A DNA stretch of 64,000 bases from Haladaptatus cibarius D43 (GTDB lineage: Archaea; Halobacteriota; Halobacteria; Halobacteriales; Haladaptataceae), in assembly GCF_000710615.1 (NCBI RefSeq), contig NZ_JDTH01000002.1:550082-614081 (forward strand), in the 5' to 3' direction. Positions 1-64,000 of this stretch are shown here, piece after piece. The notes below the pieces were generated by a model. The model was not told the DNA's origin. It ran no database searches and saw only the letters and a list, made by a program, of their open reading frames with translations. Each line of letters opens with the position of its first letter. The stretch's first letter is position 1. Made by a program: the position numbers and the translations under genes.

Positions 1-1
1 A

Positions 2-1261
2 CGGGCGCTTTCCGCCGCCGGAAACCCCGACGTTTCCTTCCTCGCATTTGCTTCGACCACGCCACCGATGGCGGAAGAAGACCTGACCGCCAGACTCGGC
101 GGGATGCTCGACGTGTCGGAGACGGCGACTCGGCACATCTTCACGGGAAGTACTCGGGCGGGAACCAGAGCACTCGTGGCCGGACTGTCCGCCGGGCCCT
201 GGGAGGACGGCGTCGGCTTGGTTATCACCGCGGATTGTCCGCGCGGAAAACCCGATTCCGCAGAAGAACACGGCGCGGGTGCGGGTTCGGCGGCGTTCGT
301 CCTCGATGAGAACGGTGCCGCCAGCGTCGTCCAGCAGGCAGAATACGGAAGCGAGTTCCCCGGAACTCGCTTCCGAGGAACCGGCGAGGAAGCGGTCGAA
401 GGCCTCGGCGTGACCGGCTACGACCGGCGAGCGTTTTCCGAAACGCTCGCCGGGGCGGTCGGACAGTTGGACTTCGATGCTGAAAACGTAGACGTTGCCG
501 GTGTGCAAGCCCCGAACGGAAAGCTTCCGTACCGCGCGGCGGGCGCGCTCGGCGTCGGAGTCGAAGAAATTCAGGCGGGCGCGCTCGTCCACGAACTCGG
601 CGATACCGGCGCGGCGAGCGTCCCGCTGAGTTTGGCGAAAGCCCTCTCGGAGGGCCACGAACGAATTCTGTTGGCGTCGTTCGGAAGCGGCGCGGGCGCG
701 GACGCCCTACTCGTGGACGCAGGCGACGTTCCGGTTTCAATAGCGCTCGACGGCGACGACCCCGTTTCCTATGCGGAATACCTCCGCAAGCGCGGCGAAC
801 TCACCTCCGGCCCGCCGAGCGGCGGGGGTGCCTACGTCAGCGTTCCGTCGTGGCGGCGCACGCTCGACCAGCGACACCGACTGCTGGCCGGAAAATGCCC
901 CGACTGCGGCGCGCTTTCCTTCCCACCGGAAGGTGCCTGTAGCGGCTGTAAATCGCTGGTCGAATACGACGAGGTGCAGTTGACAGGCACGGGAACCATA
1001 GAAGCCGTGACGACGATTTCTCAAGGTGGTGCCCCACCAGAGTTCGCGGAACAGCAGGCCAAGTCGGGCGACTTCGACGTGGCAATCGTCGCGCTCGACG
1101 GGCCAGCGGGAGAGACTGCGAGCGCCCCTGCGCAGGTGACCGGCGCGGACACTGGAATCCTCGAAATCGGCGATTCGGTAGAGACGACGATGCGCAGAAT
1201 CTACACGCAAGAAGGCGTAACGAGGTATGGGTTTAAAATTCGACCAACGGTCGAACTGTAA
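2..1261 (+). CDS. Thiolase-fold (HMG-CoA synthase-like) protein fused to a DUF35 zinc-ribbon/OB domain, 5' partial
   Basis: The reading frame is open back to base 2, and the residues before the first internal Met (bases 2-67, ending FASTTPPM) are conserved-looking, so the true start lies outside the window. The first two thirds look like the C-terminal half of a thiolase-superfamily protein of HMG-CoA-synthase type. The last third (from about base 835) is a DUF35 module: a zinc ribbon with two CxxC pairs (CPDCG and CSGCK, about bases 895-950), then an OB-like domain. In archaea DUF35 is usually a separate partner that shuttles acyl-CoA between thiolase and HMG-CoA synthase, so here both are on one chain. 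The catalytic Cys would lie upstream and cannot be checked. The neighbouring beta-oxidation genes suggest acyl-CoA condensation or cleavage, not necessarily mevalonate synthesis. Confidence 0.75.
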   Translation, partial: RALSAAGNPDVSFLAFASTTPPMAEEDLTARLGGMLDVSETATRHIFTGSTRAGTRALVAGLSAGPWEDGVGLVITADCPRGKPDSAEEHGAGAGSAAFVLDENGAASVVQQAEYGSEFPGTRFRGTGEEAVEGLGVTGYDRRAFSETLAGAVGQLDFDAENVDVAGVQAPNGKLPYRAAGALGVGVEEIQAGALVHELGDTGAASVPLSLAKALSEGHERILLASFGSGAGADALLVDAGDVPVSIALDGDDPVSYAEYLRKRGELTSGPPSGGGAYVSVPSWRRTLDQRHRLLAGKCPDCGALSFPPEGACSGCKSLVEYDEVQLTGTGTIEAVTTISQGGAPPEFAEQQAKSGDFDVAIVALDGPAGETASAPAQVTGADTGILEIGDSVETTMRRIYTQEGVTRYGFKIRPTVEL

Positions 1262-1786
1262 ATCAAGCCGGGAGTCTTTCCGGAGGTGGTTCAAAACCCG
1301 GCCATTGACTGGATTTTGAATAAGCAGATGGTTCGACTATCCGTGTCTCCAAACGTCACCTAATAAATCTGATTTTAAATCATAAAACAATTCACCCTAT
1401 TTTCTTCGACAGTTCGCGACACCAGTGGCTCCGGTTTCAGTTCCGAAAGAATCGTTAGTCTCGTGTACCCCTACCCGAGACAATTAACCGATTTGCCGGT
1501 TACGGTAAAAGCTTTCTGCAAACAGTTGGAGCCACAATACGTTTCGTTAATTCAGCCGATTTCGGCGACGAACACGTTTAAAACCGTGTTTAAGACGATA
1601 TTTCAGCAGCAATAAATGATATTCAGTTTTCATTACTGTGAAGTACTGTCGTTCAAACTGCGGTGGAGCACCGAAGAAGAAACCCGAATCGACAATCCTG
1701 TCATTCGAAGTGACCACTGACTGCAAAACCCAGCAATTCAATCGCGTAGAACAACGTTTTTCGTGCGCCCCCGCGCCTTTCCGGAT
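1262..1786. other. Intergenic gap, no gene seen
   Basis: About 525 bases, more AT-rich than its flanks. No frame in either direction has haloarchaeal (acidic, GC-third-position) codon character. It should carry the terminator of the upstream gene and the promoter of the dehydrogenase operon. No clear repeat or RNA structure was found. Confidence 0.5.
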
Positions 1787-2686
1787 ATGAAGGTAGCAGT
1801 ACTCGGTGCAGGGACGATGGGGCACGGAATCGCACAGGTCACCGCCATGGCGGGCCACGACGTGATTTTGCGCGATATCGAGCAGGACTTCGTGGACAAC
1901 GGAATCGAGAGCATTTCCGCAAATCTCCAAGGTGGCGTCGAACGCGACAAAGTGACCGCCGACGAAAAGGAAGTCACCCTCGACAGAATCTCGGGAACTA
2001 CCGACCTCGAAACCGCGGTCGGCGACGCGGACATGGTCATCGAAGCGGTGCCGGAAGAGATGGACATCAAGCGAAAGACGTTCTCGGACGTGGAGGCGCT
2101 CGTCTCCGACGACACGATTATCGGGTCGAACACGTCGTCGCTCTCGCTGACCGAAATCGCCAGCGCGCTTGACAATCCAAGCCGGGCAGTCGGACTTCAC
2201 TTTTTCAATCCGGTTCACATCATGAAGCTCGTGGAAATCGTCGTTCCGGAGCAAGCAGACCGCGAGACGGTCGAATTCGCCGACGAGTTCGTTTCCGACA
2301 TCGACAAAGTCGGCGTCGAAGTCCGTGACTCGCCTGGCTTCGCCTCCTCGCGCCTCGGCGTCTCCTTGGGCGTCGAAGCGATTCGAATGGTACAGGAGGA
2401 TGTCGCCAGTCCCCGAGATATCGACACCGCGATGGAACTCGGCTACAATCACCCGATGGGACCAATCGAACTCGGCGACGTGGTCGGATTGGACGTCCGG
2501 TTGGACATTCTGGAACATCTCCGCGAGGAACTCGGCGAGCGATTCCGGCCGCCACAGATTCTCCGCCAGAAAGTTCGCGCCGGAAAACTCGGCAAGAAGA
2601 CCGGCGAAGGGTTCTACGTGTGGGAGGATGGGGAAATCGTGGGTGTGTCGGGTGAATACGACGAAAATGAAGGTGATGACGAATGA
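1787..2686 (+). CDS. 3-hydroxyacyl-CoA dehydrogenase
   Basis: 299 aa, the usual length for a single-function short enzyme (PaaH/Hbd type). It oxidises (S)-3-hydroxyacyl-CoA to 3-ketoacyl-CoA with NAD. The N-terminal Rossmann motif GAGTMGHG (residues 7-14) starts directly after the initiator. The catalytic region LHFFNPVH contains His138, and Glu150 is the likely partner. The C-terminal dimerisation domain is complete. I chose the ATG at 1787 over a GTG at 1763 because the Rossmann strand begins at residue 2. It overlaps the next gene by ATGA, so the two form one operon for consecutive beta-oxidation steps. It could serve fatty acids or the lower phenylacetate pathway. Confidence 0.9.
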   Translation: MKVAVLGAGTMGHGIAQVTAMAGHDVILRDIEQDFVDNGIESISANLQGGVERDKVTADEKEVTLDRISGTTDLETAVGDADMVIEAVPEEMDIKRKTFSDVEALVSDDTIIGSNTSSLSLTEIASALDNPSRAVGLHFFNPVHIMKLVEIVVPEQADRETVEFADEFVSDIDKVGVEVRDSPGFASSRLGVSLGVEAIRMVQEDVASPRDIDTAMELGYNHPMGPIELGDVVGLDVRLDILEHLREELGERFRPPQILRQKVRAGKLGKKTGEGFYVWEDGEIVGVSGEYDENEGDDE

Positions 2687-3522
2687 GCGACGAAAGCACC
2701 GACGATTCCGATACGCCCGGCAGTCCCGAGCAGGTCGCAAACGAATGCGAGACGGTCAATGCGACTGTTGAGGAGTACGTTGCGACGGTTACGCTGACCC
2801 GACCGGATGCGCGAAACGCGCTGAACGCGCAACTGCGGGCCGAACTGAAAGACCTTCTCGACGCCGTGGAAGCAGACCCGGACGTTCGCGTCGTCGTCCT
2901 CACGGGTGCGAACGAGGCGAAAGCCTTCGTCGCCGGGGCGGACGTGAAGGAACTGCGTCAGCGCGACGCGATGGAACAGCGCGAAGCGAGCAAACGTCCG
3001 CGAGTGTACGAGTACGTGGACGACTTGGAAAAACCGGTCATCGGTGCGCTCAACGGCCACGCGCTCGGAGGGGGATGCGAACTCGCCCAAGCGTGCGACG
3101 TGCGCATCGCGCACGAGCGAGCGAAACTCGGTCAACCGGAAATCAACCTCGGCATCATGCCCGGTGGTGGCGGTACCCAGCGACTCACTCGACTGGTCGG
3201 CGAGGGACAGGCGATGCGACTCGTCCTGTCGGGCGAAATCATCGACGCCGAGGAGGCCCACGACATCGGCCTCGTGGACGAGGTGTGTTCGGACGACGAG
3301 TTCGAAGACCGCGTCTACGAACTCGCGGGACGAATGGCCGAGAAGAGTCCGAAGGCGCTCGAACTGGCGAAAAAGGCCGTCAAGGCCAGTAGTCGGATGG
3401 AGTTGGAGGCCGGAATCGAGTACGAGGCGGAACTGTTCGCGCTGCTGTTCGCCTCGGAGGACAAAAACGAGGGCATCGACGCCTTCCTCGAAGACCGCGA
3501 CCCTGAGTGGGAAGACCGGTAA
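2683..3522 (+). CDS. Enoyl-CoA hydratase (crotonase family)
   Basis: 279 aa. It hydrates trans-2-enoyl-CoA to (S)-3-hydroxyacyl-CoA, the substrate of the upstream dehydrogenase. The oxyanion-hole segment NGHALGGGCELA and the segment QPEINLGIMPGGGGT carry both crotonase catalytic glutamates (Glu133 and Glu153), so it should be a true hydratase and not an isomerase-only member. About 30 acidic residues precede the domain, a common halophilic extension. The start overlaps the preceding stop (ATGA). It converges with the regulator gene that ends at 3524. Confidence 0.9.
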   Translation: MSDESTDDSDTPGSPEQVANECETVNATVEEYVATVTLTRPDARNALNAQLRAELKDLLDAVEADPDVRVVVLTGANEAKAFVAGADVKELRQRDAMEQREASKRPRVYEYVDDLEKPVIGALNGHALGGGCELAQACDVRIAHERAKLGQPEINLGIMPGGGGTQRLTRLVGEGQAMRLVLSGEIIDAEEAHDIGLVDEVCSDDEFEDRVYELAGRMAEKSPKALELAKKAVKASSRMELEAGIEYEAELFALLFASEDKNEGIDAFLEDRDPEWEDR

Positions 3523-3523
3523 G

Positions 3524-4318
3524 TCACTTTCCGCCGACGAGAGTTGCGTCATCTCGGAACTGCTCGAACGTCTCCTGCCCCCATTCAATTGCGTTTCTTG
3601 TGTCGTTGGTGAGGAGTCCGCGAAGTTCACCTCGTTCGTTGTACACGACGACGCAGACGCCATCGTGTTCGTTGTTGGTGCCTTCCGCGACGATGAGGCC
3701 GAACGGGAGCGTCTTCTCCGTTTCCCAAACGGACAAGTTACCGATTTCCAACGCTTCACGGAGTTCGTCACTGTAGTCGGTAACGAGATACTCGACTACG
3801 GGTTGTTCGAGTACCAATTCCGCTCCCATCTCGTCAGAAACGGAGCGTTCGTAAAACAAATCTACGTACTGCGGGAGAGCAACGGGGGAGAGTCCCCACA
3901 CACAGTCGGCGTCGGAAACCATCCGCTCGAAATACTGAATCGGATGATTCGGTGCGTGACGCTCTGGAAGGATGGTTTCTGCGTCTTCGATGAGAGCAGT
4001 TGGAATGGTGCAGTTCGCAGGGAGCGTCAAAAGCAAGTGCCGGGTACGACAGACATCCTCGGTACGCTGTCGGAACGTGTCGTACTCTGATTCGAGAATT
4101 CGACCGGCAAGCGTCAGTCCGAGGCCGTCATTCGTCCGCTCGACGAGGTCGTACTCTTTCAGTTCTCGAACTGCTTTGTACACTGTTGAACGGGAGACGC
4201 CCAGTTCGTCCCGGAGCGCACGCTTTTCCATCGCCCCGGACGAGAGCACCGCGAGAAACGATGCCCGCTTCGTCACCGTCGCTATCAGTTCGTCCGGGGT
4301 TGCTCCCTCCTTGCTCAT
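3524..4318 (-). CDS. Winged-helix transcriptional regulator, FilR1-type
   Basis: 264 aa. Residues about 1-80 form a winged helix with helix 3 near VSRSTVYKAVREL. The rest resembles the FilR1/MTH-type regulatory middle domain found in archaeal regulators. The ATG at 4318 (MSKEGATPDELI) was preferred because the frame upstream is rich in Cys, Ser and Tyr and reads as non-coding. The gene ends one base after the hydratase gene, so the two are convergent with no spacer. Its target is unknown. Confidence 0.8.
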   Translation of the reverse strand: MSKEGATPDELIATVTKRASFLAVLSSGAMEKRALRDELGVSRSTVYKAVRELKEYDLVERTNDGLGLTLAGRILESEYDTFRQRTEDVCRTRHLLLTLPANCTIPTALIEDAETILPERHAPNHPIQYFERMVSDADCVWGLSPVALPQYVDLFYERSVSDEMGAELVLEQPVVEYLVTDYSDELREALEIGNLSVWETEKTLPFGLIVAEGTNNEHDGVCVVVYNERGELRGLLTNDTRNAIEWGQETFEQFRDDATLVGGK

Positions 4319-4573
4319 GCAGTACCCAGTCGTTGTGTTGGACTCGGTATAAACATATTTTAAACAATAGTAACATTTATCAATGCTGTCCGAACTATCG
4401 AGATTGATTTTCGGATAGAAACTCAGTTTCCAACCCGAAACCGCGTTTGACGAAGTAAAGTAATGAGGGCCGCTCCGAATACATAGAATGCCCGAGTTCA
4501 CGGTTCGAACTCGGTTCCCGCGACGCCATTGGCCTACGCTTCACAAGGCGGGTCAATCAGAGGTACGATTTAC

Positions 4574-4921
4574 ATGAACGACAACAGATTCGTGCTATCG
4601 GACACGGACGGCGCGCTGTCATCCACTCCTTCCGCCGTGTTCGAAGCCCTCCACCATCCCCTCCGTAGAGAAGTCGTCCGCTATCTCACAGAACACGAGT
4701 GCCCCATCTCGCTCACCGAACTAGTTGAGTCGATGTTTGTCAGCGAAATGGCATCGGGCGACGACAGACGACGAACCGGTATCGACCTCCATCACAACCA
4801 CCTCCCGAAGCTGATGGATTACGGATTTATCGTCTACGACACGGAGACGAACATCATCGAACGAACGTGCGACATCTCCGCGCTCGAACAATCGCTTTCT
4901 CTCGCCAGTCGCCACTCGTAG
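4574..4921 (+). CDS. Small winged-helix DNA-binding protein (DUF7344-like)
   Basis: 115 aa. The core VFEALHHPLRREVVRYLTEH followed by LTELVES and an HHNHLPKLMDYGFI segment is the pattern of the haloarchaeal one-domain wHTH family in which a DNA-binding helix is followed by an HxHLPKL wing. The ATG at 4574 is chosen because the 15 residues before it lack family character. It is divergent from the FilR1-type gene, with about 255 bases between starts. The regulatory target is unknown. Confidence 0.75.
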   Translation: MNDNRFVLSDTDGALSSTPSAVFEALHHPLRREVVRYLTEHECPISLTELVESMFVSEMASGDDRRRTGIDLHHNHLPKLMDYGFIVYDTETNIIERTCDISALEQSLSLASRHS

Positions 4922-5180
4922 GAACGTTTGACTTTCGAAGAAGCGTTCGAATGTGGGTGCGATCGGTACCGACCGCACCTGTCAGAGACACATTGCAGTA
5001 CCGACTGCCTGCGACAGTAAAACAACTATCGTCAGGCGTTTTTCGAATGTGACTGACGTAATATATGTCTTTGGTTAATAATTGAGAAAGGTCGATTCAT
5101 CGGCTGCCAGAAAGCATATTACGGTTCAGTTTCGGGGAGTGAACGCAACCTTTAGGCACGCTTGCCCGGCAGTAGTTCGT

Positions 5181-6017
5181 ATGGCAATTCACAGCGACTG
5201 GGGAGACTGGCTTCCGCGCGCGGTCGAAGACGCGACACCCGAGGGCGTTGCCGTCTGGTATCTCGGCTGTAACGGCTTCATCTGCAAAGGAAACAGCGGA
5301 ACGACGGTGTTCGTAGACCCGTACCTCGGAACTGGCGACCCGCCGCGAACCGTCCGAATGGTTCCGATTCCGTTCGACCCGGAAGACGTGACCGAGGCCG
5401 ACGCAGTTCTTGCGACGCACGAACACACCGACCACGTCCACGGGCCAAGTCAAGCCCCGATTCTCGAATCGACCGGTGCGACGTTCTACGCGCCGGACGA
5501 CAGCCTCGCCGTCGCGCGCGATGACGAAAACTGGGCAGACAACTGGGACGTTTCGTCCGACCAGTTCGCGGAAGTCGAAGAGGGCGACAGTTTCGACATC
5601 GGCGAGTTTACGGTTCACGTCGAACCAGCGAACGACCCGGATGCGACCCATCCCGTTTCCTACGTCATCGAGCACGAGGCAGGAACGTTCTTCCACGGTG
5701 GGGACACGAAACCGGGCGACGAACTCGAACCAATCGGCGAGAACTACGACATCGACCTCGGTGTCCTCGCCTTCGGTTCCGTCGGCCAAATTTCGGACAA
5801 ACAGACCCGCGACCCCAAACGGACGAAATGGTACAGCGACGAGAACCAGACCGTCGAGGCCGCGAACGCCCTCCAACTCGACACCCTGCTTCCAAGTCAC
5901 TGGGACATGTGGAAGGGACTGACCGCAGACCCGACCGCACTGTACGAACACGGGCGGAGTTACGACTATCCAAAGTCGCTAGAGATCGTCGAAATCGGTG
6001 ACAGAATCGACCTGTAG
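5181..6017 (+). CDS. Metallo-beta-lactamase-fold hydrolase, UlaG-like
   Basis: 278 aa, cytoplasmic. The metal motif THEHTDH, the later HGGDTKPGDEL and the segment LPSHWDMWKGLTADP match the L-ascorbate-6-phosphate lactonase (UlaG)-like branch of the MBL superfamily. The substrate cannot be inferred. Nothing nearby points to ascorbate use. The ATG at 5181 is chosen because the MBL fold begins shortly after it; about 33 in-frame codons before it look non-coding. It appears to be a single-gene unit. Confidence 0.85.
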   Translation: MAIHSDWGDWLPRAVEDATPEGVAVWYLGCNGFICKGNSGTTVFVDPYLGTGDPPRTVRMVPIPFDPEDVTEADAVLATHEHTDHVHGPSQAPILESTGATFYAPDDSLAVARDDENWADNWDVSSDQFAEVEEGDSFDIGEFTVHVEPANDPDATHPVSYVIEHEAGTFFHGGDTKPGDELEPIGENYDIDLGVLAFGSVGQISDKQTRDPKRTKWYSDENQTVEAANALQLDTLLPSHWDMWKGLTADPTALYEHGRSYDYPKSLEIVEIGDRIDL

Positions 6018-6145
6018 CGGGCGTTAGAATCTAACGTTCCGCTACTATCTGCTCGATTGGGGGGAGCGATAGACAGTATTGTGCCAGTTGTAAAATCATT
6101 TGTGGTAGAAAGCATTAATAGTTGATTCGATTTATGTACCGATGT

Positions 6146-6589
6146 ATGAATCTCCCGACATGGCTTCGTCCGGTTGTTTATGTAGTTAGTATCGGACTGT
6201 TCCTCGCCGGAATTGTGATTACCGGTTCTGCTGCATACGGAGAAATGGAATCCTCCCCGTATATGGTTCAGATTGACCACGATGGGTCGTCCACAGACGT
6301 ATCCGCGGTTGCGTATTCCAGCCTTACAGCATCAGAAAAGGCTGTATTCGACCGATTGAAGACCGGTCAAGCAGCACCAGTCGAAGATACCGAGCTGACG
6401 ACGTTTGCCAACAACGCCGTTCGGTACGACGGTGAAATTTACACGTTCGAGATGACGTACGACCCCGCTTCGCCATCACTGCTCGCGTTCGGCTTCGGCG
6501 TTCTGCTTTCCGTGGCTGGTGGTGCAGCGTTCTTCTTGACACGGTTCGTTATCGGGCGCGAACGGATAACGCCAAACACTTCGGTCTGA
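6146..6589 (+). CDS. Two-TM membrane protein of unknown function
   Basis: 147 aa. One hydrophobic segment lies near residues 8-30 and a second at about 105-130, with a roughly 75-residue loop between them that probably faces outside. The loop contains an LTASEKAVFDRL stretch and an RYDGEIYTFEM strand, as seen in several small haloarchaeal membrane proteins of unknown function. The start is uncertain: ATGs at 6134 and 6146 and a TTG at 6122 are all in frame. Confidence 0.65.
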   Translation: MNLPTWLRPVVYVVSIGLFLAGIVITGSAAYGEMESSPYMVQIDHDGSSTDVSAVAYSSLTASEKAVFDRLKTGQAAPVEDTELTTFANNAVRYDGEIYTFEMTYDPASPSLLAFGFGVLLSVAGGAAFFLTRFVIGRERITPNTSV

Positions 6590-6672
6590 GCGCACAAACT
6601 GCTGCTCTCCATTTCCTACTGGTGTTTTCTAATTCAGCATTGATTAGCTATGAAACAAAATACGTTCCTCGC

Positions 6673-7515
6673 TTAGTCGTCCGCGGGGACAGCGTGCCCG
6701 CCGGACGTTTCCTCGAACGTCGGCGTCGGTTCGTACATCCACGACCGTCTCCACGTCTGGTCAACGTCGCCCATGTAGAGGGCGCAGTCGAACGTCAGGT
6801 CGAGGTCGAACGACGTTTCGAGGTAGTCGATGAGCGAGGAATCGAGCGAGAAATCGTGACAGAACGACACGTCCCAGTCGGGGTAGTCGATGTCTTGGAA
6901 CGAAAGTTTCCCCTTCGCAAAGTTGTACCCGCAACTGCCGTCCAGTTCGAGAACGAAGTCCGTCGCTTCCGTCACGTCGTCGAACGCCGTGGTTTCGGGC
7001 GGTTCGTCGCTGATGGAGTCCATCGACGCAGTGAGTTCGCCGTTACAGAGCGAATCGTCCGCGCGGCACCGGAGCGCGTACGTGTCGCCGTCGTCCACTC
7101 TGTCGAACGAGGACGTTGCTTTCCGGAAATGCGAGAAAAACCCACCACACAGACCCAAAAAGCGCGACGAGGTGTCGGAACGAAGTGTGTAGTACGCACG
7201 GCGCTGTGTCCCGTTTTTCGGCACCGACACGCTGATTCGACAGAGCATCTCGTTCGTGTGAACCCGCGGCATTGGAACAGGGCCGAGTTTCGTCACCGAG
7301 AAATCGCACGCACACATGCTTAGCATCCCGGTTCCCGTATCACGAATCTCTTCGACGGTGACACAGTCCGGAACGAGTTGTTCGAGTTGTTCCAGCGGTA
7401 CTCGATAGTTCACCGTTATCCGCTTGTTCGTCCACGATTCGACGTCGATAGGCTGGTGATAGACCCGACCGAGACGTTCCTGAAGGGAACGGGAACGTTG
7501 TAATTTCTGTTCCAT
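6673..7515 (-). CDS. DUF2071-like protein (acetoacetate-decarboxylase-like fold)
   Basis: 280 aa. The pattern of a short N-terminal helix, then VNYRVPLEQLEQLVPDCVTVEE and a long beta-rich body, resembles DUF2071/COG3361 proteins, which have an acetoacetate-decarboxylase-like fold without proven activity. It contains several cysteines, unusual for a haloarchaeal cytoplasmic protein. The assignment is by pattern only. No operon partner is visible. Confidence 0.6.
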   Translation of the reverse strand: MEQKLQRSRSLQERLGRVYHQPIDVESWTNKRITVNYRVPLEQLEQLVPDCVTVEEIRDTGTGMLSMCACDFSVTKLGPVPMPRVHTNEMLCRISVSVPKNGTQRRAYYTLRSDTSSRFLGLCGGFFSHFRKATSSFDRVDDGDTYALRCRADDSLCNGELTASMDSISDEPPETTAFDDVTEATDFVLELDGSCGYNFAKGKLSFQDIDYPDWDVSFCHDFSLDSSLIDYLETSFDLDLTFDCALYMGDVDQTWRRSWMYEPTPTFEETSGGHAVPADD

Positions 7516-7636
7516 AGTTGATAATTCATATCGATCTAAATATACTTTGAGACCGACGTGTAGACGAGTACCTACATCTGCCGAGAATATTTCTAAAGTT
7601 TGGATGGCGAGTAAAAGTTGGCGGGAAAGCTACCGT

Positions 7637-7936
7637 TTAGTGCGAGTGGCCGGTGGCCTGCTCGAAGGTGATGCCGAGTCGCTCTTCGAACAGTTCTCGC
7701 GCTCGTTCTTCGATGGCGACGACTTCCTCGTCCGGTTCGCCCTGCGTATGGTGAACCGCGGCGTGGGCCTGCTGGACGAAGGATACGAGTGCCATGTCGC
7801 CGACGACCGTTTCGCGCGCCTCGTCTTCCTCGCGGAGCAGGTCGATGAGTCCCGGCGGCAGTTCGAGTTCGTCGCTGTCGCCGTCAGGGCCTTCGATACT
7901 GTACGTTGCCGTCTCGACTTCGTCTGCGTCAACCAT
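7637..7936 (-). CDS. Small conserved haloarchaeal protein (DUF7545-like)
   Basis: 99 aa, very acidic. It begins MVDADEVETATYSIEGPDGD, followed by a helical half with His residues near the C-terminus (HAAVHHTQ and GHSH). I believe it belongs to a short haloarchaeal family of unknown function. The ATG at 7936 fits the conserved start; upstream in-frame codons run through the palindrome at 7987-8019 and are non-coding. It lies downstream of the Grx-TrxR gene on the same strand but is separated by that hairpin. Confidence 0.7.
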   Translation of the reverse strand: MVDADEVETATYSIEGPDGDSDELELPPGLIDLLREEDEARETVVGDMALVSFVQQAHAAVHHTQGEPDEEVVAIEERARELFEERLGITFEQATGHSH

Positions 7937-7986
7937 AGCCCTCATTTCGTCGTCAAGCGTTAAGGGTCTGTGGTTAGCGACTGCAT

Positions 7987-8019
7987 CGGCGGGTTCCGCG
8001 AAGTTCGCGGAACCCGCCG
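7987..8019 (-). terminator. 33-bp near-perfect palindrome after the Grx-TrxR gene
   Basis: A 16-bp perfect inverted repeat with a single-base loop at 8003 (left arm CGGCGGGTTCCGCGAA). It lies 57 bases beyond the thioredoxin reductase stop codon and 51 bases before the next gene on the same strand. It is probably a transcript 3'-end hairpin. No T-run follows on the minus strand, so termination is inferred. Confidence 0.5.
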
Positions 8020-8075
8020 CAAAAACGATGTGCTCAAAATCGGCGGGATGAAGAACTGAACTCCGACTGACTGAT

Positions 8076-9410
8076 TCAGTCGTCGGACGCCGCCGCACCT
8101 TCCTGCGCGGCGGTCGCCTCCCCGAGGTCTGCGGTTTCGAGGTAGTCGTCTGCGTCGAGTGCGGCCTTACAGCCCATTCCCGCGGCAGTTACGGCCTGCT
8201 GGTAGTGGAAGTCCACCACGTCGCCAGCGCCGAAGATGCCGGACACGTCCGTTTTCGTCTGGCCGCCACCTTTGCCGCCGAGGGTTCGGATGTAGCCCTC
8301 TTCGTCCAGTTCGACGCCCGTACCTTCGAGGTAGCCCGTGTTCGGCGTGTGGCCGATTGCGAGGAACACGGCACCAGTGTCGAACTCGAACTCCTCGGTT
8401 TCGGGGTCGTCGAGTTTCTGGGACGGTTTCCCTTCGGGGTTCGTAACCATCGTCACGTAGTCCACGCCCTCCTCAACCGAGCCGTGAATCTCGGTCACCT
8501 CGGTGTTTTTCATAATCTCGATTTCGCCCGCATCGACCTTCTCCTGCACGCGGTCTTGCCAATATTTCTCTGCGCGGAACTCCTCGCGTCGGTGGACGAG
8601 GTAAACCTTCGACGCGAACTTCGTGAGGAAGGAGGCTTCCTCGAACGCGGCGTCACCGCCGCCGATGACGACCATCTCCTCGTCGCGGAAGAACGCGCCG
8701 TCGCAGGTCGCACAGGTCGAGACGCCGTAGCCCATCAGGTCGTCCTCGCCCGGAATCGAGAGGGTTCGGGCGCTCGCCCCGCTGGCCGCGATGAGCGCGT
8801 CCGTCGTATACACCTCACCATTCGTGAGTTCGACGCGGAACGGACGGGACGTGTCGTCAACGTCCTCGATGATGCCGGTTTTCACCTCGGCCCCGAATCG
8901 CTCGGCCTGTTCTTGCATGTTGTTGATGAGTTCCGGGCCGCTGATGCCGTCCGGGAATCCGGGGTAGTTCTCCACGTCCGTGGTGAGCGTCAACTGGCCG
9001 CCCGGTTCGTCGCCCTGCAGGATGAGGGGGTCGTTGTTCCCGCGTGCTGCGTAGATTGCCGCAGTCAGGCCCGCAATTCCGCTTCCGGAGACGATAAGCG
9101 TGCGGTGTTCCGGAGTGGCGGAATCGTCGCCAGCGTCCGCGGATTCGATGCCGAGTTTGTCGTCAAGTTCGCCCGTCTCTTCCAGTGCGCTCGTCTCGTC
9201 CCACCCACCGATGAGTTCGTCGTCGATGAACACCTCGGGCGCTGTTTTGCGCCCGTCGGCGCGTTCGACCATCTCGGAGAAGAGGTCGTCATCGCCAGTC
9301 ACGTTGTACGTTTCGTACTCGATTCCTTTCTCGTCGAAGAGGTCTTTTGCCTTTTCACAATAGGGGCAGTTCTCCTTCGTGTAAATCTCGACGTGGGGAT
9401 GTTCGCTCAT
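8076..9410 (-). CDS. Glutaredoxin-thioredoxin reductase fusion
   Basis: 444 aa; stand-alone TrxB is about 315-340. Residues 1-88 are a complete glutaredoxin with the CPYC active site (Cys15, Cys18) and the TAPEVFIDDELIGG glutathione-side motif. A short acidic linker leads to a thioredoxin reductase (about 102-430): an FAD motif GSGIAG (109-114, where Ile replaces the usual Pro), the redox pair CATC (Cys233, Cys236), the NADPH motif GGGDAAFEEA, and HRREEFRA, the usual NADPH signature. A single chain could pass electrons from NADPH through FAD to the glutaredoxin. Haloarchaea use gamma-glutamylcysteine, and gshA lies at about 56.5 kb. The gene stands alone. Confidence 0.9.
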   Translation of the reverse strand: MSEHPHVEIYTKENCPYCEKAKDLFDEKGIEYETYNVTGDDDLFSEMVERADGRKTAPEVFIDDELIGGWDETSALEETGELDDKLGIESADAGDDSATPEHRTLIVSGSGIAGLTAAIYAARGNNDPLILQGDEPGGQLTLTTDVENYPGFPDGISGPELINNMQEQAERFGAEVKTGIIEDVDDTSRPFRVELTNGEVYTTDALIAASGASARTLSIPGEDDLMGYGVSTCATCDGAFFRDEEMVVIGGGDAAFEEASFLTKFASKVYLVHRREEFRAEKYWQDRVQEKVDAGEIEIMKNTEVTEIHGSVEEGVDYVTMVTNPEGKPSQKLDDPETEEFEFDTGAVFLAIGHTPNTGYLEGTGVELDEEGYIRTLGGKGGGQTKTDVSGIFGAGDVVDFHYQQAVTAAGMGCKAALDADDYLETADLGEATAAQEGAAASDD

Positions 9411-9564
9411 GGTGCAATATCACAGTTCGCGGTGTATTTAGCTTGCGCTGTCTTCGCTCGTTTCCGGTTTCGACAGTCGAGTGAGAAGGGTTATCAGGGT
9501 GCCGTACTGCCGGTCGCTAACCCCTCTCGAAGCCCTTACGTTCGTTCTCTCCCACGACACACGC

Positions 9565-9849
9565 ATGGGCGCAGACATCGTGGAGAAGACGAACCGCTAC
9601 GAGCGCCTCCTCTCGGAGGCGCTCGACGCCGCAGAAATCGCTCCGGCGGCCGACACGCCGATGGGCGAAGCGGCAGCGGACTGTGAGGAAATGGCTCGTT
9701 CGTATCTCGAAGATGGACGACATTTCCGAGACGACGATGACCTCGTGAACGCACTTGCATCGTTTTCGTACGGTCACGCGTGGTTAGATGCCGGGGCGCG
9801 AATCGGTCTGTTCGACGTGCCCAGAGATGGACATCTCTTCACCGTGTAG
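9565..9849 (+). CDS. DUF357 domain protein
   Basis: 94 aa, mostly helical. It reads ADIVEKTNRYERLLSEAL, then a mid-helix with EDGRHFRDDDDLVNALASFSYGHAWLDAGARIGLF, the pattern of the archaeal DUF357 family of unknown function. The ATG at 9565 is chosen because residues encoded upstream lack family character. It is divergent from the Grx-TrxR gene. Confidence 0.8.
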   Translation: MGADIVEKTNRYERLLSEALDAAEIAPAADTPMGEAAADCEEMARSYLEDGRHFRDDDDLVNALASFSYGHAWLDAGARIGLFDVPRDGHLFTV

Positions 9850-9893
9850 TTGGGCGATGGGCTTACGTGTCCGGGGTGTGTCGGTTGGCGGTA

Positions 9894-10169
9894 ATGGAGG
9901 GCGTCCTGTGGTACGTACTCACCGGTACGCGCGGCGGAGCCAATCGTGTCCGCTTGATTCGCGCGCTGGATGAACGTCCGCGGAACGCCAACCAACTGGC
10001 GGAAGCGTTAGACCTCGATTACAAAACGGTTCGCCATCACCTCGACGTGCTAATGGACAACAGCATAATCGAGAGCAGCGGGGACGATTACGGCGCAGTG
10101 TATCTGCTCACGGAGCAAGCGCGACAGCACTGGGACACCGTCGAGAAAATCATGGAACAGGTGGAGTAA
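9894..10169 (+). CDS. ArsR-like winged-helix regulator
   Basis: 91 aa. It reads EGVLWYVLTGTRGGANRVRLIRAL, then NANQLAEALDLDYKTVRHHLDVL, a textbook winged helix recognition helix, and a wing with GDDYGAVYLLTEQARQHW. The ATG at 9894 starts the domain. It is followed 56 bases later by a three-TM protein and then by a close paralog (10630-10962), so the three likely form a regulatory cassette. Confidence 0.85.
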   Translation: MEGVLWYVLTGTRGGANRVRLIRALDERPRNANQLAEALDLDYKTVRHHLDVLMDNSIIESSGDDYGAVYLLTEQARQHWDTVEKIMEQVE

Positions 10170-10225
10170 AGTATGGTTGAATCTGGGAAAGCATATAACC
10201 GTCACCGATTACAAGGGAGGAACAG

Positions 10226-10531
10226 ATGAGTCTCTGGTTAGACGTAGCGCGGGTGGCGACGGCACTGAACGTGCTGTTACTGCTCGGACTAGGCTACGTT
10301 TGGCTCCGGAACTACATGCAGTTCCGCTCGAAGCACACGCTCGGCCTGTCGGTGTTCGCACTTCTCTTGCTCGGCGAAAACGCAGTGGCGCTGTACGTGT
10401 ATTCGTGGGACGAGGTGCTGTCGGTGTGGTTCGCAACCGCGGTGCCGCCCGAGGCGTGGCACGCGATGCTCGCGCTTCACGTGTTGGAATTTTTCGCTCT
10501 ATCGTTTCTTCTGTGGGCGACGTGGGACTGA
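10226..10531 (+). CDS. Three-TM membrane protein (DUF7521-like)
   Basis: 101 aa with hydrophobic segments near residues 8-26, 40-58 and 78-98, separated by short polar loops (a YMQFRSKHT loop after TM1). Small integral membrane proteins of this pattern sit next to winged-helix regulators in haloarchaea. The function is unknown, and a sensor or anti-regulator role is inference from the neighbourhood. Confidence 0.75.
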   Translation: MSLWLDVARVATALNVLLLLGLGYVWLRNYMQFRSKHTLGLSVFALLLLGENAVALYVYSWDEVLSVWFATAVPPEAWHAMLALHVLEFFALSFLLWATWD

Positions 10532-10629
10532 TTTCCCGACTCGATTTTTCCGGTTTATGTCTCTGTATGATATACTTACGGTGCGATTAGCGAACTGCTA
10601 ATAACGTAGTTTCAGACTGTACTCCGCGT

Positions 10630-10962
10630 GTGAAACGACAGAGTCGGAACTCGACCACGACTTCCAACGGAGGGAGTTCGTTGGATGGAACACTTTGGTA
10701 CGTCCTTTCTGGAAGTCGGGGAGACGCGAGTCGCGCTCGACTACTCCGAGAGGTAGGGAACCAGCCACAGAACGCGAACCAACTCTCGACGACGCTCGGC
10801 CTCGATTACTCCACGATTCGCCACCATCTCGACGTGCTCGCGGAACACGAAATCGTCGAGCAACACGGCGGTGGCGAGTACGGTTCTATCTATACACCAA
10901 CTTCGACGGTCAAACGGGAGTGGCAACGGGTTACTGAAATCATCGAGAAAGTGTCTGAATAG
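10630..10962 (+). CDS. ArsR-like winged-helix regulator, paralog of 9894-10169
   Basis: 110 aa. The same architecture as the gene at 9894: a GTLWYVLSGSRGDASRARLL helix, the recognition helix NANQLSTTLGLDYSTIRHHL, and a wing GGGEYGSIYTPT. An extra Ser/Thr/Asn-rich N-terminus of about 20 residues is present. It begins with GTG (base 10630); no ATG is available in the conserved part. Duplication of the regulator around the membrane gene is evident. Confidence 0.8.
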   Translation: MKRQSRNSTTTSNGGSSLDGTLWYVLSGSRGDASRARLLREVGNQPQNANQLSTTLGLDYSTIRHHLDVLAEHEIVEQHGGGEYGSIYTPTSTVKREWQRVTEIIEKVSE

Positions 10963-11087
10963 CTGTTCTCGCGGCGTTTACGGACGAACCATGGTCAAAG
11001 TTCGAATGAATTTGGGTGAGAGTCCGGAAAATTTTCTTTTAAACCTCTGTCCTCGGTTGTGGTGTGCGCCACAGCGCACGACCAACC

Positions 11088-11813
11088 ATGCCAGACAATA
11101 CACAGGACGCAGTCGGTGAACTCGGAGAGACGACGCGGAAACAACTCACGTCCCGCCGTGGTTTCCTCGCAGGGTCGGCGGCTGTCGGGGCTGTGGGACT
11201 GACGGGAGCAGGAATGGGCATCGTGGGTGCAGACGACCACAACAACGATAGCGACGACGGCGGTTCCGGAGACGATGGTAACATGGAAGACGATACAACA
11301 GACCTCGACATTTTGAACTACGCGCTGACGCTCGAACACTTAGAAGCGACCTTCTACGCGAAGGGACTGGAGGATTTCAGCGACGACGAACTCATGCACG
11401 CAGACCTCGGCTGTGACATCTGTGACAGCCAGCGTGAGAAGATTCCGGAACAGGTTCGCGTCGTCGGCGAACACGAGGCGGCCCACGTTGACCAAATCAC
11501 GAAGGTCATCGAACAACTCGGTGGCGAACCGGTCGAACAGGCCGAATACGACTTCGGCTACGAGACGCCCGCACAGTTCCTCAAAGTCGCCAAGGCACTC
11601 GAAAACACGGGTGTGGCGGCGTACGCTGGCGCGGCCCCATCCATCAAGAACGACAAGATACTGCAGGCGGCAGTGTCCATCCACAGCGTCGAAGCGCGTC
11701 ACGCGGCATCGTTCAACGCCCTCAACGGCGTTTCACCGTACCCGAACGCCTTCGACGAGGCGAAAACGATGGAAGAGGTCAAAGAAATCGCCGGGCAGTT
11801 CATCGTCCAGTAA
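11088..11813 (+). CDS. Tat-exported ferritin-like domain protein
   Basis: 241 aa. The N-terminus has a twin-arginine signal (SRRGFLAGSAAVGAVGLTGAG) followed by an Asp/Asn/Gly-rich linker, then a four-helix ferritin-like (DUF4439/Dessication_associated-type) domain from about residue 70. Candidate di-iron residues are in LEHLEATFY and GEHEAAHVDQI (E-x-x-H) and in SIHSVEARHAASFN. It is an exported protein of unknown substrate; metal storage or oxidation at the cell surface is possible. The convergent neighbour is a metal-efflux-type permease. Confidence 0.85.
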   Translation: MPDNTQDAVGELGETTRKQLTSRRGFLAGSAAVGAVGLTGAGMGIVGADDHNNDSDDGGSGDDGNMEDDTTDLDILNYALTLEHLEATFYAKGLEDFSDDELMHADLGCDICDSQREKIPEQVRVVGEHEAAHVDQITKVIEQLGGEPVEQAEYDFGYETPAQFLKVAKALENTGVAAYAGAAPSIKNDKILQAAVSIHSVEARHAASFNALNGVSPYPNAFDEAKTMEEVKEIAGQFIVQ

Positions 11814-11846
11814 GCCGATTCCGACCAGTTTCGACTTTTTCTGCGA

Positions 11847-13043
11847 TTACAGTACGCCGAATCCTGTTGCCGAACCGAAGTCGAACAGTACGTGCAGTCC
11901 AATCCCGACGATGAGCGCGGGAATGGTCGTGTAAATCGATGCGACGATTGCGGCCTTTTTGTCGATGGCGATGAGCGGGAACAACGCGTCGCCGTCCTGA
12001 CTGATGGCGTTCGCGGTGAGCGCCGAGAACGGAATCCCGCCGTCCGCGTACACGGTCGCCAACACGATTTGCGGGCCACAGCCCGGAATCAATCCGAGTG
12101 CCGCCCCGGCGACGGGCGCGAGCAAGCCAACGGCGGCGGCGAGTTCGGCGACGTTGATGTTGAGCAGGAGGACGGAGTATTCGTACAGTAGGTACGCCGT
12201 GAGCACCCAGACGGTGACGAAACTCGTCTCCTGTGCCGCGTGGACGAGCGTTTCGTGGACGTTGGCGAACGTATCCCGAGCACGGCCAACGTGGCCGTCT
12301 CCGAGGTAGTGTCGCCCGACGAAGTAGATGTAGAACGACGCCGTCGTTCCCGTGATACCGACGATAGTGAACGCTCCTGCGAAGGAGGTGCCGAGTTCCA
12401 GCGGAACCTCGGGCGCGCCCGCAGCAAGGTACATGACACCCAGTGCGAGCGCGATACCCGCGGACACCCACCAGAGGGCGTGAACCGCGTGGCTGAGGGG
12501 CGTCAGGATCGACGATTCTCGGGCGGTCGAGGTTCCGCAGGCCGCATCGTACTCGTGTGCAGGATTACCGCCGCGACTCGCGCTGACGACACCGCCGTCT
12601 GTGGCCGTGTTGCTGATATTGGCTACGGCGTTATCGACCCGACCGACGCCCATACCGAACTTGTCGATTGCGTAGCCGGAGACGATGGCCGCACCGAAGG
12701 CGATACCGTATGCGTACAGTCCCGCTTTCGGCGCCAGTGCGAGGATGACGAACGCGGAGTCGCCAGCCGTTGCGATGAGCGTGGCGACGACGGTTCCGAA
12801 ACTGACCGTGCCGCGAACGTACAACGGCATCATGACGATTGCACCGCCACAGCCGGGAGTCAGCCCCATGAGTGCGCCGAAAAACGGTTGCAGTCGCTCG
12901 TTTTCGGACAGTCGTTCGACTAATGCACCGCTCGTTCGGTACTGAACGAGGCCGAACAGGAGAACCGTGACCGCGACGAAAGCGCTCACTTGGACGTAAC
13001 CATCACGAACCGACGCGAGAAACACTTCTAATAGCTCGTTCAT
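11847..13043 (-). CDS. Multi-TM permease, putative manganese/arsenic-type efflux transporter
   Basis: 398 aa with about ten hydrophobic segments. Two homologous halves each carry a Gly-Pro-Gly-Cys motif: GLTPGCGGAIVMMPLY (about residue 60) and GLIPGCGPQIVLATVYADG (about residue 325), showing an internal duplication. This is the pattern of the family annotated as putative manganese transporter or arsenic efflux protein. A roughly 40-residue hydrophilic segment with a Cys lies mid-protein. The metal specificity cannot be read from sequence. It converges with the Tat ferritin-like gene, with 33 bases between stops. Confidence 0.75.
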   Translation of the reverse strand: MNELLEVFLASVRDGYVQVSAFVAVTVLLFGLVQYRTSGALVERLSENERLQPFFGALMGLTPGCGGAIVMMPLYVRGTVSFGTVVATLIATAGDSAFVILALAPKAGLYAYGIAFGAAIVSGYAIDKFGMGVGRVDNAVANISNTATDGGVVSASRGGNPAHEYDAACGTSTARESSILTPLSHAVHALWWVSAGIALALGVMYLAAGAPEVPLELGTSFAGAFTIVGITGTTASFYIYFVGRHYLGDGHVGRARDTFANVHETLVHAAQETSFVTVWVLTAYLLYEYSVLLLNINVAELAAAVGLLAPVAGAALGLIPGCGPQIVLATVYADGGIPFSALTANAISQDGDALFPLIAIDKKAAIVASIYTTIPALIVGIGLHVLFDFGSATGFGVL

Positions 13044-13241
13044 GAGATATACGTCCCCTCCTTGGAGACGAAGATAGTTTTAGACATCTCTAAAACAGAG
13101 TTTTGCACCTTAGAACTTATAAGTTTCGGCAGTGAGAATCGACCGAAGGATGGTTTCAGACGATAGTTGAAAAAGGGATTGAGTGCCGTGGTACCAATAG
13201 CCGCAATTCTTATCTTCGTCACACCGCTCTGTTCACCTGCA

Positions 13242-13436
13242 ATGGCGCAAGGTACGGTTACGTTCTTCAACGATACCGGCGGTTACGGTTTTATCGAGAC
13301 TGACGACGCGGACGACGACGTATTCTTCCACATGGAGGATATTGGCGGGCCGGATTTGGAGGAAGGACAGGAAGTCGAATTCGACATCGAACAGGCGGAC
13401 AAAGGACCACGGGCGACGAACCTCCAACGGCTCTGA
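13242..13436 (+). CDS. Cold-shock domain protein (CspA-like)
   Basis: 64 aa, a single cold-shock domain. It has RNP1-like GGYGFI and RNP2-like DVFFHM motifs, with the basic residues of bacterial CspA replaced by acidic ones as in halophiles. It binds single-stranded RNA/DNA and probably acts as an RNA chaperone. The ATG at 13242 is chosen because the domain starts at residue 3; the 25 in-frame codons upstream are hydrophobic by chance and lie in the 5' region. Confidence 0.93.
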   Translation: MAQGTVTFFNDTGGYGFIETDDADDDVFFHMEDIGGPDLEEGQEVEFDIEQADKGPRATNLQRL

Positions 13437-13530
13437 GACGACACCGTGTAGCGTAGCAGACGATTAGCAACGGCTCTCTTTCACGAAATCGCCAACAAGA
13501 TTTTTCTCCTTACCGCTCGATAGGCAGCGT

Positions 13531-13710
13531 ATGGTGGAAACGTACGTTCGATTGCTGTGTCCGGAGTGCGGAAAACACTGGGAGTCGAGTCCTGACGACT
13601 TGCCGACCCCCGACAAGCAGTTCCACTGTCCGAACTGTCATGCGACGCGACGAACGTCTGAGTTCACACGAACCGAGAGCGATTTGAAGACGCTCAAGCA
13701 ACTCCAGTAA
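13531..13710 (+). CDS. Small two-CxxC zinc-ribbon protein
   Basis: 59 aa: MVETYVRLLCPECGKHWE, then FHCPNCHATRRTSEFTRTE, and an LKTLKQLQ end. Two CxxC pairs (CPEC and CPNC) form one zinc site. It is a haloarchaeal zinc-finger family of unknown function (DUF7836-like from memory). GC-third-position bias and a short hairpin right after the stop support it as a real gene. Confidence 0.75.
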   Translation: MVETYVRLLCPECGKHWESSPDDLPTPDKQFHCPNCHATRRTSEFTRTESDLKTLKQLQ

Positions 13711-13720
13711 GCACTGCTTA

Positions 13721-13739
13721 TTCGCGCATTATGCGCGAA
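13721..13739 (+). terminator. Short hairpin after the zinc-ribbon gene
   Basis: A perfect 9-bp inverted repeat with a one-base loop (TTCGCGCAT and its complement) begins 10 bases past the stop codon. It probably marks the transcript end. Confidence 0.4.
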
Positions 13740-13982
13740 ACAACGGTAACGCCACATCTTCTCGGTCGGATTTGTATCAGCTGAGTTGATAGCTATTCGT
13801 TCGCTCCACCGATATTCAGTTAGCCGATTCGCCGCAATCAGCCCCTGTCCTGACAACAGTCGGTTTCAATGACCGCATTCTAGTATGATACGAAACCGAA
13901 AGTCCCGAAACTCTGACTGTACGGCGTGCTAACGGCACTCAAGATAATAATATAACCCTGCAACTGTTACTCAACGATGCTT

Positions 13983-14219
13983 ATGAAGAAGCAGGAGCTC
14001 ATCCACCTTCACGGCCTGCTTGCAGAGGTCGGAAACCATTTCGAGGAGAAAACCGGGGAACCGATTACATTGGACGAGTACGAATCCCTTGGGGTACGAC
14101 CGACGTCCATCCACAGATCGAAAACTGACCACAAAGCCGCTGTTTTTGCACTATCCAACGCAATAACCACGGAGATGCGTGTGACCGAGCGCGAAGCGGT
14201 CGCACCTCAAGCTGACTGA
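13983..14219 (+). CDS. UPF0058 family protein
   Basis: 78 aa. It reads MKKQELIHLHGLLAEVGNHF, and later RPTSIHRSKTDHKAAVFALS, the full pattern of the archaeal UPF0058 family, with conserved His residues suggesting metal or nucleic-acid binding. An ATG two codons upstream (13977) is also in frame; the family starts at MKKQEL. The function is unknown. Confidence 0.9.
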   Translation: MKKQELIHLHGLLAEVGNHFEEKTGEPITLDEYESLGVRPTSIHRSKTDHKAAVFALSNAITTEMRVTEREAVAPQAD

Positions 14220-14422
14220 GTCACGGTTTGCGACTCCCCGATATTAACAGTAAAGACAAGTGGCGACGCTACCGGTTGCTCGTTGTTCTACTGAAGAGTG
14301 TCATATTTTGTACTACATACGTTCTCAGACATGATAACCGACTGTGGGATTTAATACGAAACCGGGCGAACTGTGTCCTACTGAACTGGTAAAATATCAC
14401 TCAAAATAGGCATAAAGCAAAC

Positions 14423-15022
14423 ATGAACAAAAAAGACACAGACGAACGGCGTTCGAACCGAGGTCAGGTTGGTATTGGAACGCTCATCGTGTTCATCGCA
14501 ATGGTGTTGGTTGCCGCAATCGCTGCAGGCGTCCTCATCAACACGGCAGGCTTTCTCCAATCGAAAGCCGAACAGACCGGTCACGAGAGTAGCGCACAGG
14601 TGACAGACCACGTCCACGTGGTGAGTACCATGGGGAACGTCACCTACGATTCGACGAACGACACACACGAGGTCGATTACGTCAACATGACCGTGATGAA
14701 AGGCTCCGGTGCGGGTGACATCAACCTGTCACAGGCCACCCTCGAATGGCTCGGCCCGGACGGTGCCCAAATCATGACGATGGGAAGTAAAGCAAACGAC
14801 ACGCAGTTCGGCCTCGAAAAGATTCGTGACGAGGAAGGCTCCCTTCCCGTCCTCGTCAGTCAGAAAGACAGATTCCGTATCGTTCTCGACACAGAACAGA
14901 TAACGGGCGGTTTGCAGGAACGCGAGGAGTTTACGCTTAAAGTCGTCACCTCCTCCGGTGCGATGACCTACCACCACAGCGTGCCCGAGACGCTGTCGGA
15001 CGGTCACGCAATCGGCTTGTAA
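14423..15022 (+). CDS. Archaellin (archaeal flagellin)
   Basis: 199 aa. It has a class III signal peptide: a charged start, then [15 protein letters not shown] with prepilin-peptidase cleavage expected after Gly14, and a hydrophobic assembly helix. The remainder is beta-rich with several N-glycosylation sequons (NVT, NDT, NMT, NLS), as in S-layer-exposed archaellins. The prepilin peptidase and the arl motor genes are not in the window, so it is a solitary archaellin here. It converges with the nitrilase gene across a short T-rich spacer. Confidence 0.9.
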
Positions 15023-15023
15023 A

Positions 15024-15048
15024 TCAACCCACCTTTTATTTTTTGCCC
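15024..15048 (+). terminator. T-rich terminator between convergent genes
   Basis: The 28-base spacer after the archaellin stop contains two T-runs (CTTTTATTTTTTG). T-tracts are sufficient for archaeal RNA polymerase termination, so this is the likely end of the archaellin transcript. Confidence 0.55.
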
Positions 15049-15050
15049 AC

Positions 15051-15851
15051 TTAGCGGCGTCTATCGTGCCACGCCGGAAACTTTTCCCGTATCTCCGAAA
15101 CACGCGTTGGGTCGATGTCTCTGATGACGAGTTCGGGTTCGTCACCCGTACTCGCCAGTGCAGTTCCCCACGGGTCGTACACCGTGGAGCGACCGAGGAG
15201 GGTCGCATCCTCGTAGGAACCGGAACCGTTGATAGTGGCGAGGAAACACTGATTTTCGATGGCGCGTGCGCGTGAGAGCACTCGCCAGTGTTCGACGCGG
15301 GGATACGGCCACGCGCTCGGAACGAGAACGAGAGTCGCGCCCGCCTCCGCAATATCGCGGTACAGTTCGGGAAATCGGAGGTCGTAGCACGTCGTCATTC
15401 CGAGAGTTACGTCCTCGAACTCCACGATTCCCAGCGATTCGCCCGGAACCAGCATCTCGGCTTCCGCGGATTTGTAGCCGAACAGATGGTGTTTCCGGTA
15501 CACCGCGCGTCGGTTCCCATCGCGGTCGAAAAAGACGGAGGTGTTTGCAAGTCCTTCTTCGGCGGGAGTTTCGCCGTCGGTCAGCGAAAGGTCTTCGACG
15601 ATGCTCCCCGCGAGGACGCCAATATCGTGGTCGTCTGCGAGGTCGCCAACCTGCGTGAGTGTCGGCCCGTCGAGCGCCTCCGCATTTCGTTGGTACGTTT
15701 CGAACGCGAAGTAGCCGACGTTGAAAATTTCGGGCAGGGCAACGAGGTCTGCATCCTGTTCCGCCGCGGATTCGATGGCGTCCGCGGCGCGCTTGCGGTT
15801 CGACTCAACGTCACCCCCTTCGATTGCAATTTGTGCGAGTGCGAGTTTCAT
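15051..15851 (-). CDS. Carbon-nitrogen hydrolase (nitrilase superfamily)
   Basis: 266 aa. The Glu-Lys-Cys triad is visible: Glu41 in ALPEIFN, Lys120 in YRKHHLFGYK, and Cys155 in MTTCYDLRFPEL. The sequence is closest in style to the omega-amidase/Nit1-Nit2 branch, which deaminates alpha-ketoglutaramate or deaminated glutathione, but substrate assignment would need phylogeny. Its start overlaps the end of the upstream SRPBCC gene by ATGA, so the two are co-transcribed. Confidence 0.9.
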   Translation of the reverse strand: MKLALAQIAIEGGDVESNRKRAADAIESAAEQDADLVALPEIFNVGYFAFETYQRNAEALDGPTLTQVGDLADDHDIGVLAGSIVEDLSLTDGETPAEEGLANTSVFFDRDGNRRAVYRKHHLFGYKSAEAEMLVPGESLGIVEFEDVTLGMTTCYDLRFPELYRDIAEAGATLVLVPSAWPYPRVEHWRVLSRARAIENQCFLATINGSGSYEDATLLGRSTVYDPWGTALASTGDEPELVIRDIDPTRVSEIREKFPAWHDRRR

Positions 15852-16276
15852 GTGGCCACGCCGACCTCGTCTTGCAGTTTTTCTTCTAAGTTCTGTAGCT
15901 CGTCGTCCAGATGTTTCTTGAAATAGCGTTCGATGCCCGGAACACGCCCGTCAACGACGAAACGATTGACGAGTCGGCACCCCGTTTCCGTCGGTTCGAC
16001 TTCGTGTTCACCCGTGACGCGCAGCGCTGACGAACGCCCGACGAACTTCACGTATCGTGGTTCTTCGCGCGCAACGTCCTCCGTCTCCACTGGAATTGTT
16101 TTGTTCACGAACGGTATCGGCAGTTCGATATGCCACGTCGCGCGATGGCCTTCGTGTGCGTCGTAGTCGGCGACGACGCTGATAGCACTGGCTCTGCGCT
16201 TCGGGTCGGCGAGGAACTCCCATACGTCCTCGGGAGGAACCGGAAGTTCGAACGTCCGCTCTACCCGGACAGTCAT
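15848..16276 (-). CDS. SRPBCC (START/Coq10-like) lipid-binding fold protein
   Basis: 142 aa, a single SRPBCC domain: VERTFELPVPPEDVWEFLAD at the start, a strand-rich middle, and a C-terminal helix IERYFKKHLDDELQNLEEKL. Members bind hydrophobic ligands (polyketides, quinones, membrane lipids). The ligand is unknown. It is the first gene of a two-gene unit with the nitrilase-family hydrolase. Confidence 0.85.
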   Translation of the reverse strand: MTVRVERTFELPVPPEDVWEFLADPKRRASAISVVADYDAHEGHRATWHIELPIPFVNKTIPVETEDVAREEPRYVKFVGRSSALRVTGEHEVEPTETGCRLVNRFVVDGRVPGIERYFKKHLDDELQNLEEKLQDEVGVAT

Positions 16277-16314
16277 ACGCTAGAATTGGGCTGTGATGGT
16301 AAAAAGCCAGCCAC

Positions 16315-16539
16315 TTAGTTCGGGCTGACTCTCCACGTCGTCGAACGAGCGCGCCCCCACTTCTCGATGTCTACGTCGTCGGACTTCTCCGCCAGCTTCG
16401 GGAGCCGAGACCCCACCTGTTTGGATGAAAGGCCGAGGTGTTTGGCGATGTTCTTCGCGCGGAAGTAGCGCTCACCGCCAGACACGCTGTCGCGTAGGAA
16501 TTCGAGGATACGCTGTTCCTCGTTGGTGAACTCAGTCAT
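16315..16539 (-). CDS. Small winged-helix protein (DUF7123-like)
   Basis: 74 aa. It reads MTEFTNEEQRILEFLRDSVS, then FRAKNIAKHLGLSSKQVGSRL, a compact winged helix, and ends WGRARSTTWRVS. The ATG at 16539 is chosen because the dozen in-frame codons before it lack domain character. It may be a DNA-binding regulator or a small nucleoid-like protein. Confidence 0.8.
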   Translation of the reverse strand: MTEFTNEEQRILEFLRDSVSGGERYFRAKNIAKHLGLSSKQVGSRLPKLAEKSDDVDIEKWGRARSTTWRVSPN

Positions 16540-16606
16540 CCTCACCATCAGTACGTGCCAGATGGCCTTAACCATTATCCCCTACTGAGCAAGTGCTGAT
16601 TTCGCG

Positions 16607-16795
16607 TCAGTTCGAGTAGACGTGATTCGCGGACACTGCGAGGATACCGGCGATGATGGCCGCGGCGAATCCCCACGCGGCGGTTTCCGTCCCCGGCGTG
16701 ACAAACGTTACTCCTGCACCAACGAGTGCAATAAGGGTGAACAGCACGGAGAGTCCGACCCCCATATCCGTCGAAACAGCCTGATTTCCTGCCAT
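16607..16795 (-). CDS. Two-TM small membrane protein (DUF7525-like)
   Basis: 62 aa. After MAGNQAVSTDMG come two hydrophobic segments (about residues 13-33 and 41-57) joined by a TPGTETAAW turn. It belongs to the class of very short haloarchaeal membrane proteins without known function. A start at 16810 is also open but less likely. Confidence 0.7.
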   Translation of the reverse strand: MAGNQAVSTDMGVGLSVLFTLIALVGAGVTFVTPGTETAAWGFAAAIIAGILAVSANHVYSN

Positions 16796-16906
16796 GTGCC
16801 CTCTTTGCATGAGGGCTAACTTAGTTCATTCTACTCGCGTACAATCCCGGTATTAACAGAGAGGCGAGTCGGGAGGTTTTTGGTGTCACTCCGCAGGAAC
16901 CCGCAT

Positions 16907-18097
16907 ATGGTCGCGGAGAAACTCAAGTCGGTGTTACCGGTTGGAAAGCGGGGATTTCTCGCCCTATTTCTCATCGCCGTGCTCGTGGGAAGTGGCGTAC
17001 TCACTGGCGTTCTCGGCGCGCCGCGCGTCTCCGGCGTGGACAACGAATTCGGCGACGTAACGAGCGAACAGACGGAAGTTCGAACCGCGCTCGTCGTGGA
17101 CAATCCAAATCCCTTCAGCGTTCGGGTCGGCAACACCTCGGTCGATTACACCGTCGAAATGAACGACGTGACGATGGCGAGTGGCCAGCGGTCGAACCTC
17201 GCACTCGACAGCGGGAAAACGACGCTCGGGTTTTCGACGCGGATGCAAAATCAAAAGATTCCGGAGTGGTGGGTCACCCATATCCGGAACGACGAGCGAA
17301 CCACGCTCCGAATCCAGTCCGAGGTTCGCTCGTCCGCCGTCAGTCGCTCCGTGCGCGTCCCATACGAGGACGACATCGAGACGGACATCATCGGCCAGTT
17401 CAATTCGACGGAAACGCGCCCGGTGAACGCGAGCGTTCCGTTCGTCTCCGACCCCGTGCTCTACGTGAACGAAACGAGCGCGAACTGGGGTTCCGTAACA
17501 CAGGAACGGACACCGATTCAACTGCGAATGCGAGCGTACAACCCGAAATCGATTCCCTACACGATTTCGGAAATCGGCTACGAGATGACGATGAACGACG
17601 TTCCGGTCGGCAACGGAACGACCACACAACCGTATACGATTCCGGCGAAATCCGAGAAAACGCTCGGGATGCAAGCAAACATTCGAAACCAGCAACTCGA
17701 CGACTGGTGGGTGAGCCATCTCGAAAACAACCAAACGACCGACCTACGAATAGAGTTCCACGCCAAAATCGACCTTCCAACCGGCGACACGGTCGAGGTA
17801 CCACTTCGCTCGATGACGTACGAGCGACAAATCGAGACGGACATCTTCCGGAACGACTCGGCGGAGGGCGCGCTGGACGACGTGAAGGCGAATCCTGCGT
17901 CCGGGACGACGGCCGGTGAAACGGAAACCAGTGAGACGACTGTTGGGAAAACGACGACCGACGAAGAAACGACTGCGACTAGCACGACCACCACCACCAC
18001 GACTCCCACAACTTCGGACTCCGGCACCGGAACGACCACCACGGACGACGGCGGACTGCTCGGAACCGTACTCGCCGTCGAAATCGACCAGCACTGA
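16907..18097 (+). CDS. LEA14/WHy-domain protein with Thr-rich tail, membrane-anchored
   Basis: 396 aa. An N-terminal TM helix (about residues 17-38) is followed by two tandem LEA type-2/WHy-like beta domains, each with the FxVxNPNPF/MRAYNPKSIPY signature and a closing WWV(T/S)H element. A C-terminal stretch rich in Thr and Glu (about 340-380) resembles a glycosylated cell-surface stalk, ending in a short hydrophobic segment. It is predicted to sit on the outer face of the membrane. LEA-type domains are linked to desiccation tolerance, which would fit a hypersaline habitat. Confidence 0.85.
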   Translation: MVAEKLKSVLPVGKRGFLALFLIAVLVGSGVLTGVLGAPRVSGVDNEFGDVTSEQTEVRTALVVDNPNPFSVRVGNTSVDYTVEMNDVTMASGQRSNLALDSGKTTLGFSTRMQNQKIPEWWVTHIRNDERTTLRIQSEVRSSAVSRSVRVPYEDDIETDIIGQFNSTETRPVNASVPFVSDPVLYVNETSANWGSVTQERTPIQLRMRAYNPKSIPYTISEIGYEMTMNDVPVGNGTTTQPYTIPAKSEKTLGMQANIRNQQLDDWWVSHLENNQTTDLRIEFHAKIDLPTGDTVEVPLRSMTYERQIETDIFRNDSAEGALDDVKANPASGTTAGETETSETTVGKTTTDEETTATSTTTTTTTPTTSDSGTGTTTTDDGGLLGTVLAVEIDQH

Positions 18098-18118
18098 ATA
18101 TTCCCGCCACCGACAGAC

Positions 18119-18127
18119 TTTTAATAT
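18119..18127 (+). promoter_or_regulatory. TATA-like promoter element
   Basis: TTTTAATAT lies about 25 bases upstream of the ATG at 18148, the spacing of a haloarchaeal leaderless transcript. It supports translation beginning near 18138-18148 rather than at the first in-frame ATG 226 bases later. Confidence 0.45.
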
Positions 18128-18169
18128 TGGCCGAACCATGTCTTTCTATGCCACGGAGTACTCACTCTC

Positions 18170-18655
18170 CTGGTCGAGTTCTTCTCGGGCGATGAGAGTG
18201 CCGTAACGGCAACGAGAGACGGTGAATCGATTGTACTGGCCATTGACGGGCAGGATTACGAGCTATCGCGCGAAGCAGCGACGCAACTGCAAGACGCCGT
18301 CGGCGATGCGCTGACCGAGCGTCAGGAGTTCTTTCGCACCGCGGGTACCTTCCGCGAGGACGGGAGCTACGAGGTGTCCCGACGAGGTGCCGACTCGTCG
18401 GGGAACGCCAAGGTGTTCCAGAGCTTCGACGCGATGGCTCGACTGTTCGACCGCCTGCCGGACGAATTTTCCGCGGAGGAGGTCGGCCGAACCGGAATCA
18501 CTGGGTCGCGTCGCCACCTGCTGGTTCGCCACTTCGCGGAGCATCCCGACTTCCCCTGTCGGATTTCCCTGCACAATCCACTGACCGTGGAAAAGGAGTC
18601 CGAAGAGTCCGGCGTGGCCGAAACCGACGGAAACCCCGAGGTGGGTGCCGACTGA
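18170..18655 (+). CDS. Conserved haloarchaeal protein (DUF7528-like) with disrupted or non-standard start
   Basis: The frame from 18170 to the stop gives about 161 aa of convincing acidic coding sequence (SIVLAIDGQDYELSREAA, then EDGSYEVSRRGADSSGN, then FDRLPDEFSAEEVGRTG). The first in-frame ATG is at 18374, deep inside the conserved part. Upstream to the stop at 18122 there is no ATG, GTG or TTG; only CTG at 18170. An ATG at 18148 preceded by a TATA box is in the -1 frame. Either a +1 frameshift (real or a sequencing error near 18165-18170) or a CTG start must be invoked. The function is unknown. Confidence 0.65.
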   Translation: MVEFFSGDESAVTATRDGESIVLAIDGQDYELSREAATQLQDAVGDALTERQEFFRTAGTFREDGSYEVSRRGADSSGNAKVFQSFDAMARLFDRLPDEFSAEEVGRTGITGSRRHLLVRHFAEHPDFPCRISLHNPLTVEKESEESGVAETDGNPEVGAD

Positions 18656-18663
18656 GGGTAGAT

Positions 18664-18698
18664 ATTCGCTTGAAAACGATCTGCGTTTTCAAGCGAAT
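18664..18698. terminator. Hairpin 1 of three: 14-bp perfect stem
   Basis: ATTCGCTTGAAAAC pairs with GTTTTCAAGCGAAT around a 7-base loop. It lies 9 bases after the upstream stop codon, in a convergent spacer. Confidence 0.5.
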
Positions 18699-18709
18699 GA
18701 GAATCACGA

Positions 18710-18736
18710 GGCGAACTGGCCAGCGGCCAGTTCGCC
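18710..18736. terminator. Hairpin 2 of three: 12-bp perfect stem
   Basis: GGCGAACTGGCC pairs with GGCCAGTTCGCC around a 3-base loop, 11 bases after hairpin 1. It is GC-rich and very stable. Confidence 0.5.
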
Positions 18737-18819
18737 ACCCTCGACATTCGACTAACTTTGACTAACCGTTTTTACGTGAAAATCCGTCCTCCCGACAGCG
18801 ATAGCACCGACAGTTGCTC

Positions 18820-18848
18820 GGCGGGCGCGTGCACTGTACGCGCCCGCC
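18820..18848. terminator. Hairpin 3 of three: 11-bp GC-rich stem
   Basis: GGCGGGCGCGT pairs with ACGCGCCCGCC around a 7-base loop. It lies 19 bases beyond the end of the PhoU-family gene on the minus strand, and is followed on the plus strand by TGCTGATTTTTA. It is probably the terminator of one or both convergent genes. Confidence 0.5.
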
Positions 18849-18867
18849 TGCTGATTTTTAGGCCGTC

Positions 18868-19896
18868 TCAGTTAATCGTCGTATGCTCGCTCTCCTCGTT
18901 GAGAGCCAGATTCGCCGCGATTTCCGCATTTCGCATTGCGTACTGGGCGGTTTGCTGGAGGCTGACGAGCACGTCCCGAACTTGGAGAAGGTCGTCGTTC
19001 GACATCTCGGGCAGGTCGGAGAGGATGTCCGATTCCCTGTCGCCGAGTTCGTGGAATTTCCGCCGGACTTCGAGCGTCATGTCGTAATCGCGCTCCACTG
19101 CGGCCTGCACCGCTAGTGCGGTCATTTCGTCCACTTGGTCGGTGAACTCGCGGATTCGGCGCATGGTTCCGTTATCGACTTCGAGCGAGTGGCCGTTCGC
19201 TTCGAGGACGATGTCCGCGATGTCCTCGGCGTTGTCCGCGGTCAGTTCGAGATTTTTCGCAATCGAGCGATAGCCGATGAGAGGGAATCCGCTGTCCAGA
19301 CCGACTGCGCGGGCGAGCGTCGGGTTTTCGTGCGCCGTAAAGATGAGACGAAGGAGGAGGACGAAAATCTTGTTTGCCTGTCGCTCGCGGTTCAAGGCCC
19401 GCTGTGCGAGGTCGGGGTTACCGTGTGCAAGCGCTTTCACTGCCTCGCCACGCATGGTGCTCCCGGTGTTTTCCAGTCGTTCGAGGAGGTTGTCCAAATC
19501 GAAATCCTCGGGGTCAACCGAACACCGAATTGCGATGCTTTCCGGGGTTTCCTCGATGACGCCGAGCCCCATCAACTGCGTCTCCGCCTTGTAGACCGCG
19601 TTGATATGACTGCTTTCCAAGGCTTCCTCGCTGACGACATGGATAACGCGCCGACCGAGAACGTACTGCGCGACGATTGCGCGCTCGACCGCGCCAGCGT
19701 CCAACTGCTCCGTGTGAATCGTCGCTTCTGCTTCGTCGTCGTGGGCGGATTCGGGGAGGACGGTGAGCGACCCCTTACCGCTGATTCGAAGGGAGACTTC
19801 GTCGCCCTTCTCGACGCCGTGTTCTTGCGCCCACTTGGCGGGCAGGGTCATCGCCAACGTCGATGGACCCAATCGCTGAACCTTCCGTGTTTCCAT
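18868..19896 (-). CDS. AbrB-like/PhoU-domain regulator
   Basis: 342 aa. Residues 1-45 form a SpoVT/AbrB-like DNA-binding strand set (METRKVQRLGPSTLAMTLPAKWAQEHGVEKGDEV). Two PhoU-like helical repeats follow (about 120-210 and 220-330), with EMTALAVQAAVERDYDM typical of the second. This archaeal combination is annotated as phosphate uptake regulator; it may control phosphate transport genes, but no pst genes lie in the window. The ATG at 19896 matches the conserved METRKVQ start. Confidence 0.88.
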   Translation of the reverse strand: METRKVQRLGPSTLAMTLPAKWAQEHGVEKGDEVSLRISGKGSLTVLPESAHDDEAEATIHTEQLDAGAVERAIVAQYVLGRRVIHVVSEEALESSHINAVYKAETQLMGLGVIEETPESIAIRCSVDPEDFDLDNLLERLENTGSTMRGEAVKALAHGNPDLAQRALNRERQANKIFVLLLRLIFTAHENPTLARAVGLDSGFPLIGYRSIAKNLELTADNAEDIADIVLEANGHSLEVDNGTMRRIREFTDQVDEMTALAVQAAVERDYDMTLEVRRKFHELGDRESDILSDLPEMSNDDLLQVRDVLVSLQQTAQYAMRNAEIAANLALNEESEHTTIN

Positions 19897-19985
19897 GTCC
19901 TTTGATTTCTCCACCAAACCTTAAATGTCGCCATATGTCAACAACTGTCTCGAATTCGAAAACTACCCCGAAAGAGAATAAACAG

Positions 19986-21050
19986 CTACTCGACTTTCAA
20001 CATTCTGCGCTCGAAGCGTCCGACGCGGACTTTTCGCCAGCCGCGCAAGGAATTGTCCACATCCTCATCACCGGTATCGACGTGGAGGACGCCGATGCCG
20101 TCGAGTTTCGTCTTCGAAGCGACAACTTCCACGTCGGACCGTCGAATTACGTCGGGCGAAATCTGATGGTTTCCGCGTCCGAAAACGAACCCCTGCCCGC
20201 CAATCGGCGAAACGATGATGACGTTTTCATCCCCCAAATTGGACAGGAGGTCCGTTTCGCTGGCGTCGCGGGCCAGCAGTTCGCCGTCGCGCCACACGTC
20301 GACGCCCAGCGGCGACCCGTCGAATCCGAGTTGAGACTTGATTGCGCCGACCGTGCTTCCCGGCCCGAGGACGTATGTCACTCCATCCTCGATTTCGTCT
20401 GCGACTCCGGCGGCGAGGCTTTCGACCGTTCCGCCGCCGAGTTGCTTGCTCGATTGGAGCGATTCGGCGACAGGAACCTTTGCAATCGCCCGCAGTTCGG
20501 CCCGAACTTCGCCTTCTCGGTAGGCGTCCTCGTCGATATCGTTCACTTCGCGTTCCTCCGTGCGGTCGAATCCGGCGGCGACCCGACCCGCCGCTTCCGG
20601 CGTGACTGCAAAGACGGACGAGTAGATTTTCACCCCGGCGGGGACGCCGAGCATCGGGATTTTTTCGTCCGTCTCGGCGAGCGTTTCGGCGACATCGACC
20701 GCGGTTCCGTCCCCGCCGACGAACAGAATCAAATCGACGGGTTCCGCCGCGAGGCAGCGAACCGCTTCACGGGTGTCCTCGGCGCTGGTTTCGTTTTTGC
20801 TTGGGCGACCCACGATTTCCGGGTCGAACCCGGCACGTCGTGCTTCCTCGGCACCCATCTCGCCAGCGTAGGTCAGAATCTCGGCGGCTGGCGAACGCTC
20901 TTTGAGCGCGGACAGGGCGGTTTCCGCCCTGTCCGGCGCGCGTTGTTCTGCTCCTCGTTCCCGTGCTTCCGCGACTTTGCCGTCGGTTCCCTTCAGGCCG
21001 ACTCGCCCACCCATACCCGCGATAGGATTGACGACCACGCCGATTCGCAT
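19986..21050 (-). CDS. ATP-NAD kinase family protein (COG3199)
   Basis: 354 aa. It has N-terminal VVNPIAGMGGRVGLKG, central FVGGDGTAVDVAETL (the NAD-kinase GGDGT motif) and late SPIGGQGFVFGRGNHQISP. COG3199 proteins resemble NAD kinase but are distinct from the main NadK, so the exact substrate is open. A perfect 12-bp hairpin with a TTT loop lies inside the coding sequence at 20909-20935, within a poorly conserved N-terminal insertion. Confidence 0.88.
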   Translation of the reverse strand: MRIGVVVNPIAGMGGRVGLKGTDGKVAEARERGAEQRAPDRAETALSALKERSPAAEILTYAGEMGAEEARRAGFDPEIVGRPSKNETSAEDTREAVRCLAAEPVDLILFVGGDGTAVDVAETLAETDEKIPMLGVPAGVKIYSSVFAVTPEAAGRVAAGFDRTEEREVNDIDEDAYREGEVRAELRAIAKVPVAESLQSSKQLGGGTVESLAAGVADEIEDGVTYVLGPGSTVGAIKSQLGFDGSPLGVDVWRDGELLARDASETDLLSNLGDENVIIVSPIGGQGFVFGRGNHQISPDVIRRSDVEVVASKTKLDGIGVLHVDTGDEDVDNSLRGWRKVRVGRFERRMLKVE

Positions 21051-21117
21051 GGCTGTGGGTTGGGTGGCACGGATAAAAGGCGTGTGGGCAGTGGCGAAAT
21101 CGTCGTCTTTTCGTGCG

Positions 21118-21972
21118 TTAGTCGTCGTCGCCCTGCTCTTTTACTTCGTTGTGCGCCTTCTCGTTCGGCGGTTGGAGGTTCGGTTCCGTCTTCCCCAAAT
21201 CCTTCTCTCGAATGAACGAGAACGACCCTTCGCCGTCCACCGATTCGCCCTGCGTCCACGGTTTCTGCGGGTCGTCCGGTTCGTTAATGTCCGTGGACAT
21301 GAACGAGTAGTTGAACTCCTGCTGTTCCATCTCGTCCGGGAAACTGTCCGGAACCGGCAGATGGTCGAACATATCGTCCGGGTCGCCCAAATCCTGCAGG
21401 AGGGCAAGCCACTGATTCTGGTGCATCGTGTCCCGCGCGATGAGGTACGACAGCATATCCTTCATGCCGTCGTCGTCGGTCATCTCCCACAGTCGCGTGG
21501 CGAGCAGTCGCCCGGTCGATTCGGCCATCACGTTGGCGTACATGTCCGCCGCGAGGTTGCCGCTTGCGACGATGCAACTCCCGTTAAACGGCACGCCGTT
21601 GCTATCCACCGGCATCGCGTGTAGTCCGGACGAAAGCACCTGTCGCGGTTGCATCCCGTTCATCGCCGCCGAAACGGCGCTGTCCTGTCCCATCTGATTG
21701 CGCAGTTCGACCGGCGCACCTTCGAGATTCTTGGCCACTGCGGTCGCCAGCATCTCGATGTGGCCGAGTTCCTCCGCGGCGGTTTCCAACAGCGCGTGGC
21801 GGTACTCGCTGTGTTTCTGCGGGAGCGCCCACGCCTGAAACAGGTATTGGAGCGCGACCCGCATCTCCCCCTCCACGCCGCCGATTGCCTGCTGAAGCAT
21901 CTTCGCAAACTCCGGGTTCGGTTCCTCAACTTCCACTTCGTACTGTAGTTTTCCGTTGTCGTGGTAAAACAT
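21118..21972 (-). CDS. Manganese catalase
   Basis: 284 aa, cytoplasmic. It destroys H2O2 with a di-manganese centre. The four-helix-bundle ligand motifs are visible: Glu36 in GEMRVALQYLFQ, E-x-x-H (Glu68, His71) in AAEELGHIEM, a later Glu in the VMAESTGRLL helix, and His in ARDTMHQNQW. An acidic tail of about 70 residues follows the core. The ATG at 21972 (MFYHDNGKLQY) is the conserved start. Confidence 0.93.
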   Translation of the reverse strand: MFYHDNGKLQYEVEVEEPNPEFAKMLQQAIGGVEGEMRVALQYLFQAWALPQKHSEYRHALLETAAEELGHIEMLATAVAKNLEGAPVELRNQMGQDSAVSAAMNGMQPRQVLSSGLHAMPVDSNGVPFNGSCIVASGNLAADMYANVMAESTGRLLATRLWEMTDDDGMKDMLSYLIARDTMHQNQWLALLQDLGDPDDMFDHLPVPDSFPDEMEQQEFNYSFMSTDINEPDDPQKPWTQGESVDGEGSFSFIREKDLGKTEPNLQPPNEKAHNEVKEQGDDD

Positions 21973-22111
21973 CGTTCCCCACCGCAACGGAATCCGGTAA
22001 GCGGTTCAATAAGTATGTTGGCCTTCGCGGGACTGTCGGTTCGAGATGAATCACGACAAAAGACGGGGGCAGTTCTCAAACCTTAAGAGACAGCGCCGAC
22101 AACCGCAGGAC

Positions 22112-22231
22112 ATGATTCCAGTCGCAGACCTCGCCCCGCTCGCAACGTTCCCCCTAGCGGAAGTCAGCATCGCCGTTCTCGTCGCCGCAATCGGTTCGGT
22201 CGTTGCGTGGATAGCGTACTTCTACCGATAA
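22112..22231 (+). CDS. 39-aa single-TM protein
   Basis: MIPVADLAPLATFPLAEVSI followed by a hydrophobic helix ending AWIAYFYR. The first ATG with a plausible context is 22112. It is followed by a compact hairpin. It is divergent from the manganese catalase and of unknown function. Very short ORFs carry risk, but the hydrophobic pattern and isolation on its own transcript favour it. Confidence 0.5.
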   Translation: MIPVADLAPLATFPLAEVSIAVLVAAIGSVVAWIAYFYR

Positions 22232-22244
22232 ACAAGGCGAGTGA

Positions 22245-22263
22245 CTCGGGGCTTGACCCCGAG
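22245..22263. terminator. 7-bp hairpin in convergent spacer
   Basis: CTCGGGG-CTTGA-CCCCGAG lies between the 39-aa gene and the end of the CinA-like gene. Confidence 0.4.
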
Positions 22264-22299
22264 ACGGTTCACCGATAGCCGAGCAAACCGCGAACCGTT

Positions 22300-22986
22300 T
22301 TACGGTCGTTCGACTCGCTCGCGGAGCCAATCGGCCGCATTTTGGACGACTTCCTCGTTCGACCCCTCGATTTTGACGCGAACGTGGTCACCCGGATAGC
22401 TTCCCACTTTCACGTCGAATCGCTCCCGTAGTTCTTCGAAGCGGTCGATGAGCGCGCTCTCCGGTTCGTCCGCCGGAACGACTTTCCTGAAGTACGGATC
22501 GCCGTCGAACTCGCCTGCAATGCGCTCGAACATCGCTTTCATCTCCTCCGGCACCCCCGGCAGGACGTAGATGTCCTCGATTGCCGCGCCGGGAGCGACG
22601 CCGACTTCGTTCGGGAGCATTCGGGACCCTTTCGGGAGATGTGTTGTTCCGGAAACGAGGTCGGCGTGCGAGTAGTCCGAATGAGTTTCTATCCATTCGA
22701 CTGCTTCCGTGTGTTCTTCCACCGGAACGCCGACGGCGGCGGCGACACCTTCCATCGTCAAATCGTCGTGCGTCGGGCCGAGTCCGCCCGTCACGATGAC
22801 GGCGTCGTATTCGGCCAGCGATTCGTTTACCACGCGGGCGATATCGGCCACGTGGTCGGGGACGACGAACACCCGTTCAATCGAAACGCCGCGCTCGGTC
22901 AGCTGCTCGCCTAACCATGCCGCGTTCGTGTTGACGGTGTCGCCGGAAAGAATCTCGTCTCCGACGGAAATCAGCGCGATTTGCAT
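22300..22986 (-). CDS. CinA-like molybdopterin-binding (MoaB/MogA-fold) protein
   Basis: 228 aa. It has the MoCF_biosynth pattern: MQIALISVGDEILSGDTVNTNAAWLG, VIVTGGLGPTHDDLTMEG, LPKGSRMLPNEVGVAPGAAI, and YVLPGVPEEMKAMFERI. This is the N-terminal part of CinA without the C-terminal deamidase domain. Members act in nicotinamide-nucleotide pyrophosphatase reactions or bind molybdopterin, so the role is ambiguous. The ATG at 22986 begins the domain. Confidence 0.88.
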   Translation of the reverse strand: MQIALISVGDEILSGDTVNTNAAWLGEQLTERGVSIERVFVVPDHVADIARVVNESLAEYDAVIVTGGLGPTHDDLTMEGVAAAVGVPVEEHTEAVEWIETHSDYSHADLVSGTTHLPKGSRMLPNEVGVAPGAAIEDIYVLPGVPEEMKAMFERIAGEFDGDPYFRKVVPADEPESALIDRFEELRERFDVKVGSYPGDHVRVKIEGSNEEVVQNAADWLRERVERP

Positions 22987-23069
22987 ACTGGATGGTGTGG
23001 CGCGACCAAAAAAGCCCTGTCGCATCGCCCGTTTGGTCGTCTCTCGTTCGTCGTTTCGCACAACTCCTG

Positions 23070-23843
23070 TTACTGCATTCCTGGCGGTGGGCCACCGCCA
23101 CCGAAGTCGTCGTCTGAAATGTCCGCGTTCAATCCCATTTCTTCGCGCTTCTCTTCGAGTTCCCGAATCTGCATGCGGAAGTACGCGAGGCCGATCAATC
23201 CGGCCACCAGCGCGATTCCGACCACACCGCCGAAGAGGAACTTGTCTCGGGCGAGATAGTAGCGAACCGAAATCCTGTCAGCGCTCACCGATTCGTCCCA
23301 AATGACGTGGACGCGTTCGTCCTGCATCTCCGTCGTGTAGCTACCCGGGCGGACGTCGCTCAACAGGAACATATCGACGCGCATCCCCTTCGGAATGATG
23401 ACCTCGTAGCTCTGGTCGTTCAGGTGCGTCGGAACGGCGAACGTTTTCCCCTGTCGTGGCGCGGTGTACGCCAGTTTACCCTCGCTCTGGGGCGGCGTGA
23501 TGATAGTCTGTTCTTTCGTCTTTTTTACCCGAATATCTTCGTGACCTGCGACCGTTCCGTTCGGATACTGGAACTGCACCGACGAGATTTCGACGGGTCC
23601 ATGTTCGCCCAGCGTCTCCTCCTGATAGATTTCGAGCGTCGTCTTCTCGTCCATCTTGTAGACCGCTTGATACTGGTCGCTGGTCACGTTGTAGGTGACG
23701 TTCTGATTCGTCTCCCAGTTGTACGACGCCTCCTGTCCGAGTCGTTCGTCGCTAATGCTTCCGGAGCCGAAAATCGACGTACAGCCTGCGCTGGCCGCGA
23801 GCACGGCGAACAAACCGAACGCGAGGACGAGGCGTCGATTCAT
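23070..23843 (-). CDS. Membrane-anchored lipoprotein-type protein (DUF5803-like)
   Basis: 257 aa. The signal MNRRLVLAFGLFAVLAASAGCTSIFG ends in a lipobox (ASAGC), so the N-terminus is probably lipid-anchored. A beta-rich extracytoplasmic domain follows, then one TM helix (about 205-225), a short coiled coil and a Gly/Pro-rich cytosolic tail. The start overlaps the upstream DUF2110 gene (ATGA), and TFE precedes that, so it belongs to the tfe operon. Confidence 0.8.
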   Translation of the reverse strand: MNRRLVLAFGLFAVLAASAGCTSIFGSGSISDERLGQEASYNWETNQNVTYNVTSDQYQAVYKMDEKTTLEIYQEETLGEHGPVEISSVQFQYPNGTVAGHEDIRVKKTKEQTIITPPQSEGKLAYTAPRQGKTFAVPTHLNDQSYEVIIPKGMRVDMFLLSDVRPGSYTTEMQDERVHVIWDESVSADRISVRYYLARDKFLFGGVVGIALVAGLIGLAYFRMQIRELEEKREEMGLNADISDDDFGGGGPPPGMQ

Positions 23844-24514
23844 GGAATTACGCAACGAATCTCCGCGGGGATGTAACCCCCGATACTGGAGAGCAGCCCC
23901 GGTGGGTCGGTGTTTTCCGTGCAGATGATGCTCTGTTCCAGCACGCCGAGGCGTTCGACCGTGACGATGTCTTGGGCGTGCCCGGCGCGGTTGACCGTCG
24001 CACGAACTTCCCCGCGAGTCGCGCTGTTGACGTTCACTCGACCGTTGCCGCGCGTCCAGTCGAACAGGCGGTCGCGTTCCTCGTCGGCGAGGCGGGAGGG
24101 TTCGTCATCGCCGCCGTAGACGAACTTCATCGGCAGATGCTGAACTAATCCGAATCGTTCCATAATCTGTTCGGGTTTGCCGGGACCAAGTTCGAGTTCG
24201 GACGCCGGAATTCGAACGTCCTGTCCGGCGTCGAGGACGAAACCGCCGTCGTCCCACGATTCGAGGGTTCCAATGTAAGTTTCTGCCTCGCGGAGGTTCG
24301 GCGTCACCTCGCCCCACTCCTCGCCCAGAACGTTTCGGGCGACGACTTCGTCCTCGCCCTCGACCGTTACCGAAACGAAATCGTCGTGGCGAACGCCGAT
24401 GTCGTACTCTACGTCCAAATCACCGAGGGCGTTGCCAACGAGCGATTCGAGGCCGTCGAGTGCGCGGCGTTTCGCCTCACCGCTGACGTACACTTTGGTT
24501 GCGAGAACGACCAT
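23840..24514 (-). CDS. DUF2110 family protein
   Basis: 224 aa: MVVLATKVYVSGEAKRRALD at the start and an internal ETYIGTLESWDDGGFVLDAG segment that looks like an S1-like or OB-type module. It is an archaeal family usually found beside TFE and of unknown function; a transcription- or RNA-related role is inference from this conserved neighbourhood. The stop of tfe and this start share a base (TAATG). Confidence 0.85.
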   Translation of the reverse strand: MVVLATKVYVSGEAKRRALDGLESLVGNALGDLDVEYDIGVRHDDFVSVTVEGEDEVVARNVLGEEWGEVTPNLREAETYIGTLESWDDGGFVLDAGQDVRIPASELELGPGKPEQIMERFGLVQHLPMKFVYGGDDEPSRLADEERDRLFDWTRGNGRVNVNSATRGEVRATVNRAGHAQDIVTVERLGVLEQSIICTENTDPPGLLSSIGGYIPAEIRCVIP

Positions 24515-25041
24515 TATGCACCGAGTACCTCGACGTTGAGTTCCTGTTCGAGTTCCTCGATTCGGTTTTCCATGGATTCGACGAGCATCGAGTTCTCCAT
24601 GGATTCGAGCGGCGACCCACATTCGGGACATTCGAAGCCGAAGTCCATCGCTTCGCCGAACTCGAATCGCAGAGAGCAGATTTCACAGAGGTAGAACTCG
24701 TGGTTGCGTTCGTACTCTTGGCGCTGCTCCAGCGCGTTGAGCAGGCGGTACATCTCCTCTTCTAGATTCTCCGGAATCTTGTCGTACTCGAACGTCCAGA
24801 GATAGGTGAGCCACCCCGAATCCTCGTCTCGGAGTCGGCGATAGGTCGCAAGGTCGTTCTCGTAGAGGATGAACAGCGCCCTGCGAACGTCGTTGAGTTC
24901 GAGGTCGAGTTCCTCCGCGAGTTCCTCGTCGGTGACCTCACCGTCCGGCGGCGCGGCGGCAACCGGCATGCCCTTTGGCCCGACCAGTTCGTGGAGGTAT
25001 TTCTGAATCACTGGGTCGCTTAGCAGGTCCTCGAAAGCCAT
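24514..25041 (-). CDS. tfe: Transcription initiation factor E, alpha subunit
   Basis: 175 aa, the archaeal TFIIE-alpha homolog that assists promoter opening with TBP, TFB and RNA polymerase. Residues about 1-100 form the extended winged helix (PVIQKYLHELVGPKG, VRRALFILYENDLATYRRL), and the zinc ribbon has Cys119/Cys122 and Cys138/Cys141. A C-terminal acidic helix follows. It is the first gene of a three-gene operon with DUF2110 and the lipoprotein. Confidence 0.95.
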   Translation of the reverse strand: MAFEDLLSDPVIQKYLHELVGPKGMPVAAAPPDGEVTDEELAEELDLELNDVRRALFILYENDLATYRRLRDEDSGWLTYLWTFEYDKIPENLEEEMYRLLNALEQRQEYERNHEFYLCEICSLRFEFGEAMDFGFECPECGSPLESMENSMLVESMENRIEELEQELNVEVLGA

Positions 25042-25837
25042 TGATATGTTATATCGGGGCGTTCATCTGTTTAAAACCATCGGGAGGGATTGGAAGAGGT
25101 TCGATTGTGGTGTTCGGTTGAGGGTTGTTTGGGGATTTCACCGTCCTCGAAAATGGCCGGCTGAATGCGTGATTTACAGTGGTGGAAGATTACCGGTAGC
25201 AAATCACGACACAAATCAAACCGCCTCCGCAATCGGGCTCGCGGTTGCACCACTCGTCGTCGAGGTCGCTCTGCGACCTCGTATCCCACATCCTCCCCAA
25301 CCGATTCCCTCACTCGCTCACGCTCGTTTCGGTCATCCCTCGCGTGGAAGTTTACAGACCCTCGGCGGTGAACGCCTCGGGCCTGCCGACGCACGCGCCG
25401 TGTGGAAAACGAGTGTTTCGTGAATACTCACTAAAGTGCAGTGGCGCGCGCTGGTGCGGAGCCGAGGACTTCGCGTCCGAGGTTCCGCACTAAAGCCCTG
25501 CGAGGTCTTCGTGAGCGACGACGGAGTTCTCGTGAATGAAGCGAACGAGAGCACGGAAGAGCGTGTCTCTTCCGGAGTGAGCATGGCTCGTCAGAGCGTG
25601 CTCTGACGGTGGACGAGCGAAGCGAGTCGGTTGGGGAGGCATGTGGGCGGGTGTGGTAGCGGTCATGTGTTGGCGTGATTTGCTTCCGACACACTCCCCT
25701 GTCTCAATCGCGTACTACTGGATTTGTCTGGCGGTTCCATTGATGTTAGCAGTTGGTAACTGCACATCGACACCAATCGAAATCACTCACTACTCTCCAC
25801 AGTCTCTTCCAAATCACCGAATACAGACTCTCGGACG
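25042..25837. other. Gene-free gap holding the repeat element
   Basis: About 795 bases between tfe and the membrane gene ending at 25838. The central 495 bases are the MITE-like repeat described separately. The ends (25042-25193 and 25689-25837) hold promoter and 3' sequence with no recognisable gene. A lone CGTGATTTACAG at 25169 resembles a repeat end. Confidence 0.6.
25194..25688 (+). repeat. MITE-like non-coding repeat element, copy 1
   Basis: It is bounded by inverted repeats: GCAAATCACG at 25199-25208 and CGTGATTTGC at 25674-25683, with partial matches on both sides (CGGTAGC / CGGAAGC). A second nested inverted repeat pairs 25285-25307 with 25624-25647 (containing CTCCCCAACCGA / TCGGTTGGGGAG). 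Local hairpins lie at 25262-25280 and 25590-25607. It shares ordered blocks in the same orientation with 54472-54783: AAACCGCCTCCGCA, GTGGCGCGCGCTG, GAGTCGGTTGGGG, GTGTGGTA. No transposase is encoded, so it is non-autonomous. Short frames inside it are not genes. Confidence 0.7.
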
Positions 25838-26263
25838 CTACCTCTCAACGAATCGTGAAATCCCTCGTCCGGCCAGAAATCCGACGACAGAACCAACAAC
25901 CCCAATCAGGCCGAATCCCACGACAACCGCCCAGAGTGGCGCGTCCGAGGGCGAACCACCAGCCACCAACTGCCGAACGACGGACACCGCGCCGAAGGAA
26001 ATCGCCGGAACGACACCGACGGCGAGGCTGGCGAGCAGGCCGCCGCCGCGAAACGTGCTAATTGCGGAAATCACCGGCGGTGCGTAAAACAGCGATGCAG
26101 GAAGCAAAACGTCGAAGGTGAAACTCCCCCCCGACCCGCTCCCGAGCAGTGCCCCGAGGAGAAGTGCCGAAACGACTCCTGCGAATCCCCCGACGAACAC
26201 CGACCAGTGGCGTACCCTCCCCTCTTGCCGACCCCACAAAAACCGCTCCGAAACTGTTGCCAT
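25838..26263 (-). CDS. Four-TM membrane protein of unknown function
   Basis: 141 aa. It begins MATVSERFLWGRQEGRVRHWS, followed by hydrophobic segments at about residues 20-45, 50-70, 78-98 and 112-132. It ends with a basic GRGISRFVER. The ATG at 26263 is preferred, since the 35 codons upstream overlap the divergent promoter region of paaK. It is divergent from paaK, with 88 bases between starts. Confidence 0.7.
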   Translation of the reverse strand: MATVSERFLWGRQEGRVRHWSVFVGGFAGVVSALLLGALLGSGSGGSFTFDVLLPASLFYAPPVISAISTFRGGGLLASLAVGVVPAISFGAVSVVRQLVAGGSPSDAPLWAVVVGFGLIGVVGSVVGFLAGRGISRFVER

Positions 26264-26351
26264 CGCATCGGGATGCAACGTCAACCAAAATAAATGTTCA
26301 GCCAAGAATCGAGAAACAGTTTTCACGCCACTCTTCGAAGCACCGACCAGC

Positions 26352-27638
26352 ATGGTATATAGTGACACCGAAGCGGCGTCACGCGATGAGCTACGGACAT
26401 TACAGGACGAGCGACTGGCCGAAACGGTCGCACACGCCCACGAGAACGTTCCATTCTACCAGAACGCACTAGACGAGGCGGGAGTTTCGCCGGAGGAGAT
26501 ACAGAGCGTCGAAGACATCTCCGAACTGCCGTTTACGACGAAAGAGGATTTCCGCGACAACTACCCGGACGGGATGTTCGCGGTTCCGCGCGAGGATATT
26601 CACCGGATTCACGCCTCGTCGGGAACCACCGGAAAGCCGAAAATCGTCTCCTACACCGAAGACGACCTCGGCGTCTGGCGCGAGGTGATGGCCCGGTCGC
26701 TCTCTGCGGCGGGCGTCAAACCGGAACACGTCGTCCAGAACGCCTACGGCTACGGCTTGTTCACGGGGGGCCTCGGATTCCACGACGGGGTGCAGGAACT
26801 CGGTGCCTGTGTCATTCCAGTCGGCGGCGGGAACACCGCCCGGCAAATCGACATGCTTCAGGATTTAGAAAGTGACGTGCTCTCGTGCACGCCGTCGTAC
26901 TGTCTCTACCTCGCCGAGGCCGCGGAGGAACGCGGTATCGACCCCCGTGACCTCCCGCTTTCCACGGTCGTCATCGGCGCGGAACCGTTTACCAACCCCA
27001 TGCGCGAGGAAATCGAGGAAGCATTGGACGTGACTGCGGTGGACGTGTACGGCCTCTCGGAAATCATCGGCCCGGGCGTCTCCATCGAATGTGCCGACGT
27101 GCAGAACGGCTTGCACATCTGGGAAGACCACTTCTACCCCGAAGTCGTTGACCCCAATACGGGCGAACCGCTTCCGGAGGGCGAGGAGGGCGAACTCGTC
27201 ATCACGAGTCTGACGAAGGAGGCCCTGCCCGTTCTGCGCTACCGAACCGGCGACATGACCAGCTTGAACTACGAGAAATGTGATTGCGGCCGAACCATGG
27301 TTCGAATGGGCAACGTCACCGGAAGAGCGGACGACCTGCTCATCGTTCGCGGTGTCAACGTCTATCCGAGCCAAATCGAGGAAGTGATGGTGGATTTGGA
27401 CGCCGTCGCACCGCACTACCGAATCGACCTGACGCGGGACGGCAACTTAGACCGCATGAAAATCACGGTCGAATATCACGAGAAAATCGAAGCCTCGCCC
27501 GAGGAACTCAAGGCGGAGATTCAGTCCCGACTCGGCGAAGTGCTGGACGTGACGCCCGACGAACTCGAAGTCGTCGAACCGGGTGCCATCGACCGAACCG
27601 AAGTTGGAAAGGTAAAGCGCGTGTACGACCACCGATAA
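26352..27638 (+). CDS. paaK: Phenylacetate-CoA ligase
   Basis: 428 aa. It activates phenylacetate to phenylacetyl-CoA with ATP, the entry step of the aerobic hybrid pathway. The AMP-binding P-loop SSGTTGKPK is at residues 89-97. NAYGYGLFTGGLGFH, YGLSEIIGPGVS and YRTGDMTSL are family signatures, and the C-terminal domain has GRADDLLIVRGVNVYPSQIEE. The ATG at 26352 gives a normal length; an open frame to 26118 is non-coding overlap. The other paa genes lie 2-26 kb away. Other aryl-acid substrates cannot be excluded. Confidence 0.93.
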   Translation: MVYSDTEAASRDELRTLQDERLAETVAHAHENVPFYQNALDEAGVSPEEIQSVEDISELPFTTKEDFRDNYPDGMFAVPREDIHRIHASSGTTGKPKIVSYTEDDLGVWREVMARSLSAAGVKPEHVVQNAYGYGLFTGGLGFHDGVQELGACVIPVGGGNTARQIDMLQDLESDVLSCTPSYCLYLAEAAEERGIDPRDLPLSTVVIGAEPFTNPMREEIEEALDVTAVDVYGLSEIIGPGVSIECADVQNGLHIWEDHFYPEVVDPNTGEPLPEGEEGELVITSLTKEALPVLRYRTGDMTSLNYEKCDCGRTMVRMGNVTGRADDLLIVRGVNVYPSQIEEVMVDLDAVAPHYRIDLTRDGNLDRMKITVEYHEKIEASPEELKAEIQSRLGEVLDVTPDELEVVEPGAIDRTEVGKVKRVYDHR

Positions 27639-27693
27639 GACTCAAAGAGCGACCATCGCCGAAAGGCCTCGGAACGGAAATTTTGGATTTCCG

Positions 27694-28605
27694 TTACAGC
27701 CAGCGACTGAGAAGTGAATCCCGTTCGTGCGGCCGTTCGACCGTTACGACCGTGTTGTGCGCCGACGAGCGCACTTCGCCGATTGTCGAACCGAAGACGA
27801 ACTCCCGAAGTCTCCCTTTTTGTGGCGCGCCCATCACCGTCACGTCGTAGTATTTCGACTGCTCGATAATTGTGTCGGTCGAATCGTCGGCTTCGAGAAT
27901 CCACGTATCGACGTTCTCGAACTCGCCGAGTCGGTCGCGGGCGGCGGCGACGTACTCCTCGGCGGCGGCTCGCTCCCGGTCGTCCGCGTCGGTTTCGATG
28001 ACGTGGAGCAGTTCGACCCACGCACCGTGTGCCTGCGCGACGTATCGCGCGACATCCACCGCCAACCCCGAGTGCGGGCCGCCTGAAACCGGAACGAGAA
28101 CCGACGAAATGGTTTTCGAGGCGTGACTGCCGCCGACGGTGAGAACGTCGCAATCGACAGTACAAGCGAGTCGCGCGGAAACGTTCCGACCCAACGGATT
28201 CGATTGCGTTGCCGAAACGCGGTCGTCTATCACGACCGCCCCGGCCGAAACGTCGTTGCTCGTCTCGCCGACGATTGCCGAAAGTGACCGACCGACGCGG
28301 GCGGTTCCACGCGTCTCGACGCCCGTGTTCGGGCCGAGTGACGTTCGGAGCACCCGCTCTGCCGTCTTTCGGTGCTCGTCCAGCAACTCGTCCGAGCCGT
28401 CGAACTGCGTCCCCGACGGTCGAACAACCGGGTTGACGAGGACGACGTCGCCATCCCACTCCTCGGCGAGTGACGCGGCAAATTCGACCGTCCTATCGGT
28501 TGCCATCCCGTCGAAGAGCGGAACGACGACATTTCGGCGGGGGGATTGGCCACCGCTCTCCGCGTGTAAGAGCGAGGGAGTCCACGGAGTGGGACTCACA
28601 TACAT
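27694..28605 (-). CDS. Tandem universal stress protein
   Basis: 303 aa with two UspA domains (about 22-150 and 155-300). The second has the ATP-binding pattern G-(2x)-G-(9x)-G-(S/T) in VMGAPQKGRLREFVFGSTIGEV, while the first is degenerate. The ATG at 28605 lies 24 bases downstream of a TATA-like TTTATA, giving a leaderless transcript. It converges with paaK. Confidence 0.85.
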   Translation of the reverse strand: MYVSPTPWTPSLLHAESGGQSPRRNVVVPLFDGMATDRTVEFAASLAEEWDGDVVLVNPVVRPSGTQFDGSDELLDEHRKTAERVLRTSLGPNTGVETRGTARVGRSLSAIVGETSNDVSAGAVVIDDRVSATQSNPLGRNVSARLACTVDCDVLTVGGSHASKTISSVLVPVSGGPHSGLAVDVARYVAQAHGAWVELLHVIETDADDRERAAAEEYVAAARDRLGEFENVDTWILEADDSTDTIIEQSKYYDVTVMGAPQKGRLREFVFGSTIGEVRSSAHNTVVTVERPHERDSLLSRWL

Positions 28606-28628
28606 ACTCCACGCGAGTTTTCGAGAGC

Positions 28629-28634
28629 GTATAA
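28629..28634 (-). promoter_or_regulatory. TATA-like element of the UspA gene
   Basis: On the minus strand TTTATA lies about 25 bases upstream of the ATG at 28605, matching haloarchaeal leaderless promoters. Confidence 0.45.
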
Positions 28635-28824
28635 ATCCCGCGGATTGATTACCTATTCCGAAATTCACAGCGTGAACGTTCAGGATATGATTATTTGAGT
28701 GCAGAGCGGCTGTTGAATCGGCTTTCGTGAAATCGAATTTCTATCGTAGAGTGAAAAGAAGTCGAAGCGGGTGTCGGAGTAGGAAGGGACTGCGATTAAA
28801 GTAGATTACACACGACGAAGCAAA

Positions 28825-29232
28825 CTACGGTTTGTACACGCGGCCGCGGAAGATGGCGATGGTTTCGCCATCAGTTTTCTCGCCGTTCGCACGCACGTCA
28901 ACTCGATACGATGCCGTGCGCCGCGTTTCGTCTTCCTGCTCCGCGGCCGCGACCAACGTTTCGCCGACCTCTGCCGCGGCGAGATAGGACATGTTCGTCT
29001 CCAGTGCGAGTGCAGTTTCGCCCTCGGAGTTGGACGCCGCCGCGAAGGCGGCGTCCGCGAGCGAGTAGACGACGCCACCGTGGGGCGTCCCGTGGAAATT
29101 GAGCAGATCGTCGGAGACGGTGAGTTCGGTTCGCGCACTGCCGGGTTCGAGACACGTGAGTTCGATGCCGAGCGTGGCACAGAACGGGTCACTTGCGATT
29201 TTTTCACGGTGGTCGTCGGGAATGTCCGCCAT
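28825..29232 (-). CDS. paaI: PaaI-type hotdog thioesterase
   Basis: 135 aa, a hotdog fold. The PaaI signature LNFHGTPHGGVVYSLADAAF contains the HGGV-type catalytic helix and the following Asp, and NMSYLAAAEVGETL is the second conserved block. PaaI hydrolyses ring-hydroxylated phenylacetyl-CoA or stalled intermediates to free CoA. It is divergent from the MaoC gene and shares a 51-base promoter gap with it, so the two are probably regulated together. Confidence 0.88.
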   Translation of the reverse strand: MADIPDDHREKIASDPFCATLGIELTCLEPGSARTELTVSDDLLNFHGTPHGGVVYSLADAAFAAASNSEGETALALETNMSYLAAAEVGETLVAAAEQEDETRRTASYRVDVRANGEKTDGETIAIFRGRVYKP

Positions 29233-29252
29233 ACCCCGCATCAGTGCAGTAG

Positions 29253-29261
29253 TTACTTATA
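29253..29261. promoter_or_regulatory. Shared bidirectional TATA-like element
   Basis: ACTTATATT lies about 25 bases from the ATG on each side (29232 on minus, 29284 on plus). It is the only TATA-like stretch in the 51-base gap, so it may serve both leaderless transcripts. Confidence 0.45.
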
Positions 29262-29283
29262 TTCTACCCGAGAGGGTGACGAT

Positions 29284-29745
29284 ATGGCGTACAGCTACGA
29301 ACCCCACTACTTCGAGGACTTTGAAGAAGGCCAGACGTTCGAAAGCGTCGGTCGAACGGTCACCGAGTACGACTTCGTTCAGCACTCCGCGTTCACGGGC
29401 GACTGGACGGAACTCCACACGAACAAGCATTACGCCGAGGACGAATATTTCGGCGAGCGCGTGGCCCACGGCCCGATGACGTTCTCGCTGGCAACCGGCT
29501 TTGTCTACCGCTGTGGTTTCTTGGAGCGCACCGTTCTCGCGTTCCTCGGCATGAACTACATGGACATCCCCGCGCCGGTTAGAATGGACGACAGCATCTC
29601 GCTCGACATGGAAGTCGTGGAGACGAAAGAACTCTCCAGTAGAGAGGACTCCGGCCTCGTCGTCATCGACACGGTCATGACGAATCAGGAGGATACCGTC
29701 GTCTTCGAGGGCGACATGAAGTTCCTCATCAAGCGCGAAGAGTGA
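29284..29745 (+). CDS. MaoC-like hydratase
   Basis: 153 aa, a single MaoC/(R)-hydratase hotdog. The hydratase region FTGDWTELHTNKHYAE keeps the catalytic Asp and His of the D-x(4)-H motif, followed by FGERVAHGPMTFS. Pairing with paaI suggests a phenylacetate role: in bacteria the MaoC-like half of PaaZ hydrolyses oxepin-CoA, and a stand-alone version could do so here. A short-chain enoyl-CoA hydratase role is the alternative. Confidence 0.85.
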   Translation: MAYSYEPHYFEDFEEGQTFESVGRTVTEYDFVQHSAFTGDWTELHTNKHYAEDEYFGERVAHGPMTFSLATGFVYRCGFLERTVLAFLGMNYMDIPAPVRMDDSISLDMEVVETKELSSREDSGLVVIDTVMTNQEDTVVFEGDMKFLIKREE

Positions 29746-29752
29746 GCGGTTA

Positions 29753-29784
29753 GGGTCAAGCAGTCGTTTGCGACTACCTGACCC
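29753..29784. terminator. Hairpin between convergent genes
   Basis: A 14-bp stem with two G-T pairs (GGGTCAAGCAGTCG against CGACTACCTGACCC) around a short T-rich loop lies just beyond the MaoC stop. T-containing sequence follows. Confidence 0.5.
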
Positions 29785-29838
29785 TTCTAAACAGTCTCTC
29801 CCTTTATCGGAGAACTGATCGGCCAGCGACGGGTTTTC

Positions 29839-31272
29839 TCACTCGGCCGAATCCGAACACGACGGCGCGGCGCAGGGTGCGAAGCAGGTCGTGTTGTTTT
29901 GGCGAACGACATCGGCAGAGTTGTCGAGGACGACGGCGTCGTCGGTTACGTCGAACGAGCAGTCGGAAACGCGACTGTCCCCGCTGTACTGTAGAAGGAC
30001 GCCATCTCGGTCGGTTCCCGTTTGTTTCACACAACAGGAATCGAAGACGGAATCCGGGCGGCCGTACACACGGAGGGCGGCACTGCCGGAATAGCCGTTC
30101 GTCGTATGGCCTGCACTACCGGTCACCTGCACGTTCCTACACGAGACAGGGGCAGGCGTCGTCTCGGGCGGAGCAGCGTACACCGCCGCGGTGTCGTCGG
30201 TATCGACCCGAATTCGAGTGTTCCGTATCTCGTGCGTTCCGCTTTCGGCGACGACAATTGCACCGTCGCTGATCGTCTCCGCGGTGAAACTCACGTCGCA
30301 GTTTTCGACGGTAGTATCGGCTGCGAACAACCAGATTCCCCGCATGTTCGTCGGGAACGAATCGTCCGAGTGGGACGTATCCACGGCCACACAGCAGTCC
30401 CGAACCTCGCTTCCCGACCCGGCGAGACGAACGTTTGCGATGTTGTTGTTCCGGTACTCTCCGCCGACGACGCGGACGGTTCCGGTGCTCTTGCTCGATT
30501 GGTAGAGGCCGTTGTTCGGGAACCCGGCGAGGTGGCAGTCCCGAAACTCCAGTTCGCCTGTCGTATTCATCTCCACGAAGAGGCCGACTGCGCCGCTTCC
30601 GTCCGGAGCACCGTCCGGCGCGCGGAGATTCTCAACGAGGCCGGTTCCGGATTCGGTTCGCACGCCGAACAAAAACGGACCTTGCGAACCGTCGTGACTG
30701 CCGCGATGAAGCACATCCCGAACGAGCAGTCCATCGTCAACGACGAGTTGCATTTTGGGTGCTTCCGGCGCACTGCTGACATCGTGGGTAAAACCTTCGT
30801 AGAGGAGGTTTGTCGAATCCGCCCCACCAAGCGACAACCACACTGCGCCGGGATTTCCGGTCACGTCGTCTGTCGTATCGAGAACCATCGTCGCGTCGGA
30901 TTCGATACCGACCATTCCGAAATCGTGCAGTCCGTTGCCGAAGTCGAATGTAAAATCAGTGACGCGGTACTCTCCCTGTGGAAACTCCAACTTCGTGTTG
31001 CTTTGGATGTTCGCGTCGAGAATGTCGTCTATCGGTTCCTCCCCGGTCGAATCCATGCCAAGGTCGGAAACGACGTCGTACACGGTGTCAAACTGGAAAC
31101 TGTCGGTGGTCATCGTTTGGGAACTTGGATTCGACTCAGGCGAACCGGTCGCCGTGGACGCGACACCGCCGAGTACGGTTCCGGCAATAATCGAACTACT
31201 CGCCAGTTTCAGATACGAGCGCCTATCTGTTTTTTGAGAGGTTGAGCTCGTGTTTTCGGAGGATTCAAGCAT
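29839..31272 (-). CDS. Tat-exported, Cys-rich parallel beta-helix protein
   Basis: 477 aa. A twin-arginine signal (TDRRSYLKLASSSIIAGTVLGG) precedes a mature protein with repeating strands of the right-handed beta-helix kind (VRVVGGEYRNNNIANVRLAG, TTVENCDVSF, HEIRNTRIRV). It has more than a dozen cysteines, many in the C-terminal half (DCCVA, DSCCVK, TCFAPC), rare in haloarchaeal secreted proteins, suggesting disulfides. Pectate-lyase-like folds bind or cut polysaccharides, but no catalytic residues can be assigned. It is isolated, without an operon. Confidence 0.8.
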   Translation of the reverse strand: MLESSENTSSTSQKTDRRSYLKLASSSIIAGTVLGGVASTATGSPESNPSSQTMTTDSFQFDTVYDVVSDLGMDSTGEEPIDDILDANIQSNTKLEFPQGEYRVTDFTFDFGNGLHDFGMVGIESDATMVLDTTDDVTGNPGAVWLSLGGADSTNLLYEGFTHDVSSAPEAPKMQLVVDDGLLVRDVLHRGSHDGSQGPFLFGVRTESGTGLVENLRAPDGAPDGSGAVGLFVEMNTTGELEFRDCHLAGFPNNGLYQSSKSTGTVRVVGGEYRNNNIANVRLAGSGSEVRDCCVAVDTSHSDDSFPTNMRGIWLFAADTTVENCDVSFTAETISDGAIVVAESGTHEIRNTRIRVDTDDTAAVYAAPPETTPAPVSCRNVQVTGSAGHTTNGYSGSAALRVYGRPDSVFDSCCVKQTGTDRDGVLLQYSGDSRVSDCSFDVTDDAVVLDNSADVVRQNNTTCFAPCAAPSCSDSAE

Positions 31273-31413
31273 CCTACTACTAATGGACAGTTTAATTTAT
31301 AAAATTATTCTTGGATTATTTACTAAAATAATCGTCCACGTGTCGAGTCTCGATTTTGTGGTGGGCAGGGCCGAGTAACCTATCTTTTTCACCTCCAACG
31401 CGAACTATCGCGT

Positions 31414-32289
31414 ATGCCAATCGACATCCTCGAAGGCGAGGACGAACCGCGAATCATCGACACCCACGCGCACCAGCCGACGAAGGAGTTTTTGGAGGAC
31501 GCTGGCGGGCAGATGATGGAGGACGCCGCGAACAAGTTCGGCGCGAAGATGGAGACAGACACCTACGACTCGTTCGTGGAGGAGTACCGCGAGGCGGGAA
31601 TCGGGCGGACGATTCTGCTTGGCTGGGACGCCGAAACCAACACCGGCAACCCGCCGGTACCGAACGACTACGTGGCCGAAATCCGCGACGAGTACGACGA
31701 TTTCTTCATCGGATTCGGGAGCGTTGACCCGCTGAAAGACGACTGTGTGGAAGAGGCAGAGCGCGTCGTCAACGACCTCGACCTCTCGGGATTCAAGTTC
31801 CAGCAAATCGCGCAGGGCTTCGACCCGAGCGACCCCGAGCACGAGAAACTGTTTTCGACCATCGAAGACCTCGGCGTTCCCTGCGTCTTCCACGGGGGCA
31901 ACTCCACGCTCGGTGCGGGCGCACCGGGCGGCAGGGGACTGAAAATCAAGTACGGCAACCCGATGATGATTGATGACCTCGCGGCCGAGCACCCTGACCT
32001 CCAGATTCTCCTCGCACACCCCGCCTTCCCGTGGGAACAGGAACAACTCGCCATCTGCCAGCAGAAGGGGAACGTCTACATGGACTTGTCCGGATGGTTG
32101 CCGAAGTACATCGACGACCAAGTGCTTCACTACGCGAAGACGCTCCTGCAGGACAAAGTGATGTTCGGAACCGACTATCCGATGATTCGCCCCAAAAAAT
32201 GGCTGAACCAGTTCGAAGAACTCGACTTCCCCGAGGAAGTCCAGCGCAAAATCCTCTGGGAGAACGCAGAAGAGTTCCTTGACCTGTAA
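31414..32289 (+). CDS. Amidohydrolase-2 family TIM-barrel hydrolase/decarboxylase
   Basis: 291 aa. The metal motif HxH lies near the N-terminus (IIDTHAHQP), a conserved His in FHGGN, another in LLAHPAF, and the Asp in MFGTDYP: the amidohydrolase-2 (ACMSD-like) arrangement. Members decarboxylate or hydrolyse aromatic-derived acids, so a role with the nearby aromatic catabolism is possible but unproven. It is a single-gene unit. Confidence 0.85.
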   Translation: MPIDILEGEDEPRIIDTHAHQPTKEFLEDAGGQMMEDAANKFGAKMETDTYDSFVEEYREAGIGRTILLGWDAETNTGNPPVPNDYVAEIRDEYDDFFIGFGSVDPLKDDCVEEAERVVNDLDLSGFKFQQIAQGFDPSDPEHEKLFSTIEDLGVPCVFHGGNSTLGAGAPGGRGLKIKYGNPMMIDDLAAEHPDLQILLAHPAFPWEQEQLAICQQKGNVYMDLSGWLPKYIDDQVLHYAKTLLQDKVMFGTDYPMIRPKKWLNQFEELDFPEEVQRKILWENAEEFLDL

Positions 32290-32409
32290 GCACCGAACTC
32301 GATTTTTGAGGTCGGGAAGAAACGAAACGCGAGAGCGAGATAAGCACCGCAAACCCCGATTTATAGGCGACATATAACAAGGAGCGGGTCGGGCGATACA
32401 CAGCCACAG

Positions 32410-32691
32410 ATGGTCGGAGATGATGCTCGATTCCGGCAGAGATTTGCTCCCGTCGCAAAACTTCCCTCGCCGCGGACGAAACTCGTGTATCTCTATCTGC
32501 ACGTCGCGGACGGCGCGACGGTGGAAGAGTTGCACGAAGCCTTGGGGATCCAGTATTTAGAACTCTACAGTGCTCTGCGGGTTCTCCGGGAGCGCAGCAT
32601 CGTTCGAAACGAGCGGAGCATCTATCGCTGTCGAGTGCACGAAGGAGGAAACAGCAGTCCACTCGACGGCCGATTTTCCCGGATGCAGTAG
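32410..32691 (+). CDS. Small winged-helix (TrmB-like) protein
   Basis: 93 aa. It reads PRTKLVYLYLHVADGATVEELHEALG, then a second helix LELYSALRVLRERSIVRNERSIYRC, a minimal wHTH without an effector domain. A TATA-like TTTATA lies near 32361. The target is unknown, and the downstream GNAT gene, about 70 bases further, could be co-transcribed. Confidence 0.75.
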   Translation: MVGDDARFRQRFAPVAKLPSPRTKLVYLYLHVADGATVEELHEALGIQYLELYSALRVLRERSIVRNERSIYRCRVHEGGNSSPLDGRFSRMQ

Positions 32692-32760
32692 CGTCGGCCA
32701 ATCATCGGACTTTCACCACATAACTATGTACGAAACCGCGGAAGCAAGGGTCGTAAACCG

Positions 32761-33921
32761 ATGTCCACAGTAAACCGAACCGACGAAGACGGCTACGTCG
32801 TGCGATGGTTCGAAGAGCGCGATTTGTCGGGATTTCTCTCGCTCGACCGTGTCGTTTTCGGGCGGCGCCGGAGTGAGCGCTGGTTTCGGTGGAAGTACGT
32901 GGACAACCCTTACGTTGACCACGTTCCCGTGTTCGTCGTGGAGAAGGACGGGGAAATCGTCGGTGCGCGGCCGTTCCTCGCGTTTCGGATGCGTGCCGGT
33001 TCGGAGACGGTACTCGCATTGCAACCGGCAGACACCATGGTACATCCGGCACATCGACGGCGAGGGCTGTTCACCCGGATGACGAAACACGCAATCGACC
33101 ACTATGCGGGCGGCGACCCCAAATTTTTCTTCAACTTCCCGAATCAGCGTTCCAGACCCGGCTATCTCAAACTCGGCTGGCAAATCGTCGGCGACCGAAA
33201 AACGTACTATCGGATTCAGAACCCGTCCGTCTTCTTCCGGGATGCTCGGCCCGGGAAGCGAGTTCGGTCGCAGCTTCTCGATTTCACGTCCCCGATTGCC
33301 CGTCGTCTCCACGGCCTGAATCGCTCTTGGATGAGAGCGCAAACGAACACCTCGCAACACAGTTCGGGAACGCAGACCACGTACTCGATTACTCACTACT
33401 CCGGCGTCGAAACGCCCGTTCTCACCGAACTGTACCGCGCCACGCCACCGGATGCCGTTCACGCGCTGCGCGACGAAACGTACTATCAGTGGCGATTTTC
33501 GAGTCCCGCATGGAAGCGAGAAACCTACGTGGCGGAAGACAACCGCGGCGACACGGTTGCCGCGATCGTGGTTCGGACGCGGACGACATCCGGTGGCGTG
33601 AGCGTGACGCAACTCGCGGACGTCGTTCCGTTGATGGAACGCGAATCGAGAAGGCGCGCGATTGTGCGCCTTCTCGACCGAATCGTCGGCGAGTACGCCG
33701 AGTCCGACCTTCTTTCCGTTCCGAAGGGCGACCTTCCGGACGACCTGCTCCGCGAGTTCGGCTTCGTAAGCGATGCAGTACCACCCCTCTCGTGGGTGTC
33801 GGATTTCGACTGCCGGTTGGTCGCGCTTCCACTCAACTGTGAACACTGGTCGGTCGGCGGCAAACGACTCAGTCAGCGGTCGAACTGGCACGTTTCGTTC
33901 GGCGAGCGTGACACCGCGTAG
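32761..33921 (+). CDS. GNAT-family N-acetyltransferase
   Basis: 386 aa. An acetyl-CoA-binding motif is visible in ADTMVHPAHRRRGLFTRMTKHA (V-x-P-x-x-R-x-x-G). The domain is followed by a long C-terminal half (about 180-386), which makes it longer than a minimal GNAT and like the haloarchaeal GNAT proteins linked with polysaccharide or lipid modification. The substrate is unknown. A TylF-like methyltransferase follows 66 bases later. Confidence 0.75.
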   Translation: MSTVNRTDEDGYVVRWFEERDLSGFLSLDRVVFGRRRSERWFRWKYVDNPYVDHVPVFVVEKDGEIVGARPFLAFRMRAGSETVLALQPADTMVHPAHRRRGLFTRMTKHAIDHYAGGDPKFFFNFPNQRSRPGYLKLGWQIVGDRKTYYRIQNPSVFFRDARPGKRVRSQLLDFTSPIARRLHGLNRSWMRAQTNTSQHSSGTQTTYSITHYSGVETPVLTELYRATPPDAVHALRDETYYQWRFSSPAWKRETYVAEDNRGDTVAAIVVRTRTTSGGVSVTQLADVVPLMERESRRRAIVRLLDRIVGEYAESDLLSVPKGDLPDDLLREFGFVSDAVPPLSWVSDFDCRLVALPLNCEHWSVGGKRLSQRSNWHVSFGERDTA

Positions 33922-33987
33922 GAGTACCTTACCAACGACTTCGGCGGGCCATAACAAAATCCCGAGGCGAGAAGTTCAGGGCGACAG

Positions 33988-34893
33988 ATGGGAGATAACA
34001 CTCGAAACGTGATGACGTCGGTGGCAAGACTGTATCGGTTCGCACTGCTGGCGGCGAGTTTACCGGTGGTTCTCGCGGAATACTTCCGCCCCGAAACCGG
34101 TGCCGAGTACGGCGTCGGACTGTTCGATAAGCTCGTCTTGGCCGCGAAGATGGCGCGGAACAACGTGCAAATACAGACCGGTTCGACGTTCCTCGAACAC
34201 CTCGTCATCGCCACGAAGGTGCTGACGATTCCCCGCGAAGAGGAGGGAAGTTTGGTCGAATGTGGCTGTTACAAAGGTGGCAGTACCGCCAACCTCTCGC
34301 TCGTCGCCGGACTCTGCAATCGACCGCTGGAGGTGTTCGATTCCTTCGAGGGAATGCCGGAACCGAACGAAAACGACCGAGAACATGTCCTCGTCAAATC
34401 GGAGCAAATACACACTTACGACGAAGATGCGTGGGGTGCGCCGATAGAAGAAGTGCAAGAAAACATCGCGCGATACGGCGACGTTTCGGTTTGCACGTTC
34501 CACGAGGGATATTTCGACCAAACGATGCCCGAGTTCGAAGCGTCGTGTGTGCTCCTTTTTTTGGATGTCGGACTCAGAGAATCCGCCGAAACCTGTCTCG
34601 AATATCTGTGGCCCCTTCTTCAGTCGGGTGGATACTGCTTTACCCACGACGTGAAACACATGGAGATTTCCACGCTGTTTTTCGACGGTGATTGGTGGCG
34701 AGAAACGCTCGACAGGGAACCGCCGGGCTTGGTCGGTGCCGGAAGTGGTCTGGGCCTCCATCCCGAACATAACGGGTTCGGAAGCCTGCTCGGCTACATC
34801 GTGAAAAACCCCGAATCATCCGTGTTCGAGATGGTCGCCGAAGACGGTGACGGCGAAAACTGCGTCGAAGTCGTTCGGAAGCGGAAGGATTGA
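33988..34893 (+). CDS. TylF/MycF-like macrocin O-methyltransferase family protein
   Basis: 301 aa. The SAM-binding region LVECGCYKGGSTANLSLVAGL is followed by RPLEVFDSFEGMPEP, the TylF signature, and the metal-binding Asp-rich CVLLFLDVGLRESAETCLEYLWPLL. The acceptor is unknown; surface-sugar or lipid modification is a guess from the GNAT neighbour. A hydrophobic patch at residues about 12-30 is unusual and might tether it to the membrane. Confidence 0.85.
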   Translation: MGDNTRNVMTSVARLYRFALLAASLPVVLAEYFRPETGAEYGVGLFDKLVLAAKMARNNVQIQTGSTFLEHLVIATKVLTIPREEEGSLVECGCYKGGSTANLSLVAGLCNRPLEVFDSFEGMPEPNENDREHVLVKSEQIHTYDEDAWGAPIEEVQENIARYGDVSVCTFHEGYFDQTMPEFEASCVLLFLDVGLRESAETCLEYLWPLLQSGGYCFTHDVKHMEISTLFFDGDWWRETLDREPPGLVGAGSGLGLHPEHNGFGSLLGYIVKNPESSVFEMVAEDGDGENCVEVVRKRKD

Positions 34894-34996
34894 CGGACAT
34901 CGGCGCGGTTGTTTTTCTACTATTTTCGACAGGCAATTAATCTGAAACATGGCCGAAATCCTCATCCAGCGGTACCACCACAGTACCAATCTACGA

Positions 34997-35212
34997 ATGG
35001 CTCGCCACACAGACGAGACGTGGGAGTATCGAACGCTCAGGCCGCCGCGCGGGAGCGAGAAAAAGGAGGCCATCGACCCGACCAGCGAACTGAACGAATA
35101 CGGGAAAGAGGGATGGGAACTGGTCGAAACCATCGAATACGTCGGTGGGGGCACCAAATTCCTCGTGTTCAAGCGTCCTGCCCGGACAGACGACGGTGGC
35201 GTGGATGAGTGA
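34997..35212 (+). CDS. DUF4177-like small protein
   Basis: 71 aa. It reads ETWEYRTLRPPRG, then LNEYGKEGWELVETIEYVGGGTKFLVFKRP, a single compact strand-helix-strand domain of the DUF4177 kind. The function is unknown. Its end overlaps the start of the next gene by 8 bases, so translation is probably coupled. Confidence 0.8.
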   Translation: MARHTDETWEYRTLRPPRGSEKKEAIDPTSELNEYGKEGWELVETIEYVGGGTKFLVFKRPARTDDGGVDE

Positions 35213-36254
35213 CGGAAGCAGTGAGAACGACGGAAACGATGGGGAAATCAGCACCGCAAACACGATGCGAGAACGCGCCGGGGAGAGCAGAGTCAAACTT
35301 TGGCTCCTTCTCGGTGCGCGCCGTCTCGTCGTGACGGGAACGCTCGCGCTCGTGTTTTTCGTGTCGTTCGTCGTCGCAGGTACCCTCCTGTATCCACCGC
35401 TGAAATCTGCGGTTGCGTCGGGCGACACCATCGAGACGATGTTTTCCACCATGCTGGGGACGACGATTACCGGTGTCACACTCGTCGTCACTATCAGCCA
35501 ATTGGTCATCTCGCAGGAAAACGGCCCGCTCGGTGACCAGCGCCAACGAATGAGCGAGGCGATGGATTTCCGCGAGTTCATTCGGGAAATGTTGGGCCAC
35601 ACGACGCCGTCCGACCCGTCGCAGTTCCTCAAGGACATCATCAACGTGACCGAGCAGCGGGCGAACGAACTCCACGAATCCATCAGCGACGGCGATAGCG
35701 ATGATTTGAGCCAACTGCGCGATGACCTCGACGAGTTCAACGAAAGCCTGACCGGAAACTCGGATACGGTCAAGGAGGAACTTGACGGCGCGAAGTTCGG
35801 AACGTTCGACGTACTGTTCGCGGCCCTCGATTTCAACTACTCGTGGAAGATTTTCCACGTCGAACGGATGCGAGAGGAGTACGCAGACCATCTGAGCGAG
35901 GAACAAAAGCGGCTGTTCGAGCGGTTGAAAACGTCGCTTTCGATGTTCGGCCCGGCACGCGAACACATCAAGACGCTCTATTTCCAGTGGGCGCTCATCG
36001 ACCTCTCGCAGTTGATCCTGTACGCGGCGATTCCGTCGCTGTTCGTCTCCGGGTCGATGCTCGCCTTTGTCGGAAGCGGGACGTTCACCGGAACGACGCT
36101 CGGCCTCACGGACATCTTGCTGGTCGTTGCGGGCGCGTTCACGATTACGCTCATTCCGTTCTTCCTACTCGTCTCCTACATCCTTCGCATCGCCACGGTC
36201 GCAAAACGAACGCTGGCCATCGGGCCGCTCATTCTTCGGGATTCACAGCGATGA
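35205..36254 (+). CDS. Four-TM protein with long cytoplasmic helical region
   Basis: 349 aa. There are two TM segments near residues 40-62 and 85-105, then a long acidic helical stretch (about 110-250), then two more TM segments (about 265-285 and 300-325). The sequence resembles haloarchaeal membrane proteins of unknown function with a coiled-coil insert. The start codon at 35205 lies inside the preceding gene. It overlaps the next gene by ATGA. Confidence 0.75.
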   Translation: MSDGSSENDGNDGEISTANTMRERAGESRVKLWLLLGARRLVVTGTLALVFFVSFVVAGTLLYPPLKSAVASGDTIETMFSTMLGTTITGVTLVVTISQLVISQENGPLGDQRQRMSEAMDFREFIREMLGHTTPSDPSQFLKDIINVTEQRANELHESISDGDSDDLSQLRDDLDEFNESLTGNSDTVKEELDGAKFGTFDVLFAALDFNYSWKIFHVERMREEYADHLSEEQKRLFERLKTSLSMFGPAREHIKTLYFQWALIDLSQLILYAAIPSLFVSGSMLAFVGSGTFTGTTLGLTDILLVVAGAFTITLIPFFLLVSYILRIATVAKRTLAIGPLILRDSQR

Positions 36255-36742
36255 CAGGGAACGAGAATACAGACGTAAACGGGTTGGAAACGGACGATTC
36301 GGACGCGAGCGACTCGGACACGAACAATTCGAATACGACCCGTTCGCCGCGAGAACTGTCGCGGCGAACGATGCTCACAGCGACGGCAGGAATCGGAATC
36401 ACCGGACTGAGTGGTTGCCTCACGCTTAGTCCGAAAGTGAGCGTCTCGGGACTCGGAACTTCGGACGTGTTCCGGAAGGTTTCCGTCAGCGAACCGTGGG
36501 CGAGCGGACGAGTGGTAGCGAGTGTTAGTTTCACCCCGACCGCGACGACGAAGCTCGGCGTCCGAGGGCTGACGGTCATCGGTTCCACCGGAACGGAGTT
36601 CGATACGGCGGCGGTACAGAGCGGACAGTCGAAAAAGTCTATTTTCCTTCCCGTCGGGAAATCGACGCTCACCGCGGTCGATTTCGATGGGAAAACCGTT
36701 GACAGCGTCGAGGTCACTGTTCGAGGGAACAAGTTACTCTGA
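36251..36742 (+). CDS. Lipoprotein-like exported protein with beta domain
   Basis: 163 aa. A 35-residue Asp/Asn/Ser-rich start is followed by a twin-arginine-like signal (LSRRTMLTATAGIGITGLSGC) ending in a lipobox-like Cys, then a short beta domain (SVSGLGTSDVF and later FTPTATTKLGVRGLTV). A lipid-anchored, Tat-exported domain is likely. It is the third gene of the unit with 34997 and 35205. Confidence 0.7.
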   Translation: MTGNENTDVNGLETDDSDASDSDTNNSNTTRSPRELSRRTMLTATAGIGITGLSGCLTLSPKVSVSGLGTSDVFRKVSVSEPWASGRVVASVSFTPTATTKLGVRGLTVIGSTGTEFDTAAVQSGQSKKSIFLPVGKSTLTAVDFDGKTVDSVEVTVRGNKLL

Positions 36743-36817
36743 CCTCCGCGGAATGACTGTTTTCTGCGGCATGAGTTTCTTGTCGATACCCGTCGAATCC
36801 GCTGTGGGTAATCGACA

Positions 36818-38185
36818 ATGGAGGAGTTCGACATCGTCGTTATCGGTGGGGGGACAGGGAACAAAATCGCACTCGCAGGCGCGGAACGAGGGCTGGACGT
36901 GGCACTCATCGAACGCGGGCCAATCGGCGGCACCTGCGTCAATCGCGGATGTAATCCGTCGAAAACGCTGATTCATCGCGCCGACGTGGTAGAAACGGTG
37001 AGACGGGCCAGCGAGTTCGGCATCGACACCGAGGTGACCGGAATCGACTTCCGGAACATCGTGCGCGAGGTGACGGAAACCGTCGATGGAAAATCGGAGC
37101 GAATGGAACAAACCGACCGCGACCACGAAAACATCACGCTCTACCGAGAGGAAGCCCGATTCGTGGACGACCGAACGCTGGAACTGGATGACGGCGGCGA
37201 GCGCGTCAGCGGCGAGAAAGTCGTCGTCGCTGGCGGGGCGCGACCGATCGTTCCGCCAATCGAGGGACTGGACGACGTGGACTTCCTCACGAGCAAAGAC
37301 GCGCTCCGACTCGACTCGCAACCGGAACAGCTCGTCATCATCGGTGGCGGCTACATCGCCGCGGAACTGGGCTACTTCTACGAGATGATGGGAACCGCGG
37401 TGACCATCATCGGACGGAGCGACCTGCTTCTGTCGAACGAAGACCGCGAAGTCGCGGAGACGTTCACCGAAATCGCCCGCGGTCGTCACGACGTGCACAC
37501 CGGCCACGAAGCGACGGCGGTTGCACAGAATGGGAATCAGGTGACGGTTACGGCGGAATCCGAAGCTGGAGACGAAATCACTGTTTCCGGTGATACCCTG
37601 CTCATCGCGGCGGGACGCCGACCGAACACCGACCTTCTCGACGTGGAAACAGCGGGAATCGACACCGACGACCGCGGATTCGTGCGAACGAACGAATATC
37701 TCGAAACGACCGCGCAAAACGTCTGGGCACAGGGCGACATCGCGGGAAGCTACCAGTTGAAACACGCCGCAGACCAAGAGGCGAAGTACGTCGAGAAGAA
37801 CGCGCTCGATGGAGAGCGCGAGGCTGTCGATTATTCGAGCATGGGGCACGCCGTTTTCACGTCGCCGCAGGTCGCGGGAACCGGAAAGACCGAGCAGGAA
37901 CTCGAAGAATCAAGTCGGGAGTACGTCGTCGGAAACTGCGCCTATCGAGATACGGTGATGGGAAAAGCCCTGAAAGCGGAGAACGGATTCGTAAAAGTGC
38001 TCGCCAACCCCGAAGACAGCGAAATCCTCGGCTGTCACATCATCGGCCCGGAAGCTTCGACGCTGATTCACGAAGTTCTGCTGGCGTTGGCGAGTGGGTC
38101 GGGAACCGTCTCCGACGTGACCGACACGATTCATATCCATCCGGCACTGAGCAAAGTGGTGCTGAAAGCGTTCGAGGATGTGTGA
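36818..38185 (+). CDS. Dihydrolipoamide dehydrogenase-like pyridine nucleotide-disulfide oxidoreductase
   Basis: 455 aa. The FAD motif GGGTGNKIALAG is at the N-terminus, the redox pair in GGTCVNRGCNPSKTLIH, an NAD motif in VIIGGGYIAAELGYFY, and the C-terminal HIHPALSKVV supplies the catalytic His. The class includes lipoamide dehydrogenase and mercuric reductase. There is no N-terminal HMA domain and no C-terminal CC pair, so mercury reduction is not supported. No dehydrogenase complex subunits are near, so it may be a stand-alone NAD(P)H disulfide reductase. Confidence 0.85.
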   Translation: MEEFDIVVIGGGTGNKIALAGAERGLDVALIERGPIGGTCVNRGCNPSKTLIHRADVVETVRRASEFGIDTEVTGIDFRNIVREVTETVDGKSERMEQTDRDHENITLYREEARFVDDRTLELDDGGERVSGEKVVVAGGARPIVPPIEGLDDVDFLTSKDALRLDSQPEQLVIIGGGYIAAELGYFYEMMGTAVTIIGRSDLLLSNEDREVAETFTEIARGRHDVHTGHEATAVAQNGNQVTVTAESEAGDEITVSGDTLLIAAGRRPNTDLLDVETAGIDTDDRGFVRTNEYLETTAQNVWAQGDIAGSYQLKHAADQEAKYVEKNALDGEREAVDYSSMGHAVFTSPQVAGTGKTEQELEESSREYVVGNCAYRDTVMGKALKAENGFVKVLANPEDSEILGCHIIGPEASTLIHEVLLALASGSGTVSDVTDTIHIHPALSKVVLKAFEDV

Positions 38186-38220
38186 TGGCGGTTGTGAGTA
38201 GGTCAAAAAATACGTGAAAA

Positions 38221-38898
38221 TCAGCTCAGGCGTCGGTGAACTTGTCGCAACCGACGCCTGCTCGATTTCCGCCTGCGGTAGCGACGATACTGGTAGACGA
38301 CTCCCGTTCCGACCAGGAGCAACCAAAGGACGTGATTCGTCCCGAGCGTCGTCCACACGTCCGAGTGAAAGACCGGAAGCAAGTCGCTCCAGTGGCGTGC
38401 GAACTGCTGGAGGATGCTCGCGCCAAGCAAACTCGTAACGGCGGCCAAAAACGGTAGATAGAACTGCCAGACGAGCACGCTGACCACTCCACCGACGATA
38501 ATTGACGCGAAGAAAGGGCTACTCAAACCGGAGCCGAGCGACGGCACGGACACCGGGTCGAGGAAGTTGGGATTGCCGAACATCGAGTAGGCGACCGACG
38601 AGGAGAGGGCAAAACAGAGCGCGACGATTGCCAAGCGCTGCGTGGAGCGGGCGATGCTACTACCGATAATGCTGCCGACGATTGCGCCGATCAGTGACAC
38701 GAGGAGTAGGTTCGGCGACGCGACGCCGACCGTGGGCGCGACGACCGCCCGTGCGAGCGCACTTCCGAGGAGGGCACCGCCGAGTGCGCCGACGAGAGAC
38801 GTCAGTTGGGTCACGAACGCGTAGCCGAAGTACGTGAACGCGACGCCGAATCCCAACGCCAGCACCATCGCGGTGGTCGTGATGAAATCTGGGGACAT
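38221..38898 (-). CDS. Multi-TM membrane protein (DUF4203-like), function unknown
   Basis: 225 aa with about seven hydrophobic segments. Gly/Ala/Ser-rich helices near the N-terminus (LVGALGGALLGSALARAVVAP, LIGAIVGSIIGSSIARS) look like those of DUF4203/TMEM198-like families. It ends in a strongly basic tail (YRRYRRRKSSRRRL), unusual for this organism, and should be cytoplasmic. The start at 38898 is inferred. Confidence 0.7.
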   Translation of the reverse strand: MSPDFITTTAMVLALGFGVAFTYFGYAFVTQLTSLVGALGGALLGSALARAVVAPTVGVASPNLLLVSLIGAIVGSIIGSSIARSTQRLAIVALCFALSSSVAYSMFGNPNFLDPVSVPSLGSGLSSPFFASIIVGGVVSVLVWQFYLPFLAAVTSLLGASILQQFARHWSDLLPVFHSDVWTTLGTNHVLWLLLVGTGVVYQYRRYRRRKSSRRRLRQVHRRLS

Positions 38899-39225
38899 CG
38901 GATTTCGTATTTCGTACACTGGGGTTCCATTCCGTTAAGTGACTCGGTGGGATTTCCGGCGAACTATCTCGAATTATCGAATTGTGTTTCTCATTTGGAA
39001 CGATAAACGGATGAAAAACGAGATGGACGAAAATGACCGCGAACGAGCAGGCTACTCGCTCATGCGGTAGAATTAGCAGGACAGTTCTGGCGATGGGAGT
39101 TCGACTTTCGAGCATGATTTTGTAGAGCGAAATAGAGTTTATGAGTCCGGTGCTGAACAGTGTTGTCGGCGAAAATTGAAAGACGATTTTCAAAAAGTAC
39201 GCTAAAAGTCCTCGTTTCAATGAGG
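38899..39225. other. Intergenic gap, no gene seen
   Basis: About 330 bases with no convincing frame on either strand; AT-rich and without repeats of note. It carries the 5' region of the membrane gene and a terminator at its right edge. Confidence 0.5.
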
Positions 39226-39252
39226 AGCGAGTCGGTTAGAAACTGACTCGCT
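39226..39252 (-). terminator. Hairpin abutting the stop of the PaaG-like gene
   Basis: A 12-bp stem with one G-T pair (AGCGAGTCGGTT / AACTGACTCGCT) around a 3-base loop begins directly after the stop codon at 39253 (minus strand). Confidence 0.5.
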
Positions 39253-40017
39253 TCACTCGAACTCGGGCTTTCTCCCTTCTAAAAATGCCGAGACACCCTC
39301 TTTGTGAGCGGGCATGTCGTAGGCTTGGGACTGCACCATCGTCTCGTAATCCAACGCCTCGCGCCAATCTTTGCCCAGATTCTCGTGCAAAGCTTGCTTT
39401 CCGAGTGCGATTGTGTGAGTTGGCTGTTTCGCCAGCGTGTCGGTCAGTTCGGTAACGCGGGCGTCGAGTTGTTCGTCCGGCACGACTTCGTTCACCACGT
39501 CCAACTCCTCGGCCTCTTCCGCCGAAATCAGTTCGCCCGTGAACGCGAGTTCCTTCGCTTTCCGCAGACCAACGAGTCGCGGGAGGAGGAAGGTGCCACC
39601 CATATCCGGAATGAGGCCGACGTTGATGAACGAGGCGGCGAATCGGGCAGATTCCGAGGCGTAGGCGAAATCCGCCGCCGTGACGAGCGCCATTCCCGCA
39701 CCGACCGCATCACCATTCACTTTTGCGACGACGGGAACCGGCGCAGAGAGCACTTCGTGGACGACCCGCGAGAGCGTGTCCCGGACACGCTCGTAGGCCT
39801 CCCGGACGTTTTCCTCGCGCTCGGCCATGGATTCGATGTCGCCGCCCGCGCTGAACGCCTTTCCTTCGCCCGTCAACACGACCGCGTCGATGGATTTCGG
39901 GTCGCTTTCGGCCAGAATTTCGGCGAGTTCGCCCGCGGCCTCAGGTGTGAACGCGTTTCGTACTTCGGGTCGGTCGAACGTCACCGTCCGGATTCCGTCG
40001 TCGTCAGAGACGTGCAT
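39253..40017 (-). CDS. paaG: PaaG-like enoyl-CoA isomerase (candidate 1,2-epoxyphenylacetyl-CoA isomerase)
   Basis: 254 aa, crotonase family. The two glutamates of true hydratases are missing (AGMALVTA, and Phe130 where hydratase Glu lies). Instead it has Asp138 in INVGLIPDMGGTFLLPR, matching the catalytic-Asp pattern GLIPD-GGT of PaaG, the enzyme that isomerises ring-epoxyphenylacetyl-CoA to oxepin-CoA. It lies 52 bases from a divergent thioesterase gene and is followed by a strong hairpin. A delta3-delta2-enoyl-CoA isomerase role is the main alternative. Confidence 0.75.
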   Translation of the reverse strand: MHVSDDDGIRTVTFDRPEVRNAFTPEAAGELAEILAESDPKSIDAVVLTGEGKAFSAGGDIESMAEREENVREAYERVRDTLSRVVHEVLSAPVPVVAKVNGDAVGAGMALVTAADFAYASESARFAASFINVGLIPDMGGTFLLPRLVGLRKAKELAFTGELISAEEAEELDVVNEVVPDEQLDARVTELTDTLAKQPTHTIALGKQALHENLGKDWREALDYETMVQSQAYDMPAHKEGVSAFLEGRKPEFE

Positions 40018-40069
40018 ACGAGAGGGTCACGGCATGCACATTTAATTACTGCCCACGTGCAGTCGAGGT

Positions 40070-40453
40070 ATGGACATCGAAGCGTTCTTCGAAGGGATGC
40101 CCTTCGCCGACCTGCTGGGGGTCGAAGTAACCGAGGCCGAGGACGGCCACGCCGAAGGCAAAATCGAAATGCGCGACGAACTGTCGTGGAACCAAGACCA
40201 GCAGATGGCTCACGGCGGCGTCACGTTCACCCTCGCTGACACCGTCGGCGGCGCGGCGCTCGTCTCGCTCAACGACCAACCCGTCCCGACCATCGACATG
40301 CGAATCGACTACCTGAGCGCGGGGACGGGCGACCTCTATGCCGAAGCCGACGTGGTACGAAACGGAAGCGACGTGGGAACCGTCGATGTGAGCGTCTACG
40401 ACGAAGACGACGAACACATCGCGGAAGCCCGCGGCGTCTACAAAACCGGGTGA
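40070..40453 (+). CDS. PaaI-family hotdog thioesterase 2
   Basis: 127 aa. The hotdog helix is QQMAHGGVTFTLADTVGGAAL with HGGV, plus RIDYLSAGTGDLYAEADV. It is a second PaaI-like thioesterase, divergent from the PaaG-like gene, so the two probably share promoter control. The substrate is likely an aryl-acyl-CoA. Confidence 0.85.
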   Translation: MDIEAFFEGMPFADLLGVEVTEAEDGHAEGKIEMRDELSWNQDQQMAHGGVTFTLADTVGGAALVSLNDQPVPTIDMRIDYLSAGTGDLYAEADVVRNGSDVGTVDVSVYDEDDEHIAEARGVYKTG

Positions 40454-40456
40454 GCG

Positions 40457-40570
40457 ATGGGAAAACGACAGTTCGCACACGGACTCGCGTTGGCGGTGAC
40501 ACTACTCGCGTTTGTGTTCGTGTTCTCCCGGCGAACGCGAACCGAGACGGGTCTTGAACCGCCGTTCTGA
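40457..40570 (+). CDS. 37-aa single-TM protein
   Basis: MGKRQFAHGLALAVTLLAFV, a hydrophobic stretch, then an RRTRTETGLEPPF tail. It begins three bases after the thioesterase stop codon, so it is probably translated from the same mRNA. It is short, so the call is tentative. Confidence 0.4.
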   Translation: MGKRQFAHGLALAVTLLAFVFVFSRRTRTETGLEPPF

Positions 40571-40629
40571 AACACGTATCAGTAATTTGGTCACAACCTT
40601 TTATCGCGTCGCTGTGCCAGTTCTAGAGG

Positions 40630-42186
40630 ATGGGAACTGCTGTAGAATCCGTTTCTGACGCTCCGATTCTTCGCGTCTCTGGCGGGGTTGGGTGGGAGCG
40701 CGCTACCGCCGTTTTGGACAGCGCGCGCGACGAAGCCGACACCGTTTCAGTCGTAGAAGTCGGCCCGACTGGAATCGAAGCACTCGAACCCCTCGTTTCG
40801 GTGACGGAGGGCGATACGACCGTTTTCCACGCAAACTGCACGCCGGAGCGAGGGAGAGCCCTCGTTTCGGAACTGGAATCGGGAAATCTTCCGGACGACG
40901 GCGCACACGCCGTCGTCACGCACGAAGGCGAACAAACCGAACTGCCGATACCGGACGATGGCCCGCTTTCGGTCGGTCACAGAGACGTGCTCGCACGCTG
41001 TGGCTGGACTGACCCGACGAAAATACTGGACAACGAATCCCTCGTCGCCGAGGACGCGCGAAACGGCCCCAAAGACGTGTTCTCGCAAGTCACGCAGTTC
41101 GGCCTCCTCGGGCGAGGACGCGGCGATGCACGAATGAACGAACCGATTGCGGAAGAATGGAACATCGCACGCAAAACCGAGGGCGACCCCGTTGTCGTCG
41201 TCAACGCGGGTGAAATCGACGACCGAAACCGAACCGACCGACTCCTGCTGCAAAGCGACCCGGTTTCCGTGCTCGACGGCGCGACGGCAGTCGCGCACGT
41301 CGTCGGCGCGGAGGATGTTATCATCTACTGTCCGGAATCGGCAGTCGAAGCCCAACAGCGCGTTCGAGAGGCAGTCCGCGCATTTCGGAAAACCGACGAT
41401 GGCGAGAACCTGACGATTCAACGTTTCGGATCGCCAGACCAGTACATCGCGTCGGAACCGACGATGGCGCTGGAGGCGCTGGAAGGGAACGACCGGCTGG
41501 AAGCACGGCTTCGGCCGCCGAGTCCAGCGAAGCATGGACTGTACGGGCGACCGACCGTGGTTCACACTCCCAGAACCTTCGCACAGGTTCGTCGGGCGCT
41601 GACGGTTCCCGAGAAGTTCGACGCCGACGACGCCGACCCCGGTACCCGACTCGTCACCGTGACCGGCGACGTGGCGGCACCCGCGACAATCGAACTGCCG
41701 ACCGGCGGGTCGCTTTCGGACTGTCGGAACGCGATTTCTGTGGACGGCGAGTTCAAGATGGCCTGCGTCGGCGGGCAGTTCGGCGGACTCACTCGCTCGC
41801 TTGACCACTCGCCGAGTGCGCCCGCGTTGGCGGGCGCACGCCTCGGAACCGACGGCGTGGTCGAACTGCTGAACCAGTCGCGGTGTGCAGTTGCGACGGC
41901 GGGGACGCGGGCCAGATTCGCCGAGGAGAAAAACTGCGGGCGCTGTGTGCCCTGCCGAGAAGGCTCAAAGCAGTTGGTCGGGATGCTCCGTGACGTGTAT
42001 TCCGGCGAGTTCGCGGACGATTCGCTCCGCGAACTCACCCGGACGATGCGCGAATCTAGTATCTGTTATTTCGGCCAATCGGCGTCCCGCCCCGTCACGA
42101 CCGCGATGGACGAGTTCGAACCGGAGTTTCACGCACACGCCGAAGGACGCTGCCCGAGCGGTGCGTGCGAGGAGATTAAATCATGA
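40630..42186 (+). CDS. NuoF-like/formate dehydrogenase beta subunit with divergent FMN/NAD site
   Basis: 518 aa. The C-terminus carries a NuoF-type 4Fe-4S set: Cys436, Cys439, Cys442 (NCGRCVPCREGS) and Cys479 (SICYFG). The central part follows NuoF order (FGLLGRGRGDARMNEPIAEE, DPVVVVNAGEIDDRNRTDRL), but the FMN glycine motif GRGGAGFPTGLKW and the DEGEPG segment are degraded. It ends in ATGA overlap with the FdhA-like gene, so it is the partner subunit. It should transfer electrons between a molybdopterin subunit and an unknown acceptor. Confidence 0.8.
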   Translation: MGTAVESVSDAPILRVSGGVGWERATAVLDSARDEADTVSVVEVGPTGIEALEPLVSVTEGDTTVFHANCTPERGRALVSELESGNLPDDGAHAVVTHEGEQTELPIPDDGPLSVGHRDVLARCGWTDPTKILDNESLVAEDARNGPKDVFSQVTQFGLLGRGRGDARMNEPIAEEWNIARKTEGDPVVVVNAGEIDDRNRTDRLLLQSDPVSVLDGATAVAHVVGAEDVIIYCPESAVEAQQRVREAVRAFRKTDDGENLTIQRFGSPDQYIASEPTMALEALEGNDRLEARLRPPSPAKHGLYGRPTVVHTPRTFAQVRRALTVPEKFDADDADPGTRLVTVTGDVAAPATIELPTGGSLSDCRNAISVDGEFKMACVGGQFGGLTRSLDHSPSAPALAGARLGTDGVVELLNQSRCAVATAGTRARFAEEKNCGRCVPCREGSKQLVGMLRDVYSGEFADDSLRELTRTMRESSICYFGQSASRPVTTAMDEFEPEFHAHAEGRCPSGACEEIKS

Positions 42187-45100
42187 GTTCAGACGAGCAA
42201 TCAGGAATCGAAGACACTGCTCCGGCGTCGCCGCAACCCGGCGTGCCGGAAATCGACGACCCACGACCGAGTACGCCGCTGACCGAAGATTTCGCCACCG
42301 GAACCGCGAACGACCCCGAAGTTGGTGTCGATGGCGAGAGAATGAACCACGTCACGGTGGATGGCCATCCCGTCGCTGTGCCACCGGGTGCGACCCTCAT
42401 CGACGCCATGGAGGCCGTAGATACTGAGGAGTACGTCCCGGCACTCTGTTACTATGACCGCGACACAGAGCAGGGCGACAACATCGGCCCGCGGTCGGAG
42501 TGTCGAACGTGTATGGTCGAAACCGACGAGCACGGACTAGTTCCGTCGTGTAGTTTTCCGGCAGAAGACGGCCTCTCGATTCGAACCGACGCCGAATCAG
42601 CTGCGGAAGCGCGTGACGTGAACCTCGATTTGGTGCTGTCGAATCACAACCTGCGATGTACGACCTGCGGGCAAAACGGTCGCTGTGAACTGCAAGACGC
42701 GTCCATCGACAACGACGTGGAGGAACCGCGGTACGGGGTGCTGGAAGACCGCGACGAATACGAACCGATAGACGATACCTCCTCGGCCATCCAAATCGAC
42801 CGGAACAAATGCATCCTCTGTAATCGCTGTGTCGAAGCCTGTAACGACGTGCAGGTGGAGGGAGTTCTCCGAATCGAGGGACAAGGAGCGGACACCCGAA
42901 TCGGTTTCCAAAGTGACGCCGAAACCATGCGCGAATCCACCTGCGTTTCGTGTGGTCACTGCGCGACGGTGTGCCCGACTGGTTCACTCGTCGAACAGGG
43001 ATTGACCGATTCCGCCACGCTTCCGATTCCGGGCTTCACCCAGAAAAATTCGATTGGGAAGTCCATAGAGAGCGAGCACGCGGAAACCGCGGACACGGCC
43101 GACGCGCCGAACCGAAACGTCCCCGGCGAGCGCGAAGCCGAGGAGAAATCGGGTGTCGCGCGATTCATGGCGAAGGCGCGAGCGAAAGCTAGAGACACCA
43201 CGAATCGGGTGAAAGACGAGGCGCTAGCCGAGTTCGAGCACGTCGCCGAGGAAACCGCCGCGAGCACGATGAACGTCGGTCAGATGTTCGACGTGGCGGG
43301 CGTCGTGAGCGACGCCCGCCTTTCGGGCGTGACAAAAGCCGAGACGACCTGCAACTACTGCGCCGTCGGCTGTCGGTTCGACCTGTACGGGAAAGACGGC
43401 GAAGTCCTCGGCGTTCGGCCCGCGGACGAGGACGCCACACCTGCAAACGATTTCTCGACCTGCGTGAAGGGCAAGTTCGGCTACGACTTCGTCAACAGTC
43501 AGAATCGGTTGGAAACACCGCTGATTCGGGAAGGCGACGAGTTCCGCGAAGCGACGTGGGACGAGGCGCTGGATAGGATACACGAGGAACTCGCCCGAAT
43601 CCGCGACGAAAACGGCGACGACGCGATTGCGGTTACCTCCTCTTCGAAATGCACGAACGAGGAGAACTTCCTCGCCCAGAAGTTCGCCCGGCAGGTACTT
43701 CACACGAAGCACGTCGATAACTGCGCCCGACTCTGTCACTCCTCGACGGTGGTCGGCTTGCAACAGACCGTCGGCTACGGCGCGATGACGAACCGAATCA
43801 ACGAGGACATCGGAAAGACCGACTGCTACCTCATCACCGGGTCGAACACGACAGAGAGTCACCCGGTTCTCGCAACGCGAATCAAGCAGAACGTGCGCGA
43901 CGGTGCCGACCTGTTCGTCTTCGACCCCAGAAAAATCGGCCTCGCGGAGCACGCGACCCAGTACTCTCGCACCAAACCCGGCGAGGACATCGCGTGGTTG
44001 AACGGGATGGTACACCACATCATCGAAAACGACCTGCACGATAGGGAGTTCATCAAGGAGCGAACCAAGCATTTCGACGAACTCAAAGAGAAGGTCGAAC
44101 CGTTCACGCCCGAGAAAGTCGAGGAGTTGACCGGCGTTTCGGAAGACGAATTGACACACGCCGCAGAGACGATTGCGAAGGCCGACACCTGCATTTTCGG
44201 CTGGGCGATGGGAATGACTCAACACGCCCACGGAACTAGAAACGTCCTCGCAGTCGCAAACCTCGCGTTAATCACCGGAAATCTCGGCAAGCCGCGAGCA
44301 GGGCTGTCGCCCTTCCGCGGCCAGAACAACGTGCAAGGTGGCGGCGGCGACATGGGGCCAGCACCGCACACCCTACCGGGCTATCAAGACCTCACGGACG
44401 ACGCGATTCTGGACAAATTCGAAAAGTCGTGGGGCGTTCGCCCGCCGGACGAAACCGGCCTCAGATTGCCAGAGCAGTACGACGCGATGGAGGAAGGCCA
44501 CATCAAAGGCATGTTCATCATGGGCGAGAATCCCGTTCTCTCCGAACCCGACATTCGCGGGGCCGAGAAGGCAATCGAAAAGCTGGACTTCCTCGCCGTA
44601 CAGGACATCTTCCTCACGGAAACCGCCGAGTTCGCCGACGTGGTGTTGCCCGCCGCCTCCGCCGCGGAAAAACACGGAACCTTCACGAACACCGAGCGGC
44701 GTATCCAGCGCGTTCGACCCGCCGTTTCGTCGCCCGGGAAAGCGAAGCCAGATTTGGAAATTCTGTCCGACCTCGCTGGGAAATTCGGCTTCCAATGGGA
44801 CTACGACGGGCCTGCGGACGTGATGGACGAAATCAACGACCTCGTCCCGATTTACGGCGGCGTGACCTACGACCGACTCGAATCGACGCCGGAGGGACTG
44901 CAATGGCCCTGCGAGGACGAATCCGACTCCGGAACGCCGTACCTCTACGAAGAGGAGTTCAACTTCGACGACGGCAAGGCTCGGTTCGTTCCCGCCGACT
45001 ACGCCGGGCCAGTGGAACTCCCGGACGAGGAGTATCCGCTGATGCTCACCTCCGGGCGCGTGCTCTACCACTGGCACACCGGAACCATGACCCGCCGGGT

Positions 45101-45470
45101 GAACGTGCTGATGGACCACGTGCCGGAGAGTTTCGTCACGGTTCACCCGAAAATGGCCGACCAACTCGGCGTGGAAGATGGCGAATACGTCCGCGTTACC
45201 TCCCGTCGGGGCGACATCGTGACGAAGGCGAACGTCGAGGAAACCTCAGACCCCGGCGTCGTCTTCATCCCGATGCACTTCGCACACGGGGCCATCAACG
45301 AACTCACCCAGCACGAACTCGACCCGACGTCGTATATTCCGGAATACAAGGTGACGAGCGTCAGAATCCAGCCACTCGGCCCAGACCCGGACGAGGAACC
45401 ACTGCCGGTCGAACCGCCGACCGGCAAAGTGGAAGGAAGGCCGGAAGAACAGACGACGGGCGACGACTAA
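42183..45470 (+). CDS. Molybdopterin formate dehydrogenase-like alpha subunit
   Basis: 1095 aa. Clusters in order: 2Fe-2S (Cys89, Cys107, Cys110, Cys123), NuoG-type His155/Cys159/Cys162/Cys168, two 4Fe-4S sets (210-220 and 254-264), then Cys390, Cys393, Cys397, Cys427 of the Mo domain. The catalytic position is Cys518 in NCARLCHSSTV (Cys, not Sec). A segment of about 100 residues (about 285-385) separates the ferredoxin-like and Mo domains. The Mo-bis-MGD halves and the C-terminal beta-barrel (GRVLYHWHTGTMTRR) are complete. Substrate is probably formate, but other small oxidoreductase roles are possible. Confidence 0.85.
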   Translation: MSSDEQSGIEDTAPASPQPGVPEIDDPRPSTPLTEDFATGTANDPEVGVDGERMNHVTVDGHPVAVPPGATLIDAMEAVDTEEYVPALCYYDRDTEQGDNIGPRSECRTCMVETDEHGLVPSCSFPAEDGLSIRTDAESAAEARDVNLDLVLSNHNLRCTTCGQNGRCELQDASIDNDVEEPRYGVLEDRDEYEPIDDTSSAIQIDRNKCILCNRCVEACNDVQVEGVLRIEGQGADTRIGFQSDAETMRESTCVSCGHCATVCPTGSLVEQGLTDSATLPIPGFTQKNSIGKSIESEHAETADTADAPNRNVPGEREAEEKSGVARFMAKARAKARDTTNRVKDEALAEFEHVAEETAASTMNVGQMFDVAGVVSDARLSGVTKAETTCNYCAVGCRFDLYGKDGEVLGVRPADEDATPANDFSTCVKGKFGYDFVNSQNRLETPLIREGDEFREATWDEALDRIHEELARIRDENGDDAIAVTSSSKCTNEENFLAQKFARQVLHTKHVDNCARLCHSSTVVGLQQTVGYGAMTNRINEDIGKTDCYLITGSNTTESHPVLATRIKQNVRDGADLFVFDPRKIGLAEHATQYSRTKPGEDIAWLNGMVHHIIENDLHDREFIKERTKHFDELKEKVEPFTPEKVEELTGVSEDELTHAAETIAKADTCIFGWAMGMTQHAHGTRNVLAVANLALITGNLGKPRAGLSPFRGQNNVQGGGGDMGPAPHTLPGYQDLTDDAILDKFEKSWGVRPPDETGLRLPEQYDAMEEGHIKGMFIMGENPVLSEPDIRGAEKAIEKLDFLAVQDIFLTETAEFADVVLPAASAAEKHGTFTNTERRIQRVRPAVSSPGKAKPDLEILSDLAGKFGFQWDYDGPADVMDEINDLVPIYGGVTYDRLESTPEGLQWPCEDESDSGTPYLYEEEFNFDDGKARFVPADYAGPVELPDEEYPLMLTSGRVLYHWHTGTMTRRVNVLMDHVPESFVTVHPKMADQLGVEDGEYVRVTSRRGDIVTKANVEETSDPGVVFIPMHFAHGAINELTQHELDPTSYIPEYKVTSVRIQPLGPDPDEEPLPVEPPTGKVEGRPEEQTTGDD

Positions 45471-47263
45471 CCACCGTTTTCTTCCGAGCGGCGTTTCATC
45501 CCAATCGGCGTCTGCTGGTCAACCACGTTGTCTAGTTCGAGTCGGGAGAGCAGTGCTTGGGTCGGACGACCCTGTTCGTCCCACTCGCGGCGTTCGTAGT
45601 AGGCCGACAACAGGCGGGCGAACGACTCGTCTTCGAGTCGTTCGCCGTCGCGGTCGTCTCCACTAACCGGTTTCTGGAGCGCCACCGGAAGCAAATCGTC
45701 TTCCCGTGAAAATCCCTCCCTGACGTTGAACAACCGCGTCATCGTCCACACGCGCTCGCCAATTCGAAGGAGTTCCTCGCGGGAACGTCCGAAGCCGATT
45801 TCGTGAAGCCATTCGTTTCCGCCGTCTTCTGCCTCCGTACCGTTCTTCCACAGCGCCTCACCAGCGAAGTCGTCCACGACCAGACACCAGAGGAACGACC
45901 GGAGATTCTGCTCCGCGATGACCGCCTCTGCGCGGCGCTCATCGCTCCACTCCTCTGCGGCGAACACCTCTTCGAGAACCGGACGCGCCCGTCGGTGGCA
46001 CGCGCCGCGGTCGCTGGTCGCGTAGGCGAGCGCCATCGACGGCGAACGCCGCGGGTCGTAGGTCGGCAAGTCCATTCCCTTGACGGTCGGAATGAGTTCC
46101 TCGCCGCCGCACTGGGCCGTCGCCGCGTCGATTCCATCCGCGAGAGTGTCACCCAACGGTGACGAACGAGCGGCGATTTCTTCCAACAGGGCGCGCGCGG
46201 GTTCGTCGTCGCTGAACTCGATGTCTCGTTCTATCAACCCTTTTTCCGCGGCGCGCATCGTCCACGCCACTGCGTTTCCCGCGCTGATGAGGTCGAGACC
46301 GAGGCTGTCGCAGAGAGCGCCCAGAACGGCAACCGCATCGAAATCGTCGATGCCCAGTCCCGCACCGAGCGAGATGCTGGTCGCGCCGCGCGGAACCGTT
46401 TCGCCCTCCTCGCTCTCGATTCGGAAGCCACCCGAAACGTCTTCTCCCGGGCGTTCGCGTCCGATTGCCGATTCCCGAATCGACTCGATTCCGAGGTCGT
46501 CCGCTCCCTCGAAGGAACTCTCTTGCCACCCTTTCGTCGGCAGAACACCGACCTCGTTTGCGAAGTCTATCGTTTCCACAGTCTCGCTCGCCGCCTGCCA
46601 CTTTCCGATGTCGGTCGAACGATAGTCGTGGTCTTCAGTTCCGCCCGTTTCCTCCCCGAATTCCGACCACTCGGAGACGACCGCTTTGAGGTTTTTTGAC
46701 CCCATCACCGCACCAGAACCGCCACGGGCCGCGTGATGGTCGCCGCCGTCGGACGCGATGGTCGCGTATCGGACGAGTCGTTCACCGGCAGGGCCGATAC
46801 AGGAAGTCGGCGAATCGAAGTTTTCACACGTTTCAGGAACCGTCTTTCCCCACAGCTCGCCCGCGGATTCTATCGTTGCGTCACCGTCCGCGATTCGAAT
46901 CGTAACCGGGTCGGAAGCGGAACCGGTGACCAGCAGTCCGAGATGGTTCGAGAGTGCACCCGCGAGCGATTCCGGGAACGTCCCCCCAGTGTACGAATCG
47001 AGGAAGGTGCCAGTCAGCGGCGATTTCGTGACGACCGAATACCGCGACTCGCCGGGGATTCTCCCGGTCAGTGGGCCGCACATGAACAACAGGGCGTTTT
47101 CGGGAGCCAGCGGGTCTGTTCCGGGAGCGAGTTCGTCGTAGAGATAGCGCGCCGAGAGTCCCTTTCCGCCGATGAATCGCCGAAGCCACGATTCGGGGAT
47201 TTGCTCACTCTCGACGGTTCGAGCGGAAAGGTCGATACGGAGCAATTTGTCGGCGAACGCCAT
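45467..47263 (-). CDS. Aldehyde ferredoxin oxidoreductase-family protein lacking three cluster cysteines
   Basis: 598 aa. The AOR N-domain is clear: MAFADKLLRIDLSARTVESE, FIGGKGLSARYLYDEL, SCIGPAGERLVRYATIA, HHAARGGSGAVMGSKNL. In the usual C-x2-C-x3-C region (about residues 262-292) the sequence is ESAIGRERPGEDVSGGFRIE, with no Cys. Cys460 (FLWCLVV) may be the remaining ligand. It overlaps the end of the convergent FdhA-like gene by four bases. Tungsto- or molybdopterin binding is expected, but its electron route is unclear. Confidence 0.85.
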   Translation of the reverse strand: MAFADKLLRIDLSARTVESEQIPESWLRRFIGGKGLSARYLYDELAPGTDPLAPENALLFMCGPLTGRIPGESRYSVVTKSPLTGTFLDSYTGGTFPESLAGALSNHLGLLVTGSASDPVTIRIADGDATIESAGELWGKTVPETCENFDSPTSCIGPAGERLVRYATIASDGGDHHAARGGSGAVMGSKNLKAVVSEWSEFGEETGGTEDHDYRSTDIGKWQAASETVETIDFANEVGVLPTKGWQESSFEGADDLGIESIRESAIGRERPGEDVSGGFRIESEEGETVPRGATSISLGAGLGIDDFDAVAVLGALCDSLGLDLISAGNAVAWTMRAAEKGLIERDIEFSDDEPARALLEEIAARSSPLGDTLADGIDAATAQCGGEELIPTVKGMDLPTYDPRRSPSMALAYATSDRGACHRRARPVLEEVFAAEEWSDERRAEAVIAEQNLRSFLWCLVVDDFAGEALWKNGTEAEDGGNEWLHEIGFGRSREELLRIGERVWTMTRLFNVREGFSREDDLLPVALQKPVSGDDRDGERLEDESFARLLSAYYERREWDEQGRPTQALLSRLELDNVVDQQTPIGMKRRSEENGG

Positions 47264-47342
47264 TCATCTAGAATCGAGGAACCGGGCGGCAAAAACAGTC
47301 GCGGCCACAGGCACTTACCGACGCACGTCGTAGCGCCGAACG

Positions 47343-47957
47343 ATGCCAGCAGGAGTCATCCTCGCGGGCGGTCGTTCGACCCGATTCGGTGAGCAAGACA
47401 AAGCGGTCGCCGACCTCGCTGGCGTGCCGATGCTCAGACGGGTCGCCGACCGAATCGAGGGCGTCGTGGACGAACTCGTGGTCAACTGCCGGAGAGGCCA
47501 GCGCGATGCCATCGAAACGGCGATGCTCGACTATCCGCATCCGACGACGTTCGCTATCGACCCAGACCCCGACCAAGGGCCGATGGCAGGCATTCGAACC
47601 GGACTCGCGGCCTGCGACGACGAATACGCCTTCGTCGTCGCCTGCGACATGCCCTTCGTCGATTCGGAACTCGTGAACTTCCTTTTCCAGAGAGCCGAGG
47701 GCCACGAGGCCGCGGTACCACGACTCGGTGACGGCTGGTTTCAGACGACTCACGCGGTGTACGAACCAAAGCCGATGGTCGAAGCCTGCGATGCGGCACT
47801 CCGAGAAGAGAAGCGAAAAATCATCGAACCGCTGTTCGACCTCGATTACGTCGTTGTCGAGGAAGAAGCGTTGCAAAAGCGCGGTTCCCTCAAGTCGTTC
47901 GAAAACGTCAACACGAAAGCGGAGTTCGAAGCCGCAACCAAGCGATTTCAACCCTGA
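47343..47957 (+). CDS. mobA: Molybdenum cofactor guanylyltransferase
   Basis: 204 aa. It attaches GMP to molybdopterin to make the guanine dinucleotide cofactor of DMSO-reductase-family enzymes, such as the adjacent FdhA-like protein. Motifs: LAGGRSTRFGEQDKAVADL (residues 6-24), DPDPDQGPMAGIRTGL, and VVACDMPFVDSELV. Divergent from the AOR-family gene with 79 bases between starts, so shared control is likely. Confidence 0.92.
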   Translation: MPAGVILAGGRSTRFGEQDKAVADLAGVPMLRRVADRIEGVVDELVVNCRRGQRDAIETAMLDYPHPTTFAIDPDPDQGPMAGIRTGLAACDDEYAFVVACDMPFVDSELVNFLFQRAEGHEAAVPRLGDGWFQTTHAVYEPKPMVEACDAALREEKRKIIEPLFDLDYVVVEEEALQKRGSLKSFENVNTKAEFEAATKRFQP

Positions 47958-48097
47958 ATTTTATACCGGAAACCGCGGCCATCGACGCCATGCGCTGACG
48001 TTCACCGTGGAGCGACCCGCGGGAGTACGACACATCGCTTCACGAACTTCTTGCTCGTCGTTCGTGTCGTCTGTTCGCCCTGCTAACAGTGAATCGG

Positions 48098-48823
48098 CTA
48101 CTTCACGGCTGCAACGACCGGGTTCTGCGCCGTCATCTGCGTGAGAACGACACGGGGAACGTCCGCCTCCGCTAGTACTATCTCTGCGATTTCTCTCCCG
48201 ATTGTCTCCAATCCATCGTCGTCCACCATGTTCACGGCGGGAATTACAGTCGCATCGCCGGGAATGTCCTTCATGCCGCCACGTGTGCTCGCTAGCACAG
48301 TGGCTACGTCGGGCGCGCGGATTTCTTCTCCAATCCGTCGGTCAGTTAGCTCTGCGACTCTTTCTGGGCGGTGGACGAACTTCTCCGTGAGTGGTTTCCC
48401 GACCGCACGAGCACTCGCTATCGGAACCACGATATCCGCGTTCGCCGGAAGCTGTGGCTCTCGTTCATTCGGTGCCTTCAACAACCGAGTGCGGGCACCG
48501 TCGGCTTTCACGAGAATCGAGTCGGCATCACAGCCTTTGAGCGATGCTACCGTTTCTGGGTCGTAACCGCGATAGCGGTCTGGTCGCTCCTGTTCCGGTA
48601 CGAGGCCGACGGACCACTCCGAAACTGATTCGAGTGCCTTTCGAGGTGAATCGGTGACGAGCACACTGTTGACGTGTTCGTCAAAAATCGGGATACGAAC
48701 CGTCGCCGTCACGACTGCTCGGTCGAGATGGTCTGCCAGTGCGTACAGCGTCGATTTCTTCCCGCCCGCTCCGACGACACAGAGCATGCTCGATTCGACG
48801 GAGAGAGCCGCCACGAGATTCAT
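48098..48823 (-). CDS. yqeC: YqeC-like selenium/molybdenum hydroxylase accessory protein
   Basis: 241 aa. A P-loop-like segment CVVGAGGKKSTLYALADHL, then RAVVTATVRIPIFD, and ILVKADGARTRLLKAPNEREP and PVVNMVDDDG/TRGGMKDIPGDATVIP-type motifs match YqeC, named in selenium-dependent molybdenum hydroxylase maturation in bacteria. No SelD or XdhC-like partner is in the window, so its role here is unclear. Its presence strengthens the Mo/W cofactor block. Confidence 0.8.
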   Translation of the reverse strand: MNLVAALSVESSMLCVVGAGGKKSTLYALADHLDRAVVTATVRIPIFDEHVNSVLVTDSPRKALESVSEWSVGLVPEQERPDRYRGYDPETVASLKGCDADSILVKADGARTRLLKAPNEREPQLPANADIVVPIASARAVGKPLTEKFVHRPERVAELTDRRIGEEIRAPDVATVLASTRGGMKDIPGDATVIPAVNMVDDDGLETIGREIAEIVLAEADVPRVVLTQMTAQNPVVAAVK

Positions 48824-48843
48824 GCGTCGACTTCGCCGAATAG

Positions 48844-49068
48844 CTATTTCGTCCTACTGGCCATCGGAATCGAATATTCATCATCGAGTGCGAAAAGCGG
48901 AATCAAAACGAGGAGGAAGAATCCGAGAACGTACCCCACCAGCGAGAGCCCATCCGGAAGATGCTCGGCCTGCGCGATGGCCAAATAGCCGAACACGATG
49001 ACAGTTATCTCCGGATGCGGAGGGATGTCTGTAGAGACCACGGTAAAAAATCCGATGATACCATTCAC
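48844..49068 (-). CDS. Two-TM small membrane protein
   Basis: 74 aa with hydrophobic segments near residues 1-16 and 42-58. A GTG at 49068 and a TTG at 49071 are the only start choices. It ends 20 bases before the YqeC start on the same strand. The function is unknown. Confidence 0.6.
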   Translation of the reverse strand: MNGIIGFFTVVSTDIPPHPEITVIVFGYLAIAQAEHLPDGLSLVGYVLGFFLLVLIPLFALDDEYSIPMASRTK

Positions 49069-49140
49069 CAATAAACTTCCGCTGGATTACGTATCTTCTT
49101 ATAACTCGTGTGATATTCAGAAACGAGAGACGAAAGACGG

Positions 49141-49782
49141 TTAGGCGAACATCTGCGAGAACAACGAGCGTTCGGCGCGGTGAATCCGTTCCAAGAATGC
49201 CGATTTGCTGATACCGAGGTTTTCGGCAACATCACTCGCGGTGGTTTTGCGGGGAACGCCGAAATAGCCCATTTCCGAGGCTGTTCGCAGCGCACGTTCC
49301 TGCGCTGGCGTTACGTCCCACTGTTGGGCGACGACGTGTTCGTCCTCGGAACCGAGTTGGTGGATGCGCTGCAACTGCATTCCGACCGTTTCTCCTGCCG
49401 CTTCGAGGACACCTTGGAGTACATCGTGGCCCACGACCGCACCCGTAAATGTGGCACTGCCGTCACGATAGCGAAGCGATTCCGCCATGAACCCCACGTT
49501 AGTGAGTTCGTGAACGACGCAGGGATGTTTCGAGAGACATCTGAAGTTCTGTCTGCCGTCGGTCGTAGAGACGTGAAGATACCGAATACGGTTGTCTGCA
49601 TCGAGAAAGTCGGTAAGACCTTCGCTTTCCTTTGGTGTGCTAAATCGCAAGAGGGCATAGCCATCGTCTCTGTGCTGTGGAGGTTGGCAGTCGATATGGA
49701 CGCCAGTCGTTTGCGATGCCTCTGCGAGTGGGCAGTCGTCTCCCGTGACCACGAACTCGACGACGAGACACTCGTCTATCAT
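49141..49782 (-). CDS. HTH-10 (Bat-type) regulator, likely regulator of paa genes
   Basis: 213 aa. The C-terminal HTH-10 domain (VTPAQERALRTASEMGYFGVPRKTTASDVAENLGISKSAFLERI) is the bacterio-opsin-activator type. The N-terminal about 150 residues are an effector domain (PLAEASQTTGVHIDCQPP). It is divergent from paaA with 84 bases between starts, making it the obvious candidate regulator of the paa operon. The promoter contains TTTAAA near 49806. Confidence 0.8.
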   Translation of the reverse strand: MIDECLVVEFVVTGDDCPLAEASQTTGVHIDCQPPQHRDDGYALLRFSTPKESEGLTDFLDADNRIRYLHVSTTDGRQNFRCLSKHPCVVHELTNVGFMAESLRYRDGSATFTGAVVGHDVLQGVLEAAGETVGMQLQRIHQLGSEDEHVVAQQWDVTPAQERALRTASEMGYFGVPRKTTASDVAENLGISKSAFLERIHRAERSLFSQMFA

Positions 49783-49805
49783 TGCGGAATCGTATGAACC
49801 GCTAG

Positions 49806-49858
49806 TATTTAAACCCAGTCTATGAACGGGTGAAATGGTATGGGTCGGGCCATATAAG
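49806..49858. promoter_or_regulatory. Divergent promoter region of the regulator and paa operon
   Basis: TATTTAAACCC near 49806 lies about 25 bases from the regulator start (minus). CCATATAAGAT near 49849 lies too close to the paaA ATG for a leaderless start but may act with a downstream start. Two TATA-like elements in 84 bases point to divergent control. Confidence 0.4.
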
Positions 49859-49866
49859 ATACGAGT

Positions 49867-50808
49867 ATGGATTTAGACACCGTCAAAGAGCGGGCGGGCC
49901 CCCGGCAGTTCAGTCCGAAAGACGACATGCCGGAGGAGTACCGCAAAGCCGCAACTCGCATGATTCAGTTCCACGCGAACTCCGAAATCATGGGTGCGTA
50001 CCTCGAACGACCGTTCATTCGGCAGGCACCGAGCCTCGACCGAAAGCTGGCGTGCAGTGCGAAGGTGCAGGACGAAATCGGCCACGGCCAACTGCTCTAC
50101 CGCGCCGCGGAATCGCTCGGCATCAAAACCCGCGAACAGATGCTTGACGAGTTGGCGAACGGAGAGGGCAAGTTCCTCAACTGCTTCCACTACAAGATGG
50201 AAAAGTGGTGGGAAACGCCGATGATTGCCTTTTTCGTTGACGGTGCCGCGATGCGCCGACAGGCGACCCTGAAACGCACGAGTTGGGAACCCTACGCCCA
50301 CGCGATGGACAAGGTGTGTTTCGAGGAAGGATTCCACGTTAAACACGGCGAGGACATCATGCGCGAACTCGCAATGGGGTCGAAAAAGGAACAGGAGCTC
50401 ATGCAGGACGCCTTCGAAGAATGGTGGCCGCGCATCATCCAGTTCTTCGGCCCGACCAACGACAAGAGTACCCACCACGACTTCTCCGCCGACGTCGGCC
50501 TGAAGACGATGTCGAACGACGACCTCCGAAACGCGTTCCTCAACGCCTACATTCCGAAGGCGAAAAAGTACGGATTGGAGATTCCGGACGAGCCTCGAAT
50601 CGAGTACGACGAGGAGACGAGCACCTACAAGGTGCGCGAAGACGACCTCGATTGGGACGAGTTCTTCCAAATCGCCAAGAACAGCTACGAACCCGGCGTC
50701 GGCCAGATTAACGGCCGTAAGAACGCACAGGACGCAGTCGAATGGGTGCGTGACGTGATGGACGACTGGGAAACGGGCAACTCAAACACCCCGGTGGCGG
50801 CCGATTAA
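49867..50808 (+). CDS. paaA: Phenylacetyl-CoA epoxidase subunit A
   Basis: 313 aa, the catalytic ferritin-like subunit of the di-iron monooxygenase that epoxidises phenylacetyl-CoA. Di-iron ligands: Glu40 in ANSEIMGAYLERP, E-x-x-H (Glu70, His73) in VQDEIGHGQ, and FEEGFHVKHGED. It is the first gene of a gapless run with paaBCD. Its ATG follows the divergent regulator. Confidence 0.95.
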   Translation: MDLDTVKERAGPRQFSPKDDMPEEYRKAATRMIQFHANSEIMGAYLERPFIRQAPSLDRKLACSAKVQDEIGHGQLLYRAAESLGIKTREQMLDELANGEGKFLNCFHYKMEKWWETPMIAFFVDGAAMRRQATLKRTSWEPYAHAMDKVCFEEGFHVKHGEDIMRELAMGSKKEQELMQDAFEEWWPRIIQFFGPTNDKSTHHDFSADVGLKTMSNDDLRNAFLNAYIPKAKKYGLEIPDEPRIEYDEETSTYKVREDDLDWDEFFQIAKNSYEPGVGQINGRKNAQDAVEWVRDVMDDWETGNSNTPVAAD

Positions 50809-50809
50809 C

Positions 50810-51130
50810 ATGATTTGGGAAGTGTTCCGACAAGACGAAGCAGGCAAGTACCACACCCACTGCGGAAACGTCCACGCGCCCGACCGCGACATGGCGCTCA
50901 TGTTCGCCCAGATTCAGCACGGGCGGCGCAAGCCGACCAACAGCATCTGGGTCGTTCCGAAGGACGAGATTGCCGAGGTTGACGCCGACGACACCGCGTT
51001 CGGTGGCACGACGGACAAATCCTACCGCTGGGTGATGGCGTACAACCGCATCGACTCCAGTTTCGCCGAGGAAATCGCGGATTCCGAGGCAGAACAGGAG
51101 AAAGCCGACCGCGAGCGAGGGAAGGCATAA
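50810..51130 (+). CDS. paaB: Phenylacetyl-CoA epoxidase subunit B
   Basis: 106 aa. It begins MIWEVFRQDEAGKYHTHCGNVHAPDRDMALMFAQIQHGRR, a clear PaaB. It is the small structural subunit that bridges PaaAC in the multisubunit epoxidase. It starts two bases after the paaA stop and ends in a start/stop overlap with paaC. Confidence 0.93.
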   Translation: MIWEVFRQDEAGKYHTHCGNVHAPDRDMALMFAQIQHGRRKPTNSIWVVPKDEIAEVDADDTAFGGTTDKSYRWVMAYNRIDSSFAEEIADSEAEQEKADRERGKA

Positions 51131-51978
51131 TGTCGGCACAACTTGCCGGGCCGGATGACCTGAGCGGCGAGGAGCAGGCCGCAGTCGAATCCCTGCTTTA
51201 CCGCCTCGCGGACGACGAACTCGTCCTCGCGGAGCGTTACACCGAATGGCAGGTTCGCGCGCCGACGCTCGAATCCGACCTCGCCATCTCGAACATCGCA
51301 CAGGACGAACTCGGGCACGCCCGCCTCTGGTACGACCTGCTACAGGACTTCGGCTACAGCGAATCCGAACTCATCTTCGAGCGCGATCCGAGCGACTTCC
51401 GGCACGCGACGTTCGTGGAACTGCCGTTCGAATCGGGCGACTGGGCCGACGCCATCGTTCGTGGTTACTTCTACGACGTGGCCGAAAAACTGCGCCTCGA
51501 AGCCCTCGAAGACACGTCCTATCCGCGAATCGCGGACAGAGTTGCAAAAATCCTCTCCGAGGAGAATTACCACCTCGAACACGCCCAGAACTGGCTCGAA
51601 CGACTGACGAGCGACGACGAAGGAACGAAGCGCGTGCAGTCGGCGGTTGACCGACTGTTCCCCTACGCGCTGACGCTGTTCGAAGACGGCGATGCGAGTT
51701 CGGAAATCGACGATTTAGGCATTCGAACAGAATCGCTCGACTCGATGCGCGAACAGTGGCTCGACACCGTCGTCCCGTTCCTCGCATCATTGGGCGTGGA
51801 GGTTCCGGAGGAAATCGAGGACGGCAATCCGGACGAACTACTTCCCGAGCATCTCGGACGCGACGGAAGTCACACCGACGACTGGGCAGAGCTACACAAC
51901 GACATGACGCGGTCGTACCGAGAACTCGGACGAAGCGAAGCCCACCGCATCATGGCAGACCCCGACGATGAAGAATAA
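51130..51978 (+). CDS. paaC: Phenylacetyl-CoA epoxidase subunit C
   Basis: 282 aa, ferritin-like fold. It has IAQDELGHARLWYDLL (Glu60, His63) and ILSEENYHLEHAQNWLERL. In bacteria PaaC is a structural partner of PaaA. The start overlaps the paaB stop (TAATG). Confidence 0.93.
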   Translation: MSAQLAGPDDLSGEEQAAVESLLYRLADDELVLAERYTEWQVRAPTLESDLAISNIAQDELGHARLWYDLLQDFGYSESELIFERDPSDFRHATFVELPFESGDWADAIVRGYFYDVAEKLRLEALEDTSYPRIADRVAKILSEENYHLEHAQNWLERLTSDDEGTKRVQSAVDRLFPYALTLFEDGDASSEIDDLGIRTESLDSMREQWLDTVVPFLASLGVEVPEEIEDGNPDELLPEHLGRDGSHTDDWAELHNDMTRSYRELGRSEAHRIMADPDDEE

Positions 51979-52006
51979 CTGGTCAAAATGACCATCGAAT
52001 AACACC

Positions 52007-52456
52007 ATGAGCAACGAACCACAAGCATACGAAACGGACTCCGAAAAGTACGACATCGAGTCGGAACCCACCGCGTGCGCCTACACCGACTACTCGGAGA
52101 GCGGGCAGTCTCCGGAGGAGCTGCCTGCGACGGGTGAGGGAGCCACCGGACTCGAAAAGCGAGTTTGGGACGCCCTCTACGATATCGAAGACCCGGAGAT
52201 GCCAATCAGCATCGTTGATTTGGGACTGATTTACGGCGTACAAATGGAGGGAGATTCGGCGACGGTCATCATGACCCTCACCTACACCGGATGCCCGGCG
52301 CGGAAGATGCTGACCGAGGAAATCGAGGAAGCGGTCGCCGACGTTGACGGTGTTGAAGATGCCGACCTCGAACTCGTCTGGAATCCGCCGTGGTCCATCG
52401 AGATGGTCACAGAACAGGGCAAAAACGACCTGCGCGACTTTGGCCTAAGCATATGA
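52007..52456 (+). CDS. paaD: PaaD, DUF59/MIP18-domain part (split PaaD, part 1)
   Basis: 149 aa. An acidic 50-residue start precedes the MIP18/DUF59 domain (VWDALYDIEDPEMPISIVDLGLIYGV, TLTYTGCPARKMLTEEI), which assists Fe-S or metal centre maturation of the epoxidase. Bacterial PaaD continues into a Cys-rich zinc domain; here the frame ends and that part is the next gene, overlapping by ATGA. Confidence 0.9.
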   Translation: MSNEPQAYETDSEKYDIESEPTACAYTDYSESGQSPEELPATGEGATGLEKRVWDALYDIEDPEMPISIVDLGLIYGVQMEGDSATVIMTLTYTGCPARKMLTEEIEEAVADVDGVEDADLELVWNPPWSIEMVTEQGKNDLRDFGLSI

Positions 52457-52620
52457 GACGACTCGACCCCAGCGTGACGACGAGCGGGGAAGACAAAGGC
52501 GCGGAGTGTCCCTACTGCGGTTCGACGGACACCTACCGCGAGCATCCGAAAGGGCCGTCGCTCTGCCGGTCGATGCACTTTTGCGACGGCTGTGAACAGC
52601 CGTTCGAGAAGTTCGAGTAA
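52453..52620 (+). CDS. PaaD zinc-ribbon part (split PaaD, part 2)
   Basis: 55 aa. AECPYCGSTDTYREHPKGPS (from residue 18) then CRSMHFCDGCEQPFEKFE matches the C-terminal module of bacterial PaaD, with Cys19, Cys22, Cys38, Cys44 and Cys47. It overlaps the previous gene by four bases, so the two halves are translated from one message and could assemble. Confidence 0.85.
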   Translation: MRRLDPSVTTSGEDKGAECPYCGSTDTYREHPKGPSLCRSMHFCDGCEQPFEKFE

Positions 52621-52860
52621 GGAGTGTCGTATTCGGATTTGTTTTTCAGCAAAGACAGACGGCAGACAGCGGTCGCTATCCGGTTGCAGTGTTCGGGAAA
52701 GGAAGATGATGGCGCCGCAACTATCGCTACGAACCACTTTGTTATAGTTCTTTTGTAAGTGAATTAAATATGATGGTAAGCTATGCCGTATCGTGGTTAG
52801 TGACGTGCTGAACAATTCGGGCCATCACGTTCTTTATTCGGAACGGTGTAGGGCCCACGC

Positions 52861-53070
52861 ATGTCCGCAGACAGACCGACGCGAGAGGAACTACGCAGAG
52901 GAATGTCCGTCGAAATCGAGCAGACGAACGCCGAGAACGCGGACGAGGCCGGCCCGATTCAGGGGAACATTGCGAAAATTCTCTCCGACGAACACACCGA
53001 ACCCGGCGGCGTCAAAGTCGAACTGGAATCGGGAATCACCGGGCGAGTGAAAAGCGTCGTGCCGGAGTAG
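52861..53070 (+). CDS. YwbE/DUF2196 family protein
   Basis: 69 aa: REELRRGMSVEIEQTNAENA and ILSDEHTEPGGVKVELESGI with TGRVKSVVPE: the KOW-like small family DUF2196. It may bind RNA. It converges with the ogt gene, with stops adjacent. Confidence 0.88.
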   Translation: MSADRPTREELRRGMSVEIEQTNAENADEAGPIQGNIAKILSDEHTEPGGVKVELESGITGRVKSVVPE

Positions 53071-53481
53071 CTACCGCGATTTAGATTTAGATTCGGATTC
53101 GAGGTCAAGTAGTCGTTTTTTGAGCGTCAATCGGTCGCCTTTGCCGCCGGAGTAGCCGCCCAGTCCGTCCGCCGCGACGATGCGATGGCAGGGGATGACG
53201 ACAGGAACAGGATTTCTCCCGCACGCCTGTCCGACGGCGATTGCGGCGGTGTCCAGTGTTTCTGCGATGTCGCCGTAGGTTCGTGTCTCGCCACGCGGAA
53301 TTTCGGCCATTGCAGCCATGACCTGTCCTGTGAACGAGTCGGGAAACTCGACTTTGAGGTCGAACTCCTTGCGGTTGCCTTGTTCGTACTCCGCTATCTG
53401 TGCTCGGATTTCATCGGGGGATGCCGAAACGAGCGACTCGTCGATTTCGACCTGCCAATCCCACATTTTGGTTTGCATCAT
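53071..53481 (-). CDS. ogt: Methylated-DNA-protein-cysteine methyltransferase
   Basis: 136 aa. The active-site motif PCHRIV has Cys98, and RNPVPVVIPCHRIVAADG with RTYGDIAETL (the HTH) is complete. It removes methyl groups from O6-methylguanine in one irreversible step. The Lys/Ser-rich tail is short. Confidence 0.92.
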   Translation of the reverse strand: MMQTKMWDWQVEIDESLVSASPDEIRAQIAEYEQGNRKEFDLKVEFPDSFTGQVMAAMAEIPRGETRTYGDIAETLDTAAIAVGQACGRNPVPVVIPCHRIVAADGLGGYSGGKGDRLTLKKRLLDLESESKSKSR

Positions 53482-53506
53482 TGATTCGTCTGTTTCGTCT
53501 GGGTTT

Positions 53507-54280
53507 TCAGTCTCGTTTCCGCAGAATCGTCATCGGGCGATGAAGCGTTCCCGGTTCGCACTCCGCGACTGGTTTCGAGAGGTCGAAACTGTCGAACCAG
53601 CCGACGTGCTCGAAATCGCTCTCTTCGGCGATCATGCGAAACTCTTGGGGTGCGAAGGTCTTAATTTCGTACGCCTCGCGGAATCGGCGCATCTGTTCGC
53701 CGTCCGTCACCTTCGTCGTAATCGTCTGGCGAACCAACTGCTCCGCGACGTTGGTCGGTTCTTGTTCGATACAGAACTCGACAGTCGTATCGCCGCACGT
53801 CGTCTCCCACTCATGCTGTGACGCTGTTCCGCCGGGGAAGTCGATTGCGCCATCGATGCAGTAGAGCGACCCCGGAGTGAGGGCGTCCGCGACCGAATCG
53901 AGGTGCGACCGAAGCGCGTCATTGGAGTCCAGATACAGCGACCCGAGGGCGCAGAAAGCGAAATCGACGCGCTCGGGAAGGTAGAAGTCAGCCATATTCC
54001 GCCGGAGGAACGTTGCTTCGATGTCGTTGTCCTGAGCCTTTTCGATGGAGTGCGAAACCATCTCCCCGGAGTTGTCGAGTCCTGTAAAATCGTAGCCCCG
54101 AGCGTCGAGTTCTAAGAGATAGGGTGACGGGCCGCAGGCGACTTCGAGCACGGAGCTCGTGTTCGAGAGTCCGTTTCCAAAGCGGTCGATACAGCTTTCG
54201 AAGAAGTCTACCTCAGCAGATACGTCGCGGAAATCGAAGGCGATTTCGTAGTAGTCAGGATGGGCGTAGAGACCGGCCAT
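53507..54280 (-). CDS. Class I SAM-dependent methyltransferase
   Basis: 257 aa. The SAM motif I is in SVLEVACGPSPYLLELDARG, followed by YDFTGLDNSGEMV and VDFAFCALGSLYLD. The substrate cannot be inferred. It stands alone, with about 690 bases upstream that hold repeat copy 2. Confidence 0.85.
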   Translation of the reverse strand: MAGLYAHPDYYEIAFDFRDVSAEVDFFESCIDRFGNGLSNTSSVLEVACGPSPYLLELDARGYDFTGLDNSGEMVSHSIEKAQDNDIEATFLRRNMADFYLPERVDFAFCALGSLYLDSNDALRSHLDSVADALTPGSLYCIDGAIDFPGGTASQHEWETTCGDTTVEFCIEQEPTNVAEQLVRQTITTKVTDGEQMRRFREAYEIKTFAPQEFRMIAEESDFEHVGWFDSFDLSKPVAECEPGTLHRPMTILRKRD

Positions 54281-54969
54281 AGGTGCCAACTCTGGGGATG
54301 GGTCTTAACGACTGTCATCGCGGTCAGAATGGTTGGATGAGGGGTTTTGTGGTATTTGTTTTTGGAGTCGTGTGGTTCGTATTGGTTCCGGGCGGATTAG
54401 ATTGTGCTATGAATCGTTCAACGGATTTCGTTTCTGGTTGGTCGATTCGATAGTTCGTTTGTTACTGTGTCGCTAGGGAATCGCGACTACAATGAAACCG
54501 CCTCCGCACCGCAACCGCAGTTTCCCCACTCCTCACCGCCAGCGCGGGGTTGCACTCATGACTCACTACGTTCGGCACTCGTGCGAACGCGCTGGCGCAC
54601 CCTTTCGGCTGAGTGGTCAAGTGACGTGGCGCGCGCTGACGAAACTTCGAGGAGTTCACCTCCGAGAAGCCGAGACAAAGCCGCGCGAGGGGCGACTGAG
54701 CGAACGAAGTGAGTGAAGGAGTCGGTTGGGGGGTGTGGTATCGCGGTGCAGTGGCGGTTATTTGGAGTCGTGATTTACAGACAGCATTCTAGCGAAAACT
54801 CGGGCTATGTAACAAAATCGAAGCAATACAGAGCGAAGAAATAACGAAACAAAGCATCTGCTGGAGAGCGATTCAGTCCACAAATCAGTAACCACCATAC
54901 CACTTCCCAGAATCTCACCGAGCAATGCGTAAACGTAGGTTTAAACGAGAAGCCGAACAACCCACGACC
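54281..54969. other. Gene-free gap holding repeat copy 2
   Basis: Between the methyltransferase and the Nop5-domain gene. 54472-54783 is the repeat. A 12-bp direct repeat TTTGGAGTCGTG occurs at 54361 and 54761. The rest (54784-54969) is AT-rich promoter sequence with no gene seen. Confidence 0.6.
54472..54783 (+). repeat. MITE-like non-coding repeat element, copy 2
   Basis: About 310 bases, related to copy 1 at 25194 in the same orientation. The left end (GGGAATCGCGACTACAATGA) and the complement of the right end (GTAAATCACGACTCCAAATA) are imperfect terminal inverted repeats, both leading into ACCGCC. Blocks shared with copy 1: AAACCGCCTCCGCA, GTGGCGCGCGCTG, GAGTCGGTTGGGG, GTGTGGTA. No coding capacity. 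Confidence 0.65.
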
Positions 54970-55815
54970 ATGACCGAATCAGACGCCGACGGGTGGTTCG
55001 CAGGCGTCTCGCCGGACGACACGGACGCGGGCGCGCGAGCAATCCGCGAGGGGAGCGCGGACGCTCCGGCGGATTGGCCCGGCGAAGCCATCGAATCCGA
55101 CTTTGCGGAGGACGAATCGGACTACTACGCCAAACTCAGGTCGGCCAGCATCCGAGCGACCCGCGAGGCCGTCACGGAGCGCGAACGGGCGGACGACCAG
55201 CAACTCGTTCACGCGGTTCGCGCGATGAACGACTGCGAATCCGAGGCGAACGAACTCGCCGAACGAGTCGCCGAGTGGGCCGGAACGCTGTACCCCGATG
55301 CGGGCACGGGTATCGACTACGCTAAGGAACTCGCCGAAACCGACCCGGAAACCCCGGTCGAAGAGCAGGTAGTGTCCTTAGCCCGGCGGGTCAGCGACCT
55401 CGCCGACGAGCGCGACGACCTCCGGGGTTTCGTCGAGCGACAGGCCCCGGCAGTCGCGCCGAACCTCGCCGACCTCGCGGGGCCGGTGCTCGCCGCGCGA
55501 CTCATCGCGCTGGCGGGTGGTCTCGAATCGCTGGCGAAGATGCCCGGCGGAACCGTGCAGGTGTTGGGTGCCGAAAACGCCCTGTTCGCGCATCTTCGCG
55601 GACATGCGTCTTCGCCGAAACACGGGATTCTCTACACGCACGAGGACGTTCGCAAAACACCACCCGAAGAACGCGGTTCTGCGGCCCGCACGCTGTCGGG
55701 AAAACTCGTCATCGGCGCGCGAATCGACCACTATTCGGGCGAACACAATCCCGAGCTGAAAGAAGAACTCGACAGGAGAATGGAAACGATTCAGTCGCGG
55801 GGTGAGGACGAATGA
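54970..55815 (+). CDS. Nop5/Nop56-family protein
   Basis: 281 aa. The Nop domain (LAGPVLAARLIALAGGLESLAKMPGGTVQVLGAENALF) is present. In archaea it forms the box C/D sRNP with L7Ae and fibrillarin that 2'-O-methylates rRNA. The ATG at 54970 is inferred. It overlaps fibrillarin by ATGA. Confidence 0.92.
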   Translation: MTESDADGWFAGVSPDDTDAGARAIREGSADAPADWPGEAIESDFAEDESDYYAKLRSASIRATREAVTERERADDQQLVHAVRAMNDCESEANELAERVAEWAGTLYPDAGTGIDYAKELAETDPETPVEEQVVSLARRVSDLADERDDLRGFVERQAPAVAPNLADLAGPVLAARLIALAGGLESLAKMPGGTVQVLGAENALFAHLRGHASSPKHGILYTHEDVRKTPPEERGSAARTLSGKLVIGARIDHYSGEHNPELKEELDRRMETIQSRGEDE

Positions 55816-56465
55816 GCGATTCGAACGAAGACGACTCCGCGCTTCCAACAGGCGTCGAGCGCAGGCAGTTCGGCGGCGAAAGCCGACTGGCCACGCGGGG
55901 AGAACCCGTCTACGGCGAACCGACGGACGGCGACTGCCGGTGCTGGGACGCCCGGCGCTCCAAGTTGGCCGCGATGCTGGAACACGGGATGGACACCGGG
56001 CTACAAGGTGACGAGACGGTGCTCTATCTCGGCGCGGCCAGCGGAACCACCGTAAGCCACGTCGCCGACTTCTCCGGCCCGACCTACGCAGTCGAGTTCG
56101 CGCCGCGTCCGACCCGCGACCTGTTGGACGTGGCTGAATCCCGGGACAATCTCTTTCCGCTGTTGAAGGACGCCCGAAAACCGGCGACCTATGCGCACGT
56201 GGTCGAATCGGATGTGGACGTTATCGTTCAAGACGTGGCCACCCGCGGACAAGCGCGGGTTGCCTGCGAGAACAGGCAATTTCTCGAAGATGACGGACGC
56301 CTTCTACTTGCGATTAAAGCCAGAAGCGAGGACGTGGCGAGCGACCCGGAAATCGTGTTCGACCACGCACGCGAATCGCTCAAAGAGGAGTTCGAAATCG
56401 TGGAAACCCGACGACTCGAACCGTTCCACACCGACCACCTCGGCATCGTCGCAGTTCCCCGGTAG
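55812..56465 (+). CDS. flpA: Fibrillarin-like rRNA 2'-O-methyltransferase
   Basis: 217 aa. The Rossmann motif LYLGAASGTTVSHVADF and YAVEFAPRPTRDLLDV, VDVIVQDVATRGQ and FLLAIKARSEDVASDP motifs of fibrillarin are present. It supplies the catalytic methyltransferase of the C/D sRNP with the Nop5 protein encoded directly upstream. Confidence 0.95.
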   Translation: MSDSNEDDSALPTGVERRQFGGESRLATRGEPVYGEPTDGDCRCWDARRSKLAAMLEHGMDTGLQGDETVLYLGAASGTTVSHVADFSGPTYAVEFAPRPTRDLLDVAESRDNLFPLLKDARKPATYAHVVESDVDVIVQDVATRGQARVACENRQFLEDDGRLLLAIKARSEDVASDPEIVFDHARESLKEEFEIVETRRLEPFHTDHLGIVAVPR

Positions 56466-56516
56466 GGGTCGCCGTCTCCGGAAGTATTTACGTGTCGGGT
56501 TGCTAATCTCGGGAAA

Positions 56517-57587
56517 ATGGAGTTGGGTTCGGCCGAGAATTTCACGGAGATGGGTACCCTCGGCGTCGAAGAGGAGTTTTTCGTCGTTGACGAGCGAGGC
56601 GTCCCGACCGCGGGCACCGACGAACTCGTCTACGAAACAGACCCGCCGGACATCCTCGAAGACCGTCTCGACCACGAGTTGTTTAAATGTGTTATCGAAA
56701 CGCAGACGCCGAAAACGACGCTTTCGGACGTCGATGACGACGTGCGGGCGGTTAGAGAGGCACTGGTGGAACACGCGGGGTCGCAGGGATTCGGTATCGC
56801 GGCGGCGGGTCTGCATCCGGGTGCAAAGTGGCGGGAGCTGAAACACGCCGAGAAAGAACGGTATCGCGCGCAACTCGAACGGATTCAGTATCCACAGCAT
56901 CGAAATACGACCGCGGGGCTGCACGTCCACGTCGGCGTTGACGACGCCGACGCCGCGGTGTGGGTGGCGAACGAAGTTCGGTGGTATCTGCCAGTTATGC
57001 TGGCGCTCTCCGCCAACTCGCCGTACTGGGACGGCTACGACACCGGTCTTCAGTCCGCGCGGGCCAAGATTTTCGAGGGACTTCCGAACACCGGCATGCC
57101 GACCGACTTCGATTCATACGAGGAATTTTCGCAGTTCGAGCGCATGATGGTCGAAAACGGGTCGATAAACGACCGCGGCGAACTCTGGTACGATGTGCGA
57201 CCCCACTCAACCCACGGCACTGTCGAAGTTCGAACCCCGGACGGGCAGGCCGACCCGGAACGCGTGCTGGCGTTCGTGGAGTACACCCACGCACTTATCA
57301 CCGACCTCGTCGAGCGATACGAAGACGGCGAAACGGGCTATCACCACCGCAGGGAACTGCTGGACGAAAACAAGTGGCGCGCGATGCGCTACGGCCACGA
57401 CGCCTCGTTCATCCGTCGTGACCGCGACGGTGAAATCTCGCTCGGCGAAGTCGTTGACCGCGAATGTGACCGCCTCGACGTCTCCGGCATCGGCGACATC
57501 TTCGACGGGAAAAGCGGTGCAGAGTGTCAACGACGCATCCGCGACGAGGATGGCTTCGAAGCGGTCTGTGAGTCGCTCTTGCTGTAA
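56517..57587 (+). CDS. gshA: Glutamate-cysteine ligase (haloarchaeal GshA)
   Basis: 356 aa, carboxylate-amine ligase family ([34 protein letters not shown]). It makes gamma-glutamylcysteine, the main low-molecular-mass thiol of haloarchaea. It is followed by a T-rich spacer. The Grx-TrxR fusion at 8-9.4 kb could use the same thiol. Confidence 0.92.
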
Positions 57588-57632
57588 GCAAGTTTTTTAC
57601 CCGAAAACGGCTTTTGTCCTTCTGGGAACGAC

Positions 57633-58295
57633 ATGACTGGGGATGACATCGACAACGGCCGAAATGACCGAAACGACGGGGAAGACACTGGTGACGAGGT
57701 GCCCGTCAACACGGGCGATGCCGCGGAATCGACCGAAGAAATGGGCGACGAAAAACCGCTTTCCCGGGGGAGGAAGCGACTCGGAGCGGAAGCCGATAAG
57801 GCAGTCGAAGGCTTCGACCAAGGAATCGTAGACCTCCTCTCGTGGGTGCTCGACACCGAAACCCGCGCGCGAATCTACGTTTATCTCCGCAAGCAGCCGG
57901 AAAGCACGAGCGAGGAAATCGCCGAAGGAACCGGCTTGTACCCGAGTACGGTACGCGAATCGCTCGCCGAACTCCACGAGGAAGAGAAGGTCGTCCGCGA
58001 GAAACGCGAAAGCGCTGGAGCCGGAAACAACCCCTACGCATACACCGCAATCGCGCCGAGCGAACTCGTCGGTGGCATCGTCGACCAAGTGCAGGGGGAA
58101 CTCAATACGGTGTTCAACCTCGACAGCCACCTGAACGACGAAGAATCTCGAACTGAACCCGTCAGCATCGAAGTGGAGGATATCTCGGACGATATGGACG
58201 GGAGGGGAGAAGACGAACACGAGGACAGCGACGAAGGACCCGACACAACCGAGGGGACGGACGACGACACGAACGACAAGTCCGACGAAGAGTGA
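57633..58295 (+). CDS. Acidic winged-helix regulator
   Basis: 220 aa. It has a long acidic tail on each side of the winged helix (DTETRARIYVYLRKQPESTSEEIAEGTGLYPSTVRESL). The C-terminal third is almost all Asp/Glu with Ser. It may be a DNA-binding protein with acid-rich tails. Its target is unknown. Confidence 0.78.
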   Translation: MTGDDIDNGRNDRNDGEDTGDEVPVNTGDAAESTEEMGDEKPLSRGRKRLGAEADKAVEGFDQGIVDLLSWVLDTETRARIYVYLRKQPESTSEEIAEGTGLYPSTVRESLAELHEEEKVVREKRESAGAGNNPYAYTAIAPSELVGGIVDQVQGELNTVFNLDSHLNDEESRTEPVSIEVEDISDDMDGRGEDEHEDSDEGPDTTEGTDDDTNDKSDEE

Positions 58296-58412
58296 GTTCG
58301 CGGCCGAGGAGGGATCTGATTTTCGCAATACGAACATCGCGGTCGGAGATTGCAGAAGCCATCTCTTGTAGGCAACGTACAGGGCCGTTCGAGTCGAACA
58401 GTCAAGCGAACA

Positions 58413-58883
58413 ATGACGGAGACGAACACGATACGCGGGACGACAGTCGGACGCGTAGCACTTCGCGTGAACGACCTCGACCAAATCAGTTCTTTCTACG
58501 AACAGGTCGTCGGCCTCGAACTGCAATCGAAGGACGACCGAACGGCCGTTCTCGGCGCGGGAGATGGAGCGCTCCTCGAACTGGTCGAAGATATCGACGC
58601 TCCGGAGCGAACGCGGGGCGAAACCGGCTTATGCCCGTCCGCGCTGTTTCTCGCGGCCGACGACTACCATCACCACGTCGGACTCAACGTCTGGAACAAT
58701 CGCAGGAAACCAGCAGAGGGACGCGGTTTGGCGTGGTTCGAACTCGACGTTCCGAATCGTGAAACGCTCGAAACGATTCGGGAGCGGTTCGCCGCGCGCG
58801 AGATTCCTGTGAATGAGGGAGAAGACGAAATCGAAACCGCGGACTCGGACGGAATTACCGTTCGTCTACGCGTGTATGACTGA
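58413..58883 (+). CDS. VOC (glyoxalase/bleomycin-resistance) superfamily protein
   Basis: 156 aa. It shows the beta-alpha-beta-beta-beta fold in GRVALRVNDLDQISSFYEQVVGLELQ and a second module near ALFLAADDYHHHVGLNVW. Members bind metal and act on small organic substrates. The metal ligands cannot be fixed by eye. The ATG at 58413 is chosen over an upstream in-frame extension. Confidence 0.82.
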   Translation: MTETNTIRGTTVGRVALRVNDLDQISSFYEQVVGLELQSKDDRTAVLGAGDGALLELVEDIDAPERTRGETGLCPSALFLAADDYHHHVGLNVWNNRRKPAEGRGLAWFELDVPNRETLETIRERFAAREIPVNEGEDEIETADSDGITVRLRVYD

Positions 58884-59061
58884 AATTTGACTCATTGTGC
58901 GAAAGTTGTCGTCTAAATTAATCATGCGAGTGAATCAAGTCGTTTTCATCGGCGATACCGACGTTCACACTATTTTTACTCCAGTATTTACCAATATTAA
59001 ATAATTATGCGATGAGTATGTCGGCGCATGTTTTATATATCCCTTCTTGGATGTGAACTGT

Positions 59062-60726
59062 ATGAGTGATTTCAGTAGCGGAAATGAAGTGATAACACGT
59101 TCCGACCACGGCGTCACAATCGAAAAATCGTTCGACGGCGAGGAGTTTGCGGTGCCAGCAATCCGGTTCGAAGTCCGTTCAGACTGCGACGACGCGGTCA
59201 CCGTGCGAGTGACCGACCGAATCCCCGACGATTTCCCGATGGATAACGTCGGGTTCCACCCCGAATACGAGAACGAAAACTGGACGGCGTACAAAGACCA
59301 CCGCGTCCAGTTCGAACGCACCCTCGAACCGAGCGAGGAACTGACGACGGTGTACGGAATCCGACTCACGGACTGGCAGGATGCGGAATCCTTCCTCATC
59401 GAACCGGAACTCGAAGAGGTCGCGCCGGTTACGAACGGCGCGAGTACCGAGACGGAAGGCCGCATGGAAGAACACACGATTACCGACATCGTCTCGGAAG
59501 ACAGCAGTCAAGTCGTCCGCGATGTCATTGCGGGCGACAGCAGCGGGCTGCCGGGACTTGGCGACAGTGGAGAGAACACCGACCCACTCGCGGACGCGAG
59601 TACAAGTGACCCACTTGCGGAGGCATCGAGCGACCCACTCGCAGAAACCGCGGACGAACCGGTTTCGGAGGCAGTGGAGTCCGCGGACGCAGCGGAGGCC
59701 GCAGATGAACCAAGTACTGAAACCGCCGCCGACCCGCTTTCGGAGTCCACGATGGGCGAAGAAGAAACCGAATCGGAAGCGCCGTTTGCCGACGATGACG
59801 GCGAAATACTGGATGAATCGGACGAATCCGTGGATTCGCCCGATTCGACGGACGACGTGCTCGCCGAACCGGACGATGCCGACATCCTCGAACCGCCTGC
59901 CGAAGACGAGGCTGTCGAAGTCGAGCAGTCCGCTTCGCCACCACGTCCCGGAAGCGTCGCCGCGGCACTCGCGGACGAAATTCGTGCGGGAGAGGTGAGC
60001 GACGCCGACCTCAAACTCATCCAGCAGGAACTCGACCTCGACACGCCCGAAAGCACGAACGTTCGCATTCGACACCTCCAGTCGCGCGTCGACGACCTCT
60101 CCGCGTACACCGAAGCACTCGAAGAGTTCATCGACGACAACGGAACCGCCCAGACGGTTATCGACGGGTTCGAGTGCGAAGTGGAAGCCCTCCGTGACGA
60201 ACTCGGAGCGATGGACGACGACATCGAGAGCGCGAAAGACGAAGGCGCACAAGCGCGTGCTCGCGTCGCAGACCTCGAAACCGACCTCGAAGAACTCGAC
60301 GGAAAACTCGACGGCGTGGACGACCTCGGCAACAATCTCGACACGCTCGATACGCAACTCAACGACTTGGAAGACCTCGTCGCAACGAACACACAGGAGG
60401 CGTCCGCGCTGGACGACGAAATCGAAGACCTCCGCGACGATTTCGACAACGTGGACGCCCTCGAAAACGACATCGAAACGCTCGAAAAGAGCGTCGCCGA
60501 AATCGAAACCCTCACCGAAACGGTGTCCGACCTCTCCGATTCGGTTTCAGAAGCCGAATCCGAACTGGACGACAAAATCGATAGCCTCCGCACGGATATT
60601 TCGGCTGTCGAAAGCGAACTAAACGAAATCGAGGAACTCCAGTCAGACATCTCGGAACTGGAAGGCGAACTGTCCGAACTCCGCGAATGGCGCGACCAAC
60701 TCGGCTCCGTCTTCGGCGGTAACTAA
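59062..60726 (+). CDS. Large acidic protein with N-terminal beta domain and long coiled coil, function unknown
   Basis: 554 aa. Residues about 1-105 form a beta-rich globular domain (VTIEKSFDGEEFAVPAIRFE, TAYKDHRVQFERTLEPSEEL). A low-complexity linker of DPLAE-type repeats follows (about 170-240), then a long heptad-rich coiled coil (about 305-550: LDTLDTQLNDLEDL, IETLEKSVAEIETLTETVSDL). A multimer or scaffold is likely. It is the first gene of a unit with the two small genes that follow after a T-rich region. Confidence 0.75.
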   Translation: MSDFSSGNEVITRSDHGVTIEKSFDGEEFAVPAIRFEVRSDCDDAVTVRVTDRIPDDFPMDNVGFHPEYENENWTAYKDHRVQFERTLEPSEELTTVYGIRLTDWQDAESFLIEPELEEVAPVTNGASTETEGRMEEHTITDIVSEDSSQVVRDVIAGDSSGLPGLGDSGENTDPLADASTSDPLAEASSDPLAETADEPVSEAVESADAAEAADEPSTETAADPLSESTMGEEETESEAPFADDDGEILDESDESVDSPDSTDDVLAEPDDADILEPPAEDEAVEVEQSASPPRPGSVAAALADEIRAGEVSDADLKLIQQELDLDTPESTNVRIRHLQSRVDDLSAYTEALEEFIDDNGTAQTVIDGFECEVEALRDELGAMDDDIESAKDEGAQARARVADLETDLEELDGKLDGVDDLGNNLDTLDTQLNDLEDLVATNTQEASALDDEIEDLRDDFDNVDALENDIETLEKSVAEIETLTETVSDLSDSVSEAESELDDKIDSLRTDISAVESELNEIEELQSDISELEGELSELREWRDQLGSVFGGN

Positions 60727-60804
60727 CCCCTTTTTATTCGCTTGCGGGCGCAGGCAGGAGTCACCTGCCTTCAGGTACGTTGGTATTTGATGAGGAAACT
60801 AGCC

Positions 60805-61128
60805 ATGACGCCACATACGGTGTCCGATTCGGATGGCGAACCGGACGACGAACGCCATCTGTACGGCGAGCCGCAACACGAAGTCCCCGAGTCCGAAGAC
60901 CCCGACGAAACGCTGTACGGAACACCACAACACGAGACGAGCAAGTCGCTTCCCGACTTCGAACTGTTTCGACTCGACAACGTCGCGTTCGAAGATGACC
61001 GAACGGGTCGCTTTGACCGCACCAGCCACTCCAGACAATCCAGACAAACCGGCTACTCCGACAACACCGACGGCTTCAGCCAGTTCGCTCACCAGAAGGG
61101 AGCCACAGTCCGGAGGGTGCGACTATGA
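60805..61128 (+). CDS. Small protein with LYGxPQHE repeats
   Basis: 107 aa. Two tandem copies of LYG(E/T)PQHE lie about 22 residues apart, followed by a Phe/Arg-rich, Ser-rich C-terminus (GRFDRTSHSRQSRQT). I do not recognise the family. It overlaps the next zinc-ribbon gene by ATGA. Other in-frame starts are at 60742 and 60790. Confidence 0.6.
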   Translation: MTPHTVSDSDGEPDDERHLYGEPQHEVPESEDPDETLYGTPQHETSKSLPDFELFRLDNVAFEDDRTGRFDRTSHSRQSRQTGYSDNTDGFSQFAHQKGATVRRVRL

Positions 61129-61322
61129 AATCCAAACCGGATAGCTCGGAGATGGCGGAACGATGTGATAGCTGTGGCAACGAGACGCCGCACGCTGTGA
61201 GTATCGAAATTCGAACCGAGAACGAGGGCGCGAAAAACAGCGCGTTTTCGCGGGAGCCGTACCGGATTAGCACCTGTGTCGTCTGCGGGGACGAGACGAG
61301 TCAGCGAATGAACGACCGATAG
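61125..61322 (+). CDS. Zinc-ribbon protein (DUF7835-like)
   Basis: 65 aa with two CxxC pairs (CDSCGNETPHAVSIEIRTENEG, and CVVCGDETSQRM). The second half is Cys-poor. It overlaps the preceding gene by four bases, so the two are translationally coupled. Function unknown. Confidence 0.75.
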   Translation: MKSKPDSSEMAERCDSCGNETPHAVSIEIRTENEGAKNSAFSREPYRISTCVVCGDETSQRMNDR

Positions 61323-61343
61323 TCAGAACTTCGGGTCCGACCG

Positions 61344-62006
61344 TCAGTTCCGCCCGTCACCGGGACCGACCGCGAGTGCGTTTTTCACGAGACTTCGATG
61401 TCCACGGCGAAGACGTTCCGAAACCGCCTGATGCGAGATGTGGAGGTCACCGGCGAGGTCATCTGCGGTCGCATCCCGCGGCACGTCGTAGTATCCCGAT
61501 TCGAGCGCCATCATCAGCGTTTCGTGCTGTTCTTCCGTCAGGCCGAACAGCCCGTGGCGCTGGTCGCTCATTTCGTAGATATTCCGCAGGTCGAGGGTCA
61601 GGCCCGTTTCTTCGCAAAATTCGTAGGTCGCCGAGAGAGCGTCCCGGTTTGGGAACAGGGTGCGAAGTCGCCACCGATTTTCCTTGCCGCGGAGGTTCAG
61701 CACCGTCGCCTCCTCTTCGACGAGGAGGTGGATGACGACGCGAATCTGTTCGACCCAGTTCATTCGGTACAGTCGCTCGTCGCCGAGGTCTTCTAGCAGG
61801 GTCACCTCGTCCACGCTCGGGTCGTCACAAAGGGCCTCGTCCAATGTCTCGAAGTCGTCCGCAGTCGCCCAGAGATACGGAAGCACGCGGTCGTTGTCGT
61901 GGGCCGCAACGCGAACGATGTCGAACTCGGCGTCCGGTACGTTCTCCAACGTCTTCCTCAGTGCGAACTCCTGTGCTGGGAGCTCCATTTCCGCGATGGT
62001 ACTCAT
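61344..62006 (-). CDS. HTH-10 (Bat-type) regulator downstream of kynureninase
   Basis: 220 aa. The C-terminal HTH-10 (LTEEQHETLMMALESGYYDVPRDATADDLAGDLHISHQAVSERLRRG) is preceded by an effector domain. It lies 38 bases after kynU on the same strand, so the regulator is in the same transcription unit and could be autoregulated by the pathway. Confidence 0.82.
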   Translation of the reverse strand: MSTIAEMELPAQEFALRKTLENVPDAEFDIVRVAAHDNDRVLPYLWATADDFETLDEALCDDPSVDEVTLLEDLGDERLYRMNWVEQIRVVIHLLVEEEATVLNLRGKENRWRLRTLFPNRDALSATYEFCEETGLTLDLRNIYEMSDQRHGLFGLTEEQHETLMMALESGYYDVPRDATADDLAGDLHISHQAVSERLRRGHRSLVKNALAVGPGDGRN

Positions 62007-62044
62007 ATGGACTCAAAGGCCTGCATCCGTGATACGTGCTGTGG

Positions 62045-63295
62045 CTACGTCACACCTCCACCGCGAGTGTCGAACGATTCGTACTCGTTCGTCTCGACGA
62101 CCTCCCGAAGGTGCTCTCCGACCTGCCACACGTCGTGGAATCCGACGTAGAGGGGTGCCGGACACACGCGAACCACGTTCGGCGGTCGGAAATCCACGAC
62201 GACACCGCGGGCTTTGAGCGCCTCGTTGATTCGATACGCTTCCTCGTGTTCGACCGCGACGTGGCCACCTCGTCGTACCGGGTCGCGCGGCGTCCCGACT
62301 TCGCACTCCGGAATGTCGTCAATCAACTCGATTAGGTAGTCGGTCAGTTCGAGCGATTTCGCTCGAACTGCCTCGATACCGATTTCGGAGAATGGTTCGA
62401 GCGACCCGAACAGCGGGGCCGCGCTGAACACGGGAATCGTCCCGATTTGCCACGCACCTGCATTTTCGGCGGGTGTGAACGTCGCGTTCATTTCGAACTG
62501 GGTGTCCTTGTCGTGACCCCACCAGCCAGCCAATCCGGACGTTTCGCCGAAATGGCGCTCGTTGACGTACAGGCCAGCAATCGCCCCCGGCCCGGCGTTC
62601 AGATATTTGTAACTGCACCAGACGGCGAAATCCACGTTCCAGTTCGACAGTTCGTGCGGCACCGCTCCGACAGAGTGCGCGAGGTCGAATCCCGCCAACG
62701 CGCCGTGTTCGTGGGCCGCTTCCGTGAGACGTTCGATGTCGAGCAGTTGGCCGCTCCGGTAGAGAACCGACGGCATGAACAGAATTGCCGTCTCGTCGGA
62801 AAGGGCGTCGATAACGTCTTCTTCCCCGATAGTTCTGCCATCTCGGCTTTCCACCACGACGAGGTTCTCCTCGGGGTCAACGCCCCGGCTCTGCATCTGT
62901 GACCGAATCGCGTAATGGTCGGTCGGGAAGTCGAGTTCGTTGACGATGACCTCGCCACCGTCGTAAAACGTCGAAAACAGCGCGTGGATGTTGACGGTCG
63001 TGGAGTTGCTGACGACGACTTCCGACTCCCGCGCACCGACGAGCGGCGCGAGTCGGTCGCCAAGACGCTCGCCGTAGTGGAACCAGTCGGGGTCTGCATC
63101 CGTCCACCCGCGGATTCCCTGTTCGCGCCATTCGTCCACGGCGTTCGACAACGCTTCCTCCGCGTCCTTGGAAAACGCACCGAGAGAGTTGCCGTCCATG
63201 TACAGTTCGCCATCCGGAACGTGAAATCGGTCGCGCAGATGGGACAGAGAGTCGTTTTCGTCCCGTCGTCTGGCGTCTGCTTCGCCGGTATCCAT
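62045..63295 (-). CDS. kynU: Kynureninase
   Basis: 416 aa, PLP-dependent. It cleaves kynurenine to anthranilate and alanine. Signatures: VVSNSTTVNIHALFSTFYDGG, GFDLAHSVGAVPHEL, and the PLP Lys230 in WCSYKYLNAGPG. The ATG at 63295 follows the conserved pattern. It is divergent from the alpha/beta hydrolase at 63420, which may supply formylkynurenine hydrolysis. Confidence 0.93.
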   Translation of the reverse strand: MDTGEADARRRDENDSLSHLRDRFHVPDGELYMDGNSLGAFSKDAEEALSNAVDEWREQGIRGWTDADPDWFHYGERLGDRLAPLVGARESEVVVSNSTTVNIHALFSTFYDGGEVIVNELDFPTDHYAIRSQMQSRGVDPEENLVVVESRDGRTIGEEDVIDALSDETAILFMPSVLYRSGQLLDIERLTEAAHEHGALAGFDLAHSVGAVPHELSNWNVDFAVWCSYKYLNAGPGAIAGLYVNERHFGETSGLAGWWGHDKDTQFEMNATFTPAENAGAWQIGTIPVFSAAPLFGSLEPFSEIGIEAVRAKSLELTDYLIELIDDIPECEVGTPRDPVRRGGHVAVEHEEAYRINEALKARGVVVDFRPPNVVRVCPAPLYVGFHDVWQVGEHLREVVETNEYESFDTRGGGVT

Positions 63296-63419
63296 ACGTG
63301 TCGTTTCGGGCGATAACACTTGATTGTCCGCTTGTCAGCACCGATTTCTCCTTGTCGATACCGACGAACTCTCCTACCGCTTGCTGAAAGTATAACACAG
63401 CCGCTCCCAAGAAACGAAT

Positions 63420-64000
63420 ATGGACGACGAAATGGCCGCCGCAGTCGAGCGAATCGAGGCGATGGGCGTTCCACCGTGGCACGCGATGTCTGTCGAGAGC
63501 GCCCGCAGAATCGAAGACGACGTGTTCACTCCGAACGAACGGGAAGAAATCCATTTCGTCCGCGACCTCTCGATTCCCGGCCCGGAGGGTGACATCCCGA
63601 TTCGCGTCTATCGGCCCGACGTAGCGGACGTTCCCGTCGTCGTCTTCTACCACGGCGGCGGCTGGGTGCTGGGAACGCTCGACTCAATCGACGGCGTCTG
63701 CCGAGAGTTGGCGAAACGGTCGGAGTGCGTCGTCGTCTCGGTCGATTACCGGCTCGCGCCGGAGCATCCATTTCCGGCGGGCGTGGACGACGCATACGCG
63801 GCGCTCGAATGGGTCGAAGAACACGCGGATTCGTTCGGCGGCGACCCGACGAAAATCGGCGTTGCGGGCACGAGCGCAGGCGGAAACCTCGCGGCGGTTA
63901 CCGCGCTCCGCGCCCACGAGTTCGACGGCCCGAGGATTTCGCATCAGTGTCTTCTGTATCCCATCACGAACCACGATTTCGGCACCGATTCCTACGCCGA
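63420..64000 (+). CDS. Alpha/beta hydrolase, hormone-sensitive-lipase type, 3' partial
   Basis: 193 codons are visible and the gene continues past the window end. The oxyanion motif HGGGW and the nucleophile elbow GTSAGG are present, typical of the HSL family of carboxylesterases. The divergent kynU neighbour makes kynurenine formamidase a possibility, but the HSL motif suggests an esterase. Confidence 0.82.
   Translation, partial: MDDEMAAAVERIEAMGVPPWHAMSVESARRIEDDVFTPNEREEIHFVRDLSIPGPEGDIPIRVYRPDVADVPVVVFYHGGGWVLGTLDSIDGVCRELAKRSECVVVSVDYRLAPEHPFPAGVDDAYAALEWVEEHADSFGGDPTKIGVAGTSAGGNLAAVTALRAHEFDGPRISHQCLLYPITNHDFGTDSYA

Follow-up and report, generated by a model that had tools for sequence, protein, structure and literature searches.

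A two-gene form of PaaD in the paa operon of the haloarchaeon Haladaptatus cibarius

Overview

PaaD, a helper protein in aerobic phenylacetate breakdown, is encoded in Haladaptatus cibarius D43 by two overlapping genes, one for its MIP18/DUF59 domain (hereafter D) and one for its zinc ribbon (hereafter Z). The genes lie in a stretch of 64,000 nucleotides that was analysed as a whole and is called the window here. D would be a MIP18-type adaptor for Fe/S or iron delivery and Z its zinc ribbon partner. Taken in full, our explanation is that the pair is a two-gene PaaD that helps the PaaABC oxygenase to mature and that its unfused form is ancestral, which we hold to be on balance probable.

Results and discussion

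Gene structure of the window locus

The D gene (52007..52456, + strand, 149 aa, called haloarchaeal paaD in other annotations) matched PF01883 with 69.2 bits against a cut-off of 23.5 in the profile search and NF041868 with 220.9 bits against a curated cut-off of 180. The Z gene (52453..52620, + strand, 55 aa, called 'paaE' in other annotations) matched PF23451 with 77.4 bits (cut-off 27) and NF041869 with 114.9 bits (curated cut-off 100). On TIGR02159, the 146-position model of bacterial PaaD, D takes up positions 1-89 and Z positions 97-143, and since these are consecutive parts of the model the two proteins together cover one PaaD. With the domains in two genes the full-model cut-off is missed (76.8 and 41.2 bits vs 108.15), and the pair is filed as a two-gene variant of PaaD and not as a standard TIGR02159 member. 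As read from the sequence, the overlap is ATGA at 52453..52456 (+ strand), formed by the Z start codon (ATG, 52453-52455) and the D stop codon (TGA, 52454-52456). The open reading frame listing also gives a longer GTG start for Z at 52390; the ATG at 52453 was taken as the start because the NF041869 alignment starts with the first residue of the 55-aa protein. Coordinates, strand and profile matches thus agree with the initial annotation, which had described the two domains as separate genes overlapping by ATGA, and the PF01883 and PF23451 matches with the consecutive TIGR02159 segments bear out its assignment of them as the two halves of PaaD.

The two genes lie directly behind, and closely spaced with, paaA (catalytic diiron subunit, 49867..50808; TIGR02156 289.6 bits, cut-off 280), paaB (50810..51130; NF041867 192.3 bits, cut-off 150) and paaC (structural subunit, 51130..51978; TIGR02158 184.1 bits, cut-off 133.35), all on the + strand. 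Divergent from these and beside paaA is an HTH_10/BAT-type gene (49141..49782, - strand; PF04967 63.1 bits, PF15915 29.8 bits), possibly a regulator of the paa operon, and Haloferax mediterranei has a helix-turn-helix gene at the equivalent place near its paa genes. Also, paaK for the phenylacetate-CoA ligase of the same pathway is found about 22 kb upstream (26370..27635, + strand; NF041878 801.6 bits, cut-off 700). An excerpt of a study on Haloferax alexandrinus (PMC10694973) lists paaA, paaB, paaC and paaD together among the genes raised under silver stress, and such a joint rise fits a single paa transcription unit.

Junction between the two genes

We compared the junction in 38 loci with adjacent D and Z, of which 37 come from the 392-genome survey described below and one from H. 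mediterranei, where paaABCDZ is carried on pHME505. Taking the nearest start, the distance from the end of the D stop codon to Z ranges from -4 to +16 nt; the start codon is ATG in 37 of the 38 (GTG only in one), and the same 4-nt ATGA overlap is present in 18. This close spacing suggests translational coupling, so D and Z would be made as separate proteins that are probably coupled at the overlap. The 4-nt gene overlap could also be read as the mark of one product after all, made across both frames by programmed frameshifting or stop readthrough, but we consider this extremely improbable. Relative to D, the frame of Z is 2 in 28 loci, 1 in 8 and 0 in 2, and a relation that varies in this way, over gaps from -4 to +16 nt, excludes a conserved frameshift. 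Also, no slippery heptamer was seen by eye at 52440-52456, and in a second group of loci (class 2, see below) paaB and paaC stand between D and Z. The same frame counts and class 2 loci dispose of a sequencing error, which the initial annotation had named beside a programmed frameshift as a way in which its reading could fail. At two loci (L017 and L028) D and Z are in one frame, with a stop plus one codon ahead of the ATG.

Distribution of fused and two-gene PaaD

For haloarchaea, a sample of 392 genomes of the window's phylum was used, for which the loci were fetched and their six-frame open reading frames searched for the domains. The ribbon was found above cut-off in 47 of the 392 genomes, at 50 places, of which 37 have Z directly behind D as in the window (type 1) and 13 have the two apart; three haloarchaeal genomes have both arrangements. 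No fused PaaD was found among these 50 above-cut-off places. When 344 genomes were drawn anew, Z was present in all 29 with D above the NF041868 cut-off and in one just below it. Three other haloarchaea (G134, G060 and G008) show a D-like match of 106-123 bits without a ribbon above cut-off. Since the arrangement is conserved across haloarchaeal genomes, its presence in the window is not due to chance.

The bacterial set was seeded with PaaA only and hence was not selected for fusion; it is biased toward sequences near the Deinococcus query. It gave 80 loci, and in 72 out of 72 that show both domains they are fused; the other 8 were excluded, as the sequence fetched for them contained neither domain. 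E. coli PaaD (b1391) is likewise a fused MIP18 domain and zinc ribbon. A survey of haloarchaeal and bacterial paa loci, as the initial annotation had proposed, therefore separates two-gene haloarchaeal places (50/50) from fused bacterial ones (72/72). In Chloroflexota (71 of 251 genomes), Actinomycetota (73 of 246) and Deinococcota (60 of 111) the ribbon is also found above cut-off, and their loci include fused ones and many of the class 2 kind. Over all loci read we counted 175 fused, 38 adjacent and 78 apart, with a few repeats included as the loci were not fully de-duplicated (L313 = L195, L318 = L167 and L047 = L058 are each counted twice). PaaA and PaaC were assigned by position because their search profiles converged. 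One Chloroflexota locus (L169) taken at first as adjacent is in fact a fused PaaD whose MIP18 domain is broken by an in-frame TAG, and it was removed from the adjacent count. A tandem second paaB-like domain or gene lies beside paaB at L035, L037, L039 and L044, and in class 2 at, for example, L054 and L280.

Class 2 loci

The loci with D and Z apart have the gene order paaA-like, D, one or two paaB-like genes, paaC-like and Z (A-D-B(-B)-C-Z). This class 2 is found in haloarchaea, Chloroflexota, Actinomycetota and on Thermus plasmids, with Halalkalicoccus and Halobaculum among its carriers. As in the window, D and Z are separate and go with a PaaABC-like oxygenase, but the gene order differs and Z has no middle cysteine; the class 2 PaaA is 21-25% identical to Deinococcus PaaA. 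Wherever annotation was read, the class 2 Z is hypothetical or unannotated. These loci show that both genes can be kept in a genome without being linked. Class 2 includes L057, L058, L054 and L241-L300. On Thermus thermophilus plasmids an unannotated 67-codon gene for a PaaD-type ribbon overlaps the end of a second paaC (L054:7433-7636 and L055:6001-6204), and the L054 copy (PF23451 50.1 bits) also overlaps a possible enoyl-CoA hydratase start. On two haloarchaeal plasmids (L057, L058) the close neighbours of the class 2 system include a GNAT gene and a gene for a small 2Fe-2S protein.

Zinc ribbon, domain boundary and known relatives

The four CxxC cysteines of the ribbon are present in 175 of 175 fused, 38 of 38 adjacent and 77 of 78 separated loci, and the middle Cys-[K/R/Q] in 175 of 175, 38 of 38 and 0 of 78, respectively. 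The motif is therefore common to fused and adjacent loci, which identifies the haloarchaeal Z as the PaaD ribbon. In the alignment, the C-terminus of haloarchaeal D (FGLSI, then the stop) falls at the residue that opens the linker of fused PaaD (APP...), and haloarchaeal Z has its own conserved N-terminus, DPS[VT], not seen in the fused linkers displayed. Bacterial PaaD (TIGR02159; E. coli b1391) thus shares with the window pair both domains, the four zinc cysteines, the middle Cys-K/R and the place directly after paaC, but it is one polypeptide with a linker of 5-46 aa, as opposed to two genes. A predicted structure of one fused PaaD (L068; pTM 0.71) has two folded parts with a mean linker pLDDT of 58 at residues 121-130, and this low-confidence linker is in keeping with domains that may be able to work in trans.

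Among solved structures, D is closest in fold to DUF59/MIP18 proteins; CIAO2B, from the eukaryotic Fe/S-targeting complex, is a weaker match. Stand-alone MIP18 proteins (TTHB138, TM0487, Rv1466 and, in eukaryotes, CIAO2B) have the fold of D but without a ribbon domain. That D is itself a SufT-like stand-alone MIP18 protein was considered and rejected, as the tree sets the ribbon-less outgroup apart (91/98) and D beside fused PaaD (89/83). The two-gene pair is already catalogued, because NCBIfam models each half (NF041868, paad_haloarch; NF041869, paae_haloarch), and each window protein scores above the curated cut-off of its model. A description of a two-gene PaaD was not found in the titles and abstract openings of the open-licence literature searched, and a term search of the accessible portion of a 2026 pathway survey (PMC13186573) did not return the words 'split' and 'fusion'.

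The PaaE name and the likely client

Bacterial PaaE is a reductase with an FAD/NAD reductase and a 2Fe-2S domain, whereas Z is the C-terminal half of PaaD, and so the PaaE name of NF041869 is misleading and hides that the second protein is PaaD's missing half. Taken at face value, the name would give Z a separate function as an independent subunit, such as electron transfer or reductase docking. NCBI does call NF041869 'subunit PaaE' and H. mediterranei is annotated after the NF041868 and NF041869 names with Z as 'PaaE'; also, Z is not beside D in class 2, and the PaaE reductase is absent from these genomes. Yet we find this improbable, for Z shares homology with the C-terminal part of PaaD (PF23451; TIGR02159 positions 97-143), gives no match to the PaaE reductase model TIGR02160 at E<=1, and as a 55-aa ribbon has no flavin or 2Fe-2S domain match. 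As for the reductase itself, a full-length copy is absent from the window genome (best 96.3 bits vs the TIGR02160 cut-off of 420.8) and none of the 30 type-1 haloarchaeal genomes tested, out of 37 found, showed one at E<=1e-40. Among bacterial genomes with fused PaaD, it is present in 4 of 8, the Thermus and Chloroflexota ones being without; these 4 copies are full-length, score 396-419 bits, just under the cut-off, and lie <3 kb from PaaD.

According to a partial text of PMC2653477, paaD occurs in 25 of 25 clusters vs 19 for paaE, and extracts of PMC4498308 and PMC9493321 state that PaaD is required in vivo and not in vitro, which suggests a role in maturation. Genomes without PaaE still retain both D and Z, which makes the PaaABC core the likely client, with the diiron site of PaaA as the simplest choice. 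D and Z would then act together like the fused bacterial PaaD, and their job is most likely the maturation (metal loading) of the diiron oxygenase PaaABC, the phenylacetyl-CoA epoxidase, and not of PaaE.

Direction of change

The paralogues PaaA and PaaC root each other in a joint tree, in which the L062 and L279 rows labelled PaaC are PaaA and were placed in the PaaA half. Class 2 is the first branch in either half, and the haloarchaeal type 1 lies beside the canonical fused bacteria. The D tree rooted on ribbon-less MIP18 gave the same picture (outgroup,(class 2 split,(fused, haloarchaeal split))), and a D tree with 285 labelled rows calls for one change between fused and split. Fused PaaD also forms one clade (95/87) in the D+Z tree with the linker left out; a large PaaC FastTree needs 2 changes. 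As the trees put class 2 outside and the haloarchaeal pair beside fused PaaD, they favour separate genes as the ancestral state and fusion as a later event in bacteria, and from these sequence comparisons the separateness of D and Z is likely to be ancestral.

The position of a rare divergent group of fused PaaD (class 3: L302, L258 and L411, possibly L279, L351 and L239) bears on this count. L411 is the one clear extra member from an additional search; this Streptomyces plasmid has its fused PaaD beside ketoacyl-ACP synthase genes. At L279 the gene order is A-DZ-B-C. Class 3 falls below haloarchaea and canonical bacteria in the PaaA tree (100/92 for L302 and L258) and in the concatenated A+C+D tree (85/89), but groups with canonical fused PaaD in the PaaC half (95/95) and in D+Z. 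One fused clade is not rejected by the AU test on the PaaA/PaaC tree (p 0.060) or on A+C+D (p 0.141), and neither, on D+Z, is a position of class 3 outside (p 0.215). On trees with class 3 below, two fusions cost the same as one fusion plus a haloarchaeal fission.

Fission, in which haloarchaea acquired a fused bacterial PaaD, split it into two genes and kept them as the domains work in trans, would therefore be as cheap as two fusions if class 3 does branch lower. It would also suit the shared A-B-C-D-Z order of type-1 haloarchaea and canonical bacteria and the single frame at L017 and L028. Against it, the rooted D tree, the 285-row D tree and the D+Z tree all give a single fused clade, the outgroup system is also split, its D and Z being separated by paaB and paaC, and the haloarchaeal Z carries its own N-terminus. 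We regard fission as unlikely, though it keeps a real share of the probability. The initial annotation had left fission and an ancestral state both open; the trees lean to the second. Under the ancestral-state reading, D and Z would at first have been separate, D would have become the neighbour of Z in the lineage of the canonical paa operons, and fusion would have followed in bacteria but not in haloarchaea. In a wider form, which we put at an even chance, D and Z may be an old two-protein module that loads metal into PaaABC-type diiron oxygenases, encoded by separate genes before the phenylacetate pathway settled and unfused still in class 2, with the haloarchaeal paa operons as an adjacent-but-unfused intermediate toward bacterial PaaD.

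Implications

The database name misleads in practice, for automatic annotation gives a PaaE subunit to genomes without the reductase. With no PaaE in these genomes, the oxygenase core becomes the likelier client of PaaD, and the two-gene form bears on why PaaD matters in vivo but not in vitro. Being a natural two-gene form, it means that each PaaD domain can be deleted or assayed singly in a genetically tractable archaeon.
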